Assembly: GCA_902793635.1 (NCBI GenBank)
Contig: CADBEA010000002.1
Coordinates: 1-64,000, forward strand
Length of the DNA: 64,000 nt
From: an uncultured Erysipelotrichaceae bacterium
GTDB taxonomy: Bacteria; Bacillota_I; Bacilli_A; Erysipelotrichales; Erysipelotrichaceae
Direction: 5' to 3'
Shown: positions 1 through 64,000 of the stretch, piece after piece
Layout of the letters: each line of letters begins with the position of its first letter
Position numbering within the stretch: position 1 is the first letter of the stretch
Notes under the pieces: model-generated
Seen by the model: the letters and a program-made list of their open reading frames with translations, nothing else
Databases searched by the model: none
What the model was told of the DNA's origin: nothing
Made by a program: the position numbers and the translations under genes

Positions 1-103
1 ATCACCAAAATTCCTTTGCCAATCAATTTATATACTGCATACGGGGAATATCATTACGGTGTTTTTTCCCTTATCAACTAAATCTTTAAAAAGAGCGATG
101 GAT

Positions 104-126
104 GAAAAAAACGGACCTGGGTCCGT
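104..126 (-). terminator. Rho-independent terminator after the first M15 gene
   Basis: On the minus strand the inverted repeat ACGGAC/GTCCGT (111-126) with a four-base loop is followed by a run of T. It overlaps the stop codon of the DD-carboxypeptidase gene and closes the leftward two-gene unit. Bases 1-103 hold no gene that I can support. Confidence 0.75.
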
Positions 127-947
127 TATTCGTAATCGCCGCCTTCGACTCCGAAGTATTCCTCAAAGGAATAGAACGGATCGATGTTGTATATTGCCGT
201 GGCATAGTCAACGCCGACATAGCGGAAATGCCATGGTTCATAGGCATAGCCGGTAATGTCCTGTTTGCCTTTGGGATAGCGCATGATAAAGCCGTATTCA
301 TGGGCGTGATCCTTCAGCCAGGCACCTTCCGGTGTGTTTTCCATTTCTTCGGAAAGATATGTCGCACCGTCATGGTCGGAAATATCTGCCGCAAGACCGG
401 TCTGATGATCGGAGTAGCCTGGTCTTGAGCTGATCGTATCAGCCACTTCCCAGCCATACTGGGCAGAATAGCCGCTGTACAGCTGATCCTGATATTCCTG
501 CGAACGGTAGCCGGATCCCAGCAATAATGTAATGCCGTCATTGGCAGCTGCCGCGAACATTTCTTCGATTGCTGAAGCAGCTTCGGCGCGCAGCGGGGCA
601 CTGCCGAAAACCATCGGCACAGACGGCTCAACCAGATCATACGGCGCATAGCCGTCCGGCAATGGATGCTTTTTGTTGGCCAGCAGAAGCAGGCTGTCGG
701 TATCGTGGAAGACATCCAGGTCTTCCCGGCTTTCATCTTCCGCCGGCGGAATCATAACCTTTTCCAGAACAGTTTTTTCCTCTTCGCTATCCTGGATGAC
801 TTTCTGGGTCAGCGCCGCTTCTTCGATGGGTTTGCTGAAGGCACCGGCCAGGGTGGAAATCAGTAAGGCCAGCAGTGTCAGACCGCCGAAAACGAGGGTC
901 AGAAACGCCCACGGTTTCAGTCTTCTTTTCTTCCTTTTACTCGGCAT
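126..947 (-). CDS. M15 family D-alanyl-D-alanine carboxypeptidase (VanY-like), membrane anchored
   Basis: Predicted zinc carboxypeptidase that trims the terminal D-Ala from peptidoglycan stem peptides outside the cell. The 273-residue protein has a basic N-terminus and one membrane segment (about 13-35), then a linker and the M15B domain. The family signature is complete: GYRS with Arg138, zinc ligands His171 and Asp178 in SDHQTGLAAD, and Glu227/His230 in EPWH. It overlaps the upstream paralogue by 11 bp, so the pair is probably co-translated. An extracellular active enzyme is well supported. Whether it acts in wall maturation or in glycopeptide tolerance cannot be told; no vanHAX or two-component genes are adjacent. 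Confidence 0.9.
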   Translation of the reverse strand: MPSKRKKRRLKPWAFLTLVFGGLTLLALLISTLAGAFSKPIEEAALTQKVIQDSEEEKTVLEKVMIPPAEDESREDLDVFHDTDSLLLLANKKHPLPDGYAPYDLVEPSVPMVFGSAPLRAEAASAIEEMFAAAANDGITLLLGSGYRSQEYQDQLYSGYSAQYGWEVADTISSRPGYSDHQTGLAADISDHDGATYLSEEMENTPEGAWLKDHAHEYGFIMRYPKGKQDITGYAYEPWHFRYVGVDYATAIYNIDPFYSFEEYFGVEGGDYE

Positions 948-1686
948 AATTGCCGCCTTTCAGGTTATAGTGTTCTTCCATGGTATTCCAGTCACCGTTC
1001 CGGTAGATCGCCGCGGCCGCTTCCGGACCGACATAGCGGTAATGCCATGGTTCATAGCTGTAGCCGGTAATGGCTTCTTTGCCCTGTGGATAACGCATGA
1101 TGAAGCCGTATTCATAGGCATGGGCCATCAACCACTGACCTTCCGGTGTTTCACCGAACTCTTCCGTCAGATACGTTGCCGCATCATGATCTGAAATATC
1201 CACAGCCAGACCGGTCTGATGATCGGAATAGCCGGGCCGGGAACTGATCGAGTCAGCAACTTCCTTGCCGTACTGTTCCACATATCCGTCATACAGCTGC
1301 CGCTGCAGAGCTTCTGCGCGGTAAGCTGAACCAAGCACCAGATGCACTTCTTCGGCATCCGCTGCCGCAAACATTTCTTCCAATGCCGCCGCGGCCAGAC
1401 TGCGCAGATAGCAGTCATTGAGCATCTCGACATTCGGATGCACCAGATCGGACGGTTCATAACCGGCCGGCAGGGCGTGTTTCTTATTGGCAATCACAAG
1501 AATACTGTCTGTATCAAAGAACTGCCGGTCATTCTCACCGGCGTACATATCAACAGACTCCTCTTTCGTTTCTGTTTCTGTCATATTCTGACCCTCCTGG
1601 GTACGATAATGGGATACCACCATGAAGATGGTACAGATAGCCATCAGGCATACCGCCGCGATAAAAAGTTTCTTCGTCAGGTTCAT
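937..1686 (-). CDS. M15 family D-alanyl-D-alanine carboxypeptidase (VanY-like), second copy
   Basis: Paralogue of the downstream gene and first gene of the leftward pair. I chose the ATG at 1686 because GGAG lies nine bases upstream; an in-frame TTG at 1722 would add 12 residues with no better ribosome site. The 249-residue protein has an N-terminal membrane segment (about 7-24), an acidic linker and the M15B catalytic domain. Arg123 (in AYRA), His156, Asp163, Glu212 and His215 match the catalytic and zinc positions. Predicted to be an active exported DD-carboxypeptidase. The two copies have very similar C-terminal halves and divergent linkers, as after a local duplication. Confidence 0.88.
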   Translation of the reverse strand: MNLTKKLFIAAVCLMAICTIFMVVSHYRTQEGQNMTETETKEESVDMYAGENDRQFFDTDSILVIANKKHALPAGYEPSDLVHPNVEMLNDCYLRSLAAAALEEMFAAADAEEVHLVLGSAYRAEALQRQLYDGYVEQYGKEVADSISSRPGYSDHQTGLAVDISDHDAATYLTEEFGETPEGQWLMAHAYEYGFIMRYPQGKEAITGYSYEPWHYRYVGPEAAAAIYRNGDWNTMEEHYNLKGGNYAE

Positions 1687-1739
1687 ATAGTAACTCCGTC
1701 TACCTATGTTAACACAAAGCATATGGAAAGAGAAACACG

Positions 1740-1777
1740 TAAAAAGAGCCCTTCCCGTCAGGGAAACAGGCTCTTTG
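1740..1777 (-). terminator. Terminator after degV-family gene
   Basis: Minus-strand hairpin with arms AAAGAGCC and GGCTCTTT and an inner TTTCCCTGACGGGAA element, followed by T residues. It separates the DegV gene from the M15 pair. Confidence 0.75.
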
Positions 1778-1787
1778 TTGTTTTGTC

Positions 1788-2624
1788 TCAGTCTTTGATT
1801 TCGAAGCAGACGATCATGCCGCCACGCTCCGCATAGTAACTGCAGAGACCGGTGCAGTTATCGACGACGATATCCGCGCCCGGGAATTTTGCGAGCAGTT
1901 CATCCTTCATCTTATGTGCCTGATCAGGATTCAGACAGTGCGACAGTCTCAGCTTGCCACCGTTGTAGCCCATTTTCAGGATCTCGTTATACAGTGTGGC
2001 GAACGCCTTCTTGGCTCCGCGGGCAATGGATGCCTGCTGAATCGTTCCCTCTTCGGAAGCTTTGCCGAGGAAGCGGATACCCAGGAAGGAAGCCACTTTG
2101 GCAACCGCCGGATTGACACGGCCGTTCTTGGACAGATTGCCGAGTGACTCCAGCAGGAAGAGGATCTTCGTATGCTTGTAGTATTCATTGACGGCATCGA
2201 CTGTTTCTTCAAAGCTCATGCCGGCTTCTTTGCATTCAGCGATCTTTTCGATGATCAGCTGCATACTGCCGCCGGTCGCTTTCGAATCGAAAACATGAAC
2301 TTTGACTTCCGGATGCTCAACTTCGAACTGTTCCTTGGCCATGACACATGCCGCATAACTGCCGGACAGGTTGGAACTGATCGTTACGGCATAGACTTCA
2401 TCCGCCTCTCCGAATGCTTCCATCCATTCACCGGCATTCGGACAGGATGTGCTGTCCTTCGTGCTGTGTTCAAACGCATTGACCAGAGCGCTGGTATCCA
2501 GACCTTTCTGGTCGACAAACTCAACACCATCAACCATGATCTTCAGCGGAACGGTCGTATAATGTTCATTTCCTTTGAATTCCAGAAGGTTGGAAGAAGA
2601 ATCCGATACAATTCGATAGCTCAT
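1788..2624 (-). CDS. DegV family fatty-acid-binding protein (FakB-like)
   Basis: DegV proteins bind a fatty acid and, as FakB subunits, present it to the kinase FakA to make acyl phosphate for phospholipid synthesis. The protein (278 residues from ATG 2624; GAGGT is seven bases upstream, and a GTG at 2633 would add three) begins YRIVSDSSSNL, the usual N-terminal ligand-loop pattern, and carries the two-lobed DegV fold over its full length, with a conserved VFDSKATGGSMQ stretch near residue 120. It stands alone with its own terminator. Family membership is firm; the fatty acid bound and the FakA partner, which is not in the window, are unknown. Confidence 0.88.
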   Translation of the reverse strand: MSYRIVSDSSSNLLEFKGNEHYTTVPLKIMVDGVEFVDQKGLDTSALVNAFEHSTKDSTSCPNAGEWMEAFGEADEVYAVTISSNLSGSYAACVMAKEQFEVEHPEVKVHVFDSKATGGSMQLIIEKIAECKEAGMSFEETVDAVNEYYKHTKILFLLESLGNLSKNGRVNPAVAKVASFLGIRFLGKASEEGTIQQASIARGAKKAFATLYNEILKMGYNGGKLRLSHCLNPDQAHKMKDELLAKFPGADIVVDNCTGLCSYYAERGGMIVCFEIKD

Positions 2625-2692
2625 ATGCGACACCTCACGAAACTATGATAGTCAGCAGTCAAATACCCTGTCAAGCGTTTCCGAAAAACCGT

Positions 2693-4654
2693 TTACTGCA
2701 GTCCGGTATGCTTCTCGAACCAGTCCGTCATTTCCTTCAGACGTCTGATCCGGTGCAACGGTTTGCCGCTGCGGCTCAGTTCATGGTTCTCACCTTTGAA
2801 GATGACCATCCGTGTTTCCACGTTCTGCACCGCCAGTGCCTGCATCATCTGCATGCCTTCCGGCAGCGGGCAGCGGTAGTCTTCCTCACTGTGAATGAAC
2901 AGTGTCGGTGTCGTGCAGCCTTCCACGTAGCGCAGCGGTGAATGATCCCAGAGGTGATCGAAACCGTCAAAGATATGCGGTGCGCCGTGCTGATCAGCGT
3001 TGTGATAGTAACCGATATCGGAGATCAACGCCTTCGAGATCCAGTTGGAAATCGAACGCTGGGAAACGGCACAGCAGAAGCGGTGTGTATGACCGATGAT
3101 CCAGTTGGTCATGAAGCCGCCGTAGGAGCCGCCGGTCACACAGAGTCTTGTTTCATCCACAGCCGGCACCTGAGCCAGGACTGCGTCGGTGAAGTCCATC
3201 AGATTGTCATAATCGACATAGCCGTACTGGTCGCGGATATCCGCGAATTCATCACCACGGCCGTCCGAGCCGCGGATGTTGGTAAACATGACGATGAAAC
3301 CGCGGGATGCCCACAGCTGCATCTCATGGAAGAAGTTGGTTCCGTAGACGACGCGCGGGCCACCGTGAATATCCAGGATCGCTGGATATTTCTTTTTCGC
3401 ATCAAAGTCCTGCGGCAGAAGCACCCAGCCATGGAGCTTCTCGTCTTTTGAGGTGTAGTCGAGCCGTTTCGGCGCCGCGATATACTTGCCTTTCAGGGCA
3501 TCGTCATTGAAAGACGTCAGTTTGGTGAGCTTCCCCTTCTGCAGTTCATAGACTTCAAACAGGTGTTTCGCGTCGGAGCGGATCATCGCGACCTTGTCTT
3601 TTCTGACATCGATGGCGTTGATCGCACCCTGTTCATCAAAGAGAACGGTGTGGTCAAAGTTCTGATCCCATTTCCAGACAGCCGTATGGTCGTCGTCCGT
3701 GACGAGGGAATACAGTTCGTCCTTGAACACGACATTCTGCATGCCGCCGCCCATGGTGCAGTCGGAGCCGACCGATGTGTGCAGGTTCAGGATGGGATCC
3801 TTGACAAAGACCAGCTCGTTCTTCACGATTCTGACGATCATGCCGGTTTCGTTGCTGCCATAGGCTTTCTTATCGGTTGCCTGTGCATACAGCTGATGAT
3901 CGATGAGGAACAGGTTCTGGATCGCCATGTTCTTTTTGCTGATCAGCGTTCCCTTCTTTCCATCGGAAAGCGAAACGGTATAGACGCCGTCCCGCATAGC
4001 CCGTTTGCCATGCCATGTTTCAGCTGTGTAATACAGCATGTCGCCGTCAATGACATATTCGTCCACCGCGGTGTCCTTGCCAGTCAGCCGTTTCAGACTG
4101 CCGTTTTCCAGCAGGAAGAGAGCGTTACGGCGGCCGTTGATGAAACCGACATTGTTCAGCCAGTAAGGGATTTCGTCAACGACATGATAGTCTGCGTCTT
4201 CCTTCTTCTTTGCCAGCTTCTGTTTCCGCACTTCGGCGGAATCCTTATAGGCATCGGGATCGTTCCGTTCAATGGCAGCCGTCAGCACGAAGCGGTTCTT
4301 ACCGGCCGGTTCCAGGGAGGAAACAGCCAGCGGCAGCTGCATATACGGCAGCGCTTCGCCGCCGTTGACATTGATGCGGAAGATTTCCGTCATACCTTCT
4401 TCGTGATTCTCACTGACCCGGCGGATCAGGAGATGTTCATTGTCTTCAAAAGCAAGAATGCCGGCATTCAGAGAAGCAGTCAGCTGTCTGACTTTGCCGT
4501 CTTTGACCATCCAGACATCACGGCCATAGCCGCTCTTGTCCGCTTTGGTATAAGCCACTTCGAAAACAAGAACCTTCCCATCCGGGCTGTAGCGTAGTCC
4601 GGACGGGAATTTATATGTCAGAATATCTTCGATTTGAATAGGTTCTTTTTTCAT
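2693..4654 (-). CDS. S9 family serine peptidase (acylaminoacyl-peptidase type), copy 1
   Basis: Cytoplasmic prolyl-oligopeptidase-family enzyme that cleaves short peptides. The 653-residue protein has an N-terminal beta-propeller of about 400 residues, which gates access, and a C-terminal alpha/beta-hydrolase domain. The triad is visible as Ser510 in GGSYGGF, Asp592 in EEDYRCPL and His624 in GENHEL. There is no signal peptide. It lies 2 bp after a close paralogue of 658 residues, so the two are a tandem duplication read from one transcript. Both look catalytically intact; the propellers differ more than the hydrolase domains, which may separate their substrates (inference). Confidence 0.92.
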   Translation of the reverse strand: MKKEPIQIEDILTYKFPSGLRYSPDGKVLVFEVAYTKADKSGYGRDVWMVKDGKVRQLTASLNAGILAFEDNEHLLIRRVSENHEEGMTEIFRINVNGGEALPYMQLPLAVSSLEPAGKNRFVLTAAIERNDPDAYKDSAEVRKQKLAKKKEDADYHVVDEIPYWLNNVGFINGRRNALFLLENGSLKRLTGKDTAVDEYVIDGDMLYYTAETWHGKRAMRDGVYTVSLSDGKKGTLISKKNMAIQNLFLIDHQLYAQATDKKAYGSNETGMIVRIVKNELVFVKDPILNLHTSVGSDCTMGGGMQNVVFKDELYSLVTDDDHTAVWKWDQNFDHTVLFDEQGAINAIDVRKDKVAMIRSDAKHLFEVYELQKGKLTKLTSFNDDALKGKYIAAPKRLDYTSKDEKLHGWVLLPQDFDAKKKYPAILDIHGGPRVVYGTNFFHEMQLWASRGFIVMFTNIRGSDGRGDEFADIRDQYGYVDYDNLMDFTDAVLAQVPAVDETRLCVTGGSYGGFMTNWIIGHTHRFCCAVSQRSISNWISKALISDIGYYHNADQHGAPHIFDGFDHLWDHSPLRYVEGCTTPTLFIHSEEDYRCPLPEGMQMMQALAVQNVETRMVIFKGENHELSRSGKPLHRIRRLKEMTDWFEKHTGLQ

Positions 4655-4656
4655 AA

Positions 4657-6633
4657 TTATTTTGTGTGCTTGTCAAACCAGCCGGTGATTTCATCCAGGC
4701 GTCTGATTCTGTGAACCGGCTTGCCGCCGCGGCTCAGTTCATGGTTTTCACCCTTGAAGATGACCAGTCTTGTTTCGATATCGCGGACAGCCAGTGCCTG
4801 CATCATCTGCATACCTTCCGGCAGCGGGCAGCGGAAGTCTTCGTCGCTGTGGATGAACAATGTCGGTGTCTTGACGTTTTCAGCATACTTCAGCGGTGAA
4901 TGGTTCCACAGGAATTCTGTGTTGACATCTCCGAAGAGGCCCTTCGCACCGCACTGATCCGGTCCGAAGTAGAGACCGATGTCACTGATGAATGTGAAGG
5001 AGACCCAGTTGGCAATCGAACGCTGGGAAGCGGCGCAGCAGAATCTGTCAGTATGACCGATGATCCAGTTGGTCATGAAGCCGCCGTAGGAACCGCCGGT
5101 CTCGCACATCTTTGTCGTGTCGATGTTCGGATATGCGGCCAGAACAGCGTCCGTGAAGTCCATCAGGTTGTCGAAGTCGACCGCGCCGTACTGATCACGG
5201 ATGTCTGCGAATGCATCACCGCGTCCATCGGAACCGCGGATGTTCGTGAAGAAGACGACATAGCCCTTGGAAGCCCAGACCTGCATTTCATGGAAGAATG
5301 CGTTGGTATAGACAGCGCGCGGTCCGCCATGGACATCCAGGACAGCCGGATATTTCTTTTTCTTGTCAAAGCCTTCCGGCAGAAGAACCCAGCCGTGCAG
5401 ATCTTCGTCATGTGATTTGTAGTCAATGCGGTGCGGCTTGGCGACATACTTGTCCTTCAGTGCCGCATCGTTCAGGCTTGTCAGTCTGACGACGTTCTTG
5501 CCATCGACATCCATTTCATAAACTTCCATCAGGCTGTTTTCAGTTGCCCGGGCGAAAGCGATCTTCTTGTTGGCGACATCCAGGAAGAAGACGACACCCT
5601 GCTCATCGAACAGAACAGTCTTGCGCATCGCACTGTCAAACTTCCAGATCTCGACATGGTCTTCGTTGGTTGCCAGAGTATAGTAAGCGTTGTTGTATAC
5701 CTTGCTTGAGCTGCCGCCGCCGAGGCAGATATCAACAGCACCGGCATCGTGCAGCTGACGTTCCGGATCCTTTACGGCGACGATCTTCTTGTCGACAAGG
5801 TGGGAAATCTTGCCGGTTTCGTTGATGCCGTAGGTCTTCATGTCGGACGCCTGGAAATACAGTTCACCCTTGAGGACGAAGAGTCCGCCGATACTGTGGT
5901 CATTGCGGCCATAGAGAGTCTCGCTCTTACCGGTTTCGGTATTGAGAGCATAGAGCTTGTCGAACATCGAGCGCTTGTTGTCGCGCACATTGCCGTTATA
6001 GTAAACAGTCTTTCCGTCCACAACCATTTCACCCAGGTCGAACTTCGGAGCTGTGACCCGCTTGACTTCCAGTTCTTTGCCTGTTTTGACGAGGAACAGA
6101 GCGGTTCTCAGCTTGTTGATATAGCCGGCACCGTTGAACCAGTAAGGAACTTCGTCAACAACATGGTAGTCTTCTTCGGCTTTCTTCGCTTCGAGCTTCT
6201 GCTTTCTTGTTTCTTCATTATCCTTATATGCGTCCGGATCGTTGGCATCGATCATACCGGCAACCGCATAGACACCGTTTGCTACTTTTTTGACACTCTT
6301 GAGCGGGAACGGCAGAGTGATCCACTTCTGGGCTTCACCGCCGGTCACGTCCAGCTTATAAAGATTTGTCACACCAGGCACATCATCCGGTGTAGTTCTG
6401 GTAACGATGAGGGTTGTGTCATCGTCCCAGCAGACGATGGATGTGTTCAGGGTCGCTGTCAGCTGCTGCGCCTTGCCGTCTCTGACGAGCCAGACATCAC
6501 GGTCATAACTGTTTTTCTTCTCGTTTGCCTTGGCGACCTGAAAGGCCAGGTATGTGCCCTTCGTGCTGTACTGCAGGTTCTCCGGAAATCTGAAATTCAA
6601 TAAATCTCTGATCTCTACTGGTGCTTTAGTCAT
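4657..6633 (-). CDS. S9 family serine peptidase (acylaminoacyl-peptidase type), copy 2
   Basis: Upstream member of the tandem S9 pair, 658 residues, no signal peptide. Propeller domain to about residue 405, then the hydrolase domain with Ser515 (GGSYGGF), Asp599 (DEDFRCPL) and His631 (GENHEL). The start has a strong AGGAGGG site that lies inside the end of the NUDIX gene, which it overlaps by 8 bp; nudix, S9 copy 2 and S9 copy 1 therefore form one unit. Likely job: degrading oligopeptides or oxidised N-acylated peptides in the cytoplasm. The exact specificity within S9C cannot be decided from sequence alone. Confidence 0.92.
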   Translation of the reverse strand: MTKAPVEIRDLLNFRFPENLQYSTKGTYLAFQVAKANEKKNSYDRDVWLVRDGKAQQLTATLNTSIVCWDDDTTLIVTRTTPDDVPGVTNLYKLDVTGGEAQKWITLPFPLKSVKKVANGVYAVAGMIDANDPDAYKDNEETRKQKLEAKKAEEDYHVVDEVPYWFNGAGYINKLRTALFLVKTGKELEVKRVTAPKFDLGEMVVDGKTVYYNGNVRDNKRSMFDKLYALNTETGKSETLYGRNDHSIGGLFVLKGELYFQASDMKTYGINETGKISHLVDKKIVAVKDPERQLHDAGAVDICLGGGSSSKVYNNAYYTLATNEDHVEIWKFDSAMRKTVLFDEQGVVFFLDVANKKIAFARATENSLMEVYEMDVDGKNVVRLTSLNDAALKDKYVAKPHRIDYKSHDEDLHGWVLLPEGFDKKKKYPAVLDVHGGPRAVYTNAFFHEMQVWASKGYVVFFTNIRGSDGRGDAFADIRDQYGAVDFDNLMDFTDAVLAAYPNIDTTKMCETGGSYGGFMTNWIIGHTDRFCCAASQRSIANWVSFTFISDIGLYFGPDQCGAKGLFGDVNTEFLWNHSPLKYAENVKTPTLFIHSDEDFRCPLPEGMQMMQALAVRDIETRLVIFKGENHELSRGGKPVHRIRRLDEITGWFDKHTK

Positions 6634-7171
6634 ATTTTCCCTCCTTATATGCTTTGACTAAGAATGTCATACCCATTGTTTTCGCATCGGTAATTTCACC
6701 ACTTACAATTTTGGCAGTGATTTCATCCAATGTCATCTTTGATACATTCAGATCTTCATCTGCGTCCAGATGCTGACCTTTGAATTCACCCTGCCGGGCA
6801 TAATACAGATAAATGACCTCGCTGTCGTAAGCCGGTGTCGGTGCCATCTGGCCCAGGAAGAAGAAATCCTTTCCTTCATAGCCGGTTTCCTCGATGATCT
6901 CACGCTGTGCGGTAAGCAGCGGTTCCTCACCCGGTTCCCGCTTGCCGGCCGGATATTCGGTCATTACCTTTTCCTGCGCATAGCGGTACTGGGTCACCAT
7001 GAAGAATCTCCCTTCATCATCCTCCATGGCAATGCCGACGCCGCCCGGATGTTCCACGACTTCCCGCGGCACCCGCTGACCGTCTGCCGTCTCGGCTTCA
7101 TCCTTGCGTACATTCAGGATCAGACCACGGTAGACATAATCTTTCTTGATTGTTTTTTCCTTCAGATCCAT
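6626..7171 (-). CDS. NUDIX hydrolase, ADP-ribose pyrophosphatase type
   Basis: Hydrolyses ADP-ribose or a similar nucleoside diphosphate sugar to AMP plus a sugar phosphate, clearing reactive nucleotides. The Nudix box is complete (AGKREPGEE...REIIEETGYEG), and the N-terminal strand region and the Pro/Tyr positions after the box fit the NudF/ADPRase group. Start choice: the ATG at 7171 has GGGAG eight bases upstream, whereas the ATG at 7186 would be almost leaderless. First gene of a leftward unit with two S9 peptidases and divergent from the DNPH1-like gene. Annotation as ADPRase is by family resemblance; the substrate is untested. Confidence 0.87.
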   Translation of the reverse strand: MDLKEKTIKKDYVYRGLILNVRKDEAETADGQRVPREVVEHPGGVGIAMEDDEGRFFMVTQYRYAQEKVMTEYPAGKREPGEEPLLTAQREIIEETGYEGKDFFFLGQMAPTPAYDSEVIYLYYARQGEFKGQHLDADEDLNVSKMTLDEITAKIVSGEITDAKTMGMTFLVKAYKEGKYD

Positions 7172-7197
7172 AAACAGGTCTCCCATATATTTTCATT

Positions 7198-7207
7198 ATT
7201 ATATAAT
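7198..7207. promoter_or_regulatory. Palindromic -10 element shared by divergent promoters
   Basis: The self-complementary run ATTATATAAT contains TATAAT on the plus strand (7202-7207) and on the minus strand (7198-7203). It lies 20 bases before the DNPH1-like gene and 27 bases before the NUDIX start. No good -35 is visible in either direction. Confidence 0.45.
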
Positions 7208-7226
7208 ACGTTCAGAGGTTAACGTT

Positions 7227-7634
7227 ATGAAAATCTATTTTGCCGGATCGATCCGCGGCGGCCGCAGTGATGCTGCTTTGTATCACGACATCATTGAACA
7301 TATCAAAGAAAAAGACACTGTCCTGACCGAACAGGTCGGTGACATGTCTCATTCTGTCAAAGAAGGAAGTTTCCGGGATGACGGCCAGATCTATTACAAA
7401 GACACCGCCTGGCTGCGGGAATGCGACATGGTAATCGCCGAATGCACGGCGCCTTCCCTCGGTGTCGGTTATGAACTGGCCTATGCCGAACGCCACAGCA
7501 AACCCGTGCATATCTTCTACCGGCCGGCCGAGACTTCACTTTCCGCCATGCTTAAAGGCAATCCCTATTTCAATATCCATCCCTATACAACAAAAGAAGA
7601 GCTTATTTCTCTCATCGATCAGATCAGAGAATAA
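7227..7634 (+). CDS. DNPH1-like 2'-deoxynucleoside 5'-phosphate N-hydrolase
   Basis: Predicted to split the glycosidic bond of deoxynucleoside monophosphates, releasing the base and deoxyribose 5-phosphate. The 135-residue protein begins MKIYFAGSIRGGRSD, the phosphate-binding motif of DNPH1 (Rcl), followed by TVLTEQVGD and by PSLGVGYELA, whose Glu is the expected catalytic residue; length and motif order match DNPH1 rather than classical deoxyribosyltransferases. AGAGG lies eight bases before the chosen ATG; an upstream in-frame extension from 7146 has no ribosome site. Divergent from a NUDIX gene, which suggests a shared role in removing damaged or surplus nucleotides (inference). Confidence 0.82.
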   Translation: MKIYFAGSIRGGRSDAALYHDIIEHIKEKDTVLTEQVGDMSHSVKEGSFRDDGQIYYKDTAWLRECDMVIAECTAPSLGVGYELAYAERHSKPVHIFYRPAETSLSAMLKGNPYFNIHPYTTKEELISLIDQIRE

Positions 7635-7646
7635 GCTCTTTTCTTT
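7594..7646. terminator. Bidirectional terminator between convergent genes
   Basis: Inverted repeat AAGAGCTTAT...ATAAGCTCTT with A-rich and T-rich flanks, lying inside the last codons of the DNPH1-like gene and next to the stop of the ABC permease. It can work in both directions. Confidence 0.65.
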
Positions 7647-8961
7647 AATCTCTTAATGGTTCTTTGATGACCTGGCCGTAATAGATACGGGTCAGAACAT
7701 CCGTGACGATCAGCGGCAGGATTGCGGCTGCCGACAGGAACAGGATCTGCGATGTGCTTGCCTGTCCGCTTCTGTACAGCGAGAAGAAAGCCGTACCGGC
7801 ATAGATGATCACCAGTGCCAGGATCAGCAGATAGAACTTCGATACTTCGCTGTGCATGATCTTGTTCTTTTCCGCTTCGGAAACACCGACCTGGGAAAGA
7901 ATGTGATAGTCGTGCATTCTGCCGGACAGATCGGTTTCCAGACGGAACATGATCGTCAGCGACTGCAGAATGGCGATACTGACATAGGTTACGATGACCA
8001 GCAGATATTCCAGCGTGGAATACTGACGCGAGAACAGCATTGTCATGACCACCAGCAGATCACAGATCAGCAGGAACACGGTTACCTTGCAGAACTGCAT
8101 GTCACGGCGCAGGAAACCATTGGAAATCAGTTCGATGGTTTTCTTTGTGCCGCCCTTACGGTTCTGTCTGGTCAGCAGCGGCAGTAACAGCGAACCCATG
8201 ACCCGGTTCAGACCGACACTGCCGATCACCATACTGATTGCCAGGGCACCCGAGCCGTTGAAGAAGTTGTACAGCGGCAGGATCGCGGCAACAACCGCAA
8301 TGATATTCAGCAGGATCTGAACAGCCGGTTTGGAACCCATGCCATAAGCTCCCCGGTTGTCCTTCATAGCTCCCATATTGCCGCCGGCCAGAAGCACGGC
8401 ACCGCTCTTATAGGCAAAGCTGCAGTTCAGCAGGATCGTCCAGAAGACGACAAATACAAGCACTGCGATGAATTCCACCATGGCATAGGTGGAAATGGTA
8501 ATGACAAACGTTTCACCCTGCATTGCCAGCAGATGATTCATCAGGCCGATCAGACCATACCCGGTAAGGATGCCAAGCGGAATGGAGATCACCATCAGAA
8601 GCACTGTCTGAATCAGAAGATACATGGCCATATGGAGATATGTGGCTCCGCAGATCATGTGGACCGCAAGTTCCTTGGCCTTGTTTTTGACAAAGAAGTC
8701 ATTGCAGAAAAGCAGATCGATAAAGCACATGACGACGACAAAGACCATCATCAGATTGCCGGCATTGCCTTTCTCCAGCAGCTGGAACAGGTCTGCCTGA
8801 TTGGCGGAAGTGATATAGACTTCCGGCTGGCCGCCTGTCAGCGCCGCTGCCATGTTGAAATACACAAACAGCAATGTTGTCGTGATAAAGAACGTCAGGG
8901 CAAAGAAGATGGCCTTGGAACGGCTGTTGCGCAATGAGCGCATCGCTTCTTTGAAGATCAT
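7645..8961 (-). CDS. FtsX/BceB-type ABC transporter permease, compact form
   Basis: Membrane partner of the adjacent ATPase, 438 residues. It has about ten hydrophobic segments: one at 17-37, three between roughly 70 and 190, two around 215-260, two around 295-340 and two near the C-terminus. That is the layout of BceB-type permeases of peptide-antibiotic exporters and sensors, but those are usually about 650 residues with a 200-residue extracellular domain after segment 7, which is missing here. Its start overlaps the ATPase stop by 4 bp. Linked LytTR and XRE regulators suggest an inducible peptide or drug efflux system; the substrate is unknown. Confidence 0.75.
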   Translation of the reverse strand: MIFKEAMRSLRNSRSKAIFFALTFFITTTLLFVYFNMAAALTGGQPEVYITSANQADLFQLLEKGNAGNLMMVFVVVMCFIDLLFCNDFFVKNKAKELAVHMICGATYLHMAMYLLIQTVLLMVISIPLGILTGYGLIGLMNHLLAMQGETFVITISTYAMVEFIAVLVFVVFWTILLNCSFAYKSGAVLLAGGNMGAMKDNRGAYGMGSKPAVQILLNIIAVVAAILPLYNFFNGSGALAISMVIGSVGLNRVMGSLLLPLLTRQNRKGGTKKTIELISNGFLRRDMQFCKVTVFLLICDLLVVMTMLFSRQYSTLEYLLVIVTYVSIAILQSLTIMFRLETDLSGRMHDYHILSQVGVSEAEKNKIMHSEVSKFYLLILALVIIYAGTAFFSLYRSGQASTSQILFLSAAAILPLIVTDVLTRIYYGQVIKEPLRD

Positions 8962-9728
8962 GCCCGTTTTCTCCTGCTGCGGCCGGCCGAACTGATGGCC
9001 ACGATTTTCTGGAAGTATTCATCCTGATCCAGGCCTTCTCTCTTGATTTCCGTGCTGATGGCACCGTCTCGGATAAAGATCAGACGTGAAGTGAAGGATG
9101 CGACATAGGAATCATGTGTAACCATGACGATCGTCGTGCCGTTTTCCCGGTTCAGCTTTTCAAACAGTTCCATCAGTTCTTCGGAATTCTCAGAGTCCAG
9201 CGCGCCGGTCGGTTCATCCGCGACGATGATGCCCGGATTGTTGATCAGGGCTCTGGCGATGGCCGTTCTCTGCCGCTGGCCGCCGGAACATTCAAGCGGC
9301 ACCTTGTTCAGCAGATTGTCGATATTCAGCTGTTTGGAAATCGTGACGACTCTGTCTTCAATTGTTTTCGGATCCACTTTGGCCAGGGTCAGCGGCAAAG
9401 CGATATTTTCATAGATGGTATGTGTGTCCAGAAGGTTGAAACTCTGGAAAATGAAACCAAGGTTTTCGTAACGGAAACGGCCGATTTCGTTGGCACTCAT
9501 CTTCATGACACTCTTTCCCTGGATATACACATGTCCGTCCGTCGGATAGTCCATCGTGGAAATCATATTGATGAACGTGGATTTACCGGAACCTGAAGGT
9601 CCCATGACGCCGAGAAAATCTCCTTTGTGCACTTCAATGTTAATGTCGTGCAGAGCTGTTACGGCATTCAGCGAATCCGCATTATAAACCTTCTTCAGAT
9701 TTTTCGTATAAAGTACAATATCATCCAT
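8958..9728 (-). CDS. ABC transporter ATP-binding protein (BceA/MacB type)
   Basis: ATPase of the compact exporter, 256 residues. Walker A is GPSGSGKST (about 42-50), the signature is ECSGGQRQR, and Walker B with the catalytic Glu is IIVADEPTGALDSE, the ALDS D-loop being typical of the LolD/MacB/BceA group. The start is preceded by CAGGAGATAACGCAT, a clear ribosome site, and a candidate promoter lies just upstream. Couples by a 4-bp overlap to the permease. Confidence 0.93.
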   Translation of the reverse strand: MDDIVLYTKNLKKVYNADSLNAVTALHDINIEVHKGDFLGVMGPSGSGKSTFINMISTMDYPTDGHVYIQGKSVMKMSANEIGRFRYENLGFIFQSFNLLDTHTIYENIALPLTLAKVDPKTIEDRVVTISKQLNIDNLLNKVPLECSGGQRQRTAIARALINNPGIIVADEPTGALDSENSEELMELFEKLNRENGTTIVMVTHDSYVASFTSRLIFIRDGAISTEIKREGLDQDEYFQKIVAISSAGRSRRKRA

Positions 9729-9753
9729 ATGCGTTATCTCCTGTTATGTTGTA

Positions 9754-9783
9754 ATTATAAACTGTACAGATTTTTTCCTGCAA
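9754..9783 (-). promoter_or_regulatory. Candidate promoter of the ABC exporter genes
   Basis: On the minus strand TTGCAG (9778-9783) and TATAAT (9754-9759) are 18 bases apart and read toward the ATPase gene. It would allow the transporter to be expressed apart from the upstream regulators. Confidence 0.5.
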
Positions 9784-9804
9784 CGTCTCAGCACCCACAT
9801 TTTT

Positions 9805-10497
9805 CTATTTCAGAAACTGATCATTATATGTCTTCCTGAAATCCTTTTTATAGTAACGGGAAATGTAATTTACCGTTCCGTCTTTCATATGCACTTCATC
9901 ATCTTTTACATGATCGATAAATGCCGGATTGATGAGAACCGCACGGCTGGCTCTCAGCATCCACCGGGTCAGATCATGCTCGGCGATCATCCGGCACAGC
10001 GAACAGTAAACCGGATATGTCATATTGCCGGTCTGGATGTACGAGCAGTTCCCTTTGACGGTGATCGTGCGGATCTGTTCGTTTCTGACACAGTCCTTTT
10101 GGCGATTTGCCACGAAGAACAGACAGTTGTTTTTCTGTTCCAGACATAGCATCATCATTTTCTGCATTTCTGCCGGCAGCTGCACTGTCTGAATCTGATT
10201 GTCCGTCTCCGTCGCACTGTCGGTTTTTGTCAGGCATTGGTCACAGAAAGCAATCAGATTTGTTTTCTCCTGCAAAGAGAGCGGCAGTTTCTGACGGTCA
10301 AAAAAATACAGATTACAACTCTGCTCACAGTATTCACTGCAGGAAATCATCATAATCTGTATATTCATTTCTTCTTTTAAAGGCTGAATGAAGTGATTCA
10401 GTAAGTTGATGAATTGTGCTTCTTTGTCACTCTGGATCGTGATTGTGATTTTTGTGTTTTTCATGGATGTAAGTTGTTTGTGCTCCCATACTTTCAA
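9805..10497 (-). CDS. LytTR-domain transcriptional regulator with Cys-rich N-terminal domain
   Basis: DNA-binding regulator without a canonical receiver. The C-terminal 100 residues are a LytTR domain (TVKGNCSYIQT...WMLRASRAVLINPAFIDHV). The N-terminal 110 residues have an alpha/beta pattern like a decayed receiver and, numbered from the ATG at 10464, Cys at 42, 46, 50, 74 and 77 (CSEYCEQSC and CDQC), which could bind a metal or sense redox state (inference). Two starts are possible: TTG 10497, with AGGAA six bases upstream, or ATG 10464, with no near ribosome site. Either way it overlaps the XRE gene, by 71 or 38 bp, so translation is likely coupled. Confidence 0.78.
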   Translation of the reverse strand: MKVWEHKQLTSMKNTKITITIQSDKEAQFINLLNHFIQPLKEEMNIQIMMISCSEYCEQSCNLYFFDRQKLPLSLQEKTNLIAFCDQCLTKTDSATETDNQIQTVQLPAEMQKMMMLCLEQKNNCLFFVANRQKDCVRNEQIRTITVKGNCSYIQTGNMTYPVYCSLCRMIAEHDLTRWMLRASRAVLINPAFIDHVKDDEVHMKDGTVNYISRYYKKDFRKTYNDQFLK

Positions 10498-10825
10498 GCA
10501 GTTCCTGAAAAAGACGGCGCTGATAAGCAGGTATTCTGTTGTTTATAATCAGAATATCATTTTCGTATTCATCTGAACAGAAGAGCGTGTTCAGATCTAC
10601 TTTAAGATATTCAGAAATCAGTTTGGCTTTGTCCATCTTGATTTCATGGTTGCCCGTTTCGTAGTTGGAAATTTCCTGCCGGCTGACACCAACCGCGTTC
10701 GCCAGCTGCTGCTGGGTGATTTGTTTTGTCTCACGAAAAAAGCGGATCCGGTTGCCGGATTCTTCTTCATAAGCGGGTTCGTTTCTTCTGTCCTCCACCG
10801 GAGGCATTTCCTTTTTCTTTTTCAT
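10427..10825 (-). CDS. XRE family helix-turn-helix regulator
   Basis: 132 residues. A Cro/C1-type HTH spans about 24-78 (IRFFRETKQITQQQLANAVG, then SRQEISNYETGN), preceded by a charged N-terminal tail and followed by a 50-residue C-terminal part that does not match a sensor domain I know. First of an overlapping pair with the LytTR gene. Its likely targets are its own operon and the ABC exporter genes downstream (inference from position). Confidence 0.85.
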   Translation of the reverse strand: MKKKKEMPPVEDRRNEPAYEEESGNRIRFFRETKQITQQQLANAVGVSRQEISNYETGNHEIKMDKAKLISEYLKVDLNTLFCSDEYENDILIINNRIPAYQRRLFQELLESMGAQTTYIHEKHKNHNHDPE

Positions 10826-10872
10826 ATCCTTCCATTACAGAAAGTATATGTTCAAACTGCCTTTCAGAAAGA

Positions 10873-10903
10873 ATACATGCGCAACCTGACGTTGCGCATG
10901 TAT
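10873..10903. repeat. 13-bp perfect inverted repeat between two regulator genes
   Basis: Arms ATACATGCGCAAC and GTTGCGCATGTAT with a five-base loop, four bases after the stop of the second LytTR gene. Read leftward it is followed by TTCTTTCT, a weak T-tract, so it is either a terminator for that gene or an operator for the XRE gene. Confidence 0.6.
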
Positions 10904-10906
10904 GTT

Positions 10907-11593
10907 TCAGGCACCGGTCAATCGGGCACGGATCTCCTTCTGCCACTTCCGTCCGACGGGCAGTTTATGGCGGCCCGGCAGCTGCAGCTGTGTTGATTCA
11001 AGCACCCTGATCTGATAGATATTCACAATACAGTTACGGTTGATATATACAAACCCCCATTTCGCAAATTGCGGATAGACGGACCGCAGGGTCTGTGGTT
11101 TCAGACATACCGTCCTGTTTCCCTGCATATGCATGTACAGACGGCGCTGTACCGTCTCCACATACAGAATACTGGCAACCGGTATCTGCGCATACCTTCT
11201 GCTGGCAAGCTGCACCGTAACCGTGCCCTGCAGGATGATTTCCTTCCGGATCATTGACCAAATGCCGGCAAATTCTTTTTCCATCCTTTCTGTTAATACA
11301 TACGCCAGTACATTGGTCCCGAATGCTTCCCGGATCCGGTCGGTTTCCGAGCCGACCAGAACGATCAGAGTCCGAAGGGATAAACGGTGCAGGTGTTCCG
11401 CCAGTTTCAGAAAATCCATGTCCGGAATTCCGTCTGTCAGAAAGACCGCCTGATACCTTTCCCTTTCCGCCGCCTTCAAAAATGAGCGGGCATCATAATA
11501 CGAAGTACATTCCACATTTGTCTGAGATTGTTCCATAAGCAGTCTCAGCCGGCGATGCTCGGCACTTCTCTCTGTAACAATCGCGGTTCTCAT
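10907..11593 (-). CDS. LytTR response-regulator-like protein with degenerate receiver
   Basis: 228 residues: an N-terminal CheY-like domain (1-115) and a C-terminal LytTR DNA-binding domain (about 125-225, with IPVASILYVETVQRRLYMHM and FVYINRNCIVN). The receiver lacks the phosphorylation chemistry: the acidic pair after the first strand is TE, the phosphoacceptor position in VFLTDGIPDMD is Thr53, and the late Lys is absent. It is therefore unlikely to be phosphorylated, and no histidine kinase is adjacent. No ribosome site precedes the ATG; two direct repeats upstream (11635-11665) look like a LytTR operator, suggesting autoregulation. Confidence 0.82.
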   Translation of the reverse strand: MRTAIVTERSAEHRRLRLLMEQSQTNVECTSYYDARSFLKAAERERYQAVFLTDGIPDMDFLKLAEHLHRLSLRTLIVLVGSETDRIREAFGTNVLAYVLTERMEKEFAGIWSMIRKEIILQGTVTVQLASRRYAQIPVASILYVETVQRRLYMHMQGNRTVCLKPQTLRSVYPQFAKWGFVYINRNCIVNIYQIRVLESTQLQLPGRHKLPVGRKWQKEIRARLTGA

Positions 11594-11634
11594 ACTTATA
11601 TCGTAAAACTATCTGCGCGCTGTGCATGACCACA

Positions 11635-11665
11635 TATCACGGATTACTGCCACTTATCACGGATT
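11635..11665 (-). promoter_or_regulatory. Pair of direct repeats, candidate LytTR operator
   Basis: Two copies of AATCCGTGATA on the minus strand (11635-11645 and 11655-11665) repeat every 20 bases, roughly two helical turns, as in LytTR-family sites. They lie 42-72 bases before the LytTR gene, upstream of a TATAAG at 11598-11603 that has no recognisable -35. Confidence 0.6.
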
Positions 11666-11691
11666 GACCTGTTCACTTGCCGGAAAACAAG

Positions 11692-11719
11692 AAAAGAGCC
11701 CCTTTTGCAAGGAGCTCTG
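11692..11719 (-). terminator. Terminator after gpmI
   Basis: Minus-strand hairpin with arms AGAGCTCC and GGGGCTCT followed by TTTTC, located 18 bases after the gpmI stop. Confidence 0.75.
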
Positions 11720-11736
11720 AATGATACTTTGATTGC

Positions 11737-13317
11737 TTATTTGGTAATGGATTCGAGCCAGTTCGGATCCGGTTCGAAGCCGAGCAGCTTGACGACTGTC
11801 GAAGCAACGTTGGCCAGACCAAAGTCGCCTTCTTCCTTGACTTCCGTGCCTTCCGGTCCGTTGAAGATTGCGAACGGTACAGGTGCCAGTGTGTGGCTTG
11901 TCTTTGCCTTCGGTGTGCCGTCGTCGTTGCGGCCCTTGTCATACATCTGGTCGGAGTTGCCGTGATCAGCTGTGACAACCAGTGTGCAGTCCATCTTGCG
12001 GCAGGCATCCATGACTCTCTTCAGCATCAGGTCGACAGATTCGACACCGATCAGTGTAGCTTCATAGTTGCCGGTATGACCGACCATGTCGCCGTTCGGA
12101 TAGTTGCAGCGCAGGAACTGGTATTTGCCGGATTCGATTGCTTCGACCATCTTGTCGGTGATCTCGGTTGCCTTCATCCATGGCTTCAGTTCGAACGGAA
12201 TGATATCAGACGGGATTTCTTCCCATGTTTCGTTGGCGAACTTCTCGGATCTGTTGCCGTTCCAGAAGTATGTAACGTGACCGAACTTCTGTGTTTCGGA
12301 ACATGCATAGCACTGCAGACCCTTGTTGAGCAGGAATTCGCTCAGTGTGTGCTCAATGTGCGGCGGTTCAACCAGGAAGTTTGCCGGCAGTTTGAGGTCT
12401 CCGTCATACTGCAGCATACCGGCATAGAATACATCCGGCTTCTTGACCTGATCAAATGCATCAAAGCCCTTGTTCATGTAGTCAAATGCCTTGGAGATTT
12501 CAACAGCACGGTCGCCTCTGAAGTTGAACAGGATCACGGAGTCACCGTCGTCAACGGTACCTACCGGTGTGTCACCGTCAGCTACGACGAAGCCCGGCAG
12601 GAACTGGTCGGTTCCTTCGCTTTCCGGATACAGAGCCTGGATCGCTTCCTGAGCGGACGGGAACTTTCTGCCGTCACCCATGACATGGATGTGCCAGCCT
12701 CTTTCAACCATCGACCAGTCAGCTTCGTAACGGTCCATTGTGATGACCATACGGCCGCCGCCGGATGCGATGCGGCTGTTGAATGTGTCGTCATTCAGTT
12801 CAGCCATGACATCTTCGAGCTGCTTGACATATTTCGGAGCGGATCCTTCCGGTACGTCACGTCCATCGAGAAGAACGTGTACTCTGACTTCCTTGAGGCC
12901 TTCCTTCTTGCACTGTCTGAGCATAGCCAGCAGATGGGAAATGTTGGAGTGAACATTACCGTCGGACAGCAGGCCGAGGAAATGCATCTTTCCGTCATGT
13001 GTCTTGGCGAAATCAACAGCGCCTTTCCAGGCAGCGGACTCATAGATACTGCCGCTTTCGATCGATTCGTTGACCAGCTTGGCGCCCTGGGAATAAACCT
13101 GGCCGCAGCCGAGTGCGTTGTGTCCTACTTCGGAGTTGCCCATATCTGTGTCGTCCGGCAGACCAACGGCTGTGCCGTGTGCCTTGATCGTTGTATGCGG
13201 CCACTTTGTCATTAATTCTTCAATCTGTGGTTTGTAAGCGTGCAGAACAGCATTGCCCATGTCTTTTTCTGTCCAGCCGACACCGTCCATAACCACAAGT
13301 ACTACTGGTTTAGCCAT
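11737..13317 (-). CDS. gpmI: 2,3-bisphosphoglycerate-independent phosphoglycerate mutase
   Basis: Interconverts 3- and 2-phosphoglycerate in glycolysis, using two manganese ions. 526 residues, slightly longer than the usual 505-515. The N-terminal metal Asp is in LVVMDGVGW, the phosphoserine nucleophile is Ser62 in MGNSEVGH, and the second metal centre is in TADHGNSDQM. Start ATG 13317 is preceded by GGAG. Transcribed alone, with its own terminator. Confidence 0.97.
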   Translation of the reverse strand: MAKPVVLVVMDGVGWTEKDMGNAVLHAYKPQIEELMTKWPHTTIKAHGTAVGLPDDTDMGNSEVGHNALGCGQVYSQGAKLVNESIESGSIYESAAWKGAVDFAKTHDGKMHFLGLLSDGNVHSNISHLLAMLRQCKKEGLKEVRVHVLLDGRDVPEGSAPKYVKQLEDVMAELNDDTFNSRIASGGGRMVITMDRYEADWSMVERGWHIHVMGDGRKFPSAQEAIQALYPESEGTDQFLPGFVVADGDTPVGTVDDGDSVILFNFRGDRAVEISKAFDYMNKGFDAFDQVKKPDVFYAGMLQYDGDLKLPANFLVEPPHIEHTLSEFLLNKGLQCYACSETQKFGHVTYFWNGNRSEKFANETWEEIPSDIIPFELKPWMKATEITDKMVEAIESGKYQFLRCNYPNGDMVGHTGNYEATLIGVESVDLMLKRVMDACRKMDCTLVVTADHGNSDQMYDKGRNDDGTPKAKTSHTLAPVPFAIFNGPEGTEVKEEGDFGLANVASTVVKLLGFEPDPNWLESITK

Positions 13318-13440
13318 AATTATTTTTCTCCTTTATTCTCTTTATTAAATATACCATAGTTCCGGATTCAATCACTGCGTGACTTTATGTTTTCTGCCGC
13401 AAAGTTGTCTTTCTGCCGGTATGTTTCTGTTCAGCCATGA

Positions 13441-13478
13441 AAAAAGAAGCACTCTGTCATTTCTGACCGGGTGCTTCC
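13441..13478 (-). terminator. Terminator after carB
   Basis: Minus-strand hairpin with arms GAAGCACCCGGTCAG and CTGACCGGGTGCTTC-like complement (AGAGTGCTTC on the distal side, imperfect) followed by six T, 23 bases after the carB stop. Confidence 0.7.
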
Positions 13479-13501
13479 CGTTATTGATTGGTATTTCTGT
13501 A

Positions 13502-16500
13502 TCAGGCGTCGATCGTGGAGATGCGCAGGGTGATTTCCTCCAACACGTCCAGCAGTGCTTTGACGGTGTCAAGCGACGTGAACATCGTGGTGTTGTTTTC
13601 GACCGCGCACATGCGGATCAGAGCACCGTCCTTGTTGTCGCCGTCAGAGCTGATGTTTCTGGTATTGATCAGATAGGCGATATGTCCCTGACGGATCGCG
13701 GAAGGAATGTCGTTGGGATCTTCGCTGATCTTTTTGCGGATATGAGTGCGGATGCCGTTCTTCTTGAGGAATTCAGCCGTTCCCTTGGTCGCTTCGATAT
13801 TGAAGCCGAGGTCATAGAAGCGGCGGATCAGCGGCAGTGCTTCATCCTTGTCGGAATCCGCAACCGTTACAAAGACCGTTCCGTAGTTGCGCAGGTTCAT
13901 GCCGGAAGCCTGCAGGGCTTTATACAGCGCTCTGTTCAGACGGGTATCGTAGCCGATCGCTTCACCGGTCGATTTCATTTCCGGTGACAGATAGGCATCC
14001 AGACCCCTGATCTTGCTGAAGGAGAAGACCGGAACCTTGACATAATAACGTTTCTTTTCTTCCGGATAGATATCGAAGAAGCCGAGTTCCTTCAGACTCA
14101 TGCCGAGAATGACTTCCGTGGCGATATCGGCCAGGGAATAGCCGGTCGCCTTGGAAAGGAACGGCACGGTACGGGAAGAACGCGGATTGACTTCAATGAC
14201 ATAGACGTTCTCGTTTTTGTCGACGATGAACTGAATGTTATAGATACCGATGATGCCGATGCCAAGACCCAGCTTCTTGGTATACTGCAGGATCGTTCCC
14301 TTGACCTTGTCGGAGATACTGAAGGCCGGATAGACGGAAATCGAGTCACCGGAATGAATGCCGGTGCGTTCCACCAGTTCCATGATGCCCGGCACGAAGA
14401 CGTTCCGGCCGTCACATACAGCGTCTACTTCCACTTCCTTGCCGGCGATATACTGGTCGACAAGAACCGGTTTTTCCTCATCGATTTCAACGGCTGTTTT
14501 CAGATAATGACGCAGCTGTTCTTCGTTGGCGACGATCTGCATGGCCCGGCCGCCGAGAACGAAACTCGGACGGACAAGAACCGGATAGCCGATTTCTTCG
14601 GCTGCCGCGATGCCGTCTTCGATCTTTGTGACCGCCCGGCCGTCCGGCTGCGGGATATCGAGGTCCTGCAGGACCTTTTCAAAACTGTCTCTGTTTTCCG
14701 CTCTGTCAATGGCTTCGACACTGGTGCCGATGATCTTCACACCGCGCTTCATGATCGGTTCCGCCAGGTTGATGGCTGTCTGGCCGCCCAGCGAGGCAAT
14801 GACGCCGATTGGCTTTTCAAAGAGTACGACGTTCATGACATCTTCCGGTGTCAGCGGTTCAAAGTACAGTTTGTCGGATGTTGTATAGTCAGTCGAAACT
14901 GTTTCCGGGTTACTGTTGATGATGATTGCTTCATAGCCGGCTTTGCGGATGGTCTGCACGGCATGGACGGTGGAGTAGTCGAATTCCACGCCCTGGCCGA
15001 TACGGATCGGTCCGGCACCGAGCACGACGATCTTTTTCCGGTTGGAAAGAACGGATTCATTTTTGCCGCTGTAGGAAGAGTAATGATAAGCGATGTATTT
15101 GCCGGAATAGAGGGTGTCCACCATCCGGAAGACCGGGAAGATATCATTCTCTTTTCTTAAGTTGAAGACAGCAAGTTCATCCTGGTTCCACAGCTTCGCG
15201 ATATAGCGGTCGCCGAAGCCCATCTGCTTGGCTTCCTTCAGCACTTCCAGGTCATTGACATGGGCGGCGAGCTTCTCTTCCATATCGGTGATCTTGCGGA
15301 TCGACTCCAGGAAGAGGGTCGTGATCATGGTAGCCTTGTGGATCGTTTCCAGCGGTTCATGTCTTCTGATCAGTTCAGCGACGGCGAAGATATTGTCATA
15401 ACGGAATTCTTCCACATATTTCAGCAGATCTTCCGTTGTATACGTATCAAATTTCGCCAGGTGGAGATGATATACGCCGGTTTCCAGGGAACGGACCGAC
15501 TTCAGAATGCATTCTTCCAGGTTGGCACCGATACCCATGACTTCACCGGTCGCCTTCATCTGGGTGCCGAGGCGGTTCGGTGTGTTCGGGAATTTGTCAA
15601 ACGGGAAGCGCGGGAACTTGGCGACGATGTAGTCCAGTTTTGGTTCTTTGTCAGCTGTCGTGCCGGCCACTTCGATATCTTCCAGCGCCATGCCCATGGC
15701 GATCTTGGCGGAGACTCTGGCGATCGGATAACCGCTGGCCTTGGAAGCCAGAGCGGAAGAACGGGAAACACGCGGATTGACTTCGATCAGGTAGTATTCG
15801 CTGGTTTCCGGATGGAGGGCGAACTGAACGTTGCAGCCGCCTTCGATCTTCAGCTCACGGATGATCTTGATGGCACTGTCATTGAGCATCTTGAGATCAT
15901 GATCGTTGAGTGACAGGATCGGCGCGACGACGATCGAGTCACCGGTATGCACACCGACCGGGTCGACATTTTCCATACCGCAGATCGTGATCGCTTTATC
16001 ATAGGAGTCACGCATGACTTCGAATTCGATTTCCTTATAGCCCTTCACGCTCTTTTCGATCAGGACCTGATGAACCGGGGAAAGCTGGAAGGCATTGACG
16101 CCGATCTCTTCCAGTTCCTCTTCGTTATAGGCAAAGCCTCCGCCGGTGCCGCCCAGTGTGAAGGCCGGTCTCAGAACGACCGGATAACCGATATGCTTCG
16201 CGGCTTCCTTGGCTTCTTCCAGGCTGTAGGTGATTTCGGAAGGAATGACCGGTTCACCGATCTTCTGGCACATTTCCTTGAACATCTGACGGTCTTCAGC
16301 CCGTTCGATACTCTCTCTCGGTGTACCCAGCAGTTCAACGCCGCACTCTTTCAGAACACCTTTCTTATCCAGCTGCACCGCCAGATTCAGACCGGTCTGT
16401 CCGCCGATGCCGGGAACGATCGCGTCCGGTCTTTCATAACGCAGGATCTTGGCAATGTATTCCAGAGTCAGCGGTTCCATGTAGACCTTGTCCGCCATCT

Positions 16501-16675
16501 GGGTATCCGTCATGATCGTGGCCGGATTGGAATTGCACAGAACGACCTCATAACCCTCTTCTTTCAGGGCCAGGCAGGCCTGTGTGCCGGCATAGTCGAA
16601 TTCGGCGGCCTGACCGATAACGATCGGGCCGGAGCCGATGATCAATACTTTTTTAATGTCTGTTCTCTTTGCCAT
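13502..16675 (-). CDS. carB: Carbamoyl-phosphate synthase large subunit
   Basis: Makes carbamoyl phosphate from ammonia, bicarbonate and two ATP for pyrimidine and arginine synthesis; the ammonia normally comes from glutamine through CarA. 1057 residues from ATG 16675, which has GAGGAGAG ten bases upstream; an upstream in-frame start at 16726 falls in the leader hairpin and is rejected. Two ATP-grasp halves are visible (IIGSGPIVIGQAAEFDYAG and VLGAGPIRIGQGVEFDYS begin them), with a C-terminal allosteric MGS-type domain from about residue 930. No carA or other pyr or arg gene is nearby, which is unusual. A structured leader precedes it. Confidence 0.97.
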   Translation of the reverse strand: MAKRTDIKKVLIIGSGPIVIGQAAEFDYAGTQACLALKEEGYEVVLCNSNPATIMTDTQMADKVYMEPLTLEYIAKILRYERPDAIVPGIGGQTGLNLAVQLDKKGVLKECGVELLGTPRESIERAEDRQMFKEMCQKIGEPVIPSEITYSLEEAKEAAKHIGYPVVLRPAFTLGGTGGGFAYNEEELEEIGVNAFQLSPVHQVLIEKSVKGYKEIEFEVMRDSYDKAITICGMENVDPVGVHTGDSIVVAPILSLNDHDLKMLNDSAIKIIRELKIEGGCNVQFALHPETSEYYLIEVNPRVSRSSALASKASGYPIARVSAKIAMGMALEDIEVAGTTADKEPKLDYIVAKFPRFPFDKFPNTPNRLGTQMKATGEVMGIGANLEECILKSVRSLETGVYHLHLAKFDTYTTEDLLKYVEEFRYDNIFAVAELIRRHEPLETIHKATMITTLFLESIRKITDMEEKLAAHVNDLEVLKEAKQMGFGDRYIAKLWNQDELAVFNLRKENDIFPVFRMVDTLYSGKYIAYHYSSYSGKNESVLSNRKKIVVLGAGPIRIGQGVEFDYSTVHAVQTIRKAGYEAIIINSNPETVSTDYTTSDKLYFEPLTPEDVMNVVLFEKPIGVIASLGGQTAINLAEPIMKRGVKIIGTSVEAIDRAENRDSFEKVLQDLDIPQPDGRAVTKIEDGIAAAEEIGYPVLVRPSFVLGGRAMQIVANEEQLRHYLKTAVEIDEEKPVLVDQYIAGKEVEVDAVCDGRNVFVPGIMELVERTGIHSGDSISVYPAFSISDKVKGTILQYTKKLGLGIGIIGIYNIQFIVDKNENVYVIEVNPRSSRTVPFLSKATGYSLADIATEVILGMSLKELGFFDIYPEEKKRYYVKVPVFSFSKIRGLDAYLSPEMKSTGEAIGYDTRLNRALYKALQASGMNLRNYGTVFVTVADSDKDEALPLIRRFYDLGFNIEATKGTAEFLKKNGIRTHIRKKISEDPNDIPSAIRQGHIAYLINTRNISSDGDNKDGALIRMCAVENNTTMFTSLDTVKALLDVLEEITLRISTIDA

Positions 16676-16883
16676 AGCTGCTCTCCTCGGGATTTCGCAT
16701 ACAAAAGAAAAACCGGCTCCTAACAATGTAGAAATACATTGCAGAACCGGTAAAAGCCATTCTGGTTCGGAATATGATTTACATGTTTTTCAAGTACTCT
16801 CATATTGCGCTCCTGTCTGCTTCGGGTAAAGTTTCAAACTACTTTACTCCTGCGAATGAGTCTATCTTTTTTCCGGGCATATG
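16676..16883 (-). promoter_or_regulatory. Structured leader with intrinsic terminator before carB (attenuator candidate)
   Basis: The promoter TTGACA, 17 bases, TAGACT reads leftward from about 16888. The leader has a hairpin with arms GTAAAGT and ACTTTAC, flanked by CGCAGGAG and CAGGAGCGC. Then come AATATGA and TCATATT, which can pair, and GAACC with GGTTC, which can pair across 15 bases. The last of these competes with a terminator whose arms are 16735-16751 and 16712-16730 with a GAAA-type loop, followed by TTTTTCTTTTG. No PyrR-binding consensus, purine, T-box or ykkC core was recognised. Confidence 0.6.
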
Positions 16884-16929
16884 TCAATGATCACGCTGTC
16901 ATATTATGCGGCTGACCGGCATGTTTTCA

Positions 16930-18063
16930 TCAGCTGTCATATTCGCCGTATTCACAGCCGCAGTGCGTGACGCTGAAACCGTCGATCAGTTCCCTGCCTT
17001 CCGCCGTTTTGACATACAGACGGACAGTACCTGTGCCGGTGCCGCCGTTATACAGACTGTTATGACGTTTTCTGCCGTTCGGTGCTTCATAGTTGATCTT
17101 CAGCATGTCCTTTTTCAGACATTCAATATCGGTTTCCATGACATGCGTACGGTTTTCCTGCACAACGTGCCAGTATACCTTCTCGTCATCCTGATGACTT
17201 TCAAACTGTGTCTTCGGACGGGTCCAGAATTTCGAGAAATTGAATTCAAATTCACGGCCTTCATAGTACAGGGCGCCGAGCAGCTTTCTTTTTAACGGCA
17301 CAAAGTATACCTTCGGACAGCCGCCACCGATATCAAAGACACTGTTTGCCAGCATCCTGTTCTCACGGGCCGAAAACAATGCGTTGGCGGACAGCCAGAC
17401 CCAGGGACTCGTGAAGTCGCGGCCCCAGTTCTTGTCGGCATAGCCGTAACACAGTTCGGGCAGAACGATATACTTGCGGCCGTTGAAACGAATCTCACCG
17501 CTGTATACTGTCTTCATCCCCTCGGCATGCCAGTACATTTCAAATGCTTTGATCAGCCGGAAGAAGGAAGAGGCACCATAGCCGACATTGAAGGCGATCT
17601 GCTTGTCCACTGTCAGTTCCCATGACATTTCCCCGGCATCACTCATGTATTCCGGGTGGGCTTTCACTTCTTCTTCGCTGAGACTGATATGGCCTTTGAG
17701 CAGATTTTCCGAGGCATAGCAGTCATCGGCGGAAATATAATAAGGTGCCCGGGAATGAACCCTCACGTCCTGCCAGCCGAAAAAACGATGCAGCTGACAG
17801 GCGTCTTCACCCCAGCAGCCGGCTTTGACCATCAGGTAGGAAGGTCTGATACCCTTTTCCTGGTTTTCCGGCAGCTGGCCGAACACCGGATCCTTGCCGC
17901 CAAGAGCGGGATTGCACGTATAGAATTCGATGAAGAACGATTTTTCTTCACCGTTTTCGGCATCAATGGCCGTAAAGGAATGCCACCACCAGTCATAGCC
18001 CTTTTTCGCAAAAGGTCCATCCAGCATGAAGCCGTTCCTTTTCAGATCGCTTTTGTTGAACAT
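16930..18063 (-). CDS. Tocopherol-cyclase-like family protein
   Basis: 377 residues, no signal peptide or membrane segment. The Trp-rich N-terminus (YDWWWHSF), the NWGRDFTSPWVWLS stretch near residue 225 and the beta-rich layout fit the tocopherol-cyclase-like (two-lipocalin-like-barrel) family found in many gut Firmicutes. These bacteria do not make tocopherol, so the substrate must differ; binding or modifying a lipophilic molecule is a guess. A good GAGGAGTG ribosome site precedes the ATG. It follows divIC in the same direction after a terminator. Confidence 0.65.
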   Translation of the reverse strand: MFNKSDLKRNGFMLDGPFAKKGYDWWWHSFTAIDAENGEEKSFFIEFYTCNPALGGKDPVFGQLPENQEKGIRPSYLMVKAGCWGEDACQLHRFFGWQDVRVHSRAPYYISADDCYASENLLKGHISLSEEEVKAHPEYMSDAGEMSWELTVDKQIAFNVGYGASSFFRLIKAFEMYWHAEGMKTVYSGEIRFNGRKYIVLPELCYGYADKNWGRDFTSPWVWLSANALFSARENRMLANSVFDIGGGCPKVYFVPLKRKLLGALYYEGREFEFNFSKFWTRPKTQFESHQDDEKVYWHVVQENRTHVMETDIECLKKDMLKINYEAPNGRKRHNSLYNGGTGTGTVRLYVKTAEGRELIDGFSVTHCGCEYGEYDS

Positions 18064-18082
18064 ATGTCACACTCCTCAGATG

Positions 18083-18103
18083 AAAAAAGCAGGTTCCCCT
18101 GCT
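18083..18103 (-). terminator. Terminator after divIC-like gene
   Basis: Minus-strand hairpin GCAGGGGAACCTGC followed by six T, touching the stop codon of the septum gene. Confidence 0.8.
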
Positions 18104-18426
18104 TATTTATCCGTATTTTCCGGCAGATAGAAAATCTGTTCGCCGTCCTTTGTCAGCATATAATTGCCGCGGGCATAACTTTGTACATAATCCGGGTCCT
18201 GCAGTTTGGTCTTTTCATTGGTCAGATACGTATTTTCATCCTGCACTTCCTGCAGTTTCTCCTGCACCTCCGAGAGCTCCTTATGCAGACGGAACGTTGT
18301 CAGTACTTCGCCGCCGACGGAATACAGCATATAGGCGGACATCAGCACCAGAATCAGACAGAAGAATTTGGTGATCGGTGCCAGGCGGCGTTTTTTCTTT
18401 TTCGGTGTATTTCTGTTAACAGTCAT
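18103..18426 (-). CDS. divIC: Septum formation initiator protein, DivIC/FtsB family
   Basis: Small bitopic division protein that acts in the septal complex with FtsL and DivIB. 107 residues: a basic cytoplasmic tail (KKKKRRL), one membrane segment (about 18-38) and a coiled-coil segment (about 43-80, HKELSEVQEKLQEVQDENTYL) followed by the QDPDYVQSYARGNYMLTKDGE-like C-terminal motif of the family. It follows rqcP directly, as divIC does in Bacillus, but without the yabP and yabQ sporulation genes in between. Confidence 0.88.
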   Translation of the reverse strand: MTVNRNTPKKKKRRLAPITKFFCLILVLMSAYMLYSVGGEVLTTFRLHKELSEVQEKLQEVQDENTYLTNEKTKLQDPDYVQSYARGNYMLTKDGEQIFYLPENTDK

Positions 18427-18454
18427 AATTCAGTCTTCCGGTATATAAGATATA

Positions 18455-18742
18455 TCACTCTTGGTTGGTTCCCGCAAGCGGCTTTGTTTCCAGACGGGTT
18501 TCCGAGATGATTTCGTACATGTCAGCCGCATCCTGTTTCTTTTTGACTTCGGCGGTCGACAAAACACGGATTTCCAGTCTTCTCGTACCGAAGGTGATCG
18601 CCACAATATCACCGGCTTTCACTTCATGGGAAGGCTTGACAACACGGCCGTTGATTTCCACTCTCTCATTCATCGCGAGTTCTTTGGAAACCGTTCTTCT
18701 TTTCAGGATCCTCGATGATTTCAGAAATTTATCAATTCTCAC
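18455..18742 (-). CDS. rqcP: S4-domain RNA-binding protein RqcP (YabO/Hsp15-like)
   Basis: RqcP binds 50S subunits carrying stalled peptidyl-tRNA and supports alanine tailing in ribosome quality control together with RqcH. 95 residues with the S4 motif at the N-terminus (MRIDKFLKSSRILKRRTVSKEL...VEINGRVVKPSHEVKAGD). The start overlaps the end of mfd by 11 bp. The mfd-rqcP-divIC order is conserved in Firmicutes. Confidence 0.92.
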   Translation of the reverse strand: MRIDKFLKSSRILKRRTVSKELAMNERVEINGRVVKPSHEVKAGDIVAITFGTRRLEIRVLSTAEVKKKQDAADMYEIISETRLETKPLAGTNQE

Positions 18743-21700
18743 TTTTCTTCGCCTCCCTTGCGGTATCTATGACTTTGATGGCCAGTGCGAGATTGTCCTT
18801 CATGGCCGGCAGTTCGGCAATGATCGTGCCGTTTTTATAGCGGATCGTGATATCCCGGGACAGTTTGGTGAAGCTCTCAAACAGCCGCACGCCGTCCACA
18901 TGCTGGGAATACAGGGGTGAAAATGTGATTTCAATGCCGCCTTTGATTTCCCGGTAATTCTGCACGTTGGGATCGTTCAATTTCAGATCCAGTTTCTTTT
19001 TGATAAACAGCGTACTGACTTCAGAAGGCAGCCGGCCGTACTGGTCGATGATGTCCTGCTGGTACAGCTCCAGTTCATCTTCCGTTTCAGCAGCGTCGAT
19101 CTTCTGGTACATTTCCAGTTTGTCATAGTCGTTGGAAGTAAAGCCGTCGGGAATATAGCTGGTCTTCTGCACGTTGGCCTTGGCTTCCGGCAGTTCGAGA
19201 ACCATTGGTTTGCCAGTACGGCGGGATTCGATCGCTTCTTCCAGCATTTCAATATACATGTCAATACCGACGGTATCAATAAAGCCGGACTGTTCGGGAC
19301 CTAACAGATCACCGGCACCGCGGATCGTCAGATCTCGCATGGCGATCTTGTAGCCGCTGCCAAGACGGGCGAATTCCTTCACTGCCTGCAGGCGCTTCTG
19401 AGCCACTTCACTGAGCTGCCTCCGCGGCGGCACCAGCAGATAGGCATAAGCGATTCTGTCACTGCGGCCTACCCTGCCCTTGATCTGATAGATCTGGGCA
19501 AGGCCGAAGTCCTGGGCATTGTCGATCAGGATCGTATTGACGTTCGGTATGTCAATGCCGTTCTCCACGATTGTCGTGCAGACCAGCACATCCAGTTCAT
19601 GGTTGGTGACCTTCATCATCGTGTCTTCGATATCGTTTCTGTCCATACGGCCGTGAACAATACCGATCCGCGCCTCCGGCAGTTCATTCTGCAGGGTGCG
19701 GGCAATGTTGTAGATTCTCTCAATATTGTTGTAGAGATAGAAGACCTGTCCGTCCCGGGCCAGTTCCTTCTGAATCGCGTCAATGACCAGCGACGGTTTT
19801 TTCTCAACGACGTAGGTCTGCACACTGTAGCGGTTCATCGGCGGTGTTTCCAGCTGGGAAAGGGAACGTATACCGACAAGACTCATCTGCAGCGTACGCG
19901 GAATCGGTGTGGCGCTTAAGGACAGCACGTCGATGCCGGTTTTCATTTCCTTGATCTTTTCTTTATGCTCAACGCCGAATCTCTGTTCTTCGTCGACGAC
20001 CAGCAGACCGAGGTCCTTGAATTTCACGTCTTTGGACAGCAGCCGGTGGGTGCCGATCAGAATATCGACTTTGCCTTCCTTCACCTGCCGCAGGATCTGT
20101 TTCTGTTCAGCTGATGAGACAAAGCGGTTCAGCAGCTTGATATTGACGGCATAGCCTTTATACCGTTCGGAGAATGTTTTGTAATGCTGGGAAGAAAGAA
20201 TCGTCGTCGGACACAGTACGGCAACCTGCTTGTTGTCGGAAACCGCCTTGAAGGAGGCAATGACAGCCACTTCCGTCTTGCCGAAACCGACGTCGCCGCA
20301 GACCAGACGGTCCATCGGCTTACTGCTTTCCATATCCTTCTTGATATCTTCCACCGCCTTCTGCTGGTCAGCTGTCAGTTCATACGGGAAAGCAGCTTCA
20401 AAACGTCTGCTCATTTCGTTGTCTTTTGAAAAGGCATAGCCGATATGCTGTTCACGGCTCGCATACAGGGCAAGCAGACGGTCGGCGATATCGGTGACGT
20501 TTTCCTGCAGTTTCTTACGGGTCTTTTCCCATTCACCTGAACCGAGTTTGTTCAGACGCGGCACGACACCTTCCCGGGAAACGAATTTACGGACCAGCCG
20601 GAACTGTTCAAGCGGGACAAGAAGTTCGGCATTGCCGCGGTAGACGATCTTCAGGAAATCACGTCTGACCTGATTGATCGTACGGTTTTCAATCCCTACA
20701 TACTGGCCGACACCATACTGGGCATGGACGATGAAATCACCCGGTTCCAGTTCATTGTAGCTGTGAATGATCTCGGCACTGCGGAACTTGTTCTCATAAC
20801 GACCGCTGTGCCGGTGAATCTCAAACAGTTCGGATGCGGTATAGACATGCAGGTTTTCAGCGGGAATATGAAAGCCCTGCATCAGTTCGCCATAGTAGAG
20901 ACTGATACCTTCTGACACTTCACCGTCATCGGAAAGGATCGTATAGGGAATATGATTTTCCACACAGCAATCAACTGTCCGCAACATTTCCTTATCCGGC
21001 AGAACAAGGACGTTGCGGCTGCTCTGATCGATCAGCTTCAGCCTGACTTCCAGCGTATCGGAAGGCAGATGCACTTCTTCAATACCGCTGATATTGTCGG
21101 CAAAGGGATCTTCCTTTACCGATCTGTAATTTTGTTCGATCCGGTGGATGTCATGCCACAGAGCATATTTCGGCAGCATCTTTCCTTCCTGGACCATTTC
21201 CTGAACATAGGAAATCGTTTCGGTATTGAATGTTTTGACCGCTTCCTGGATCAGCTGTTCATCAGACCAGATGATCTGCGGTCTGTCCATATAATCCACG
21301 ATGCCGGCGGAACTCTCCAGCAGTGCCATATAGGGATACATCTGCTTTTCAAAGACGCCGCTTTCCATCAGAACCAGATCGCTCTCGACATTTTCCGAAA
21401 GGATACTGTTGTTTTCCTTCGTAAGGATCTTCTCCGCCTCTTCACGGATCTCAGCGATTTCACTTTCCGTAAACAGAACGTCACTGGCCGGCACGATTTC
21501 GATTTCTTCTATTGTCTCAATGGTTTTCTGACTGGCAACGTCAAAGAACCGGATCGATTCGATCTCGGTGTCAAAGAATTCGATACGGATCGGATTGGGA
21601 TAGTTGATGGAAAAGACGTCGACGATACCGCCGCGGCTGGCATAGCATAACGGCTGATCGATATGCGCAGTCGGCTGATAACCGCCGGCCTGCAGTCTTT

Positions 21701-22139
21701 TCTGCAGTTCCTTCATATCGATTTCATCACCGGTTTTCAGATGGATGCAGCCATTGCGGAAATCCTCCGGATGCGGCAGGAATCTCAGCAATGCCGAAGG
21801 ACAGGTAATGACCACCTGATGCGGATTCTTCAATAAAGCTGACAGGGTTTCCACCTTCAGGGCGGTCATCTGCGGCGAAGATGCGATTGCCTCGACACGC
21901 AGCGATTCATCCGCGCCAAAAAGCGCACATTCACTTTCCGGCAGTACTGTGGAGATTCTGTCGTACAGGCGCTGTGCGTTATAAAGGTTCTGTTTGACGA
22001 CCAGGATGGAGCGCGGTTTCTGAAGGAATGATTCACTGATGATCAGAGCTTCGGAAATCAGCGAGGACAACGGGATGTCCTTATTCTGATTCAGTGCTTT
22101 GACGGCTTTGTTGTCCTTCAGTTCTTTCCGCAGCCACAT
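18732..22139 (-). CDS. mfd: Transcription-repair coupling factor
   Basis: Displaces RNA polymerase stalled at DNA lesions and recruits UvrA. 1135 residues, near the usual 1150. Order: UvrB-like N-terminal region, an RNA-polymerase-interacting domain with FIVHAQYGVGQYVGIE (about 490), the translocase with Walker A GDVGFGKTE (about 610), DEEQ box (VVDEEQRFGVEHKE), SATPIPRTLQ, and a C-terminal TRCF domain. Immediately downstream of pth and overlapping rqcP, as in most Firmicutes. Confidence 0.97.
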   Translation of the reverse strand: MWLRKELKDNKAVKALNQNKDIPLSSLISEALIISESFLQKPRSILVVKQNLYNAQRLYDRISTVLPESECALFGADESLRVEAIASSPQMTALKVETLSALLKNPHQVVITCPSALLRFLPHPEDFRNGCIHLKTGDEIDMKELQKRLQAGGYQPTAHIDQPLCYASRGGIVDVFSINYPNPIRIEFFDTEIESIRFFDVASQKTIETIEEIEIVPASDVLFTESEIAEIREEAEKILTKENNSILSENVESDLVLMESGVFEKQMYPYMALLESSAGIVDYMDRPQIIWSDEQLIQEAVKTFNTETISYVQEMVQEGKMLPKYALWHDIHRIEQNYRSVKEDPFADNISGIEEVHLPSDTLEVRLKLIDQSSRNVLVLPDKEMLRTVDCCVENHIPYTILSDDGEVSEGISLYYGELMQGFHIPAENLHVYTASELFEIHRHSGRYENKFRSAEIIHSYNELEPGDFIVHAQYGVGQYVGIENRTINQVRRDFLKIVYRGNAELLVPLEQFRLVRKFVSREGVVPRLNKLGSGEWEKTRKKLQENVTDIADRLLALYASREQHIGYAFSKDNEMSRRFEAAFPYELTADQQKAVEDIKKDMESSKPMDRLVCGDVGFGKTEVAVIASFKAVSDNKQVAVLCPTTILSSQHYKTFSERYKGYAVNIKLLNRFVSSAEQKQILRQVKEGKVDILIGTHRLLSKDVKFKDLGLLVVDEEQRFGVEHKEKIKEMKTGIDVLSLSATPIPRTLQMSLVGIRSLSQLETPPMNRYSVQTYVVEKKPSLVIDAIQKELARDGQVFYLYNNIERIYNIARTLQNELPEARIGIVHGRMDRNDIEDTMMKVTNHELDVLVCTTIVENGIDIPNVNTILIDNAQDFGLAQIYQIKGRVGRSDRIAYAYLLVPPRRQLSEVAQKRLQAVKEFARLGSGYKIAMRDLTIRGAGDLLGPEQSGFIDTVGIDMYIEMLEEAIESRRTGKPMVLELPEAKANVQKTSYIPDGFTSNDYDKLEMYQKIDAAETEDELELYQQDIIDQYGRLPSEVSTLFIKKKLDLKLNDPNVQNYREIKGGIEITFSPLYSQHVDGVRLFESFTKLSRDITIRYKNGTIIAELPAMKDNLALAIKVIDTAREAKKSEN

Positions 22140-22153
22140 CAGACCGGTTTCGT

Positions 22154-22753
22154 TCAGAGTGATACTTTTTCCTCACTTTCCCTGATCTTGATGTTGTATT
22201 TTGACATGACCTGATCCATTTCTTCATAGACCCAGGCATAGGCAGCTTCGGCTGCTGTTTTGATGGCGTTCTGGAAAACGTCCTGTTCTGCTTTGGGAAC
22301 GGAAGAAAGCACCCAGTCCGGCACCAGATCGTGTTCACCATGACGGGAATGACCGACGCCGATACGGATACGGGCAATGTCATCGGTGCCGAGGCACTGC
22401 AGAATGGACTTCATTCCCTTCTGGCCGCCGCTGCTTCCCTTTTTGCGGATCCGTACCGAACCGACCGGCAGATCCATATCATCATGGAGGATCAGAATAT
22501 CCTCCGGTTCGATCTTATAGAAATTGACAGCCTGTGAAACGGCACTGCCGGAATTGTTCATATAGGTCAATGGTTTCATCAGAAGCACCGGCTGACCTTC
22601 AATGCGGCAGACAGCTGTCAGGGCATTCCATTTTTCACTTGTGATGGAAACACCGGCTTTGGCGGCCAGGCAGTCAATTGCCATAAAGCCGCTGTTATGC
22701 CTTGTTTCGGCATATTCCTTACCGGGATTTCCCAGTCCTGCGATCAGTTTCAT
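22154..22753 (-). CDS. pth: Peptidyl-tRNA hydrolase
   Basis: Frees tRNA from peptidyl-tRNA that has dropped off the ribosome. 199 residues; GLGNPGKEYAETRHNSGF holds the catalytic His (about 20), followed by the conserved Asn in TYMNNSG and the HDDMDLPVGSVRIRKKGSSGGQ segment. Its ATG overlaps the stop of the upstream gene by 4 bp, and mfd follows within 14 bp. Confidence 0.97.
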   Translation of the reverse strand: MKLIAGLGNPGKEYAETRHNSGFMAIDCLAAKAGVSITSEKWNALTAVCRIEGQPVLLMKPLTYMNNSGSAVSQAVNFYKIEPEDILILHDDMDLPVGSVRIRKKGSSGGQKGMKSILQCLGTDDIARIRIGVGHSRHGEHDLVPDWVLSSVPKAEQDVFQNAIKTAAEAAYAWVYEEMDQVMSKYNIKIRESEEKVSL

Positions 22754-23667
22754 TCGCTTTTTTCTTCCTCTGCTGTTTCTTCCGCGGCTGCTTCTTCTGT
22801 TACAGCTGTTTCTTCTGTTACAGCTGTTTCTTCAGCCGTTTCTTCTGCCACTTCAGCCTCAATTGCTGTTTCAGTTTCGGCTGTTTCTTCCGGTTCGTTT
22901 ACATCGTCGGTTTCACCGTCTTCTGCAGTCGGTGCGGCTTTCAGGTCGATTGCCTTCATCCATCTCTGACCCAGACCGGTCTTGGCAAACTGATCAAGAA
23001 GATCTTTTGTTTCCGGATGATCGGCAAGTGTTCCTTCGTTTTCGTAATATTTCGCCAGCATCGCGTTGGCAATCATTTTATATAAGCCGATCAGTCCCTT
23101 GGAATAACTGTATTCCGCATAATCGCCGTCCAGCAGTTTCTGGAAGAAAGTGACACCCTGATCGTTCTGCTTTTCACAGAAATCACGGTTGGCCTTGCCT
23201 AGCGCCGCAACCAGCTGATCATCCAGTACATCTTTATACGGCTCGATCTTTTCCTGCAGGATCTTTACATATTCCATTGCGTCATTGGCATACAGCAGAT
23301 TGGGAATGCCAAGGCACAGATAAAAGAAGGAATCTTCATTTTCCGTAATGGTTTTTACCCCTTTTTTGTTGACCTGGATCAGCTCATCGACATTCAGGCT
23401 TTCCGCCGTGCTTGCGAAATCAGCATAGTCCTTATGATATGCATAACCCCAGAGCTTGATGACTCTGGCTTTATTCTCATAGACCGGATCACCGCAGGTG
23501 CTGATCAGTTCATCGATCTGTTCCATGAATTCATCCTTGTGATTGACATTGGATACGATACTGATCAGTTCTCTTCCCCGGCCGTTCCGTTTGGAAGCGG
23601 TAAACAGTCTGTAAACGCTGTAGATCATCACTATATATAAAATAATGTTGAAAACTCCGATATTCAT
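22750..23667 (-). CDS. Membrane-anchored protein of unknown function with Glu/Ala/Thr-rich tail
   Basis: 305 residues from the ATG at 23667, which has GGAGAA six bases upstream; a start at 23691 lacks a site. One N-terminal membrane segment (about 4-20), a helical soluble domain of roughly 220 residues with no motif I recognise, and a C-terminal 60 residues made of repeated EETAVTEE-type units, coded by an imperfect 18-bp tandem repeat at 22796-22831. Translationally coupled to pth. The tail is likely disordered and very acidic; repeat-number variation between strains is plausible. Confidence 0.75.
   Translation of the reverse strand: MNIGVFNIILYIVMIYSVYRLFTASKRNGRGRELISIVSNVNHKDEFMEQIDELISTCGDPVYENKARVIKLWGYAYHKDYADFASTAESLNVDELIQVNKKGVKTITENEDSFFYLCLGIPNLLYANDAMEYVKILQEKIEPYKDVLDDQLVAALGKANRDFCEKQNDQGVTFFQKLLDGDYAEYSYSKGLIGLYKMIANAMLAKYYENEGTLADHPETKDLLDQFAKTGLGQRWMKAIDLKAAPTAEDGETDDVNEPEETAETETAIEAEVAEETAEETAVTEETAVTEEAAAEETAEEEKSE
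22796..22831. repeat. Tandem 18-bp repeat in coding sequence
   Basis: Two copies of CTGTTACAGCTGTTTCTT in a row, with degenerate copies on both sides (about 22760-22860), encoding the Glu/Thr/Ala-rich tail of the membrane-anchored protein. Confidence 0.7.
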
Positions 23668-23721
23668 AATAAGTTCTCCTTTCACAGGCAATGGTATTAT
23701 ACCCTACTTCTTGGCGCGGCA

Positions 23722-23751
23722 TTGTCCTTTATTTTTTGTTTGTGTTAGAAT
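23722..23751 (+). promoter_or_regulatory. Candidate promoter of third M15 gene
   Basis: TTGTCC (23722-23727) and TAGAAT (23746-23751) with 18 bases between, 24 bases before the ATG. Confidence 0.5.
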
Positions 23752-23775
23752 GATGGCAGTATTCAGGTATTGACT

Positions 23776-24636
23776 ATGACAAATGACAGAACCAGAAATA
23801 ACACGACAGACTATGATCCGATGCTTGACCTTACCGCGACCGGTGAGCGGATCGATATCAATCTGTTAAATACAGCGGCACAGCGGAAACTGCAGCCTTC
23901 CCGGCGCTTCAATCTCAACATGATTTTGAAGATCCTGCTGGTATTCAACTGCGTTCTTTTGGCAATTGCCCTGCTTGTGCATGCAAATCCGCAATGGGCA
24001 GCCGCGACAACACCGGCTTCCGATACACCGACTGACGTTGCAGTAAACCCGCTGCCGGCGGAACTGACGGATATTAACAGTCTGACGTTCTTTGTAGATC
24101 CGAGCCATTCCGTACCGACGGATTATATACCCGCTGATCTGGAAACGCCATATGTCAGCAGTACCGGTGAAGTCATCCAGGTACGTGCCGCGGTCGCGGA
24201 AGACCTGAAGGCGATGATCAACGCCGCCAATGAAGCAGGTGCTCCGCTGATCCTGACAGCCGGCTATGTTTCCTTCGATACCCAGGAAGACTACTTCTCT
24301 GACCGTGTTGCCATGGTCGGTGAAGCCGAGGCTCTCAAGGTCACACCAAAGCCGGGCTTCAGTGAACACCAGACCGGTCTGGCTGTGGATTTCTCCGATA
24401 AGGATGACGGCACCGCCACAACGACCGCCTTCGCTGAATCAGCTGCCGGCAAATGGCTGAAGGAACATGCCCACGAATACGGCTTCATCATGAGATATCC
24501 GGAAGGCAAGGAAGAAATCACTTCCTACAGTTATCAGCCATGGCATTACCGCTATGTCGGCAAGGATGTGGCAAACGCAATGTACGCCGTCGATCCTAAC
24601 CTGACATTCGAAGAATACTTCAATACCAACAAATAA
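23776..24636 (+). CDS. M15 family VanY-like protein lacking catalytic residues (probable pseudoenzyme)
   Basis: 286 residues from the ATG at 23776 (AGG nine bases upstream; the TTG at 23770 would add two). A cytoplasmic tail of about 45 residues, one membrane segment (about 48-70), then an extracellular M15B domain. The zinc ligands are present (His198 and Asp205 in SEHQTGLAVD, His257 in QPWH), but the catalytic Glu of the EPWH motif is Gln254, and the Arg of the GYRS motif is Val165. Both are intact in the two paralogues at 126-1686. It probably binds peptidoglycan stem peptides without cutting them (inference). Rightward and alone, against the leftward trend here. Confidence 0.82.
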   Translation: MTNDRTRNNTTDYDPMLDLTATGERIDINLLNTAAQRKLQPSRRFNLNMILKILLVFNCVLLAIALLVHANPQWAAATTPASDTPTDVAVNPLPAELTDINSLTFFVDPSHSVPTDYIPADLETPYVSSTGEVIQVRAAVAEDLKAMINAANEAGAPLILTAGYVSFDTQEDYFSDRVAMVGEAEALKVTPKPGFSEHQTGLAVDFSDKDDGTATTTAFAESAAGKWLKEHAHEYGFIMRYPEGKEEITSYSYQPWHYRYVGKDVANAMYAVDPNLTFEEYFNTNK

Positions 24637-24665
24637 GTCAGCCGAATGAATCAGCTGACTTTTTT
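24636..24665. terminator. Bidirectional terminator between convergent genes
   Basis: AGTCAGC (24636-24642) and GCTGACT (24654-24660) with flanking T and A runs, between the M15 pseudoenzyme and the leftward transporter. Confidence 0.75.
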
Positions 24666-25891
24666 CATGCCTTCTTACCGGACAGCCGCATCGTACAGAG
24701 GATCGTGGCTGCCTGCATCAGAATGCACATGATCAGAATGATATAGTAACTGCCGCTGACATCATACATGAAGCCGAGCAGACTGACACCCAGAGCATTG
24801 GATGACGAGCCGATAAAGGACATCAGCGGATATACCCTTGTATAGTTTTCCATGCCGAACACTTCCCGGACCATGATGGAAATCGCTGTTGAACTGTTGG
24901 CGAAGGTAAAACCGAAGACAAACGCGGCACAGGCCATGATCATCGGCTGCCGATTGAAAATCATAACGCAGAGTGCCAATGCACTGATGCCGGCGTAAAT
25001 CATACTGGTGCGGAACGGACCGATTTTTTCATTGGCAGCGCCGTAAATGATCTTGGAAGTAATATTGGCGGCACTGGCAAAGGATACCATGAGGGCGCCG
25101 GCGGCTGTACTGAGACCGACCGAAGCAGCGAAGGATGGAAGATGCTGGAGGAAACTGGCAATGATATAGACCATGACAGTCATAAGCATCATCAGGATCA
25201 TCGGTTCGGAATGCCGTTCGATATGTCCGTCACTCTGACTGACAACGGCTTTCTCCGGATGATTCTTCCGGTATTCCATATATTCGTCATAGCCGTAAGG
25301 CTTCATATTGACCTGCGACGGTTTCAGACGGATCGGATACAGAACAGCCGGCAGTGTGAAGAGAACCATGACAGCTGCGACAAACAGGTAACCGGACCGC
25401 CAGCCTCTTGCGTCAATGACGGAAGAGAACAGACCCGACAGCAGCACCCCGGGCAGACCGCTGAACGCCATGGCGATACTGACCATGATGCCGTTGCGGG
25501 CCAGGAACCATTGATTGATCACATTGGTTGCCATGACAAAGCTGAGCAATCCGGCTCCTAGACCTCTTACGACACTGAGAAGATACATGACAAACACGCT
25601 GTTTGTCAGAGTCATCAGAATCATACCGGCTGCCGACAGAATCACACCGGTCAGGATCATCGGTTTCAGGTTTTTCTCATTCTTCAGTATTCTGGCAATG
25701 AAAAGCCCGGATACGGCAGCTGCCATTGCCGCGATGGTATAGGTCATGGAAATAGATGCTTTGGTAATACCGAGGTCGGCGCTGATAGCATTGTAGAACA
25801 GACCGGAAGAACCGAGATTGATGCCCAGGGAAGCACCCACCAGTCCGCATACTGCGATCATTGTCATCAGATATCTTTGTTTTTCTTTCAT
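24665..25891 (-). CDS. Major facilitator superfamily transporter, oxalate/formate-antiporter-like
   Basis: 408 residues with 12 predicted membrane segments in two groups of six, separated by a charged loop around 195-220. The N-terminal pattern (GVNLGSSGLFYNAISADLG-like, with GLGAGLLSFVMATNVINQWF in the middle of the first half) is that of the OFA-type MFS carriers of organic anions. No adjacent enzyme suggests a substrate. Leftward, divergent from rpmH; it is the last leftward gene before the origin segment. Confidence 0.8.
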   Translation of the reverse strand: MKEKQRYLMTMIAVCGLVGASLGINLGSSGLFYNAISADLGITKASISMTYTIAAMAAAVSGLFIARILKNEKNLKPMILTGVILSAAGMILMTLTNSVFVMYLLSVVRGLGAGLLSFVMATNVINQWFLARNGIMVSIAMAFSGLPGVLLSGLFSSVIDARGWRSGYLFVAAVMVLFTLPAVLYPIRLKPSQVNMKPYGYDEYMEYRKNHPEKAVVSQSDGHIERHSEPMILMMLMTVMVYIIASFLQHLPSFAASVGLSTAAGALMVSFASAANITSKIIYGAANEKIGPFRTSMIYAGISALALCVMIFNRQPMIMACAAFVFGFTFANSSTAISIMVREVFGMENYTRVYPLMSFIGSSSNALGVSLLGFMYDVSGSYYIILIMCILMQAATILCTMRLSGKKA

Positions 25892-25961
25892 ATAATCCCT
25901 CTTGAATGCATATACAACGATATCACATATCTTAAAATATCCCGCAAATTCACGTTATTTA

Positions 25962-25990
25962 TTGACTTTTTCAGATATAACCTTTAATAT
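25962..25990 (+). promoter_or_regulatory. Promoter of the rpmH operon
   Basis: TTGACT (25962-25967) and TAATAT (25985-25990), 17 bases apart, 47 bases before rpmH, followed by a strong GGAGG ribosome site. Confidence 0.65.
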
Positions 25991-26036
25991 AAACACGCGT
26001 TGTTTTCTTAATGTATAAATTTTGGAGGTGGTAGGA

Positions 26037-26171
26037 ATGAAGAGAACATACCAGCCGAGCAAGAAAAAGACCAAAGCTACTCATGGCTTTAGAGCCCGTA
26101 TGGCTACTGTCGGCGGCCGTAAGGTCCTGGCTAGAAGACGTGCCAAGGGAAGAAAGGTATTATCTGCTTAA
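26037..26171 (+). CDS. rpmH: 50S ribosomal protein L34
   Basis: 44 residues beginning [22 protein letters not shown] and ending [10 protein letters not shown], a full-length L34. GGAGGTGGTAGGA precedes the ATG. First gene of rpmH-rnpA-yidC-jag, which here runs toward dnaA; in Bacillus it runs away from it. Confidence 0.97.
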
Positions 26172-26173
26172 GA

Positions 26174-26195
26174 GCCACCAACAGGTGGTTTTTTT
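26174..26195 (+). terminator. Terminator/attenuator after rpmH
   Basis: CCACC AACA GGTGG followed by eight T, in the rpmH-rnpA gap. It would lower rnpA relative to rpmH expression. Confidence 0.75.
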
Positions 26196-26203
26196 TAAAG
26201 CTT

Positions 26204-26533
26204 ATGAAAAAGAAAAATCGAGTCAGAAAAGCACAGGAATTCCAGAAGATGATCAAAACATGCCCAAAGAATGCCAATCATTCCTTTGTCATGTATCATC
26301 AGCCGAAGGCGGAAGATGAAGCCAGGATCGGAATTACCCTGTCGCGAAAAATCGGCAATGCGGTCGAAAGGAATCTGATCAAACGGCAGGTCCGTATGAT
26401 GTGTCAGGATCTCATCCGTTTTGATGAATACCCGTATGACTGCGTGCTGATCGTCCGTTTTGGGTATAAGGAACATACCTTTGAAACCAATAAAAATAAC
26501 TTGGAAAAACTGTTCCGTAAAGCTACAATGTAG
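26204..26533 (+). CDS. rnpA: Ribonuclease P protein component
   Basis: Protein subunit that helps RNase P RNA remove tRNA 5' leaders. 109 residues, very basic; the RNR signature reads RIGITLSRKIGNAVERNLIKRQ followed by VR. Lies in the canonical place after rpmH and before yidC. Confidence 0.96.
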   Translation: MKKKNRVRKAQEFQKMIKTCPKNANHSFVMYHQPKAEDEARIGITLSRKIGNAVERNLIKRQVRMMCQDLIRFDEYPYDCVLIVRFGYKEHTFETNKNNLEKLFRKATM

Positions 26534-26561
26534 TAGTTATATATAAAAATAAGGAGATTCT

Positions 26562-27488
26562 ATGAAACTTACTTCCCGTACAAAGAAACTGCTGCTGTTA
26601 TCAGCTGTGGTTCTCGTGGTGGTATTTCTGACAGGCTGCCGGGTCCCGATGGATGAGAACAACCATGTCATCTATATTGCCAATGAGGCTGTACCCGGTT
26701 CTGAATTTACATTCCGTACCAGTTTCTCAGATGTCATTGCCAATGAAAACTGGTTCAATGCTTTGTTTGTTTACCCGCTGGCCTGGCTGATCAATAAGCT
26801 AAGTCCGATTATTTCCGTCGGCGGTGCCATCGCTGTTGTTACGATTACAGTCAATGGTCTGCTCGCTGCTCTGACGATCAAATCCTCGATTGCCACCCAG
26901 CAGATGCAGCTGCTCCAGCCGGAGATGGACCGTATTCAGAGAAAATACGAAGGCCGTGATGACGAGGCTTCCAAAATGCGCATGGCGCAGGAAACCCAGG
27001 CTCTGTATAAGAAATACGACATCAATCCGCTGAGCACGATCCTTGTTACCTTCCTGCAGTTCCCGATCATCATGGCTATGTATATGGCTGTGCATCGTTC
27101 CTGGGCAGTTCAGTCCGGTACATTCCTCGGCATGAACCTGCAGACAACACCGCTCAACGGTATGAAACTTCTGCTGCAGGGTGATATGGGAGGTCTCCCC
27201 TATCTGTTCCTGTTCATCTTCATGGGTGCCTGCCAGTTCCTCGCTATGAAGTTGCCGCAGATGATCCAGAAGAAGAAAGCGGAAGAAGAAGCCGCCAAGC
27301 ATCACCGCAAGCCAGTCGAACCGAGCACTCAGAACCAGGTCATGCAGTATTATATGGTCGGTATGATCCTTGTCTTCGGTCTGATGTGGCCTTCTGCTAT
27401 GTCCCTTTACTGGGCAATCAATTCACTTGTCACGATTGGCAAGACGCTGATCGTTCAGAAAATTATTGACGATAAAAACGCAAAGTGA
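26562..27488 (+). CDS. yidC: Membrane protein insertase YidC (OxaA/SpoIIIJ type)
   Basis: Inserts membrane proteins alone or with SecYEG. 308 residues with a lipoprotein signal ending LTGC (Cys26), as is usual in Gram-positive YidC, then five membrane segments. The hydrophilic groove Arg is expected in the first conserved segment around ITVNGLLAALTIK; the cytoplasmic hairpin MQLLQPEMDRIQRKYEGRDDE is clear. Followed by jag 12 bp later. Confidence 0.96.
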   Translation: MKLTSRTKKLLLLSAVVLVVVFLTGCRVPMDENNHVIYIANEAVPGSEFTFRTSFSDVIANENWFNALFVYPLAWLINKLSPIISVGGAIAVVTITVNGLLAALTIKSSIATQQMQLLQPEMDRIQRKYEGRDDEASKMRMAQETQALYKKYDINPLSTILVTFLQFPIIMAMYMAVHRSWAVQSGTFLGMNLQTTPLNGMKLLLQGDMGGLPYLFLFIFMGACQFLAMKLPQMIQKKKAEEEAAKHHRKPVEPSTQNQVMQYYMVGMILVFGLMWPSAMSLYWAINSLVTIGKTLIVQKIIDDKNAK

Positions 27489-27500
27489 GGTAAATAGCAG

Positions 27501-28127
27501 ATGAAAAACTATACAGCGAAAACTCTCGAAGAACTTCTCGCCAATGCGGCAGCTGACAAAGGCGTCGCGGTAGAAGATCTTCAGTATACAGTCACCGAGG
27601 AAAAAGAAGGTCTTCTCGGTATCGGCAAATCCGTCAGTGCGGATGTCTTCTGCATGGACGATGTCAAAGAATTCCTCTTCGACTATCTCGGCAATTTCTT
27701 CACCAGCATCGATCAGGATATCGAAGTTGCCATCGAAGAAAAAAGAGACAGCTTTATCGTCAATCTGAATGCTGACAACAATGCCGTACTGATCGGCAAA
27801 ATGGGCAAGACCCTGGCCGCTTTCAACACGATCGTCAGAGCTGCCGTCAATTCCGAATTCAAAAAGAGAATCGACGTTCTGATCGATATCAACAACTATA
27901 AGGAAGACCGTTATGCCAAGCTCCGTTCCATGGCCAAGCGTATTGCCAAGCAGGTTCAGAGAAGCAAGGTCGACGTTGAACTCGATCCGATGCCGAATGA
28001 TGAAAGAAAGATCATTCACAAGACACTGAATGAATGGCACAACATCAAGACTGAATCGGAAGGCGAAGCAGCCAACCGTCACGTCTGGATCCGCTATGTC
28101 AGTGATAAGCCGGAAGAAGCTGCCTGA
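27501..28127 (+). CDS. jag: RNA-binding protein Jag/KhpB
   Basis: 208 residues: an N-terminal Jag domain (1-55), a KH domain (about 75-145, with VLIGKMGKTLAAFNTIV) and a C-terminal R3H domain (PNDERKIIHKTL). KhpB works with KhpA on small RNAs and on cell elongation and division in streptococci. Last gene of the rpmH operon. Confidence 0.94.
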   Translation: MKNYTAKTLEELLANAAADKGVAVEDLQYTVTEEKEGLLGIGKSVSADVFCMDDVKEFLFDYLGNFFTSIDQDIEVAIEEKRDSFIVNLNADNNAVLIGKMGKTLAAFNTIVRAAVNSEFKKRIDVLIDINNYKEDRYAKLRSMAKRIAKQVQRSKVDVELDPMPNDERKIIHKTLNEWHNIKTESEGEAANRHVWIRYVSDKPEEAA

Positions 28128-28144
28128 TCAAATTAATATATGAT

Positions 28145-28171
28145 CCCGTCTGAAATATGACGGGTTTTTTT
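28145..28171 (+). terminator. Terminator of the rpmH-jag operon
   Basis: CCCGTC and GACGGG separated by eight bases and followed by seven T, 18 bases after the jag stop. Confidence 0.85.
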
Positions 28172-28252
28172 ATAACATCATGCTGTTTTGCACTGGTGTC
28201 TGTATGGCTGCGCAAATTATAATATATGTATATTAGAATCGAGTGACAGAAG

Positions 28253-29230
28253 ATGGAAAACATGGATTTTGAATATTTTTCTGAGCATAACTCTAAAGCA
28301 GAAATTGATGTCAGATACAGTATTATGCGGGGAAAACGTTATCGTGACGGGGATGGCTGTCAAAAGGATCTGGTTCAGGCAGATGAATGGTTCAGAAAAG
28401 CACAGAATTTAATTAATGATGTCTACATGGATGATCTGTATGACTCTCTGGAAAAGAAAAAAAATGGCGATACTGCTGAACCGAAAAACTATAACTTTGT
28501 CGATGCTCAGACAGCTTTTGAAATCGGTGAATTATACGAATTCGGACCCAGTATCATCCGTGATTATAAAGAAGCAAGATCATGGTATATGATCGCTTTA
28601 AAGTATTCCGACACCAATGAAATGCAGGAAACAGCCAGTGAAAGCATGGAACGGGCGAAAGAAAAAGATCAGTTTCCCGAACTTGCGGTACAGAGAGAAC
28701 AGAAGGAAATCAACCGCATCAAAGATCCTCATCTGAGTTACGTAAAATATCCGCAGGTCGAGGAATACGATCGTCTCAAAAGTCTGGGTAATAAATACGA
28801 CTATGGCATAAAGGATGATATGTTCATCTGTATGTGTATGTCAGCTGTTGCCCTGCTGGTTCTTCTGATCATGCTGTTTGTAACAAAAATGCATGGTTTA
28901 TTCGCAGCGTTTCTCGCTCTGGTGTATGGCACCGTTCTACTGCTTACGGTTGCGCATCTGACAGATGACAACATATTTCTCAGTTTTGGATTAGCAATCA
29001 TATTCGGACTGTTTCTGTTCGGACGGAAATTTCTGATCTTTCAGCTGGCTGTTCTGATCCTTTGTCTAGTGTTTTCCGCATACAGATGGTATCGTGAGGT
29101 AAATTATCTTAAATGTCAGAAACAGTCAGAAGAATATTACCAGAAGGTCATTCAGCCTCTTAAGGAAAAAGAACGCCAGGAACTGATCCGGGAATTCGAA
29201 AAGAAATATCATAAAAAACTGTATCTGTAA
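28253..29230 (+). CDS. Membrane protein of unknown function with Sel1-like N-terminal part
   Basis: 325 residues. The N-terminal 150 residues contain two Sel1-like stretches (YRDGDGCQKDLVQADEWFRKAQ; FEIGELYEFGPSIIRDYKEARSWYMIAL, each cut here to its core). Four closely spaced membrane segments follow (about 185-275), then a charged helical C-terminus. A TATAAT stands at 28218-28223, but no good -35 or ribosome site precedes the ATG. It is more AT-rich than jag and sits alone between the rpmH operon and oriC, where I know of no conserved gene, so it may be an acquired insertion. Function unknown. Confidence 0.7.
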   Translation: MENMDFEYFSEHNSKAEIDVRYSIMRGKRYRDGDGCQKDLVQADEWFRKAQNLINDVYMDDLYDSLEKKKNGDTAEPKNYNFVDAQTAFEIGELYEFGPSIIRDYKEARSWYMIALKYSDTNEMQETASESMERAKEKDQFPELAVQREQKEINRIKDPHLSYVKYPQVEEYDRLKSLGNKYDYGIKDDMFICMCMSAVALLVLLIMLFVTKMHGLFAAFLALVYGTVLLLTVAHLTDDNIFLSFGLAIIFGLFLFGRKFLIFQLAVLILCLVFSAYRWYREVNYLKCQKQSEEYYQKVIQPLKEKERQELIREFEKKYHKKLYL

Positions 29231-29250
29231 AAAAAAGAAGATACTGTCTG

Positions 29251-29295
29251 AAGTGAATCTCCAAAGTTGGATCAACTCAACTAGGAGATTCACTT
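29251..29295. repeat. 12-bp perfect inverted repeat at the left edge of oriC
   Basis: Arms AAGTGAATCTCC (29251-29262) and GGAGATTCACTT (29284-29295). The 21-base loop holds an inner AGTTGGATCAACT palindrome. It follows the membrane gene by 20 bases and ends in TTTTCAT, so it can serve as a terminator, but its length and nested structure also resemble the ends of a small mobile element. Confidence 0.6.
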
Positions 29296-29299
29296 TTCA

Positions 29300-29768
29300 T
29301 ATGAATTCAGGCAATTGTGGAAAAATAAACAGTCCTGTTTTTTCCGGTTTTCCGATGTTTTTTTCTGTCTCTTTTCCAATATTGGAAATTGTGACTTTTC
29401 CACCTGTTTTTCACAATTGAATAATTATACTTTTCCACAATTGTTGAAAACTGTCGAAAACTCATTATGTCCTTTATTTATAAGCTTTTTTTACTGTTTA
29501 TAAATTGTTTGTTACATCTTTTCATTTTGTGTTTTCCAACAATTTTCAGAGTTATCAACACGTGGATAAGATTTCCACATTTTTTCCACTTCTTCATTTT
29601 GTTTATAATTGTGGAAAACCCTGAATAACCTTTATTTAAAGGTCTATTCTCATATTTAATCTTATGTGGATAAAAAAGTTATCAACATTTTTATTATGGA
29701 TTTTCATAGTTATCCACATTAAAATGATAATGCATAAATGTATCAATTAGTTAGGAGCTTTACGTACC
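29300..29768. other. Chromosomal replication origin region (oriC) upstream of dnaA
   Basis: AT-rich, gene-free, with about ten DnaA-box-like 9-mers. Perfect boxes are TGTGGATAA at 29665-29673 and TTATCCACA at 29710-29718. One-mismatch or two-mismatch boxes include TGTGGAAAA (29316, 29610), TTTTCCACA (29431), TTATCAACA (29552, 29679), CGTGGATAA (29561) and ATTTCCACA (29571). Both orientations occur. AT-rich stretches around 29461-29530 and 29620-29660 are unwinding candidates. This matches the usual dnaA-upstream origin half of Firmicutes. Confidence 0.88.
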
Positions 29769-31133
29769 ATGTCTCAGGGAAGAGAACAGTATCTGGTCGA
29801 AGTGTGGAACCAGATCTTACAATATCTGTACAGTAACAGAAATATAGAACCGGTGATCCTGGATAACTTCTATTCGACATGTTCATTATATGAACTGACG
29901 GAAGAGAAAGCCATCCTGTTGGTTCCGAATATAGTATCGAAACAGATCATCCAGAGTCAGTCAGATATTATCAACGCTGCTTTTATTGATGTTCTGAAGA
30001 AAGATACGCCGATGATTGTGGAAATCTATCAGAAATCTGATATTCCGCCTGTCATCACGCCGGTCCAGCATTTTGATGAAACAGAATTCCAGTCAATGCC
30101 GATTCAGAAAGAAAGAACGTTTGATAATTTCGTTGTCGGTGACTGTAACCGGGAAAGCCAGGCTGCCGCACTTGCCTGTGCCATCAACCCCGGTAAATTC
30201 TTTAATCCGCTCTTTATCTACGGTAATTCCGGACTTGGCAAGACACACTTGCTGATGGCAATCGCCAATTATGTCCTCAAGGAAGATCCGACCAAGAAAG
30301 TGTATTATACCGAATCACTGAAATTTGTTGAAAACGTCGTCAATGCGATCCATGAAGGCAAAATTGATGCTTTCAAGCAATATCTGTATTCCATCGACCT
30401 GTTCCTGGTAGATGACATCCAGTTCCTTGCCGGTAAGGAAAAATCCCATGAGATCTTCTTTACCATTTACAACGAACTGGTCAACAACCGCAAACAGATC
30501 TGTATTGCTTCAGACCGGCAGCCTAAGGAAATCAAAGGCCTGGAAGACCGTCTGATCAGCCGTTTTTCCAGCGGACTGTCCGTCGGTATCGATTCACCGG
30601 AATTTGAAACATCCATGGCGATCCTGAAAATGAAGATCAAACAGAACAGCTACGGCATGGATGACGTCGAACCGGAAGCTCTTGCTTATATTGCCAGTAA
30701 CTTCTCCGGCAATGTCAGAGATCTGGAAGGTGCCTGGAACCGTGTGCTGTTCTATGCCATCCAGTTCCAGCATGACGGCGGTGTCATTCAGTTCCAGACC
30801 GTCATGAACGCTCTGAAAAATCAGGCTGTCGTTTCGGATAAGACTGGTTTGTCCCCGAAGAAGATCATCAAGACCGTCGCTGATTATTACGGACTGACCA
30901 GACAGCAGATCACTTCCAAGACGAGAACCAAGAATATTGCCAATGCCAGACATATTTCCATCTATCTGTGCCGCAAGCTTCTCGATCTGCCCTATATCAA
31001 GATCGGTGATGAATTCGGCGGCCGTGATCATTCCACAATTATCAGTGCCTGTACCAAGGTGGAAAACCAGATTCAGAAAGACAAGGTCTTCGCCACAGCT
31101 GTGGAAGAAATCGAGAAACAGATCATCATCTGA
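29769..31133 (+). CDS. dnaA: Chromosomal replication initiator protein DnaA
   Basis: Binds DnaA boxes, oligomerises with ATP and opens oriC. 454 residues: domain I (1-85) for helicase and regulator contacts, a short linker, the AAA+ domain III with Walker A GNSGLGKTH (about 153), Walker B LFLVDDIQFL and an arginine finger region, and domain IV with the DnaA signature around GGRDHSTIISAC at the C-terminus. TAGGAG lies 11 bases before the ATG. DnaA boxes on both sides suggest autoregulation. Confidence 0.98.
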   Translation: MSQGREQYLVEVWNQILQYLYSNRNIEPVILDNFYSTCSLYELTEEKAILLVPNIVSKQIIQSQSDIINAAFIDVLKKDTPMIVEIYQKSDIPPVITPVQHFDETEFQSMPIQKERTFDNFVVGDCNRESQAAALACAINPGKFFNPLFIYGNSGLGKTHLLMAIANYVLKEDPTKKVYYTESLKFVENVVNAIHEGKIDAFKQYLYSIDLFLVDDIQFLAGKEKSHEIFFTIYNELVNNRKQICIASDRQPKEIKGLEDRLISRFSSGLSVGIDSPEFETSMAILKMKIKQNSYGMDDVEPEALAYIASNFSGNVRDLEGAWNRVLFYAIQFQHDGGVIQFQTVMNALKNQAVVSDKTGLSPKKIIKTVADYYGLTRQQITSKTRTKNIANARHISIYLCRKLLDLPYIKIGDEFGGRDHSTIISACTKVENQIQKDKVFATAVEEIEKQIII

Positions 31134-31285
31134 TTCTCCACATTTTTCTCCACTTCAGAATAACAGTCCAAAATGCTAAAATAAGCAGGTGAATAAAGGG
31201 AATACACAGGTTTTCCACATTATCCACAGTCTTAATAACAATAATACTTAAAAATACTTAATACATATACGGGAGGCTTTCAGCT
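31134..31285. promoter_or_regulatory. DnaA-box cluster between dnaA and dnaN
   Basis: TTTTCCACA (31211-31219) and a perfect TTATCCACA (31220-31228) stand in tandem, with two weaker boxes near 31133-31155. With the cluster upstream of dnaA this gives a bipartite origin like that of Bacillus; it may also control dnaN. Confidence 0.75.
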
Positions 31286-32407
31286 ATGAATTTCACAGTA
31301 TCCAAAACAGAACTGAGCAACGCACTGCAGAATGTCAGTCATGCGATTTCATCCAATTCTCCGCAGCCGTCATTACGAGGCATCAAGATCGACGCTTACA
31401 ATGACATGCTGCAGATGACCGGCAGTGATGCGGATGTTTCCATCTTCTATACAATGAAGAAAGATGAAAAGAACAATCTCAATATTGTGGAAGAAGGATC
31501 GATTCTTGTCGAATCACGTTATCTGAACGAAATCGTAAAGAAAATTGACGCGGATACGATTCATGTTGAAATCATTGACGGCGCCCTGACAAGATTCTCC
31601 GGCAGTCTCGCCCAGTTCAAGATCAACGGCATGCGTCCCGACGATTATCCGGCAATTGATTTCACCAAACCGGCATCTTCCATCAAAATCAACGCGGCTG
31701 ATCTGAATCTCATTATCGATCAGACAGTGTTCGCAACTTCCGCCAAGGAAACACGTCCGGTCCTGACCGGTGTCAACATCAAGATGGCTGATCATAACCT
31801 CGTCTTCACCGCCACCGATTCCTACCGTCTGGCCAAAAAGACCATTCCGTTCGATTCAGAAGAAACATTCAACGTCACGATTCCTGCCAAGAGCCTCAAC
31901 GAAGTCAGAACAACGATGCTCGGCAATGACAAGGAAGAAATCGAAATTGCTGTAAGTGATAAGAAAGCCCAGTTTATTTCCGACAATATGATCCTGCAGA
32001 CAAGACTGCTGGACGGCAGTTATCCGGAAACAGACAGACTGATTCCGAAGGAATTCAGTTATGCCCTGCGGATCAACCGGTACGATCTGATCAGAGCCAT
32101 CGACAGAACATCCTTCATCAAGAATGAAAACATGACGATCAACCGCCTGCAGCTTTCCGCTGACGAAGTGATCATTACCAATAAGAACCAGGAAATCGGT
32201 GAATCACAAGAAAGCCTGGCAGCTGTCTTCGAAGGCGAACCGCTTGATATCAGTTTCGCCGGCAATTATGTCATGGACGCAGCCAAAGCCCTGAAGGGTG
32301 AAAACATTCTCATCAGCTTCACCGGTGACATGAAACCGTTCATTCTCAGCAACCCGGATGACGACAGTGTGATCCAGCTGGTACTGCCGGTCAGAACCTA
32401 TAATTAA
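31286..32407 (+). CDS. dnaN: DNA polymerase III beta sliding clamp
   Basis: Ring-shaped processivity factor. 373 residues, the usual length for three clamp domains; the C-terminus ends in the conserved LVLPVRTYN, typical of the family. GGGAGG precedes the ATG. Follows dnaA in the conserved order. Confidence 0.97.
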   Translation: MNFTVSKTELSNALQNVSHAISSNSPQPSLRGIKIDAYNDMLQMTGSDADVSIFYTMKKDEKNNLNIVEEGSILVESRYLNEIVKKIDADTIHVEIIDGALTRFSGSLAQFKINGMRPDDYPAIDFTKPASSIKINAADLNLIIDQTVFATSAKETRPVLTGVNIKMADHNLVFTATDSYRLAKKTIPFDSEETFNVTIPAKSLNEVRTTMLGNDKEEIEIAVSDKKAQFISDNMILQTRLLDGSYPETDRLIPKEFSYALRINRYDLIRAIDRTSFIKNENMTINRLQLSADEVIITNKNQEIGESQESLAAVFEGEPLDISFAGNYVMDAAKALKGENILISFTGDMKPFILSNPDDDSVIQLVLPVRTYN

Positions 32408-32471
32408 GCGGTAAAAAGAGGCCCGTTTCAGTGATTCTGAAAAGGCTGAAAAAAAACAATATAAAAAGTTT

Positions 32472-32499
32472 AAAAAATGGCTTGTTTAAGCCATTTTTT
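32472..32499 (+). terminator. Terminator after dnaN
   Basis: AAATGGCTT GTTT AAGCCATTT, followed by three more T, 65 bases after the stop. Confidence 0.8.
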
Positions 32500-32582
32500 G
32501 ATGGTCTGAAAAGTTGAGAAAAACGCTCTTTTATAATATAATAAGGAAGACGTTTAACCGGTTTGAAACAGGGAGTTTTTTT

Positions 32583-32786
32583 ATGAGTACTGAAACGAAA
32601 AACTACATCACTCTGCAGCAGTTTCTGAAGCTGAAAGATATCATCGCATCCGGCGGTGAGGCGAAATTTTTTCTGGCTGAGAATGACGTCAGAGTCAACG
32701 GTGAAACGGAGAAAAGAAGAGGCAGAAAACTGTATCCCGGTGATGTCGTGACGGTCAAAGGAAGAAAGTTTGAGATTTCTGAATGA
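32583..32786 (+). CDS. yaaA: S4-domain protein YaaA (RlbA)
   Basis: 67-residue RNA-binding S4 domain protein (FLKLKDIIASGGEAKFFL, then VRVNGETEKRRGRKL) that always lies between dnaN and recF in Firmicutes. I use the ATG at 32583, with GGGAG upstream, not the longer frame from 32514. Overlaps recF by 4 bp. Confidence 0.93.
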   Translation: MSTETKNYITLQQFLKLKDIIASGGEAKFFLAENDVRVNGETEKRRGRKLYPGDVVTVKGRKFEISE

Positions 32787-33877
32787 TCATCGAGACATTG
32801 CGGCTGCGCAATTTTCGGAATTATGAAAATCTGTCTGTTTCCTTTGATCCGAAACTGAATGTCATAACCGGAAAAAATGCCCAGGGAAAAACAAATCTGC
32901 TGGAAAGCATCGTATATCTTTCCCTGACCAGATCACACCGTATTCTCAATGAAAAGAAGCTGATCCGTGAAAATATGCCGTTTGCCGAGATCAGATGTAC
33001 CTTTTCCGATAAAGATGAACGGAAAGAACTGGGCGCAGTCATTCATCCGCAGGGAAAAACGCTGATCGTCAACCGCTATCCGGTGAAGAAATCAAGTGAT
33101 TTCATCGGTCTGCTTAACGTCGTGATCTTCTCACCGGACGATCTGTATCTCTTCAATGACATGCCGCGGGAAAGAAGAAAAGTGATGAATCAGGAAATCA
33201 CCAAGATTTCTCCGAAATATCTGCTTTCCCTGAACCGCTATCAGAACTTTCTGAAGGAAAGAAACAGTCTTCTGAAGAACAACCGGGTGGATGAAACCTA
33301 TCTGGATATTCTCGATGAGCAGATGATCCAGGAAGAACTGATGATCATTGCCATGCGCCGGAATTTCGTGCAAAAGATCAATCATCAGATCACTGATCTG
33401 TACCGTGAACTGTCAGAAGATGACATCGAAGTGAAGATTCAGTATAAATGCTGCATCGATGAAGCGGAATGCACACCGGAGAATCTGCAGAACATGTATC
33501 AGAACTGCCGTAACAGGGATCTGGAAAACCATGTTTCGACAGCCGGCATTCACCGGGAAGACATCATCTTCCGCATCAATGACAAAGAACTGACCCAGAT
33601 GGCCAGCCAGGGTCAGAAAAGAATGGTCATGCTGGCGTTCAAAATGGCATTGCTTGGCTATATCAGATCCGAGACAGGCAAAAGTCCGGTATTGCTGATG
33701 GACGACGTTCTGTCGGAACTGGATCTGAGCAGGCAGAAGAAACTGCTGGAGATGGTAACTGATTCCTGTCAGTGCCTGATCACGGCAACGGAAATTCCCG
33801 AACACATGAAACGTGTTCACTATAAAGAGTTTTATATCAATCAAGGCAGACTGGAAGTGCCCGGAGGTATTGAATGA
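32783..33877 (+). CDS. recF: DNA replication and repair protein RecF
   Basis: Loads RecA on gapped DNA with RecO and RecR. 364 residues; Walker [13 protein letters not shown] at about 30, signature [12 protein letters not shown] and Walker [12 protein letters not shown]. Overlaps yaaA and gyrB by 4 bp each, so the three are coupled. Confidence 0.97.
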
Positions 33878-35859
33878 GCGAAGATAAATTTATCAATGAA
33901 GAAATGGAATCATCTGCCGTTATCGGTGAAGAGATGGATATCAAAGTAACCCATAAGTATGATGATTCGGATATTCAGGTTCTGGATGGTCTGGAAGCTG
34001 TCAGAAAGCGTCCAGGTATGTATATTGCCTCCACCTCTTCAAAAGGTCTGCACCATCTGGTATGGGAAATCGTGGACAACGGTATCGATGAAGCAATGGC
34101 CGGCTATGCGACAACTGTTACAGTGAAAGTCGATAAAGACAATATCATCACCGTAACGGACGACGGCCGTGGTATGCCGACCGGAACCAATGAAAAAACC
34201 GGTAAATCCACCATTGAAACGATTTTTACAGTTCTGCATGCCGGCGGTAAGTTCGGCGGCGGTGCCTATAAAGTATCCGGCGGTCTGCATGGTGTCGGTG
34301 CGTCGGTAGTAAATGCCCTTTCCGAATGGATGGAAGTCACTGTCTACAACAACGGTGAAGAATGCTTCATCCGTTTTGAAAACGGCGGTCATCCGGTTGC
34401 CCCGCTGAAAGTAGTCGGTCCCTGCCCATCGGACAAGCATGGTACGACTGTCCGTTTCAAGGCAGATCCGACGATCTTTACGGAAACGACGATCTATGAT
34501 CATGAAACGCTGCGTGACCGTCTGCGTCAGCTGGCCTTCCTGAATAAAGGAATCCGCCTGATCTTTGATGATGAAAGACAGGAAGATGAGCATAAGAAAC
34601 ATTATGAATTCATGTTTGAAGGCGGTTTGAGGGAATATGTGAAGTTCCTGAATAAAAACAAGACTGCTATCCTGGATACGGTCATTTACAGTGAAGGATA
34701 TGAAAACGGTGTCCAGGTGGAAATCGCCTGCCAGTACAACGACGGATATAATCCGAATGTCTATACTTTCTGCAACAACATCAACACCGTTGAAGGAGGC
34801 ACCCATGAGGAAGGTTTCCGCATGGCTCTGAACCGTATTATCAACCGTTATGCCAGAAAGAATAACTTCCTAAAGGAAAAGGATGAGAACCTGACCAGTG
34901 ATGACTGCAAGGAAGGCATTACCGCGGTCATCAGTGTCAAGCATCAGGATCCGCAGTATGAAGGACAGACCAAAACAAAACTTGGCAACAGCGAAGTCAG
35001 AAAGATCGTTTCCGATATTTTCGGCACACAGCTGGAAAGATTCCTGATGGAAAACCCGGATCAGGCCAAAATCATCATGGAGAAGGTCGTTCTGGCCTCT
35101 CAGGCGCGCATGGCGGCAAAAAAGGCACGAGAGTCCACCCGACGCAAAAACTCGCTGGAAATCAGCTCTCTGCCCGGCAAACTGTCTGACTGTTCTTCCA
35201 AAGACGCAAGCATCTGCGAAATCTATATCGTCGAGGGTGACTCCGCCGGCGGTTCCGCCAAGAACGGACGTGATTCGCATTATCAGGCAATTCTTCCTCT
35301 TCGCGGCAAGATCCTGAATGTTGAAAAAGCAAGACAGCACAGAGTATTTGAAAATGCCGAGATTCGTTCCATGATTACCGCCTTCGGATGCGGTGTCCTG
35401 GACGAAGTTGATACATCCAAACTCCGTTACAACAAGATCGTCATCATGACCGATGCCGATGTCGACGGATCGCATATCAGAATCCTGCTCCTCACCTTCT
35501 TCTACAGATATCTCAGACCAATCGTCGAACAGGGTCATGTCTATATCGCCCAGCCGCCTCTGTATAAACTGCAGAAAGGTAACACGGTCAGATATGCCTA
35601 TACGGAACAGATGGCGACGAGAATCAGAGAAGAACTCGGCGACCGTATTTCCGTTCAGAGATACAAAGGTCTTGGTGAAATGGATGCCGAACAGCTCTGG
35701 GAGACAACTATGGATCCGAAGAACAGAACACTGATCAGAGTTACCATCGATGATGCGGAAAAAGCAGATGAATATTTCAATATCATGATGGGTGAAGAAG
35801 TTGAACCGCGTAAGAACTTCATTGTTGAAAACGCTGGTTATGCGAAGCTTGATGTCTGA
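33874..35859 (+). CDS. gyrB: DNA gyrase subunit B
   Basis: ATPase half of gyrase. 661 residues: GHKL ATPase domain ([35 protein letters not shown]), transducer, TOPRIM ([25 protein letters not shown]) and the C-terminal QLWETTMDP motif. It carries about 25 residues before the first conserved strand, a little longer than many. Confidence 0.98.
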
Positions 35860-35876
35860 GAAAGGAGGAGCGAAAA

Positions 35877-38381
35877 ATGGGTTTAGATGATTTTATGGAA
35901 TTTGATGAATCAAAATTTGATCCGGGTCATATTACTGAAACAAATCTGACCGATGAAATGAAGACTGATTTCATCGATTACTCCATGTCGGTAATTGTTG
36001 CCAGAGCTCTTCCGGATGTCAGAGACGGTCTGAAACCGGTACAGAGAAGAATTCTCTATGCAATGCACGAAATGAACAACGGTCCTGACAAGCCGCATCG
36101 TAAATGCGCGCGTATTGTCGGTGATACGATGGGTAAATATCATCCGCACGGTGACAGTTCCATCTACGGTGCCCTGGTATATATGGCACAGTCATGGAAT
36201 ATGCGTGAAACACTGGTAGACGGCCACGGCAACTTCGGTTCCATGGACGGTGACGGTGCCGCAGCCATGCGTTATACCGAAGCCCGTATGTCCAAGATCG
36301 CTGTTGAAATGCTGAGAGATCTCGACAAGGAAACAGTCGACATGGATCCAAACTATGACAACGAGGAACTGGAACCGACTGTTCTGCCGGCCCGTTTCCC
36401 GAATCTGATCGTCAATGGTTCGACCGGTATCGCTGTCGGTATGGCCACCAATGTCGCACCGCACAATCTCGGTGAAACGATCGATGGTGTCATTGCCCTG
36501 ATGAACAATCCGGAAATGACAACGACAGAACTGATGGAATATATCAAAGGCCCTGACTTCCCTACCGGCGGTTATATTCTTGGCCGTTCCGGTATCCGTC
36601 AGGCATTTGAAACCGGCCGCGGATCCGTCATTATGAGAGCCAAGACCAATATTGAGGATATGCCGAACGGCAAGAAACGTATTGTCGTTTATGAAATCCC
36701 ATATATGGTCAATAAAGCCAGTATGGTTGAGCGTATTGCGTCATTAGCCAGAGATAAGGTCATTGAAGGAATTACCGATCTGCGCGATGAATCCAGCAAC
36801 ATGAACGGCATTCGTGTCGTTATGGAACTGCGTAAGGACGTGCAGCCGGAAGTAATTCTCAATCAGCTGTATAAACTGACACCGCTGCAGTCCAATTTCG
36901 GTGTGAACAACGTCGTTCTGTTCAATGGTATCCCCCGCCAGGCCAGCATGATTGACATGCTGAAAGGATATCTGGCCCATCAGGAAGATGTCATTGTCAG
37001 AAGAACAAGATATGATCTGAAAAAAGCGGAAGACAGAGCCCACATTCTGGAAGGCTTGAGAATCGCTGTTGATAATCTTGATGCGATCATTCACACGATC
37101 AGAGATTCCCGTGATGCAGCAGAAGCCATGCCGCGGCTGATGGAAGGATTCGGACTGGATGAAATTCAGGCCAAAGCGATCCTTGATATGCAGTTCAGAA
37201 GACTGACAGGTCTGGAACGTCAGAAGATTGAAAATGAATATCAGGATCTTCTGTTCAAGATTTCCGATTATAAAGATATTCTCGCAAATCACAGCCGCGT
37301 TCTGGATATTATCCGTGATGAGCTGCTTGCCATTAAGGATAAGTTCAACAATCCGCGTCGTTCTGAGATCATAGACGCCCCTGCCGATATGGAAGACGAA
37401 GATCTGATCCCGGTTGAGAAGATCATCATCAGCCTTTCCGTAAATGGTTATATCAAGCGTATGACAACGGATAACTATCATGTGCAGAACCGCGGCGGCA
37501 AAGGTATCAAGGGTATGGAACTGAATAAAGACGATGCGATCGATCAGTTCATTTCCATGTCCACCCACGATTTCCTGCTGGTATTTACCGACACCGGTCG
37601 TGTCTTCCGTATGAAGGGTTATAATGTTCCGGAATTCAGCCGCACCAGCAAAGGTATTCCGGTTGTCAATCTGCTGCAGATGAACCGGACAGAGAAAGTC
37701 AGAGCTCTGGTTCCGTATACAGAAGATGAAAACATTCATTACCTCTTCTTCGCCACCAAGAAAGGTGTTGTAAAGAGAACGGAAATCGCTGAATTCTACA
37801 ACATCAACCGCAATGGTAAGATTGCCATCAAGCTCTCAGAAGACGATGAACTGGCATTTGTCAAAGGAACGACCGGTAACAATGAAATTATCATTGCCGG
37901 ATCCAACGGCAAAGCTGTCAGATTCAGAGAAGATTACATCCGTCCGCTGGGCCGTACAGCCAGAGGTGTCAAAGGCTTCAATGTTGACGGCGGCAGCGTC
38001 ATCGGTATGGCAACAGATTCTGAAGGACAGTATATTCTGACGATTACCGAAAACGGCTATGGTAAGAAGTCACCTCTTGATGATTACCGTATGACTTCCC
38101 GTGGTGCCAAGGGTGTCAAGACAGTCAATGTCACACTCAAGACAGGTCAGCTTGTATGCATGAAAGCCGTCAACGGTGACGAAGACTGCATGATTATGAC
38201 AGACTCCGGTATTGTCATCAGAATCACACTGAAACAGGTATCTGTTTATAATCGTTCTGCTCAGGGTGTTAAGGTCATCAATGTCAAAGATGATCAGAAG
38301 GTATCCACGGTAGCTATCCTGGAACCGGAAGAAGAAGACCTTGAGGAAGTAATAACAGAAGAGCCGGAAAACAATAACTAA
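35877..38381 (+). CDS. gyrA: DNA gyrase subunit A
   Basis: DNA breakage-reunion half of gyrase. 834 residues. Catalytic Tyr about residue 132 in [10 protein letters not shown]; GyrA-box [11 protein letters not shown] is present, which marks true gyrase rather than topoisomerase IV; six beta-pinwheel blades follow. The quinolone region reads [13 protein letters not shown]: Ser at the position of E. coli Ser83 but Gly at that of Asp87. Acidic tail. Preceded by GAAAGGAGG. Confidence 0.98.
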
Positions 38382-38386
38382 AGCAG

Positions 38387-38421
38387 AAAAGACAGATTTG
38401 TTTATATGAATCTGTCTTTTT
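38387..38421 (+). terminator. Terminator after gyrA
   Basis: AAAAGACAGATT and AATCTGTCTTTTT separated by ten bases; ends the dnaN-gyrA block. Bases 38422-38578 contain no gene I can support. Confidence 0.85.
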
Positions 38422-38578
38422 AGTAAAATAGTTGAATGTATCTACGATTATAGTCTTGTAAGTTTTATTTGTAATTATGAAAGTATTGATAATTCCAATT
38501 TTTGTTATGCGAAAAAATCATCAGCATCATTGGTGATTGCTTTATATATTCAGAGTGTTCAGATATTCGATTGGTTGA

Positions 38579-38857
38579 TTATTTGGCTGTGCTCTTCTTT
38601 GCGGCAGGCTTCTTCTCTGCTGTTTTCTTTTCAGCAGTTTTCTTCGCAGCCTTTTTGGCAGCCTTCTTTTCTTCTGCTTCCATATCAGCTTTGATCAGAG
38701 AAGTAAGATAAGCTTTAACAAATTCTTTCTTTTCAAGCCATTCGATTATTTCTGTTTCAGTTTTGTTGTTGAAACGCACTGAAAAAGAACGATAGTTGTT
38801 GCGATTATAAGTGTTGTTATACTCCAGTTTCTTTTTGTATTGACTCTTTTTTGTCAT
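38579..38857 (-). CDS. Small basic protein: RHH-like core with histone-H1-like Lys/Ala tail
   Basis: 92 residues. The middle part (RSFSVRFNNKTETEIIEWLE, then EFVKAYLTSLIKADME) resembles ribbon-helix-helix proteins of Firmicutes. The last 30 residues are a run of KKAAKK, KKTAEKK and KKPAAKK units like the tails of bacterial H1-like and AlgP proteins. Very basic overall, so DNA binding is likely; function unknown. It is leftward, against the surrounding rightward replication genes. Its promoter is nearly ideal and shares its -35 with the serS promoter. GAGAAA is the only ribosome-site candidate. Confidence 0.72.
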   Translation of the reverse strand: MTKKSQYKKKLEYNNTYNRNNYRSFSVRFNNKTETEIIEWLEKKEFVKAYLTSLIKADMEAEEKKAAKKAAKKTAEKKTAEKKPAAKKSTAK

Positions 38858-38899
38858 TAGATGTTTCTCATTTCTAATAATTGTAAATTTCCACTAATT

Positions 38900-38928
38900 A
38901 TTTTATCACCTTTGTCTATTATTGACAA
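38900..38928 (-). promoter_or_regulatory. Promoter of the basic-protein gene
   Basis: Minus strand: TTGTCA (38923-38928), 17 bases, TAAAAT (38900-38905). The -35 overlaps by five bases the -35 of the rightward serS promoter. Confidence 0.75.
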
Positions 38929-38951
38929 ATCATTTTTACGACGATTATAAT
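38922..38951 (+). promoter_or_regulatory. Promoter of the serS T-box transcript
   Basis: TTGACA (38922-38927), 18 bases, TATAAT (38946-38951). Transcription should start near 38958, just before stem I of the T-box. Confidence 0.8.
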
Positions 38952-38957
38952 TTTCAT

Positions 38958-39190
38958 AACGCGATGATAGGGAAAAGTAAGCAAATACTGTAAAAAAACA
39001 GAAAACCGGTGGTTGATGGAAACCGGTACAGTTATGACTGAATCCGCCCTGGAGTGAAACTAATCATTTCCGGCTGTGTCCGTTATCCACAGATCAAAGA
39101 GGTATAAATTGTTTCACGGGAAACAATTTTTATACAAAAAGGGTGGCACCGCGACTGTTCTCGTCCCTTTGTCGGGGCGTTTTTTATTTG
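38958..39190 (+). ncRNA. T-box riboswitch, serine-specific, before serS
   Basis: Senses uncharged tRNA(Ser) and allows read-through into serS. Stem I is closed by AGGG/CCCT; the 5' side has AAAGUAAG and the specifier loop reads CUGAA-UCC-GCC, so the codon is UCC (Ser). Its apical arm has ACTGT/ACAGT and ACCGGT/ACCGGT stems. A long palindromic stem lies at 39102-39135. The T-box GGGTGGCACCGCG is at 39141-39153, and the terminator CGTCCC/GGGGCG with T-run is at 39163-39187. Stem I is compact. The specifier call is from loop context, not a folding run. Confidence 0.9.
39110..39125. other. parS-like 16-mer, hybrid with Noc-site half, inside the T-box
   Basis: TGTTTCACGGGAAACA differs from the consensus parS TGTTTCACGTGAAACA at one base. 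The left half is parS-type; the right half, read on the other strand, is TGTTTCCC, between parS and the Noc half-site TATTTCCC. It is the core of the palindromic stem at 39102-39135. Confidence 0.55.
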
Positions 39191-39199
39191 GAGGGGAAA

Positions 39200-40501
39200 A
39201 TGATAGACATTAAATTGATCCGTGAGAATCCTGAAGTTGTAAAAGAAAATATCAAAAAGAAGTTCCAGGATGAAAAACTCGTACTTGTTGATGAAGTTGC
39301 TGATATGGATAAGCAGTATCGTGCTGCCAAAACTGAAGGTGATGGACTCAGAGCTGATCGTAACCGTCTTTCCAAAGAAATCGGCGGCCTGATGAAGCAG
39401 GGAAAAAGGGATGAAGCAGAAGTTGTCAAACAGAAGGTAAAAGAAATCGGACAGAGACTGGAAGATCTTGAAGCTCTTGAAGAAAAACTTGAAGGCGAAA
39501 TAAAGGACAGAATGATGATCATTCCGAATATCATCGATCCGTCTGTTCCGATTGGTAAAGATGATTCCGAGAATGTGGAAATTGAAAAATATGGTGAACC
39601 TTTCGTTCCTGAATATGAGATTCCATATCATACAGATATCATCGAGAGAGTTGCCGGTATTGATCTGGATAGCGCCGGCCGTACATCAGGAAATGGTTTC
39701 TATTATCTGAAAGGTGATATTGCCAGACTGCACTCTTCCATTCTTTCCTATGCACGTGATTTCATGATCAACCGCGGCTTTGAATACTTCATTCCGCCAT
39801 TTATGATCCATGGCAGTGTTGTAAATGGTGTTATGAGCTTCGCAGAAATGCAGAATATGATGTATAAGATCGAAGGCGAAGACCTGTATCTGATCGGAAC
39901 ATCCGAACATTCCATGATCGGACGTTTCATGGGACAGATCCTGAAAAAAGAAGATCTTCCATATACATTAACCAGCTACAGCCCCTGCTTCCGTAAAGAA
40001 GTTGGTGCTCATGGTATTGAAGAAAGAGGTCTTTACCGTGTACATCAGTTTGAAAAGCAGGAAATGGTAGTTGTATGCGAACCGGAAGATTCTCCATACT
40101 GGTATGATCAGTTATGGAAGAACAGTGTAGATTTCTTCCGTTCTCTGGATATTCCGGTCAGAACACTGGAATGCTGTTCCGGTGATCTGGCTGATCTGAA
40201 AGTCAAGAGCTGCGACGTCGAAGCGTGGTCACCACGTCAGAAGAAGTATTTCGAAGTCGGAAGCTGCAGTAACCTCGGTGATGCCCAGGCAAGAAGACTT
40301 GGTATCCGTATCAAGGGTGAAAACGGTAATTACTTCGCACATACACTGAATAACACAGTAGTTGCACCGCCGCGCATGCTGATTGCTTTCCTGGAAAATA
40401 ACCTGAATGAAGACGGATCCATCCGTATTCCGGAACCTCTCCGTCCGTATATGGGCGGTCAGGAAGTAATTACAGCCCCGGAAAAGAAAAAATCGTTCTA
40501 A
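39200..40501 (+). CDS. serS: Seryl-tRNA synthetase
   Basis: Charges tRNA(Ser). 433 residues from ATG 39200, preceded by GGAGGGG; the upstream frame through the T-box is not coding. The N-terminal coiled-coil arm (about 30-100) binds the long variable arm of tRNA(Ser); class II motif 2 is in FRKEVGAHGIEERGLYRVHQF and motif 3 in NNTVVAPPRMLIAFLEN. Controlled by the T-box. Confidence 0.97.
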   Translation: MIDIKLIRENPEVVKENIKKKFQDEKLVLVDEVADMDKQYRAAKTEGDGLRADRNRLSKEIGGLMKQGKRDEAEVVKQKVKEIGQRLEDLEALEEKLEGEIKDRMMIIPNIIDPSVPIGKDDSENVEIEKYGEPFVPEYEIPYHTDIIERVAGIDLDSAGRTSGNGFYYLKGDIARLHSSILSYARDFMINRGFEYFIPPFMIHGSVVNGVMSFAEMQNMMYKIEGEDLYLIGTSEHSMIGRFMGQILKKEDLPYTLTSYSPCFRKEVGAHGIEERGLYRVHQFEKQEMVVVCEPEDSPYWYDQLWKNSVDFFRSLDIPVRTLECCSGDLADLKVKSCDVEAWSPRQKKYFEVGSCSNLGDAQARRLGIRIKGENGNYFAHTLNNTVVAPPRMLIAFLENNLNEDGSIRIPEPLRPYMGGQEVITAPEKKKSF

Positions 40502-40509
40502 ATCTTATA

Positions 40510-40546
40510 AAATACAGAACTGTTTCACACAGATCTGTATTTTTTT
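40510..40546 (+). terminator. Terminator after serS
   Basis: AAATACAGA and TCTGTATTT with a 14-base loop and a further T-run; the loop carries a parS half-site (GTTTCAC). Confidence 0.75.
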
Positions 40547-40561
40547 GTTTCACGTGAAACA
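40546..40561. other. Perfect parS site
   Basis: TGTTTCACGTGAAACA, identical to the Bacillus consensus bound by ParB (Spo0J). It lies 11 kb to the right of oriC in the gap between serS and the SRP RNA, and parA/parB follow 10 kb further on. It should nucleate ParB spreading and SMC loading. Confidence 0.95.
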
Positions 40562-40582
40562 AAAACAATCCCAGAGAGTGAG

Positions 40583-40611
40583 TTGTATGCTAAATAACTT
40601 TCGGTTATAAT
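40583..40611 (+). promoter_or_regulatory. Promoter of the SRP RNA
   Basis: TTGTAT (40583-40588), 17 bases, TATAAT (40606-40611), six bases before the mature RNA start. Confidence 0.75.
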
Positions 40612-40616
40612 ACCAA

Positions 40617-40692
40617 TGGCACAGCACTCATGGATAGAACCTGGTCAGGACCGGAAGGTAGCAGCCATACAACCCTCTGTCTGCGTGTGCCA
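40617..40692 (+). ncRNA. ffs: Signal recognition particle RNA, small 4.5S type
   Basis: About 76 nt. The terminal arms TGGCACA and TGTGCCA pair, and the apical core CTGGTCAGGACCGGAAGGTA followed by GCAGCC contains the GGAA tetraloop and the symmetric loop bound by Ffh. No Alu domain, unlike the long RNA of Bacillus. No terminator follows before tadA. Confidence 0.94.
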
Positions 40693-40702
40693 CTTTTATT
40701 TT

Positions 40703-41188
40703 ATGGAAAAGAATGCTGAATACTTTATGAGGAAGGCCTTAAGAGAAGCAGAAAAGGCCAGAGATATGGATGAAGTCCCGGTTGGATGTGTAATTGTCAA
40801 AGACGGGAAGATTGTTTCACGTGCACATAACCTACGGGAAAAGAATCAGGCTGCGACAGCTCATGCGGAATTACTGGCGATACAGAAAGCTAATAAAAAG
40901 CTGAATACATGGTGTTTGAATGAATGTGACCTGTATGTGACACTGGAACCCTGTATGATGTGTACCGGCGCAATTGAAAATGCCAGAATACATGCTCTTT
41001 ATTATGGTACGAGCGATGAAAAGGCCGGAACTGTCGATTCTTTGATCCAGATCAAGACCCTTCCGCATCTGCGTGCTTATCCAAAAGAGATACACAGCGG
41101 CATTCTGAAAGAGGAATGTGCGGCTATTTTGTCAGAATTTTTCAGAAATAAGAGAAAGATCCAGAAAAACAAGTTTAAAAAGGGCTAA
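40703..41188 (+). CDS. tadA: tRNA-specific adenosine deaminase
   Basis: Converts A34 to inosine in tRNA(Arg). 161 residues; HAE (TAHAELLAIQ) and PCMMC give the zinc site and proton-shuttling Glu, and VPVGCVIVKDGKI is typical of the family. The ATG at 40703 is 11 bases after the SRP RNA and has no clear ribosome site; ATG 40727 (MRKALREAEKARDMDEV) is an alternative. In Bacillus tadA precedes the SRP gene; here it follows it. Confidence 0.94.
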   Translation: MEKNAEYFMRKALREAEKARDMDEVPVGCVIVKDGKIVSRAHNLREKNQAATAHAELLAIQKANKKLNTWCLNECDLYVTLEPCMMCTGAIENARIHALYYGTSDEKAGTVDSLIQIKTLPHLRAYPKEIHSGILKEECAAILSEFFRNKRKIQKNKFKKG

Positions 41189-41200
41189 ACCATTGATTTA

Positions 41201-41226
41201 CCTGCATTGGAATGCAGGTTTTTTGT
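41201..41226 (+). terminator. Terminator after tadA
   Basis: CCTGCATT GG AATGCAGG followed by six T; ends the SRP RNA-tadA unit before dnaX. Confidence 0.85.
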
Positions 41227-41254
41227 TATAATGTTTAAATCAGGAGATTAAAGA

Positions 41255-43027
41255 ATGGCAAAGATTGCGTTGTATCAGAAATACAGATCTGCCACATTTG
41301 AAGAAGTCGTAGGACAGGAATATATTGTCAGATCAATCAAAAATGCAGTTCAGAACCATAAGGTAGGACATGCATATTTATTTTGCGGTCCACGTGGAAC
41401 AGGAAAAACAACCATGGCCCGTCTCCTGGCTAAGGCTGTGAACTGTGAAAACCCGGAAAAAGCTCCCTGCGGAGTATGTGATAACTGTGTAGCTGCAAAT
41501 AACGGCACACATCCGGATATTATTGAAATCAATGCCGCAAACGAGACACACGTGGAAGACATCAGAGACCTGATTGAACGTTCACGTTTGGCTCCGATGC
41601 AGGGAAAACATAAAATCTATATTATTGACGAAGTCCATCAGTTATCCAGCGCTGCTTCATCGGCATTGCTGAAAACACTGGAGGAACCTCCGGAAAACGT
41701 AATTTTCATTCTGGCAACGACTGATCCGCAGAAATTACTGCCGACGATCATCTCTCGCTGCCAGAGATATGATTTTACGAAGGTCAGAAAGGACCAGATT
41801 CGTGATCATCTGCTGAATATTGCTCAGAAAGAAGATATTCTGCTGGAATTTGAAGCAGCTGAACTGATTGCTGTACTGGCTGAAGGCGGTATGCGAGATG
41901 CTTTAAGCATTATGGATCAGTGTGCGTCCTATACAGGTGATCAGATCACTGTTGAAGCGATTGACAGAATTTATGGCCTGACAACGACAGCGGAGAAGAA
42001 AGAACTGATTAAAGATATCCTTTCCTGTAATCTGGAAAGTATTCTCAACAGGATACGTCAGTATGAGCAGCGCGGTATTGATCTGCAGAGATTCACAGAT
42101 GGTCTTCTGGATGCTGTAAAAGATACGGTAGTATATGCAAATACGCATAAAACCGCATTATTAAAGGTATTAACAAGAGAAGAAGCTGAAGAAATCGGCA
42201 GTCTGGCTGACAGTAAAACATGCATGCATATTGCGGATGAACTGATCAGTGCGAAGGAAAGATTCCGCTTTGCCCAGTCAATGACGACCGTGTTTGAAGT
42301 GGTCTGTCTGAAACTGGCAACCGAATATGGAAAAGCGGATAACACAGTACAGAGTGTGAAGGTACAGACACCGGTAATTCAGCCGCAGCCGGCAAAAGAA
42401 GTAAAGCCGGTCATTGAACCACAGCAGGTACAGGAAATTCCATCCCGTGAAATGCCGGAACCGGAACCAATTCCTTTATTAATAGAAGAGGAAGCACCAC
42501 TCCCGGAAACAGAACCGGTGAAAGCCCCTGTTGTTGTGAAAGAAGTGCCGGAAAGCAAACCGGAATCCAGTGAAATCTCATTCAATCTGCTGGAATTGCT
42601 GGTACAGTGCCGCAAGGATGAGAAAAAAATGGATGAAGAGGCGTTTGATCATGTCTACTCAATGATGGATCTGATCAGCCGTAAATATACAAGTTTACTG
42701 CAGGATACGAAGATCGGCGCATCTGGTAAGGACTGTCTGATTCTGATCTGTCGGAATGAACCTGTGGCACAGCGGATCAATGACCGCAAAATGAATGAAG
42801 AAATCTACCGTTTCCTAAAGAAACGATTGGAACTCGACAAAATGGTATTTGCCGTCACGGAACAGCAGTTCAAAGACGCTTCCCGACAGTTCCGCACGCT
42901 GATGCACAGCAATCAGCTGCCGGAAGCCTGTCATATTGAGCGTTACAGTGATGCAGTAAAGAAGGAAGCAACCCCAGAAGATAAGATCAAAGAGCTCTTC
43001 GGAGCGGAAAATGTGGAAATCATATAG
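41255..43027 (+). CDS. dnaX: DNA polymerase III gamma/tau subunit
   Basis: Clamp-loader ATPase. 590 residues: AAA+ domain with Walker A GPRGTGKTT (about 46), a four-Cys zinc module (CENPEKAPCGVCDNC, about 65-79), DEVHQLS box and SRC sensor; domain III to about 370; a Pro/Glu-rich linker (370-440); and a C-terminal tau-specific region. An A7 run at 42623-42629 lies in frame as AAA AAA ATG; a -1 slip there reaches a stop two codons later, giving a product of about 460 residues. Confidence 0.97.
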   Translation: MAKIALYQKYRSATFEEVVGQEYIVRSIKNAVQNHKVGHAYLFCGPRGTGKTTMARLLAKAVNCENPEKAPCGVCDNCVAANNGTHPDIIEINAANETHVEDIRDLIERSRLAPMQGKHKIYIIDEVHQLSSAASSALLKTLEEPPENVIFILATTDPQKLLPTIISRCQRYDFTKVRKDQIRDHLLNIAQKEDILLEFEAAELIAVLAEGGMRDALSIMDQCASYTGDQITVEAIDRIYGLTTTAEKKELIKDILSCNLESILNRIRQYEQRGIDLQRFTDGLLDAVKDTVVYANTHKTALLKVLTREEAEEIGSLADSKTCMHIADELISAKERFRFAQSMTTVFEVVCLKLATEYGKADNTVQSVKVQTPVIQPQPAKEVKPVIEPQQVQEIPSREMPEPEPIPLLIEEEAPLPETEPVKAPVVVKEVPESKPESSEISFNLLELLVQCRKDEKKMDEEAFDHVYSMMDLISRKYTSLLQDTKIGASGKDCLILICRNEPVAQRINDRKMNEEIYRFLKKRLELDKMVFAVTEQQFKDASRQFRTLMHSNQLPEACHIERYSDAVKKEATPEDKIKELFGAENVEII

Positions 43028-43032
43028 GAGAG

Positions 43033-43338
43033 ATGAATATGGATCTGACGAAATTGATGGAACAGGCTAAGAAAATGCAGCAGGATCTGGCCGATATGGA
43101 AAATGAACTCAACGAAACCGTCTATGAAGGCGCATCGCAGGGTGTCATCGTAAAGGTCAACGGCAAATGTGAAATGCAGGAAATTGTCATTCCGGAAGAA
43201 ATGATGAATCCGGATGACAGAGAAATGCTGCAGGATCTGATTCTGATTGCCCAGAATGACGCTGTCGGCAAAGCTGCCGCAGATAAAGAAGAAAAGCTCG
43301 GTGCTGCTACTGCCGGCCTGAAACTGCCGGGGATGTAA
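43033..43338 (+). CDS. ebfC: Nucleoid-associated protein, YbaB/EbfC family
   Basis: 101-residue DNA-binding dimer between dnaX and recR, its conserved place. MEQAKKMQQDLADMENEL forms the long helix. AGGAGAG precedes the ATG. Confidence 0.95.
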   Translation: MNMDLTKLMEQAKKMQQDLADMENELNETVYEGASQGVIVKVNGKCEMQEIVIPEEMMNPDDREMLQDLILIAQNDAVGKAAADKEEKLGAATAGLKLPGM

Positions 43339-43341
43339 GGC

Positions 43342-43938
43342 ATGTATCCAAAAAGCCTTCAGGAACTGATTGAACGTTTCCGTCTGCTGCCGGGAGTCGG
43401 TGAAAAAACAGCTGAACGTTATGCATTGGCTGTCACCGAGATGGAAGATCTCGATGCCCGGGAATTTGCGACAGCTCTGGTGAATGTCAAAGAAAAACTG
43501 ACCAGATGCCGGATCTGCGGAAATCTGTCAGAATCGGAAGAATGTGATATCTGTTCTGATAACACCAGAAACAAGAAACTGATATTTGTTGTACAGTCTG
43601 CCAAAGACGTACTGGCTATGGAAAAGACCAATGAATTCAATGGTGTTTACCATGTGCTGAACGGTCTAATTTCCTCTTCGCGGGGAATGATGCCGGAAGA
43701 CCTGAATATTGATGCGCTGCTGAAGCGGGCCAAAGACGCTGAAGAAGTCATACTCGCTACCAGCACAACAATGGATGGTGAAACAACCGCTATGTATTTA
43801 AGCAAACTGCTGCGGGAACAGTGTCCGGACGTACTGGTTACCCGCATTGCCCACGGCCTTCCTTCCGGAGGCATGCTGGACTATGCGGATGAAATCACAT
43901 TGGCACACGCCCTGACGGACCGCCGCCGCATGGGATAA
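43342..43938 (+). CDS. recR: Recombination protein RecR
   Basis: Works with RecF and RecO to load RecA. 198 residues: helix-hairpin-helix (LLPGVGEKTAERYAL), C4 zinc finger (CRICGNLSESEECDIC), TOPRIM (VVQSAKDVLAMEKT) and a C-terminal Walker-B-like part. It starts 3 bp after ebfC. Confidence 0.97.
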   Translation: MYPKSLQELIERFRLLPGVGEKTAERYALAVTEMEDLDAREFATALVNVKEKLTRCRICGNLSESEECDICSDNTRNKKLIFVVQSAKDVLAMEKTNEFNGVYHVLNGLISSSRGMMPEDLNIDALLKRAKDAEEVILATSTTMDGETTAMYLSKLLREQCPDVLVTRIAHGLPSGGMLDYADEITLAHALTDRRRMG

Positions 43939-43959
43939 TTAACAGGAGGATGGATAGAC

Positions 43960-45627
43960 ATGAACAATGATTTAAAGATCGCACAGGCAGCCGTTCTGGA
44001 AGATATGAAGACGATTGCCGCAAAAGCAGGAATTGATGAGAAATACCTTGAGCCTTATGGAAACGACAAGGCGAAATTATCGAACGAACTGAAAGAAACG
44101 GTCAAAGACAATCCGGATGGAAAACTGATTCTCGTAACAGCCATCAACCCGACCAAAGCAGGTGAAGGAAAATCAACGACGACGATCGGTCTTGCCGATG
44201 GTCTTGCCAAAGCCGGAAAGAACGTCATGGCATGTCTCAGAGAGCCATCCCTTGGTCCGGTCTTCGGATTAAAAGGCGGTGCGACAGGCGGCGGTTATGC
44301 CCAGGTCGTTCCGATGGAAGCAATCAACCTGCATTTCACAGGTGATATGCATGCCATCACAACAGCCAACAACCTTATCGCAGCGGTTCTGGACAACTCC
44401 ATTTTCCAGGGCAATCCGCTGAACATCGATCCGAATAAAGTTGTCTGGAAGAGATGCATGGACATGAACGACCGTACACTGCGTGACATTACAATCGGTC
44501 AGAAGAAAAAGTCCAACGGTGTGGAAAGAGAAGATCACTTCGTCATTACCGTAGCTACGGAAGTTATGGCGATCCTCTGCCTCTCCAAAGACCTGAAGGA
44601 CTTTGAAGAACGTATCTCGAGATGTGTTGTTGCCTACACATATGACGATCAGCCGGTCACTGTTAAGGACATCGGTGCTGCCGGTGCCGCAACCGTTGTA
44701 ATGAAAGAAGCAATCAAGCCGAACCTTGTTCAGACTCTGGAACATACACCGGTTCTTGTCCATGGCGGACCATTCGCCAATATCGCCCATGGCTGCAACT
44801 CTGTCGCAGCGACAACACTGGCTCTGAAACTGGCTGATTACGTTGTTACGGAAGCCGGCTTCGGTGCTGATCTGGGTGCTGAAAAGTTCCTTGATATCAA
44901 GTGCCGCAGTGCTGCTCTGAAACCGAGCGCTGTCGTTATCGTAGCGACCGTCCGTGCTCTGAAGATGCATGGCGGTGTTGAACAGGCTGATCTGGATACC
45001 GAGAATATCGAAGCATTGCTGAAGGGTACAGAAAACCTGGCCAAGCATATTGAATCCGTCAAGGCATTCCGTCTGCCGTATGTCGTGGCAGTCAACAAGT
45101 TCGCCAAGGATACACCGGCTGAAGTCAAAGCTCTGCTTGACTGGTGCCATGAAAACGGCCACCCGGTTGCTGAAGCTGACGGCTGGGCAAGAGGCGGCGA
45201 CGGTATGCAGGAACTGGCTGCTGAAGTGATCCGTCTGACCGAGCAGGACAATGACTTCACATTCCTTTACGATACCGATGAATCGATCGAAGCCAAGATC
45301 GAAAAGATTTCCAAGACTGTTTACGGTGCCGACGGTGTTGAATACAGTGACCTGGCAAAGGAAAAGATTGCCGACTTTGTGAAGAACGGCTGGGATAAAC
45401 TGCCGGTATGTATGGCCAAGACACCGCTGTCACTGACTGACGACGACAAGCTCAAAGGCAGACCGCGCGGCTTTATGATCCATGTCAAGGACATCAGCAT
45501 TTCTGCCGGTGCCGGCTTCGTTGTCGCATATACAGGCAATATTCTGACTATGCCGGGTCTGCCGAAGGTTCCGGCTGCCATCAACATGGGTGTTGACGAA
45601 AACGGCGACACCTATGGTCTGTTCTGA
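43960..45627 (+). CDS. fhs: Formate-tetrahydrofolate ligase
   Basis: Makes 10-formyl-THF from formate, ATP and THF, feeding purine and fMet synthesis. 555 residues; the ATP loop is PTKAGEGKSTTTIGLADGL and the REPSLGP signature follows. AGGAGGATGG precedes the ATG. Placed among DNA-metabolism genes with no other folate gene beside it. Confidence 0.97.
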   Translation: MNNDLKIAQAAVLEDMKTIAAKAGIDEKYLEPYGNDKAKLSNELKETVKDNPDGKLILVTAINPTKAGEGKSTTTIGLADGLAKAGKNVMACLREPSLGPVFGLKGGATGGGYAQVVPMEAINLHFTGDMHAITTANNLIAAVLDNSIFQGNPLNIDPNKVVWKRCMDMNDRTLRDITIGQKKKSNGVEREDHFVITVATEVMAILCLSKDLKDFEERISRCVVAYTYDDQPVTVKDIGAAGAATVVMKEAIKPNLVQTLEHTPVLVHGGPFANIAHGCNSVAATTLALKLADYVVTEAGFGADLGAEKFLDIKCRSAALKPSAVVIVATVRALKMHGGVEQADLDTENIEALLKGTENLAKHIESVKAFRLPYVVAVNKFAKDTPAEVKALLDWCHENGHPVAEADGWARGGDGMQELAAEVIRLTEQDNDFTFLYDTDESIEAKIEKISKTVYGADGVEYSDLAKEKIADFVKNGWDKLPVCMAKTPLSLTDDDKLKGRPRGFMIHVKDISISAGAGFVVAYTGNILTMPGLPKVPAAINMGVDENGDTYGLF

Positions 45628-45650
45628 TTAATTGAATAAAAGGATGACCG

Positions 45651-46550
45651 ATGAGTTCGATAGCATATGTAACGGATGAAAAAATGCTGGAGTATCACCG
45701 TCTCTGCAGAAACAAGGATATTCTGTTCTGGCGTCTTTCCAGCCGCAAAAAGTTCACAGACTTCCGCAAGGGAGACCTGCTGTTCTTTTTTGCGCGTCCG
45801 CCGCATACCCGCCGCAAAGGACTCATCGGTTATGCCCATTTTGATTCGGTAAAACGGCTTTCCCTGCGGCAGATGTGGGAACAGTACGGCACCTCGACCG
45901 GCTATGATTCCCGCGATCTGCTCAGTGAAGCGATTGCCAAGGCTGCCAAAGGCACGATTCCTAAGCAGATGAGCTGTCTCTATCTGAAGGACGTCGTGTT
46001 CTTCGTCAGTCCGATCTATCCGGAGGAAATCGGTATTGAAATACCGAAAAATCTGGAAAGTTACTGCTATCTTGACCGTAACAATCCGAAGATCACAGTG
46101 AGTATCCTGAATCTGGCGGAGACCCGCGGCATCGATCTCTGGAGCGCGGCTGACAATACCGAACCGGAAGTCATCTTCGCACGTGACGAGATCCGTCATA
46201 AGTTCGCCGTCATGCACAAGGAAATCGGCAAAGAGTCGGGCAGTGAGAAAGAACGCAACAACTGCAGCCGGCTGGCCAGAAACAGAACGGAGGATCCGGA
46301 GTGGGAAATGATCCGGGGATCCCGCACCGACTGTCTGAAAGTGGAAAATGATACCGTATGGATCGCCATGCCGTATGCCGTGCAGGCCAACGACAAGGAT
46401 CTCAGGATCCGTGAGCTGTTCGGCAGGATGACGATGTACCGGTTATTATCCGGACAGTATCAGGTTGGCAAAAAGATCCGTTTTGAACTGCTGGGAGATC
46501 ATATTCCGGCATATATAACAGAAATGGTGGAACAGCTGAATCATGAGTGA
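45651..46550 (+). CDS. Protein of unknown function, possibly PUA/EVE-like N-terminal domain
   Basis: 299 residues, soluble. The N-terminal half (ILFWRLSSRKKF, FRKGDLLFFFARPP, KGLIGYAHFDSV) has the beta-rich Trp/Gly pattern of PUA-like or EVE modified-base-binding domains, but I cannot confirm this. The second half is charged and has no motif I recognise. It overlaps mnmG by 8 bp and is likely co-expressed with it, which would suit an RNA-related role (inference). Confidence 0.7.
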   Translation: MSSIAYVTDEKMLEYHRLCRNKDILFWRLSSRKKFTDFRKGDLLFFFARPPHTRRKGLIGYAHFDSVKRLSLRQMWEQYGTSTGYDSRDLLSEAIAKAAKGTIPKQMSCLYLKDVVFFVSPIYPEEIGIEIPKNLESYCYLDRNNPKITVSILNLAETRGIDLWSAADNTEPEVIFARDEIRHKFAVMHKEIGKESGSEKERNNCSRLARNRTEDPEWEMIRGSRTDCLKVENDTVWIAMPYAVQANDKDLRIRELFGRMTMYRLLSGQYQVGKKIRFELLGDHIPAYITEMVEQLNHE

Positions 46551-48423
46551 TTTTGATATTATTGTCATCGGCGGCGGCCATGCAGGAATCGAAGCTGCGT
46601 TGGCCGCTTCTCGTTTGCATAAAAAAACATGTCTGCTGACCCTGAGCATTGAAAATATCGGTAAAATGCCCTGCAACCCCTCGGTTGGCGGTCCGGCCAA
46701 AGGCATCGTCGTCCGGGAAATTGACGCCCTGGGCGGTCAGATGCCAATTACGGCTGACCGTACAGCATTGCAGTTCAAGATGCTGAACAGTGCCAAAGGG
46801 CCGGGTGTGAGGGCTTTGCGCGTGCAGTCAGACAAGATCGCCTATAGCCGTGACATGCAGAACGTCTGTCTGCATCAGGAAAACCTGACGGTCATGGAAG
46901 CGATGGCGACGGAACTGGTATGTGAGAATCAGAAGGTCAGAGGCGTCAGACTGAGGGACGGATCTTTTATTTCCTCGGAAATAATCATTCTGACAACCGG
47001 TACATATATGGCCGGTGTCAATATGATTTCCGACGAGGTAAAGAAGGGCGGTCCTGATCTGGAAGAAACGACGGAAGACCTTTCCGCTTCTTTGCGGCAG
47101 AACGGACTCAGAACATTCCGTCTGAAGACCGGCACGCCGCCGCGCGTTCTGACCAGGTCAATTGATTTCTCCAAAACGAAACTGGAACTGGGAACCGATG
47201 CGTTCCTCCGATTCTCATCGCTGACAAAATCGATCCGGCCGTTTGATCAGCAGGTACCGTGCTATATGACATATACAACACCGGAGACCCATGAAATCAT
47301 CATGGCCAACCTGAATAAATCTTCAATGTATTCAGGTGTAGTCAAAGGCGTCGGTCCGCGCTATTGTCCTTCGATCGAAGACAAACTGGTGCGCTTTTCC
47401 GACAAACCGCGCCATCTGCTGTTCCTTGAACCGGAATCGCTGTCCATGGACACGACGTATGTACAGGGCTTCTCAACTTCATTGCCGAGAGACGTGCAGG
47501 AAAGAATGACGCACAGCCTGCCGGGCTTTGAAAACTGCATTATCAAAAAGTACGCATACGCAATCGAATATGATGCGATCGATCCGATTCAGATGAAACC
47601 TTCGTTTGAATCCAAGATCATTGAGAACCTGTTTACCGCCGGGCAGGTCAACGGAACCTCCGGTTATGAAGAAGCAGCCGGTCAGGGTATCATGGCCGGA
47701 ATCAACGCCTGCCTGAAACTGGATGGAAAAGCTCCGGTCGTCTTTGGCAGGGATGAAGCATATATCGGTGTGCTGGTCGATGATCTGACAACAAAAGGCA
47801 CCCTGGAACCATACCGTCTTCTGACCTCACGGGCGGAATTCCGTCTGCTGCTGAGACATGACAATGCGGAAGAACGTCTGCTGGAAACCGGCTATCAGGT
47901 CGGTCTGATCTCTCCGGAAAGAAGAGAACAGTATCTGCAGAAAATGGCAGCTGTGCAGGAATTGAAAGAGAAACTGCGCGATACGGTCTACAGTCTGGAC
48001 GATCCGGATGTGGTTGCCTATCTTGAACCAAAAGGCTACAGCATTGGTGAACACCGCGGTGTCAATGGTGCCGAACTGCTGAAGCGGCCGAATATCCACG
48101 CCGTTGAACTGCTGGCTCTGGCTGGCGAAGTAGCAGACAGCGAACTGGCTGAGAAATGCGAAATCGATATCAAGTATGAAGGCTATATCAACAAGGCCAG
48201 AAGAGAAGCACAGCGCCTGAAGGGAATGGAGAACATTCCGCTCGGTACTGACTTCAACTATGACGAAGTAGACAATCTTTCTCTGGAAGGAAGACAGAAG
48301 CTGATGAAATACCAGCCGGCAACGATCGGCCAGGCGTCCCGCATCTCCGGTGTCAACCCGGCAGACATTGCCGTACTGGCAATTGCCATCAAACAGGGAA
48401 AGGGCAGAAGAAAACCATCCTGA
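46543..48423 (+). CDS. mnmG: tRNA uridine-5-carboxymethylaminomethyl modification enzyme MnmG (GidA)
   Basis: With MnmE, modifies the wobble uridine of several tRNAs, using FAD. 626 residues; FAD-binding GGGHAGIEAALAAS at the N-terminus, conserved CNPSVGGPAKG, and a C-terminal MnmE-binding domain (PATIGQASRISGVNPADI). Its partner mnmE lies 9 kb downstream instead of next to it. Confidence 0.97.
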   Translation: MSDFDIIVIGGGHAGIEAALAASRLHKKTCLLTLSIENIGKMPCNPSVGGPAKGIVVREIDALGGQMPITADRTALQFKMLNSAKGPGVRALRVQSDKIAYSRDMQNVCLHQENLTVMEAMATELVCENQKVRGVRLRDGSFISSEIIILTTGTYMAGVNMISDEVKKGGPDLEETTEDLSASLRQNGLRTFRLKTGTPPRVLTRSIDFSKTKLELGTDAFLRFSSLTKSIRPFDQQVPCYMTYTTPETHEIIMANLNKSSMYSGVVKGVGPRYCPSIEDKLVRFSDKPRHLLFLEPESLSMDTTYVQGFSTSLPRDVQERMTHSLPGFENCIIKKYAYAIEYDAIDPIQMKPSFESKIIENLFTAGQVNGTSGYEEAAGQGIMAGINACLKLDGKAPVVFGRDEAYIGVLVDDLTTKGTLEPYRLLTSRAEFRLLLRHDNAEERLLETGYQVGLISPERREQYLQKMAAVQELKEKLRDTVYSLDDPDVVAYLEPKGYSIGEHRGVNGAELLKRPNIHAVELLALAGEVADSELAEKCEIDIKYEGYINKARREAQRLKGMENIPLGTDFNYDEVDNLSLEGRQKLMKYQPATIGQASRISGVNPADIAVLAIAIKQGKGRRKPS

Positions 48424-48636
48424 GTTACTGAATAGCCTATAAATAAAGGGTATTTCATAAATTTGTGGAAAAATATTATTTCCACAATATGATAAATTAA
48501 GGCACTGAAATGAGGAAAAAGAAGTTTTCCACAATCGAGGAGTTAAACAACGTAAATTGTGGATAACTCAATTTCCCACAAATTAGATATATCCACAGCC
48601 GGATGACGGTGATAAAATGATACACACGGAGGCTTT
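48424..48636. other. Second DnaA-box cluster, between mnmG and rsmG
   Basis: Six DnaA-box-like 9-mers in 135 bases: TGTGGAAAA (48464), ATTTCCACA (48478), TTTTCCACA (48525), perfect TGTGGATAA (48558-48566), TTTCCCACA (48572) and ATATCCACA (48589). The stretch is AT-rich and is also the promoter region of rsmG-noc-parA-parB. Next to gidA (mnmG), it matches the place of the origin in many other bacteria. Confidence 0.75.
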
Positions 48637-49332
48637 ATGAATTTTACGCAGTTGCAGACAACCGCAAAAGATAACGGCATCATATTATCGGATGAATTGC
48701 TGGAACAGCTGCGTGCCTACATGGATCTGTTAATTGCCTGGAATGAGAAGTTCAACCTGACGGCCATCACTGAGCCGGAAGAGATTATCGCCAAGCATTT
48801 CTGGGACAGCATCATTCCGTTAACACTATATCCGGTGGAAGGAAAAATCGCTGATGTCGGCACCGGCGCTGGATTCCCTGGTCTGGTCTGGAAAATTGTC
48901 AGACCGGAGCTGTCTGTTTCACTGATCGAACCGACCGGCAAGAGATGTACATTCTTAAAGGAAACTGTCAATGTTCTGCATCTGCAGGGTGTGGAAATCT
49001 TCAATGTCCGTAGTGAGGAACATGTAAAAGACCGCCGGGAATACTACGACGTGGTAACTGCCCGGGCAGTTGCTAACCTCAGAGTGCTTTGTGAACTGTG
49101 TCTGCCGCTTGTGAAGACAGGCGGAAGCTTTATCGCCATGAAAGGTTCCCGCGGCAATGAAGAACTGCAGGAAGCAAGCAGTGCGATTCACACGCTGGGC
49201 GGCGGTAAACCGGAAAGTCATACTGTTTCACTGGCGGATGAAGAGCGGATCAATATTCTGATTCCGAAGGTATCCGCGACACCGCTGAAATATCCGCGCA
49301 ATTACGGACAGATCAAAAAGAAGCCGTTATAA
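48637..49332 (+). CDS. rsmG: 16S rRNA (guanine527-N7)-methyltransferase
   Basis: Methylates G527 of 16S rRNA with SAM; loss gives low-level streptomycin resistance. 231 residues; SAM motif DVGTGAGFPGLVWKI and the FNLTAI N-terminal signature. ACGGAGG precedes the ATG. First of a four-gene run with noc, parA and parB. Confidence 0.96.
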   Translation: MNFTQLQTTAKDNGIILSDELLEQLRAYMDLLIAWNEKFNLTAITEPEEIIAKHFWDSIIPLTLYPVEGKIADVGTGAGFPGLVWKIVRPELSVSLIEPTGKRCTFLKETVNVLHLQGVEIFNVRSEEHVKDRREYYDVVTARAVANLRVLCELCLPLVKTGGSFIAMKGSRGNEELQEASSAIHTLGGGKPESHTVSLADEERINILIPKVSATPLKYPRNYGQIKKKPL

Positions 49333-49346
49333 GATAAGGAGAATCA

Positions 49347-50162
49347 ATGAATCTCAATATTCTTGACATATTTGACCGCAATGACACTGAGAAGATCGTC
49401 CGTGTTCCGATCGGTGATATCCACCCGTCCCGCTACCAGCCGCGTCTGCGTTTCGATGAGACAGCCCTTGCCGAACTGACAGAATCCATTCGGGAAAACG
49501 GACTGATTCAGCCGATCACCGTACGCAAGTCGGATAACGGTTATGAAATCATTGCCGGTGAACGTCGTTATAGGGCGTGTCTGAGAGCCGGGTATGACGA
49601 GATTCCGTGCTATGTCATGTCCCCGACCGAGGAACAGGCAGCACGGATGGCATTGGTGGAAAACGTGCAGAGAGAAAATCTCAGTGCGATCGAAGAAGCG
49701 AAAAGCTATGTGCAGATCATGCGCCAGGCCGGCATGACCCAGGAACAGGTAGCCAAGTCCATCGGCAAATCACAGTCAGCCGTGGCCAATAAGATCCGCC
49801 TGCTCAATCTGCCTGATGAAGTGCAGGAAGGCGTTGTCGCCGGCAAGATCACTGAACGGCATGCCAGAGCGCTGCTCAGTGTGCCGCAGGGTCAGATCAG
49901 ACCGACCTACCGGCATATCGTCAAAGCCGGTCTGAATGTCAGGGAAAGCGAAGAGTACATCGCGGATCTGACAGCCGGTAAGATCAAACCGAAACCCAAA
50001 AAGAAGAAACATACAACCAGGGGCTTTACCCGCAATATGCAGATTGCCGTCAACTCCGTCAATCAATGTGTTCAGATGATCGAGAAGATGGGAGTGAAAG
50101 CGGTTCTGGAGATGGATGACAGCGATGACGAACTGCGGATGATCATCCGTCTGCCAAAATAA
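49347..50162 (+). CDS. noc: Nucleoid occlusion protein Noc (ParB family)
   Basis: CTP-switched DNA clamp that keeps the division septum off the nucleoid. 271 residues: short N-terminal membrane-targeting segment (MNLNILDIF, amphipathic), ParB N-domain with the CTP motif GERRYRACLRAG, and HTH (MTQEQVAKSIGKSQSAVANK). Position before parA and the short N-terminus mark it as Noc, parB being the second paralogue. Confidence 0.93.
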   Translation: MNLNILDIFDRNDTEKIVRVPIGDIHPSRYQPRLRFDETALAELTESIRENGLIQPITVRKSDNGYEIIAGERRYRACLRAGYDEIPCYVMSPTEEQAARMALVENVQRENLSAIEEAKSYVQIMRQAGMTQEQVAKSIGKSQSAVANKIRLLNLPDEVQEGVVAGKITERHARALLSVPQGQIRPTYRHIVKAGLNVRESEEYIADLTAGKIKPKPKKKKHTTRGFTRNMQIAVNSVNQCVQMIEKMGVKAVLEMDDSDDELRMIIRLPK

Positions 50163-50177
50163 ACGAGGATCAATACT

Positions 50178-50957
50178 ATGGGAAAGATAATTGCAATCGC
50201 CAATCAGAAAGGCGGTGTCGGTAAGACAACAACATCAATGAATCTGGCAGCTGGTCTGTCATATGTGAATAAAAGGGTGCTGTTGGTGGATTTTGATCCC
50301 CAGGGCAATGCCACACATGGCATAGGTGCTAACAAGGTGGGCTATCACAAGACGGTGTATGACGTGCTGATGGGCACGGAATCCGTGGAGGACTGCAAAG
50401 TCACTTTGCAGATGCCGCCGCTCGATGTGCTTCCTTCGACAATTGACCTGTCCGGTGCGGATGTCGATATGGCATCGTATGAAATGGGCCGGGAAAAGCT
50501 GCTGAAGAACAAGCTCGACGCGGTCCGTGATCAGTATGACTACATCATCATTGACTGTCCTCCGGCCCTTGGTCTGCTCAATACCAACGCTCTGACAGCT
50601 GCCGATACCGTCATGATTCCGGTGCAGTGTGAATACTTTGCCCTGGAAGGTCTGACCCAGCTGCTCAGCACGATCCGTCTGGTACAGAAACTGTGGAATC
50701 CGAACCTTTCCATTGAAGGTGTTCTGCTGACGATGTTTGACGTCCGTACCAAACTGAGTGTCGAAGTCCAGCAGGAAGTTCGGAAATACTTCAAGGAAAA
50801 GGTTTACCGCTGCTATATTCCCCGTAACGTCAGGCTCTCTGAAGCACCGTCCCGGGAAGAATCCATTTTCGAATATGATACCCGCTCGGAAGGTGCCAAG
50901 GCATATGCCCAGCTGGTAAAGGAAGTCATCATGCAGAATGAAAGGCGGAGGAAGTAA
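50178..50957 (+). CDS. parA: Chromosome partitioning ATPase ParA (Soj)
   Basis: 259 residues; deviant Walker A KGGVGKTTTSMNLA, switch with DCPPALGLL, and the usual C-terminal DNA-binding arginines. Regulates DnaA and origin segregation with ParB. Ends on the parB start by a 1-bp overlap. Confidence 0.97.
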   Translation: MGKIIAIANQKGGVGKTTTSMNLAAGLSYVNKRVLLVDFDPQGNATHGIGANKVGYHKTVYDVLMGTESVEDCKVTLQMPPLDVLPSTIDLSGADVDMASYEMGREKLLKNKLDAVRDQYDYIIIDCPPALGLLNTNALTAADTVMIPVQCEYFALEGLTQLLSTIRLVQKLWNPNLSIEGVLLTMFDVRTKLSVEVQQEVRKYFKEKVYRCYIPRNVRLSEAPSREESIFEYDTRSEGAKAYAQLVKEVIMQNERRRK

Positions 50958-51856
50958 TGGCCGAGAAGAAGAATCGTTCCGGACTTGGCGGCAGAGGCCT
51001 GGATGCCATTTTCGGAACCAACGTGGAACAGTTCCTGGACGAGATCCAGAATAATAAGACAGAAGGCAGCGGCCGCCGGGAAGTACAGATCCCGATCCGC
51101 GAGATCCGTCCCAATCCCTACCAGCCGCGTAAGGAATTTGATCAGGCCGCATTGAACGAACTGGCAGATTCCATCCGCACCCATGGTATCTTCACACCGC
51201 TGCTGGTGCGCAAGAGCGTTCAGGGTTATGTACTGATCACCGGTGAAAGACGTTTAAGAGCGGCGGAAATCGCCGGTCTGACAGAAGTTCCGGCGATTGA
51301 AGTGGACTTCACGGACGAAGAGATGATGGAAATCGCCATCCTCGAAAATGTCCAGCGTGAAGACCTGAACCCGATCGAAGAAGCGACAGCTTATGAATCA
51401 CTGGTCAAGAAGCTCGGCTACACCCAGGAAAAACTGGCTGAGCGGGTCGGCAAGAGCCGTGAATACTGCGCCAATATCATGCGTCTTCTGAAGCTTCCTT
51501 CTGAAGTTCAGAAACTGGTCGTGGAAAAGAAACTGACAATGAGCCATGTCAGACCGCTTCTCAGTCTCGGTGATGAAGACCAGATCTACGAAGCAGCCCG
51601 CCAGGTCATGAAGAACAAGATGTCGGTGCGTGAAGTGGAAGCGTATGTCCATGAACTGGCCGGCACGGAAGTCAAACCGAAGCCGAAGAAAAAGACCGAG
51701 ACCAAAGATCCCTGGATCAGAGATCTTGAACAGCGTATGCAGGAAAAACTTGGCACCCGTGTCAATATTTCCGGCAAACAGCTGCAGATTTCTTACTCGG
51801 ATACTGACGATCTGAACCGGATCCTGGAAATCATCGGCTGTATCAGTGAAGACTGA
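50957..51856 (+). CDS. parB: Chromosome partitioning protein ParB (Spo0J)
   Basis: 299 residues. N-terminal ParA-stimulating segment (KKNRSGLGGRGLDAIFGTN), CTPase domain with GERRLRAAEIAG, HTH (YTQEKLAERVGKSREYCANI), linker and C-terminal dimer domain. A perfect parS is at 40546. Co-transcribed with parA. Confidence 0.97.
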   Translation: MAEKKNRSGLGGRGLDAIFGTNVEQFLDEIQNNKTEGSGRREVQIPIREIRPNPYQPRKEFDQAALNELADSIRTHGIFTPLLVRKSVQGYVLITGERRLRAAEIAGLTEVPAIEVDFTDEEMMEIAILENVQREDLNPIEEATAYESLVKKLGYTQEKLAERVGKSREYCANIMRLLKLPSEVQKLVVEKKLTMSHVRPLLSLGDEDQIYEAARQVMKNKMSVREVEAYVHELAGTEVKPKPKKKTETKDPWIRDLEQRMQEKLGTRVNISGKQLQISYSDTDDLNRILEIIGCISED

Positions 51857-51866
51857 ATAAACAACC

Positions 51867-51918
51867 AAAAAGGCAGTGAATCTATCGGATGATGAACCGG
51901 TAATTCACTGCCTTTTGT
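51867..51918. terminator. Bidirectional terminator after parB
   Basis: AAAAGGCAGTGAAT and ATTCACTGCCTTTT with a 22-base loop, between parB and the convergent MoaE-like gene. Confidence 0.8.
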
Positions 51919-51921
51919 ATT

Positions 51922-52329
51922 TCAGTATATTTCTTCTTCAATGACACATTCGTTTTTGATGCGGCCGACAAGATACTGCAGACCGTCAATGACCCTCGGA
52001 CGGATATCGCCGCCGATCTGCACCAGCATGATCGTATCGCCCAGCTCCAGAAGTCCGTCTGCCAGCCAGACCCGCAGCCAGTAAATACCCGGCATTTTCA
52101 TGGTTTCTTCAATGACGTCATTGACTTTGTCTTCATCATAGGAAAAGCGCATGCCCGAAACATTGCGGGTGTTTTCTTCGCCATAGCGGACTTTCGCCTT
52201 GGCGGATTTGCGGACAATACCGGTATGGGTCAGATACATACCGACATTTTCCGCGTTCGGATCAGCTTTGGCTTCTTTCAGCCAGGCATCGAGTGAGGGG
52301 CACTCAGCTGTTTTGATCAGATGGGTCAT
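51922..52329 (-). CDS. MoaE-family protein, possibly not a molybdopterin synthase
   Basis: 135 residues from ATG 52329 (GGAGGACATCATC upstream); a start at 52371 adds residues without a site. The region WLRVWLADGLLELGD...RPRVIDGLQYLVGRIK follows the MoaE fold pattern (hydrophobic strand, G-x-L-x-x-G-D, Arg, final iK). The usual HR-x-G and active-site Lys pair of true MoaE are not seen, and no other moa, mod or mob gene is present. Function outside molybdopterin synthesis is possible. Leftward, alone. Confidence 0.6.
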   Translation of the reverse strand: MTHLIKTAECPSLDAWLKEAKADPNAENVGMYLTHTGIVRKSAKAKVRYGEENTRNVSGMRFSYDEDKVNDVIEETMKMPGIYWLRVWLADGLLELGDTIMLVQIGGDIRPRVIDGLQYLVGRIKNECVIEEEIY

Positions 52330-52466
52330 GATGATGTCCTCCCGGAACCTTCTTCTGTATTTAATATACACAAAAATGATGGGGAAACAGGAAATCCTGC
52401 CTGAAACATGACAGTCCTTTTATGCCATAATGATAGTAACCATCATTAATGGAGGAAATATCATTT

Positions 52467-54164
52467 ATGGAAGCTAGACAACGCTATGAAGAATGGCTGA
52501 AGAACATGAGTTCAAGAAGTCCTCTGTATCAGGATCTGATTCAGATAAATGAAAGTGACAGCGACGATATTGAAGACAGATTTTATCAATATCTGTCTTT
52601 CGGAACAGCCGGCCTGCGCGGCAAGATCGGTGCCGGTACAAACCGCATGAATTTCTATATGGTCGGCAAAGCGACCCAGGGTATTGCGAATTTCATTAAG
52701 AAGCACGGCCAGGAGGCGATGGACAGAGGCGTGGTCATTGCCCATGATCCGCGTCACTTCTCCAAGGAATTCTCCCAGTTCGCAGCCGGTATTTTCGCCG
52801 CTGCCGGAATCAAGGCATATATCTTCCCGGATCTCAGGCCGACCCCGGAACTGGCTTATATGATTCTCAAGCTGCATACCATCAGCGGCATCAATATCAC
52901 CGCCTCCCATAATCCGAAGGACTATAACGGTTATAAGGCATACTGGGAAGATGGCTGCCAGGTTTCCAGCAAAATCGCTGACGGCATGCTGGAGGAAATC
53001 GAAAAGGTAGACCTCTGGTCGGATATCAATTACATGCCGCTGCAGCTGGCTCTGGATGAAGGAAAGGTTATCGTGCTCGGTGATGAATATGACCGTGACT
53101 ATCTGGACCACATTGAAAGCCTGGCGATCCATGAAGGTGATGAGCTGGATCTGGATATCCCGCTTGTCTATACACCGCTGAACGGCTGCGGTGCCATTCC
53201 GTTTGCCAGAATGATGGAAGACCGAGGCTTTACCAACTGGCATATCGTGGAAGAACAGAGAGAACCGGATCCGGACTTCACAACAGTCGGCTATCCGAAT
53301 CCGGAAGATCCAAAAGCCTTCCGTCTCAGTGAGGAACTGGGCCGCAAGGTCGGTGCCGAGCTGCTGATGGCGACCGATCCTGATGCGGACCGTTTCGCGA
53401 TCGAACTGAAGGACGACGAAGGCAACTATATTCCGCTGAACGGTAACCAGACAGGTTACCTGCTGGTCAACTATATCCTGGAAGGACATAAGGATGCCGG
53501 AACCCTGCCGGAAAAGGGTGCCATGATCAAATCGATCGTCACATCCACGATGAGTTCGGAAATGGCGAAAGCATATGGTGTGAAAATGTTCGAAACATTG
53601 ACCGGCTTCAAGAATATCTGCGGCCGTATTCCTTCCCTGCAGGCAGAAGGCTATACCTGTCTGTTCGGCTATGAAGAATCTGTCGGTTACGCAGCCAGTC
53701 CCCTGATCCGTGACAAAGACGGTATCAGTGCCGGCATGCTGGTGGCGGAAGCGGCTGCCTATAACCGCAAACAGGGCAAGACTTTATGGAACGTCCTGCA
53801 GGAACTGTATCAGAAATACGGATACTGGGCAGAAGACGAACCGAACCTGATCCTGGAAGGCATTGCCGGTGCCCAGCGAATCAGCCGCATGATGACCTAT
53901 GTCAGAAATCATCTGCCGCAGGAAGTCGCCGGCGCCAGAGTGACAAAGATCATTGATTACCGGGAAGGATATAAAGATATCCCGCCGAGCAATGTTCTGC
54001 GTTTCTTCCTGGACAACAACAGCTGGTTTGCCATCCGTCCGTCGGGTACCGAACCGAAGATCAAATTCTATTTCTATACAAAACAGGACAGCGCCGAAAA
54101 AGCGAAGGAAGTCAACGCTGCCATCAAAGCCGATATTATGGAAATGATCAACGCAGTCGAGTGA
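52467..54164 (+). CDS. pgcA: Phosphoglucomutase / phosphomannomutase family enzyme
   Basis: Interconverts hexose 1- and 6-phosphates, supplying sugar nucleotides for glycolipids and wall polymers. 565 residues from ATG 52467, nine bases after GGAGGAAAT. The phosphoserine loop is GINITASHNPKDYNGYK, metal loop TDPDADRFA, sugar loop GYEESVGY, and phosphate loop RPSGTEPKIK. Length matches the PgcA-type alpha-phosphoglucomutase of Firmicutes. Confidence 0.93.
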   Translation: MEARQRYEEWLKNMSSRSPLYQDLIQINESDSDDIEDRFYQYLSFGTAGLRGKIGAGTNRMNFYMVGKATQGIANFIKKHGQEAMDRGVVIAHDPRHFSKEFSQFAAGIFAAAGIKAYIFPDLRPTPELAYMILKLHTISGINITASHNPKDYNGYKAYWEDGCQVSSKIADGMLEEIEKVDLWSDINYMPLQLALDEGKVIVLGDEYDRDYLDHIESLAIHEGDELDLDIPLVYTPLNGCGAIPFARMMEDRGFTNWHIVEEQREPDPDFTTVGYPNPEDPKAFRLSEELGRKVGAELLMATDPDADRFAIELKDDEGNYIPLNGNQTGYLLVNYILEGHKDAGTLPEKGAMIKSIVTSTMSSEMAKAYGVKMFETLTGFKNICGRIPSLQAEGYTCLFGYEESVGYAASPLIRDKDGISAGMLVAEAAAYNRKQGKTLWNVLQELYQKYGYWAEDEPNLILEGIAGAQRISRMMTYVRNHLPQEVAGARVTKIIDYREGYKDIPPSNVLRFFLDNNSWFAIRPSGTEPKIKFYFYTKQDSAEKAKEVNAAIKADIMEMINAVE

Positions 54165-54232
54165 AAAAACATGCGTTCATGATGTTATAATGGTAGAAAT
54201 CATGGCAGACGTGCCATAGGAAAGGGAAAATC

Positions 54233-55759
54233 ATGTTTTGTTCTAATTGCGGACAGCTGCTGAAAGAAGGCAGTAAGTTTTGTTCTAACTGCGGCGCCAA
54301 AGTTGCCCCGCCAGTCTTTACAGTTCCTGCTGAAACGGAAGAACCGGTTGCGGTAGAACCTGCCGCTGAACCGGAAGTTGTCAGAACCGCGGAAGTTCCG
54401 GAAGTTGATCCGGAGCCCGTACAAACAGAAACAATCATTGAAGAACCTGTGGTCAGTGAACCGGAACCGGTCGCTGAAGAGCCTGTTGAAGTGCCGGCTG
54501 AAGAGTCGGTAACAGAACCGGTCACACCGGCTGTTGAAGAACCGGCACCGGAAGTCACCGCTCCGGAACCTGAACCGGTCAAGGTGACGGAAACACCGCC
54601 GGAACCGGAAAAAACACCGGAACCAAAAAAGAAAAAGCTGAGCCCGCTGGTCATTGCCGGTATTGTCCTGGCCCTGCTGGCCGCCTGCTTCGGTATTTAC
54701 AACGTTCTGCCGTCGACCAAATACAACCGGGCGGTAAAGGCAGCCGAAACATTCTATGAACAAGGTAATTACGCATCAGCCGTAGAAGAATACATCAAAG
54801 CGCTGACGATCCGTCCGCAGGATCCGGAGGTTTCCGAAGCCGCCAGTGAAGCTGTCATTAACAGATCAGCGGAACTGCTCGAAGACGGGGATGCGGAAGG
54901 CTCCCTGCAGATCCTTGAAAGAATGCTGCCGCTGATTGCGGAAGAATATACACCTTACATGAAAGAGATGGCAGCCGAAAGCTACCGGCAGATGTCGACA
55001 GAACTGCTTGATCTGGAAGACTTTGACAGTGCCATTGCCCTGCTGATGGAAGGTGCGGATAAGGGATACGATCTGGCCGATGATATCAGCGATGCGGAAA
55101 AACTCAAAGAGTATCAGGGCGTGAAGGAAAAAGAAGTCGCTTTCCTGAAGACGCTGGTTCCGCTGCTTGATGCGGAAGACTATGAAGGCGCGCTTGATGC
55201 CATCAATGGTCAGCTGGCTGATCTGAAGTTTGATTATCTCCAGTATGGCATGCCGAAACCGGTCATCACCGATGTTTCCGGATCGAAATACAAGAAGATC
55301 GGTCTCTATCATGAAAACGAATATTTCACTGTTTATTACGGCGACTATGACGGAACTTCAAGAGACGGCACCGGCATTTATCTGCTTACGGATTCCGGCG
55401 GCATCTTTACTCTGAAGTGCAGAACCTATGTTGTCGGTGATTGGGACAATGACGCTCCGAACGGCAATATGAGAGAAACCAAGAAGATCTACAGCGGTGA
55501 CGAGCTGGTGATCGACCAGGTCAGGATCGGTCCGGTAACGGAAGGAATCTATAACGGTGACTTTGAAATCCTCAGAGACGGACAGTCATTCTACGGTTCC
55601 TATACCGACGGCAAGATCAATGTCATTGATGAAACTGACCCGAACGGCGAAGCCAACCGTGTCACGATGTATAACAGCGATCATTCCCAGTGGCTGTACT
55701 ACACGGACGACGCTTCCTACAACAAGACGTTTGGTCTGATCGGCTGGGGCAGCCAGTAA
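54233..55759 (+). CDS. Zinc-ribbon membrane protein with Pro/Glu-rich linker, TPR-like and MORN-like parts
   Basis: 508 residues. Two CxxC pairs at the N-terminus (CSNCGQLLKEGSKFCSNCG) form a zinc ribbon; residues 30-135 are a low-complexity run of EPEPV, EEPV and PAEE units; one membrane segment about 138-158; then TPR-like helices (about 165-330) and a C-terminal beta part with MORN-like units (GDYDGTSRDGTG, NGDFEILRDGQSFYGSYTDG). The TM helix puts the TPR/MORN part outside and the ribbon inside, or both depending on topology. Function unknown; widespread architecture in gut Firmicutes. Confidence 0.8.
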   Translation: MFCSNCGQLLKEGSKFCSNCGAKVAPPVFTVPAETEEPVAVEPAAEPEVVRTAEVPEVDPEPVQTETIIEEPVVSEPEPVAEEPVEVPAEESVTEPVTPAVEEPAPEVTAPEPEPVKVTETPPEPEKTPEPKKKKLSPLVIAGIVLALLAACFGIYNVLPSTKYNRAVKAAETFYEQGNYASAVEEYIKALTIRPQDPEVSEAASEAVINRSAELLEDGDAEGSLQILERMLPLIAEEYTPYMKEMAAESYRQMSTELLDLEDFDSAIALLMEGADKGYDLADDISDAEKLKEYQGVKEKEVAFLKTLVPLLDAEDYEGALDAINGQLADLKFDYLQYGMPKPVITDVSGSKYKKIGLYHENEYFTVYYGDYDGTSRDGTGIYLLTDSGGIFTLKCRTYVVGDWDNDAPNGNMRETKKIYSGDELVIDQVRIGPVTEGIYNGDFEILRDGQSFYGSYTDGKINVIDETDPNGEANRVTMYNSDHSQWLYYTDDASYNKTFGLIGWGSQ

Positions 55760-55772
55760 TCAATACATGCAG

Positions 55773-55803
55773 AAAACGTATTCTGAAAAGGATGCGTTTT
55801 TTA
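55773..55803 (+). terminator. Terminator after zinc-ribbon protein gene
   Basis: AAAACGTAT and ATGCGTTTT around a short loop, continued by T. Confidence 0.65.
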
Positions 55804-55861
55804 CGTGGGCGGAAATGTGATATGATGCTCACAGACGTTTAAAAGATCGGGGGAGAAAGAA

Positions 55862-56392
55862 ATGGTAAAACGATATTATCAGGGACTTCTGTCATTATAT
55901 TTCAGCGGACCGATGACAATGCTGGCATTCATTGTCTTCGCCATTGCCTTTATCAACAACCGTAAACCGGAGTGGAATATGATTCCGGCGCTTGCCGTGG
56001 CAGCCGTCGTCCTGGCCGTCGTCATGTTCTTCTACTATAAAAACAAACTCGGCATCAGTAAGACACTGCACCATGTCGAGAATATCCAGGAATATGAAAA
56101 GGGCGGCATGCTGGACAGGTCCTTCGTTCTGGAAGACAGGATCCTGGCGGGCATCGGCCTGAAGGTATCGGAACACAGCACATTGAATCTGCAGTCGGCT
56201 ACAGCAACGGAAAAAGGCCGGAAGGTGATCCTGCATATCGAAGGAAAGGATGACAGCTTCGACGTGCAGACGATCGATCGCGCCGAAGCGGAACGCTTCG
56301 CCGCATACCTGCGGAAAAACAATCCGCAGATCGTTCTCAACGGCATCGAGCCGAAGGGAAACGGCACACTGAAAGAACTGAGCGCAGAGTAA
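55862..56392 (+). CDS. Small membrane protein of unknown function
   Basis: 176 residues. Two membrane segments (about 15-32 and 40-58) separated by a short loop (NNRKPEWNM), then a soluble domain of about 115 residues with a beta-rich pattern, possibly PH-like (inference). GGGGGAGA precedes the ATG. It ends against a convergent helicase gene. I do not recognise the family. Confidence 0.7.
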   Translation: MVKRYYQGLLSLYFSGPMTMLAFIVFAIAFINNRKPEWNMIPALAVAAVVLAVVMFFYYKNKLGISKTLHHVENIQEYEKGGMLDRSFVLEDRILAGIGLKVSEHSTLNLQSATATEKGRKVILHIEGKDDSFDVQTIDRAEAERFAAYLRKNNPQIVLNGIEPKGNGTLKELSAE

Positions 56393-56422
56393 AAATCAGA
56401 CAGCTTACAGCTGCCTGATTTT
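56391..56422. terminator. Bidirectional terminator between convergent genes
   Basis: AAAAATCAG...CAGCT and AGCTG...CTGATTTTT around a three-base loop. Confidence 0.8.
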
Positions 56423-57739
56423 TCGTTTCTTTCCTTTGATCATGATTTCCTGCAGTTCGATCGGTTCCAGCAGGATCACTGTGCTGTCGTGATCGCGGAT
56501 GACAATGCGGCCGATCTTTTCAAACGGCAGTAACTGGGAAAAGGCACCGGCGATATCCTTTGGCCGCAGTTTGTCGTCTTTGCCGGCATTGATCCGCAAT
56601 GTGATGACATCAGCCGTCGGTTCTTCCTCTTTTGACAAAGGTGCCGTCAGGTCATAGGGATTCCCGCTTTCTTTTTGCAGCGGTTCAGCTGTCTGCATGA
56701 TTTCCTGTATGAGTGGAAGATCTGCTTCGCTTTTACGGATCAACAGGATGCTGGTGCCGGTCTGGCCCTGGTGGCCGCTTCTTCCCGAGCGGTGAATCAA
56801 TGTTTCCGTATCCGTCGGCAGATCATAATGAATACTGTGGGTAAGATTGTTGATATCGAGACCGCGGGAAGCGGCATCGGTCGCAATCAGAATACGGATC
56901 TCTCCGGCTTTGAAACGGCGGATCATGCGCATTCTTGTCTTCTCGTCCTGCCAGGCGGAAAAGGCTTCCGCAAGATATCCGAGCTTTTTCAGCTTCGCGG
57001 CTATTGTTTCGGTATCAGAGCGGTGATTGACAAAGACGACAGCGGATTCGACCGGCTGTTCTTTCAGGATCTGCAGAAGAGATGCGAATGGATCTTCGGT
57101 GATCAGATAAAAGGAAGTGATACGTTCACTGACAGCCGTCTGATCCAGGATGATTTCCTGATACGGATCTTTCATAAAGGACCGTACTGTATCGTTGATC
57201 GTCGCTGAGAAACAGACGATCTGATAAGGCTGGCTGATATATGTGAGAATCTTCTGAAACTCCTGCATCTGACCGGTCGCGAAGATCAGATCGGCTTCAT
57301 CAGCGATCAAAATCTTCAGTGCGGAAAGATCCAGCAGTTCATTTTCCAGCATATAGAGAATCCGGCCGGGTGTGCCGATGATGATCTGCGGATAGCGTTT
57401 CAGTTCCGCTGCCTGTTCCTTCGGCTCCACACCGCCGATCAACAAAGCAGTATGAACGGAAAGCCGCGAGGACAGCAGATCGGCGCTTTCTCTGATCTGC
57501 AAAGCCAGTTCTCTTGTCGGAGCAATGATCAGGGCATAACCGGCATCTTCAAATGGCCGGCACTGTTCGAGAATGGCCAGCAGATAGGCAGCCGTTTTAC
57601 CGGCGCCGGTTTCCGCCTGAACCATCAGGTTTTCATGGGCCAGGATATGCGGGATGGTTTCTCTCTGGACCGGCTTTAACGGCAGCCAGTTCAGATCTTC
57701 CAATACACTTGTCAGTTCTTTTTTCAGATGGATTTCCAT
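56405..57739 (-). CDS. DEAD-box RNA helicase
   Basis: 444 residues. Motifs in order: AETGAGKTAA (I), PTRELA (Ia), DEAD inside LIADEADLIF (II), SAT (III), and HRSGRSGHQG (VI), followed by a C-terminal extension of about 70 residues that resembles the DbpA-type RNA-binding domain (RINAGKDDKLRPKDIAGAFS). A role in 50S assembly like DbpA/YxiN is likely (inference). Leftward, against the arm, and divergent from mnmE with a 43-bp gap. Confidence 0.9.
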   Translation of the reverse strand: MEIHLKKELTSVLEDLNWLPLKPVQRETIPHILAHENLMVQAETGAGKTAAYLLAILEQCRPFEDAGYALIIAPTRELALQIRESADLLSSRLSVHTALLIGGVEPKEQAAELKRYPQIIIGTPGRILYMLENELLDLSALKILIADEADLIFATGQMQEFQKILTYISQPYQIVCFSATINDTVRSFMKDPYQEIILDQTAVSERITSFYLITEDPFASLLQILKEQPVESAVVFVNHRSDTETIAAKLKKLGYLAEAFSAWQDEKTRMRMIRRFKAGEIRILIATDAASRGLDINNLTHSIHYDLPTDTETLIHRSGRSGHQGQTGTSILLIRKSEADLPLIQEIMQTAEPLQKESGNPYDLTAPLSKEEEPTADVITLRINAGKDDKLRPKDIAGAFSQLLPFEKIGRIVIRDHDSTVILLEPIELQEIMIKGKKRKIRQL

Positions 57740-57782
57740 GTGGATATCATAGCACTTTCTGTTTTATGTTAAACTTACAGAG

Positions 57783-59108
57783 ATGAACCAGGAAACGATT
57801 GCGGCTATTTCAACTGCCGATGCCATGGGTGCGATCTCGGTGATCCGCATCAGCGGCGATGATACCTTTGCGGTGCTGAACAGACTGACCGGAAAGGATT
57901 TTTCCGATGCCAAAGGATATACCATTCATTATGCGACCGTCTATGATCAGAAAGAGCCGGTCGACGAGGTACTGATCAGTATTTTCCGTGCGCCGAAATC
58001 CTATACCGGCGAAGATTCTGCGGAGATCAACTGTCATGGCGGTGTTTATATTACCAGAAGAGTTCTGCGTCTGGTGCTGGGCAGCGGTGCCCGGCTGGCC
58101 CGTCGCGGTGAATTTACCGAACGGGCATTTCTGAACGGTAAGATGGATCTCTCTCAGGCGGAGGCGGTCAATGATCTGATTACCGCAAGGGATGCGCTGA
58201 ACGCCCGCAGTGCCGTGCATTCGCTGAAAGGTTCCGTCACCCGGCTGATCGCGCCGCTGGAAGAAGAGCTGACGCAGATCATTGCCAATATCGAAGTCAA
58301 TATCGACTATCCGGAATATGACGATGTCCGCCAGCTGACGGAAGAAGAGATCCTGCCGGCCACCCGCAAATGGGCTGCTGAGATTCGGCAGATCATTGAA
58401 ACAGCAGAACAGGCTGTCCAGGTGCGTGATGGCATAGATACTGTCATTCTCGGCCGGCCGAACGTCGGCAAGTCCTCGCTTCTGAATGCCTTGCTGGAAG
58501 AAGACAAGGCAATCGTCACGGATATTGCCGGCACGACCCGCGATCTGGTCGAAGGCAGTGTGCGGCTGGGCGGTATGACATTGAATCTGATCGATACCGC
58601 CGGTATCCGGGAAAGTTCGGATGTGGTGGAAAAGATCGGTATTGAGCGGTCACTGGCGGCGGTGGAAAAAGCTGAGCTGGTCATTCTGGTTCTGGATGCG
58701 TCCAGCGAACCGAACGAAGAAGATGAACGCCTTCTGGAACTGACAAAAGACAAGGAACGGATCATCGTCTACAACAAGAGCGATCTGAATGAAGATGTGG
58801 AAGGTCTGTCCATTTCCGCCATTCACAATCAGATCGGCGATCTGGTGGACGAGATCAGAAGACGTTATGAAAAAGGTCTGAAGCTGGCCAATACCGACAC
58901 GCTGAACAACGAAAGACAGATTGGTCTGGCCATGCGGGCGGAACAGGCGATGCAGGATGCGATTGCGTCGCTGGAAGCTGGCATGGAACTGGATATCGTG
59001 ACGATCGATCTGGAAAACAGCTGGACCGCTTTAAAGGAAATCACAGGAAAGGCAGGCAAGGAAGACCTTCTCGATGAGATCTTCTCCCGTTTCTGCCTGG
59101 GCAAATAA
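57783..59108 (+). CDS. mnmE: tRNA modification GTPase MnmE (TrmE)
   Basis: Partner of MnmG. 441 residues: N-terminal THF-binding domain, helical domain, and inserted G domain with GRPNVGKSS (about 224), DIAGTTRD and DTAG, NKSD; C-terminal FCLGK holds the conserved Cys. TatD begins 1 bp after the stop. Confidence 0.97.
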   Translation: MNQETIAAISTADAMGAISVIRISGDDTFAVLNRLTGKDFSDAKGYTIHYATVYDQKEPVDEVLISIFRAPKSYTGEDSAEINCHGGVYITRRVLRLVLGSGARLARRGEFTERAFLNGKMDLSQAEAVNDLITARDALNARSAVHSLKGSVTRLIAPLEEELTQIIANIEVNIDYPEYDDVRQLTEEEILPATRKWAAEIRQIIETAEQAVQVRDGIDTVILGRPNVGKSSLLNALLEEDKAIVTDIAGTTRDLVEGSVRLGGMTLNLIDTAGIRESSDVVEKIGIERSLAAVEKAELVILVLDASSEPNEEDERLLELTKDKERIIVYNKSDLNEDVEGLSISAIHNQIGDLVDEIRRRYEKGLKLANTDTLNNERQIGLAMRAEQAMQDAIASLEAGMELDIVTIDLENSWTALKEITGKAGKEDLLDEIFSRFCLGK

Positions 59109-59109
59109 T

Positions 59110-59892
59110 ATGGAACAGTTACAGTATGTGGACAGCCATGCCCATATCATGGCTGATGAATTTCAGGAAGATTTTGAAGCGATGCTGCAAAGGGCGGACG
59201 AAGCCGGCCTCGACAACATCATGATCATTACGCTTTCTCATGATGAAACAATGAAGGCATTTGCCTTCGCGAAACGAGATCCGAAGAAATATCTCATCGC
59301 AGCCGGCATTTTTCCGGAAGACGTCAAGGACGTTACGGAAGAAGACTGGCGGGTCTTTACCGAGACAGCCGCTGATCCGGGTGTGACCTGCATCGGGGAG
59401 ATCGGTCTGGATTATTACTGGGAGAAGGATCCGGAAATCCGGGCTTTGCAGAGAGAATTCTTCATCCGTCAGATCGAACTGGCGAAGAAACTGAACAAAC
59501 CGTTTCTCGTTCATTCCCGCGATGCCATTCAGGATACATATGACATTATGAAGGAACATCACGGCCATGGTCTGATGCATTGCTTTGCCGGCACGAAGGA
59601 AATGGCCCGGGAGTTTGTCAAACTGGGTTACTATATCGCTCTGGGCGGTGCTCTGACGTTCAAGAACGCCCGTCACTCAGTGGAAGTCTGTGCCGACATT
59701 GACGAGAACTATCTGCTGACGGAAACCGACTGTCCGTATATGGCACCGGTGCCGTACCGCGGTAAGCGGAACGAGCCGTCCTATATTCCGTGCATTGTCA
59801 GGAAGATGGCGGAAGTGCGCGGCGTCAGTGAAGCATATATGGCCGGTGTCATCCGCCGCAACTGGAAAAGATTCCTGGAGGGGACGGAGTGA
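59110..59892 (+). CDS. tatD: TatD family metal-dependent DNase
   Basis: 260 residues. HAH near the N-terminus (VDSHAHIM) and the E-x-G-L-D (GEIGLDYYW), HSR and C-terminal TETDCPYM metal motifs are present. In Firmicutes it stands before rnmV, as here. No ribosome site is clear at ATG 59110; translation probably continues from mnmE. Confidence 0.94.
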   Translation: MEQLQYVDSHAHIMADEFQEDFEAMLQRADEAGLDNIMIITLSHDETMKAFAFAKRDPKKYLIAAGIFPEDVKDVTEEDWRVFTETAADPGVTCIGEIGLDYYWEKDPEIRALQREFFIRQIELAKKLNKPFLVHSRDAIQDTYDIMKEHHGHGLMHCFAGTKEMAREFVKLGYYIALGGALTFKNARHSVEVCADIDENYLLTETDCPYMAPVPYRGKRNEPSYIPCIVRKMAEVRGVSEAYMAGVIRRNWKRFLEGTE

Positions 59893-60428
59893 AGCCGCGG
59901 ATCAGGGAACTGATCGTTGTGGAAGGCCGGCATGATTCCGAGAATCTCAAGAAGTATTATGACTGTGACACCATCGAAACCGGTGGCACGGGCTTTACGG
60001 AAGAAACGATCGATCTGATCAGGCGGGCAAAGGAAAAGCGCGGTGTGATCATCTTCACCGATCCGGATTCACCCGGTAACCGCATCCGCAGCGCATTGAA
60101 TCAGGCGGTGCCCGGCTGTGCCAACGCGTTTGTCGACAAACAGGAAGCCCGCACGGAAAAAAAGGTCGGTGTAGAACATGCCGGCTATGAAGTGCTCAAA
60201 GAAGCGCTGGAACATCTGCTCACCGTTCAGGAAACAGATCAGGAGCGGATCAGCGCTGAAGATATGTATGAACTGGGACTCTCCGGTCAGAAAGACAGTG
60301 CCGCCCGGCGCGCGAAGCTTGGCAAAGCTCTGCACATCGGTTTCGGCAACGCCCGCACCATGCGGAGCCGGCTGAATATCCTCTGTATCGGGAAGGAAGA
60401 AATACGAAAGATACTGGAAACACTATGA
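59889..60428 (+). CDS. rnmV: Ribonuclease M5
   Basis: Matures 5S rRNA. 179 residues; starts at GTG 59889, with GGAGGGGACGG upstream. TOPRIM motifs are VVEGRHDSE and TDPDSPGNR. Overlaps tatD and rsmA by 4 bp each. Confidence 0.95.
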   Translation: MKPRIRELIVVEGRHDSENLKKYYDCDTIETGGTGFTEETIDLIRRAKEKRGVIIFTDPDSPGNRIRSALNQAVPGCANAFVDKQEARTEKKVGVEHAGYEVLKEALEHLLTVQETDQERISAEDMYELGLSGQKDSAARRAKLGKALHIGFGNARTMRSRLNILCIGKEEIRKILETL

Positions 60429-61270
60429 CAAGATTTATCTCAACACCGTCAAGGACGAAGGAAATTCTGCAGACATACGGTCTGAAGGCCCGTAAAGGTT
60501 TCGGACAGAATTTTCTTGTGGATCCGATCGTCGTCGAACGCTGTGCCCTCGCTTCCCATTGCGAGAACGCGGTGATTGAGATCGGTCCCGGCATCGGCGG
60601 TCTGACTGAGCAGCTGGCCCGTCATTCCCAGCACGTGACAGCGTATGAAGTGGACGCAGATCTGATTCCGGTTCTGCATGATACGCTGGCTGAGTATGAC
60701 AATGTCGAAATCATCCTGCAGGATTTTCTGACCTGTGATCTGGATGGCAAGATCTTTGAGCTGCGGCAAAAATACGGCAGTGTTTCCGTCTGCGCGAATC
60801 TGCCGTACTATATTACGACGCCGGTTCTGTTCCGTCTGTTCGAACATGGAGAGATTCCGTATATCACTGTCATGGTGCAGAAGGAAGTCGGCGACCGTTT
60901 CGCGGCAAAGCCGAAAGACAGTGAATACAGCGCGCTGTCAGTCGAAGCCGCCTATTTATATGATGTGAAAAAACTGTTTACCGTTCCCGGCCGGTCCTTT
61001 AACCCGTCGCCGAACGTCGACAGTGTGATCATACAGTTTACAAGAAAAGAAGTGGAAAAAGACATAACCGAGATCCGTGCTTTCTTTGAACTGGTCCGGG
61101 CCTGTTTCAAGCAGCGGCGCAAGACGCTGTACAACAACCTGCGGGAATATCTGCAGGATGCGGAAAAGGCCAGGGCGGTGCTGGAAGCATGCGGCCTGCC
61201 ATTGACGATGCGGGCCCAGGAAGCGGATGTGGATCAGCTGGTCAGTGTCTTTGAGGAACTGCAGAAATGA
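60425..61270 (+). CDS. rsmA: 16S rRNA (adenine1518/1519-N6) dimethyltransferase
   Basis: KsgA. 281 residues; GQNFLVD, SAM loop EIGPGIGGLTEQL and NLPYYITTP catalytic motif. Loss gives kasugamycin resistance in other species. Overlaps rnmV and ispE by 4 bp. Confidence 0.97.
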   Translation: MTRFISTPSRTKEILQTYGLKARKGFGQNFLVDPIVVERCALASHCENAVIEIGPGIGGLTEQLARHSQHVTAYEVDADLIPVLHDTLAEYDNVEIILQDFLTCDLDGKIFELRQKYGSVSVCANLPYYITTPVLFRLFEHGEIPYITVMVQKEVGDRFAAKPKDSEYSALSVEAAYLYDVKKLFTVPGRSFNPSPNVDSVIIQFTRKEVEKDITEIRAFFELVRACFKQRRKTLYNNLREYLQDAEKARAVLEACGLPLTMRAQEADVDQLVSVFEELQK

Positions 61271-62112
61271 AAGAAAGAGCATACGCAAAAATCAACCTGT
61301 GCCTGGACGTGGCCGGCAAACGGGACGACGGTTATCATGAACTGAAGATGATCATGGTGCCGATCGATTTCTATGACGTACTGGAGATGAATATTTCCCG
61401 GGAAACAACCCTGAGTCTGAACCGCAGTTATCTGCCGGTCAACGAGAAGAACACGATCATCAAGGCCATCCATGTCATGCAGGAATACTTTGGCTTCAAA
61501 GAAGAATTTGAATGTATCCTGCAGAAACATATTCCGACAAGAGCCGGTCTGGCCGGCGGCAGTGCCGACGCGGCGGCGGCGATCCGGCTGATCTGCCGGC
61601 TGCTGCAGCTTTCGGCCACCGAAGAGGAACTGATCATGCTGGCGAAGAAGGTCGGGGCGGACGTGCCGTTCTGTCTGATGAACAGACCTTCTCTGGTGCA
61701 GGGTATCGGAGAAGTACTAACCCCCTTTGTTTGCCATCCGGATTTTGAGATCCTGCTCGTGAAACCGCGGCGCGGTGTCTCCACCAAGGACGCGTTTGCC
61801 ATCGTGGACGCCCAGGAACATGAACATCCGGACTGCCAGAAGATGATGCGGGCCCTGATTGAGAATGACTATGAAGGCGTGGTGTCTTCGCTTGGCAACA
61901 GTCTGGAAGATGCGGCTATGTCACTGGTGAAAGAGATCCGCACCGTCAAGACAAGACTGAAGGAAGAAGGTTTTGACGGCGTGCTGATGAGCGGCAGCGG
62001 TTCCACCGTGTTCGGCATTACCCGTGATCGGGAAATGCTGGAAAGAGCCATGAAGAAACTGAAAGAGGAACATTATTTTGTCCGCAGGACAAGAATACTG
62101 GGAGGATATTGA
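61267..62112 (+). CDS. ispE: 4-diphosphocytidyl-2-C-methyl-D-erythritol kinase
   Basis: GHMP kinase of the MEP isoprenoid pathway. 281 residues; AYAKINLCLDV, the ATP loop GLAGGSADAAAA and the C-terminal SGSGSTVFG are clear. Overlaps rsmA and glmU by 4 bp. The presence of ispE implies a MEP pathway. Confidence 0.96.
   Translation: MKERAYAKINLCLDVAGKRDDGYHELKMIMVPIDFYDVLEMNISRETTLSLNRSYLPVNEKNTIIKAIHVMQEYFGFKEEFECILQKHIPTRAGLAGGSADAAAAIRLICRLLQLSATEEELIMLAKKVGADVPFCLMNRPSLVQGIGEVLTPFVCHPDFEILLVKPRRGVSTKDAFAIVDAQEHEHPDCQKMMRALIENDYEGVVSSLGNSLEDAAMSLVKEIRTVKTRLKEEGFDGVLMSGSGSTVFGITRDREMLERAMKKLKEEHYFVRRTRILGGY
61392..61407. other. Candidate Noc-binding site inside ispE
   Basis: TATTTCCCGGGAAACA matches 15 of 16 bases of the Bacillus Noc site TATTTCCCGGGAAATA. 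It is within a coding region, as Noc sites often are. Confidence 0.5.
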
Positions 62113-62834
62113 TGAAAAAGAATGCAATTATTATGGCAGCCGGCAAAGGCACCCGCATGAAGTCTGATCTGCCGAAGGTACTGCACAAGGTACTGGGCAG
62201 AACAATGATCGAACGTGACTTTGACAACCTGAAGGCAGCCGGCGCGGAAAGAATCGTAGCGATCGTCGGCTACAAGCACGAAATGGTCGAAGAAGTTCTG
62301 GCCGGCCGCTGCGAGACAGCCGTTCAGGAGCCGCAGCTGGGTACCGGACATGCGGTCATGCAGGCAAGACAGCTGGAAAACGAAAGCGGCCTGACACTGG
62401 TCGCCAACGGTGACTGTCCGTGTGTCAGACCGGCAACCTATGCGGCGCTCTATGACGCATGCGCGGACGCTGACATGGTCGTGCTGACGACGGAACCAGA
62501 AGATGCGGCCTCTTACGGAAGAGTGATCAGAAACGCGGACGGCACCGTGAAGAAGATCGTTGAATTCAAGGACGCCAGCGATGAAGAAAAAGCAGTCAGA
62601 GAAGTCAATACCGGTATTTACTGCTTCAATAACGAAGCACTCTTTGCCGGTCTGAAACTTCTGAAAAACGACAATGCCCAGCAGGAATACTACATTACCG
62701 ACCTTGTCGAGATCCTGAAAGGCCAGGGAAAAGTCGTCAAAGCCGTGAAAACCGATGACAACCAGGAAGTACAGGGAATCAACGACGTACAAGAGCTTGC
62801 CAGAGCGGAAGCGTATCTGAAAGAGCGCAGTTGA
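62109..62834 (+). CDS. glmU: UDP-GlcNAc pyrophosphorylase, single-domain GlmU
   Basis: Makes UDP-GlcNAc from GlcNAc-1-P and UTP. 241 residues hold the whole uridylyltransferase domain (MAAGKGTRMKSDLPKVLHK, GTGHAVMQA, NGDCPCV), but the C-terminal left-handed beta-helix acetyltransferase of normal GlmU (about 450 residues) is absent. The stop comes just where the linker helix begins (LARAEAYLKERS); the next 74 bases are non-coding and prs follows. Last of a coupled run from tatD. Confidence 0.9.
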   Translation: MMKKNAIIMAAGKGTRMKSDLPKVLHKVLGRTMIERDFDNLKAAGAERIVAIVGYKHEMVEEVLAGRCETAVQEPQLGTGHAVMQARQLENESGLTLVANGDCPCVRPATYAALYDACADADMVVLTTEPEDAASYGRVIRNADGTVKKIVEFKDASDEEKAVREVNTGIYCFNNEALFAGLKLLKNDNAQQEYYITDLVEILKGQGKVVKAVKTDDNQEVQGINDVQELARAEAYLKERS

Positions 62835-62908
62835 TGATGTCCTCTACTTGACGGACGAAAAGGAAAAGTGATTTACTAAAAACGGGAACTGATGGAAGAG
62901 AGGAAATC

Positions 62909-63883
62909 ATGGTCAAAGAAACGGTAGTATTCGCATTGACATCAAGTGTTGACCTTGCGGCGGAAGTATGCCGCAAGCTGGAAATCCCTTTAGGAAAAAT
63001 TAAAGTAGAACATTTCGCGGATGGGGAAATTCTCGTTGAACCGCAGGAATCTGTACGCGGCAGAAACGTATTTATCATCCAGTCCACATGTAATCCGGTC
63101 ACGGAAAGACTGATGGAAGTTCTGATCTGCATCGATGCCTGCAAACGGGCAAGTGCCGGATCGATCAACATCATCATGCCGTATTACGGTTATGCCCGTC
63201 AGGACAGAAAAGCAAAGCCGCGTCAGCCGATCACATCCAAGCTGGTCGCCAATCTGCTGCAGGTTGCCGGTGCCAACCGTATTCTGACATTCGATCTGCA
63301 CGCCGCTCAGATTCAGGGATATTTCGATATTCCGATCGATGATCTGACAGCTGTGCCGATGATCGGACAGTATTTCAAAGAAAAGAATTTCGACAAGGAA
63401 GAACTGGTTGTCGTATCACCGGATCACGGCGGCGTTACCAGAGCCAGAAGGCTGGCCGATATTCTTGACGCGCCGATCGCAATTATCGACAAGCGCCGTC
63501 CGAAGCCGAACATGGTCGAAGCCCAGAATGTCATCGGTGATGTCGAAGGCAAGAACTGCATCGTCATTGACGATATCTGCGATACAGCAGGTTCGCTGGT
63601 TGCCGGCTGCCAGATCCTGAAGGATCATGGTGCCAAGGACATTTACACCGGGATTACCCACGGCGTATTCTCCCGTGACGCGCTCGACAAGATCGAAAGA
63701 TCGACGATCAAGGAAATGGTCATCACTGATACCATCGCTCTGACACCGGAACAGGCAGCCAAATCAAGCAAGATCACGGTTCTGTCCGTATCGGAAATGA
63801 TTGCCAGAACGATTGATTCAATTGAGAACCATTCGCCGGTTTCCCGTGTGTATAATCTCTATAACTACGACAGCTATAAGTAA
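62909..63883 (+). CDS. prs: Ribose-phosphate pyrophosphokinase
   Basis: Makes PRPP. 324 residues; YGYARQDRKAKPRQPITSK, DLHAAQIQGYF, and the PRPP loop IVIDDICDTAGSL are present. GAGAGGA precedes the ATG. glmU-prs is the conserved order of Bacillus. Confidence 0.97.
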   Translation: MVKETVVFALTSSVDLAAEVCRKLEIPLGKIKVEHFADGEILVEPQESVRGRNVFIIQSTCNPVTERLMEVLICIDACKRASAGSINIIMPYYGYARQDRKAKPRQPITSKLVANLLQVAGANRILTFDLHAAQIQGYFDIPIDDLTAVPMIGQYFKEKNFDKEELVVVSPDHGGVTRARRLADILDAPIAIIDKRRPKPNMVEAQNVIGDVEGKNCIVIDDICDTAGSLVAGCQILKDHGAKDIYTGITHGVFSRDALDKIERSTIKEMVITDTIALTPEQAAKSSKITVLSVSEMIARTIDSIENHSPVSRVYNLYNYDSYK

Positions 63884-63889
63884 TATGAA

Positions 63890-63926
63890 AAAGACAGGCT
63901 TTCCGCTTTCAAAGCCTGTCTTTTTT
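63890..63926 (+). terminator. Terminator after prs
   Basis: AAAGACAGGCTTT and AAAGCCTGTCTTT with a seven-base loop and T-run. Bases 63927-64000 contain no gene. Confidence 0.85.
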
Positions 63927-64000
63927 CATAATTGTTTCTGAAAATATTTTAGTGAATACCTTGTATTTGAAACTAAATAAGTATAAACTTATTTTTGTAT

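Follow-up and report, generated by a model that had tools for sequence, protein, structure and literature searches.

In the stretch of DNA analysed here (64,000 nucleotides, referred to below as the window), the gap between mnmG and rsmG is probably a DnaA-controlled promoter of rsmG-noc-parA-parB, whose operator would be common with the dnaA promoter. An earlier note on this DNA had raised a DnaA-controlled promoter for noc-parA-parB as one of its readings, and that proposal was strengthened by the comparison with relatives, in which the boxes stay with rsmG, keep defined distances to a conserved −10 element and recur at the dnaA promoter. The proposed operon starts with rsmG (gidB, 48637–49332, plus strand; TIGR00138, E 2e-51) and continues on the same strand with noc, a ParB-like nucleoid occlusion gene (49347–50162, 14 bp after rsmG; TIGR04285, 310.7 bits, slightly below the cut-off of 315), soj-like parA (50178–50957, 15 bp after noc; ParA family matches) and spo0J-like parB (50957–51856; TIGR00180, 190.7 bits), which has one base in common with the end of parA.

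DnaA boxes in the mnmG-rsmG gap

The gap extends from the end of mnmG (48423) to the start of rsmG (48637), covers positions 48424–48636 (213 bp) and has a GC content of 33%, in agreement with its earlier description as AT-rich. With TTATCCACA as the DnaA box consensus for mismatch counts, four boxes with at most one mismatch were found, starting at 48464 (−), 48525 (+), 48558 (−, perfect) and 48589 (+), and four more with exactly two mismatches at 48478 (+), 48511 (−), 48572 (+) and 48618 (+), giving eight boxes at two mismatches or fewer. The earlier note had described six DnaA-box-like 9-mers, one of them perfect; the cluster and its single perfect box hold, and the number six gives way to four good boxes, or eight with the weak ones included. 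Dinucleotide-preserving shuffles of the gap contained on average 0.10 boxes at one mismatch or fewer, and none of 10,000 trials reached the observed four. Only three places in the 64-kb window hold at least three such boxes per 213 bp, namely the region upstream of dnaA, the dnaA-dnaN gap and the mnmG-rsmG gap. The two clusters already reported on the dnaA side were recovered at 29316–29718 and 31134–31228, and the mnmG-rsmG cluster lies about 19 kb from oriC. A perfect box at 39083 was rejected as a further cluster, as it is a lone box just upstream of the serS open reading frame, apparently in the serS T-box leader.

The gap boxes are laid out as −/+ inverted pairs whose starts are exactly 14 bp apart (48464/48478, 48511/48525 and 48558/48572), a layout that the earlier note missed. 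The pairs follow a 23-bp pattern, TGTGGANAA-N5-TTNTCCACA, are assigned to neither strand, and repeat three times at a pitch of 47 bp before a single box at 48589. Pair 1 (48464–48486) reads TGTGGAAAA-N5-ATTTCCACA. Pair 2 (48511–48533), 47 bp after pair 1, reads TGAGGAAAA-N5-TTTTCCACA and has a degenerate left half, which is also found in loci L091 and L093. Pair 3 (48558–48580), which contains the perfect box (TGTGGATAA-N5-TTTCCCACA) and ends 32 bp before the predicted −10, is the best conserved of the gap pairs across the genus. The single box (48589–48597, plus strand, ATATCCACA), also present in L091, falls on the predicted −35 region as judged from the position of the −10.

One further inverted pair was located at dnaA (29665–29687, assigned to neither strand); it has one mismatch to the pattern and ends 32 bp before the predicted dnaA −10 (29720–29725), just upstream of which lies a perfect DnaA box (29710–29718, plus strand). 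When the complete genome (2.43 Mb) was searched for the six-base halves at the pair spacing, one mismatch or none being allowed, eight pairs were recovered: the three in the gap, the one at dnaA and four elsewhere. These last four weak pairs (C11, C23, C27 and C47) showed no match to the replication and partition genes used as queries and were set aside as chance.

Conservation and promoter geometry among relatives

Conservation was assessed mainly in genus g1 of the Erysipelotrichaceae, which includes the host genome, Lactimicrobium massiliense and numerous rumen MAGs that carry the label Solobacterium sp. The comparison of the gap across relatives that the earlier note called for found the boxes to be conserved, with a pair before rsmG in 36 of 48 distinct g1 rsmG loci and no recognisable pair in the remaining 12, these loci, as members of one genus, not being independent of each other. 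The −/+ arrangement at 14 bp was present in 26 rsmG upstream regions and the next commonest arrangement in three. In L217 (genome G267), two exact pairs upstream of rsmG are 25 bp apart and nearly abut, the usual pitch being 41–48 bp.

In many congeners, mnmG and rsmG are separated by a single gene of roughly 200 codons or by two genes with a combined length of 1.8 kb, and where one or two genes (600–1900 bp) intervene, the boxes adjoin rsmG and not mnmG. A function of the boxes linked to mnmG was rejected on the ground that they stay with rsmG across this distance. The gene of about 200 codons occurs alone or with one of about 415–450 codons in L009, L039, L045, L049 and others; the window lacks both. 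The sister family f2 has mnmG, rsmG and noc directly adjoining one another and lacks the boxes, and the sampled other genera of the same family showed no such pair at rsmG. The rsmG boxes are confined to g1 and so give the impression of having been acquired recently, not of being a relic.

The exact pattern is closely tied to two genes. A search of 295 genomes of the order yielded 54 sites in 42 genomes, 38 of which belong to g1, and for all 54 sites the gene that follows within about 330 bp is dnaA or rsmG; a reversed control pattern gave no sites in the same 295 genomes. A third target was absent from all 42 genomes carrying exact pairs. Outside g1, the exact pair occurs only at dnaA (genera g27 and g56). 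In three genomes of g56 (L221, L222 and L223) it is placed about 310–330 bp upstream of dnaA, compared with −97 in g1. Most other genera of the family have no dnaA-side pair, and a palindrome 31–32 bp before the dnaA −10 appears specific to g1 and one neighbouring genus. In Holdemania massiliensis, a pair close to mnmG (L128:7180) that is rich in G+C and matches with one mismatch was discounted as likely chance.

The motif TGnTARAAT is conserved about 24 bp before the rsmG ATG in g1, where the extended TGn is usual, and by this motif an extended −10 of the rsmG promoter is predicted in the window at 48610–48618 (plus strand, TGATAAAAT, hexamer 48613–48618). The −35 elements are weak. A generic promoter scan did not report the rsmG −10, which was found by motif, so the start site is a predicted one. 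At dnaA, the distance from the end of the pair to the −10 is 31–32 bp in all but one g1 locus in which both were found. At rsmG it is 30–34 bp in 17 loci, 52–55 bp in ten, 41–43 bp in four, and 16 and 67–68 bp in two each. Steps of roughly 10.5 and 21 bp, equivalent to about one and two turns of the helix, separate the main rsmG distance classes, a pattern suggestive of the same face of the helix being kept between pair and −10, to which the 16-bp and 67–68-bp classes are exceptions. The Rayleigh test gave p 7e-7 with loci treated as independent and 0.05 on distinct values, and the rsmG tree holds only about six changes of distance class.

Pair and −10 also tend to occur together. Among the 48 g1 rsmG loci, 35 have both, one has the pair only, three have the −10 only and nine have neither (Fisher p 1.2e-6); loci without a pair mostly lack the −10 too, often where rsmG directly follows another gene. 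As a candidate DnaA-regulated promoter, the gap combines a box cluster beyond chance with a conserved −10, and its boxes are both conserved in relatives and tied to the promoter.

The origin of replication and other explanations

The window also holds dnaA (29769–31133, plus strand; TIGR00362, E 2e-128), the translation of which contains the C-terminal signature GGRDHSTI, an indirect indication for DnaA as the putative binder of the boxes. The dnaA-dnaN gap (31134–31285, assigned to neither strand) has boxes at 31134, 31211 and 31220, then a DnaA-trio-like run (TAATAACAATAA) at 31233, and is the probable unwinding side of oriC. A relic or still-used gidA-side origin had been suggested for the mnmG-rsmG stretch, which is AT-rich and holds a box cluster, and mnmG borders the origin in several bacteria. 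The skew analysis called for in the earlier note placed the switch near dnaA and not at this gap: in L. massiliense the cumulative GC-skew curve, taken over 400 kb, reaches its minimum at 107.8 kb, beside dnaA (111.6–113.0 kb) and not at rsmG-mnmG (about 92–95 kb), and in the host contig the minimum is at 32.4 kb, again near dnaA. A simple trio scan found a DnaA-trio run only in the dnaA-dnaN gap and none beside the boxes of the mnmG-rsmG gap. Nor do relatives point to an ancestral presence beside mnmG, the boxes following rsmG and being missing from f2 and from the sampled genera of the family other than g1. It is thus very unlikely that the mnmG-side stretch is a second or relic origin of replication, and a relic or auxiliary origin of the gidA-side kind is a reading to which we give hardly any credence.

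The cluster could instead serve mainly to titrate DnaA close to oriC or to reset it, in the manner of the B. subtilis clusters or datA and DARS of E. coli, with little effect on the transcription of rsmG. Four good boxes, eight with the weak ones, at 19 kb from oriC would suit such a sink, and in B. subtilis six clusters outside oriC are described as restraining initiation (Okumura et al. 2012, as cited in PMC13220808). However, a sink needs no set distance to a −10, let alone one common with dnaA, it need not be missing mostly where rsmG is without its own −10, and the single pair of many relatives would make a small sink; we consider titration as the main role unlikely. The strict symmetry and fixed spacing of the pairs resemble the operator of a dimer, and the dnaA-side pair is lacking in most other genera of the family, as might be expected if another regulator bound the palindrome at dnaA and rsmG and the DnaA-box likeness were an overlap with its half-site. 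Yet the half-sites are TTATCCACA itself or its common variants, the dnaA-side pair sits inside the box cluster of the origin, and the 42 exact-pair genomes offer no third target, although a regulator often marks its own gene also. Such a regulator seems improbable, and DnaA control of the rsmG promoter is the reading followed below.

Proposed regulation and relation to known systems

From the sequence features described above we infer DnaA as the binder, an effect on transcription and the sign of that effect. The operator of a DnaA-controlled rsmG promoter would be the 23-bp inverted pair, on which two DnaA molecules would sit on opposite strands, upstream of RNA polymerase at about −67 to −45 from the assumed start site and at a distance to the −10 equal to that in the dnaA promoter. 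In the window there would be three such operator sites in tandem, 47 bp apart, and an additional box on the −35. A site that is upstream and roughly face-of-helix points to activation at low occupancy, and the additional box within the core promoter points to possible repression at high DnaA-ATP, comparable to the proposal for the E. coli nrdAB promoter, which would be activated when DnaA-ATP is low and repressed when it is high (PMC8203912). ParA/Soj and Noc may in turn act back on DnaA or initiation and so close a feedback loop, which is plausible because both proteins have such effects in other Firmicutes: in B. subtilis, DnaA is under the control of ParA/Soj (PMC6399470), and in S. aureus, Noc acts on the control of initiation (PMC5540599). 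The complete model, in which a dedicated DnaA regulon of two promoters in g1 (dnaA and rsmG-noc-parA-parB) would use one 23-bp palindromic operator, with two DnaA molecules on one helix face at a set distance from RNA polymerase, and would join initiation, nucleoid occlusion and segregation in one closed feedback loop, is put forward tentatively, at slightly under even chances.

A link from DnaA to noc is already known from B. subtilis, where DnaA has a site between jag and trmE and exerts direct, apparently repressive control over trmE-mnmG-rsmG-noc (PMC4447404, PMC8203912), with direct regulation stated for trmEF-rsmG-noc and dnaA-dnaN (PMC8203912, PMC4447404). That operon adjoins oriC, and its DnaA sites, like those studied here, stand a few kb from oriC before an operon carrying rsmG and noc. 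In the present genome, by contrast, the sites are directly upstream of rsmG, leaving mnmG outside and taking parA-parB into the operon, and they form inverted pairs with a fixed 14-bp spacing common with the dnaA promoter. A third DnaA cluster close to oriC has a precedent, since B. subtilis has DnaA peaks at trmE, dnaA and dnaA/dnaN within 7 kb (PMC4447404); the three-cluster arrangement of the earlier note is spread over 19 kb.

The DnaA-box clusters outside oriC in B. subtilis are likewise close to the origin, whereas those here are tied to a promoter and often consist of one pair only. The E. coli nrdAB promoter also carries DnaA boxes but serves different genes, and no inverted-pair geometry is reported for it in the literature consulted. 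Autoregulation of dnaA in E. coli, B. subtilis and others similarly involves DnaA boxes at the dnaA promoter, where the palindrome also occurs here, but its placement 31–32 bp before the −10 is apparently peculiar to g1 and one neighbouring genus. Our literature search found no papers on DnaA boxes of Erysipelotrichaceae, and in the literature searched no description was found of the inverted-pair operator, its placement directly before rsmG, the inclusion of parA-parB or the exact sharing with dnaA. DnaA regulons are considered to differ greatly from one species to another; the initiator-to-noc link of B. subtilis would recur in a distant Firmicute family with its sites re-placed and parA-parB included. 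The fixed geometry common to two promoters would also make a clean system for studying the switch of DnaA between activation and repression, which is listed as open in a review (PMC8203912).

Three other features of the neighbourhood were observed. A 299-aa open reading frame at 45651–46550, directly upstream of mnmG and overlapping its start, had no Pfam or NCBIfam match. A perfect parS site (TGTTTCACGTGAAACA) lies at 40546–40561 between serS and a deaminase gene; one further parS, with one mismatch (TGTTTCACGGGAAACA), is at 39110–39125 just upstream of the serS open reading frame, apparently in its T-box leader; the chance expectation for parS in the window is 0.05.
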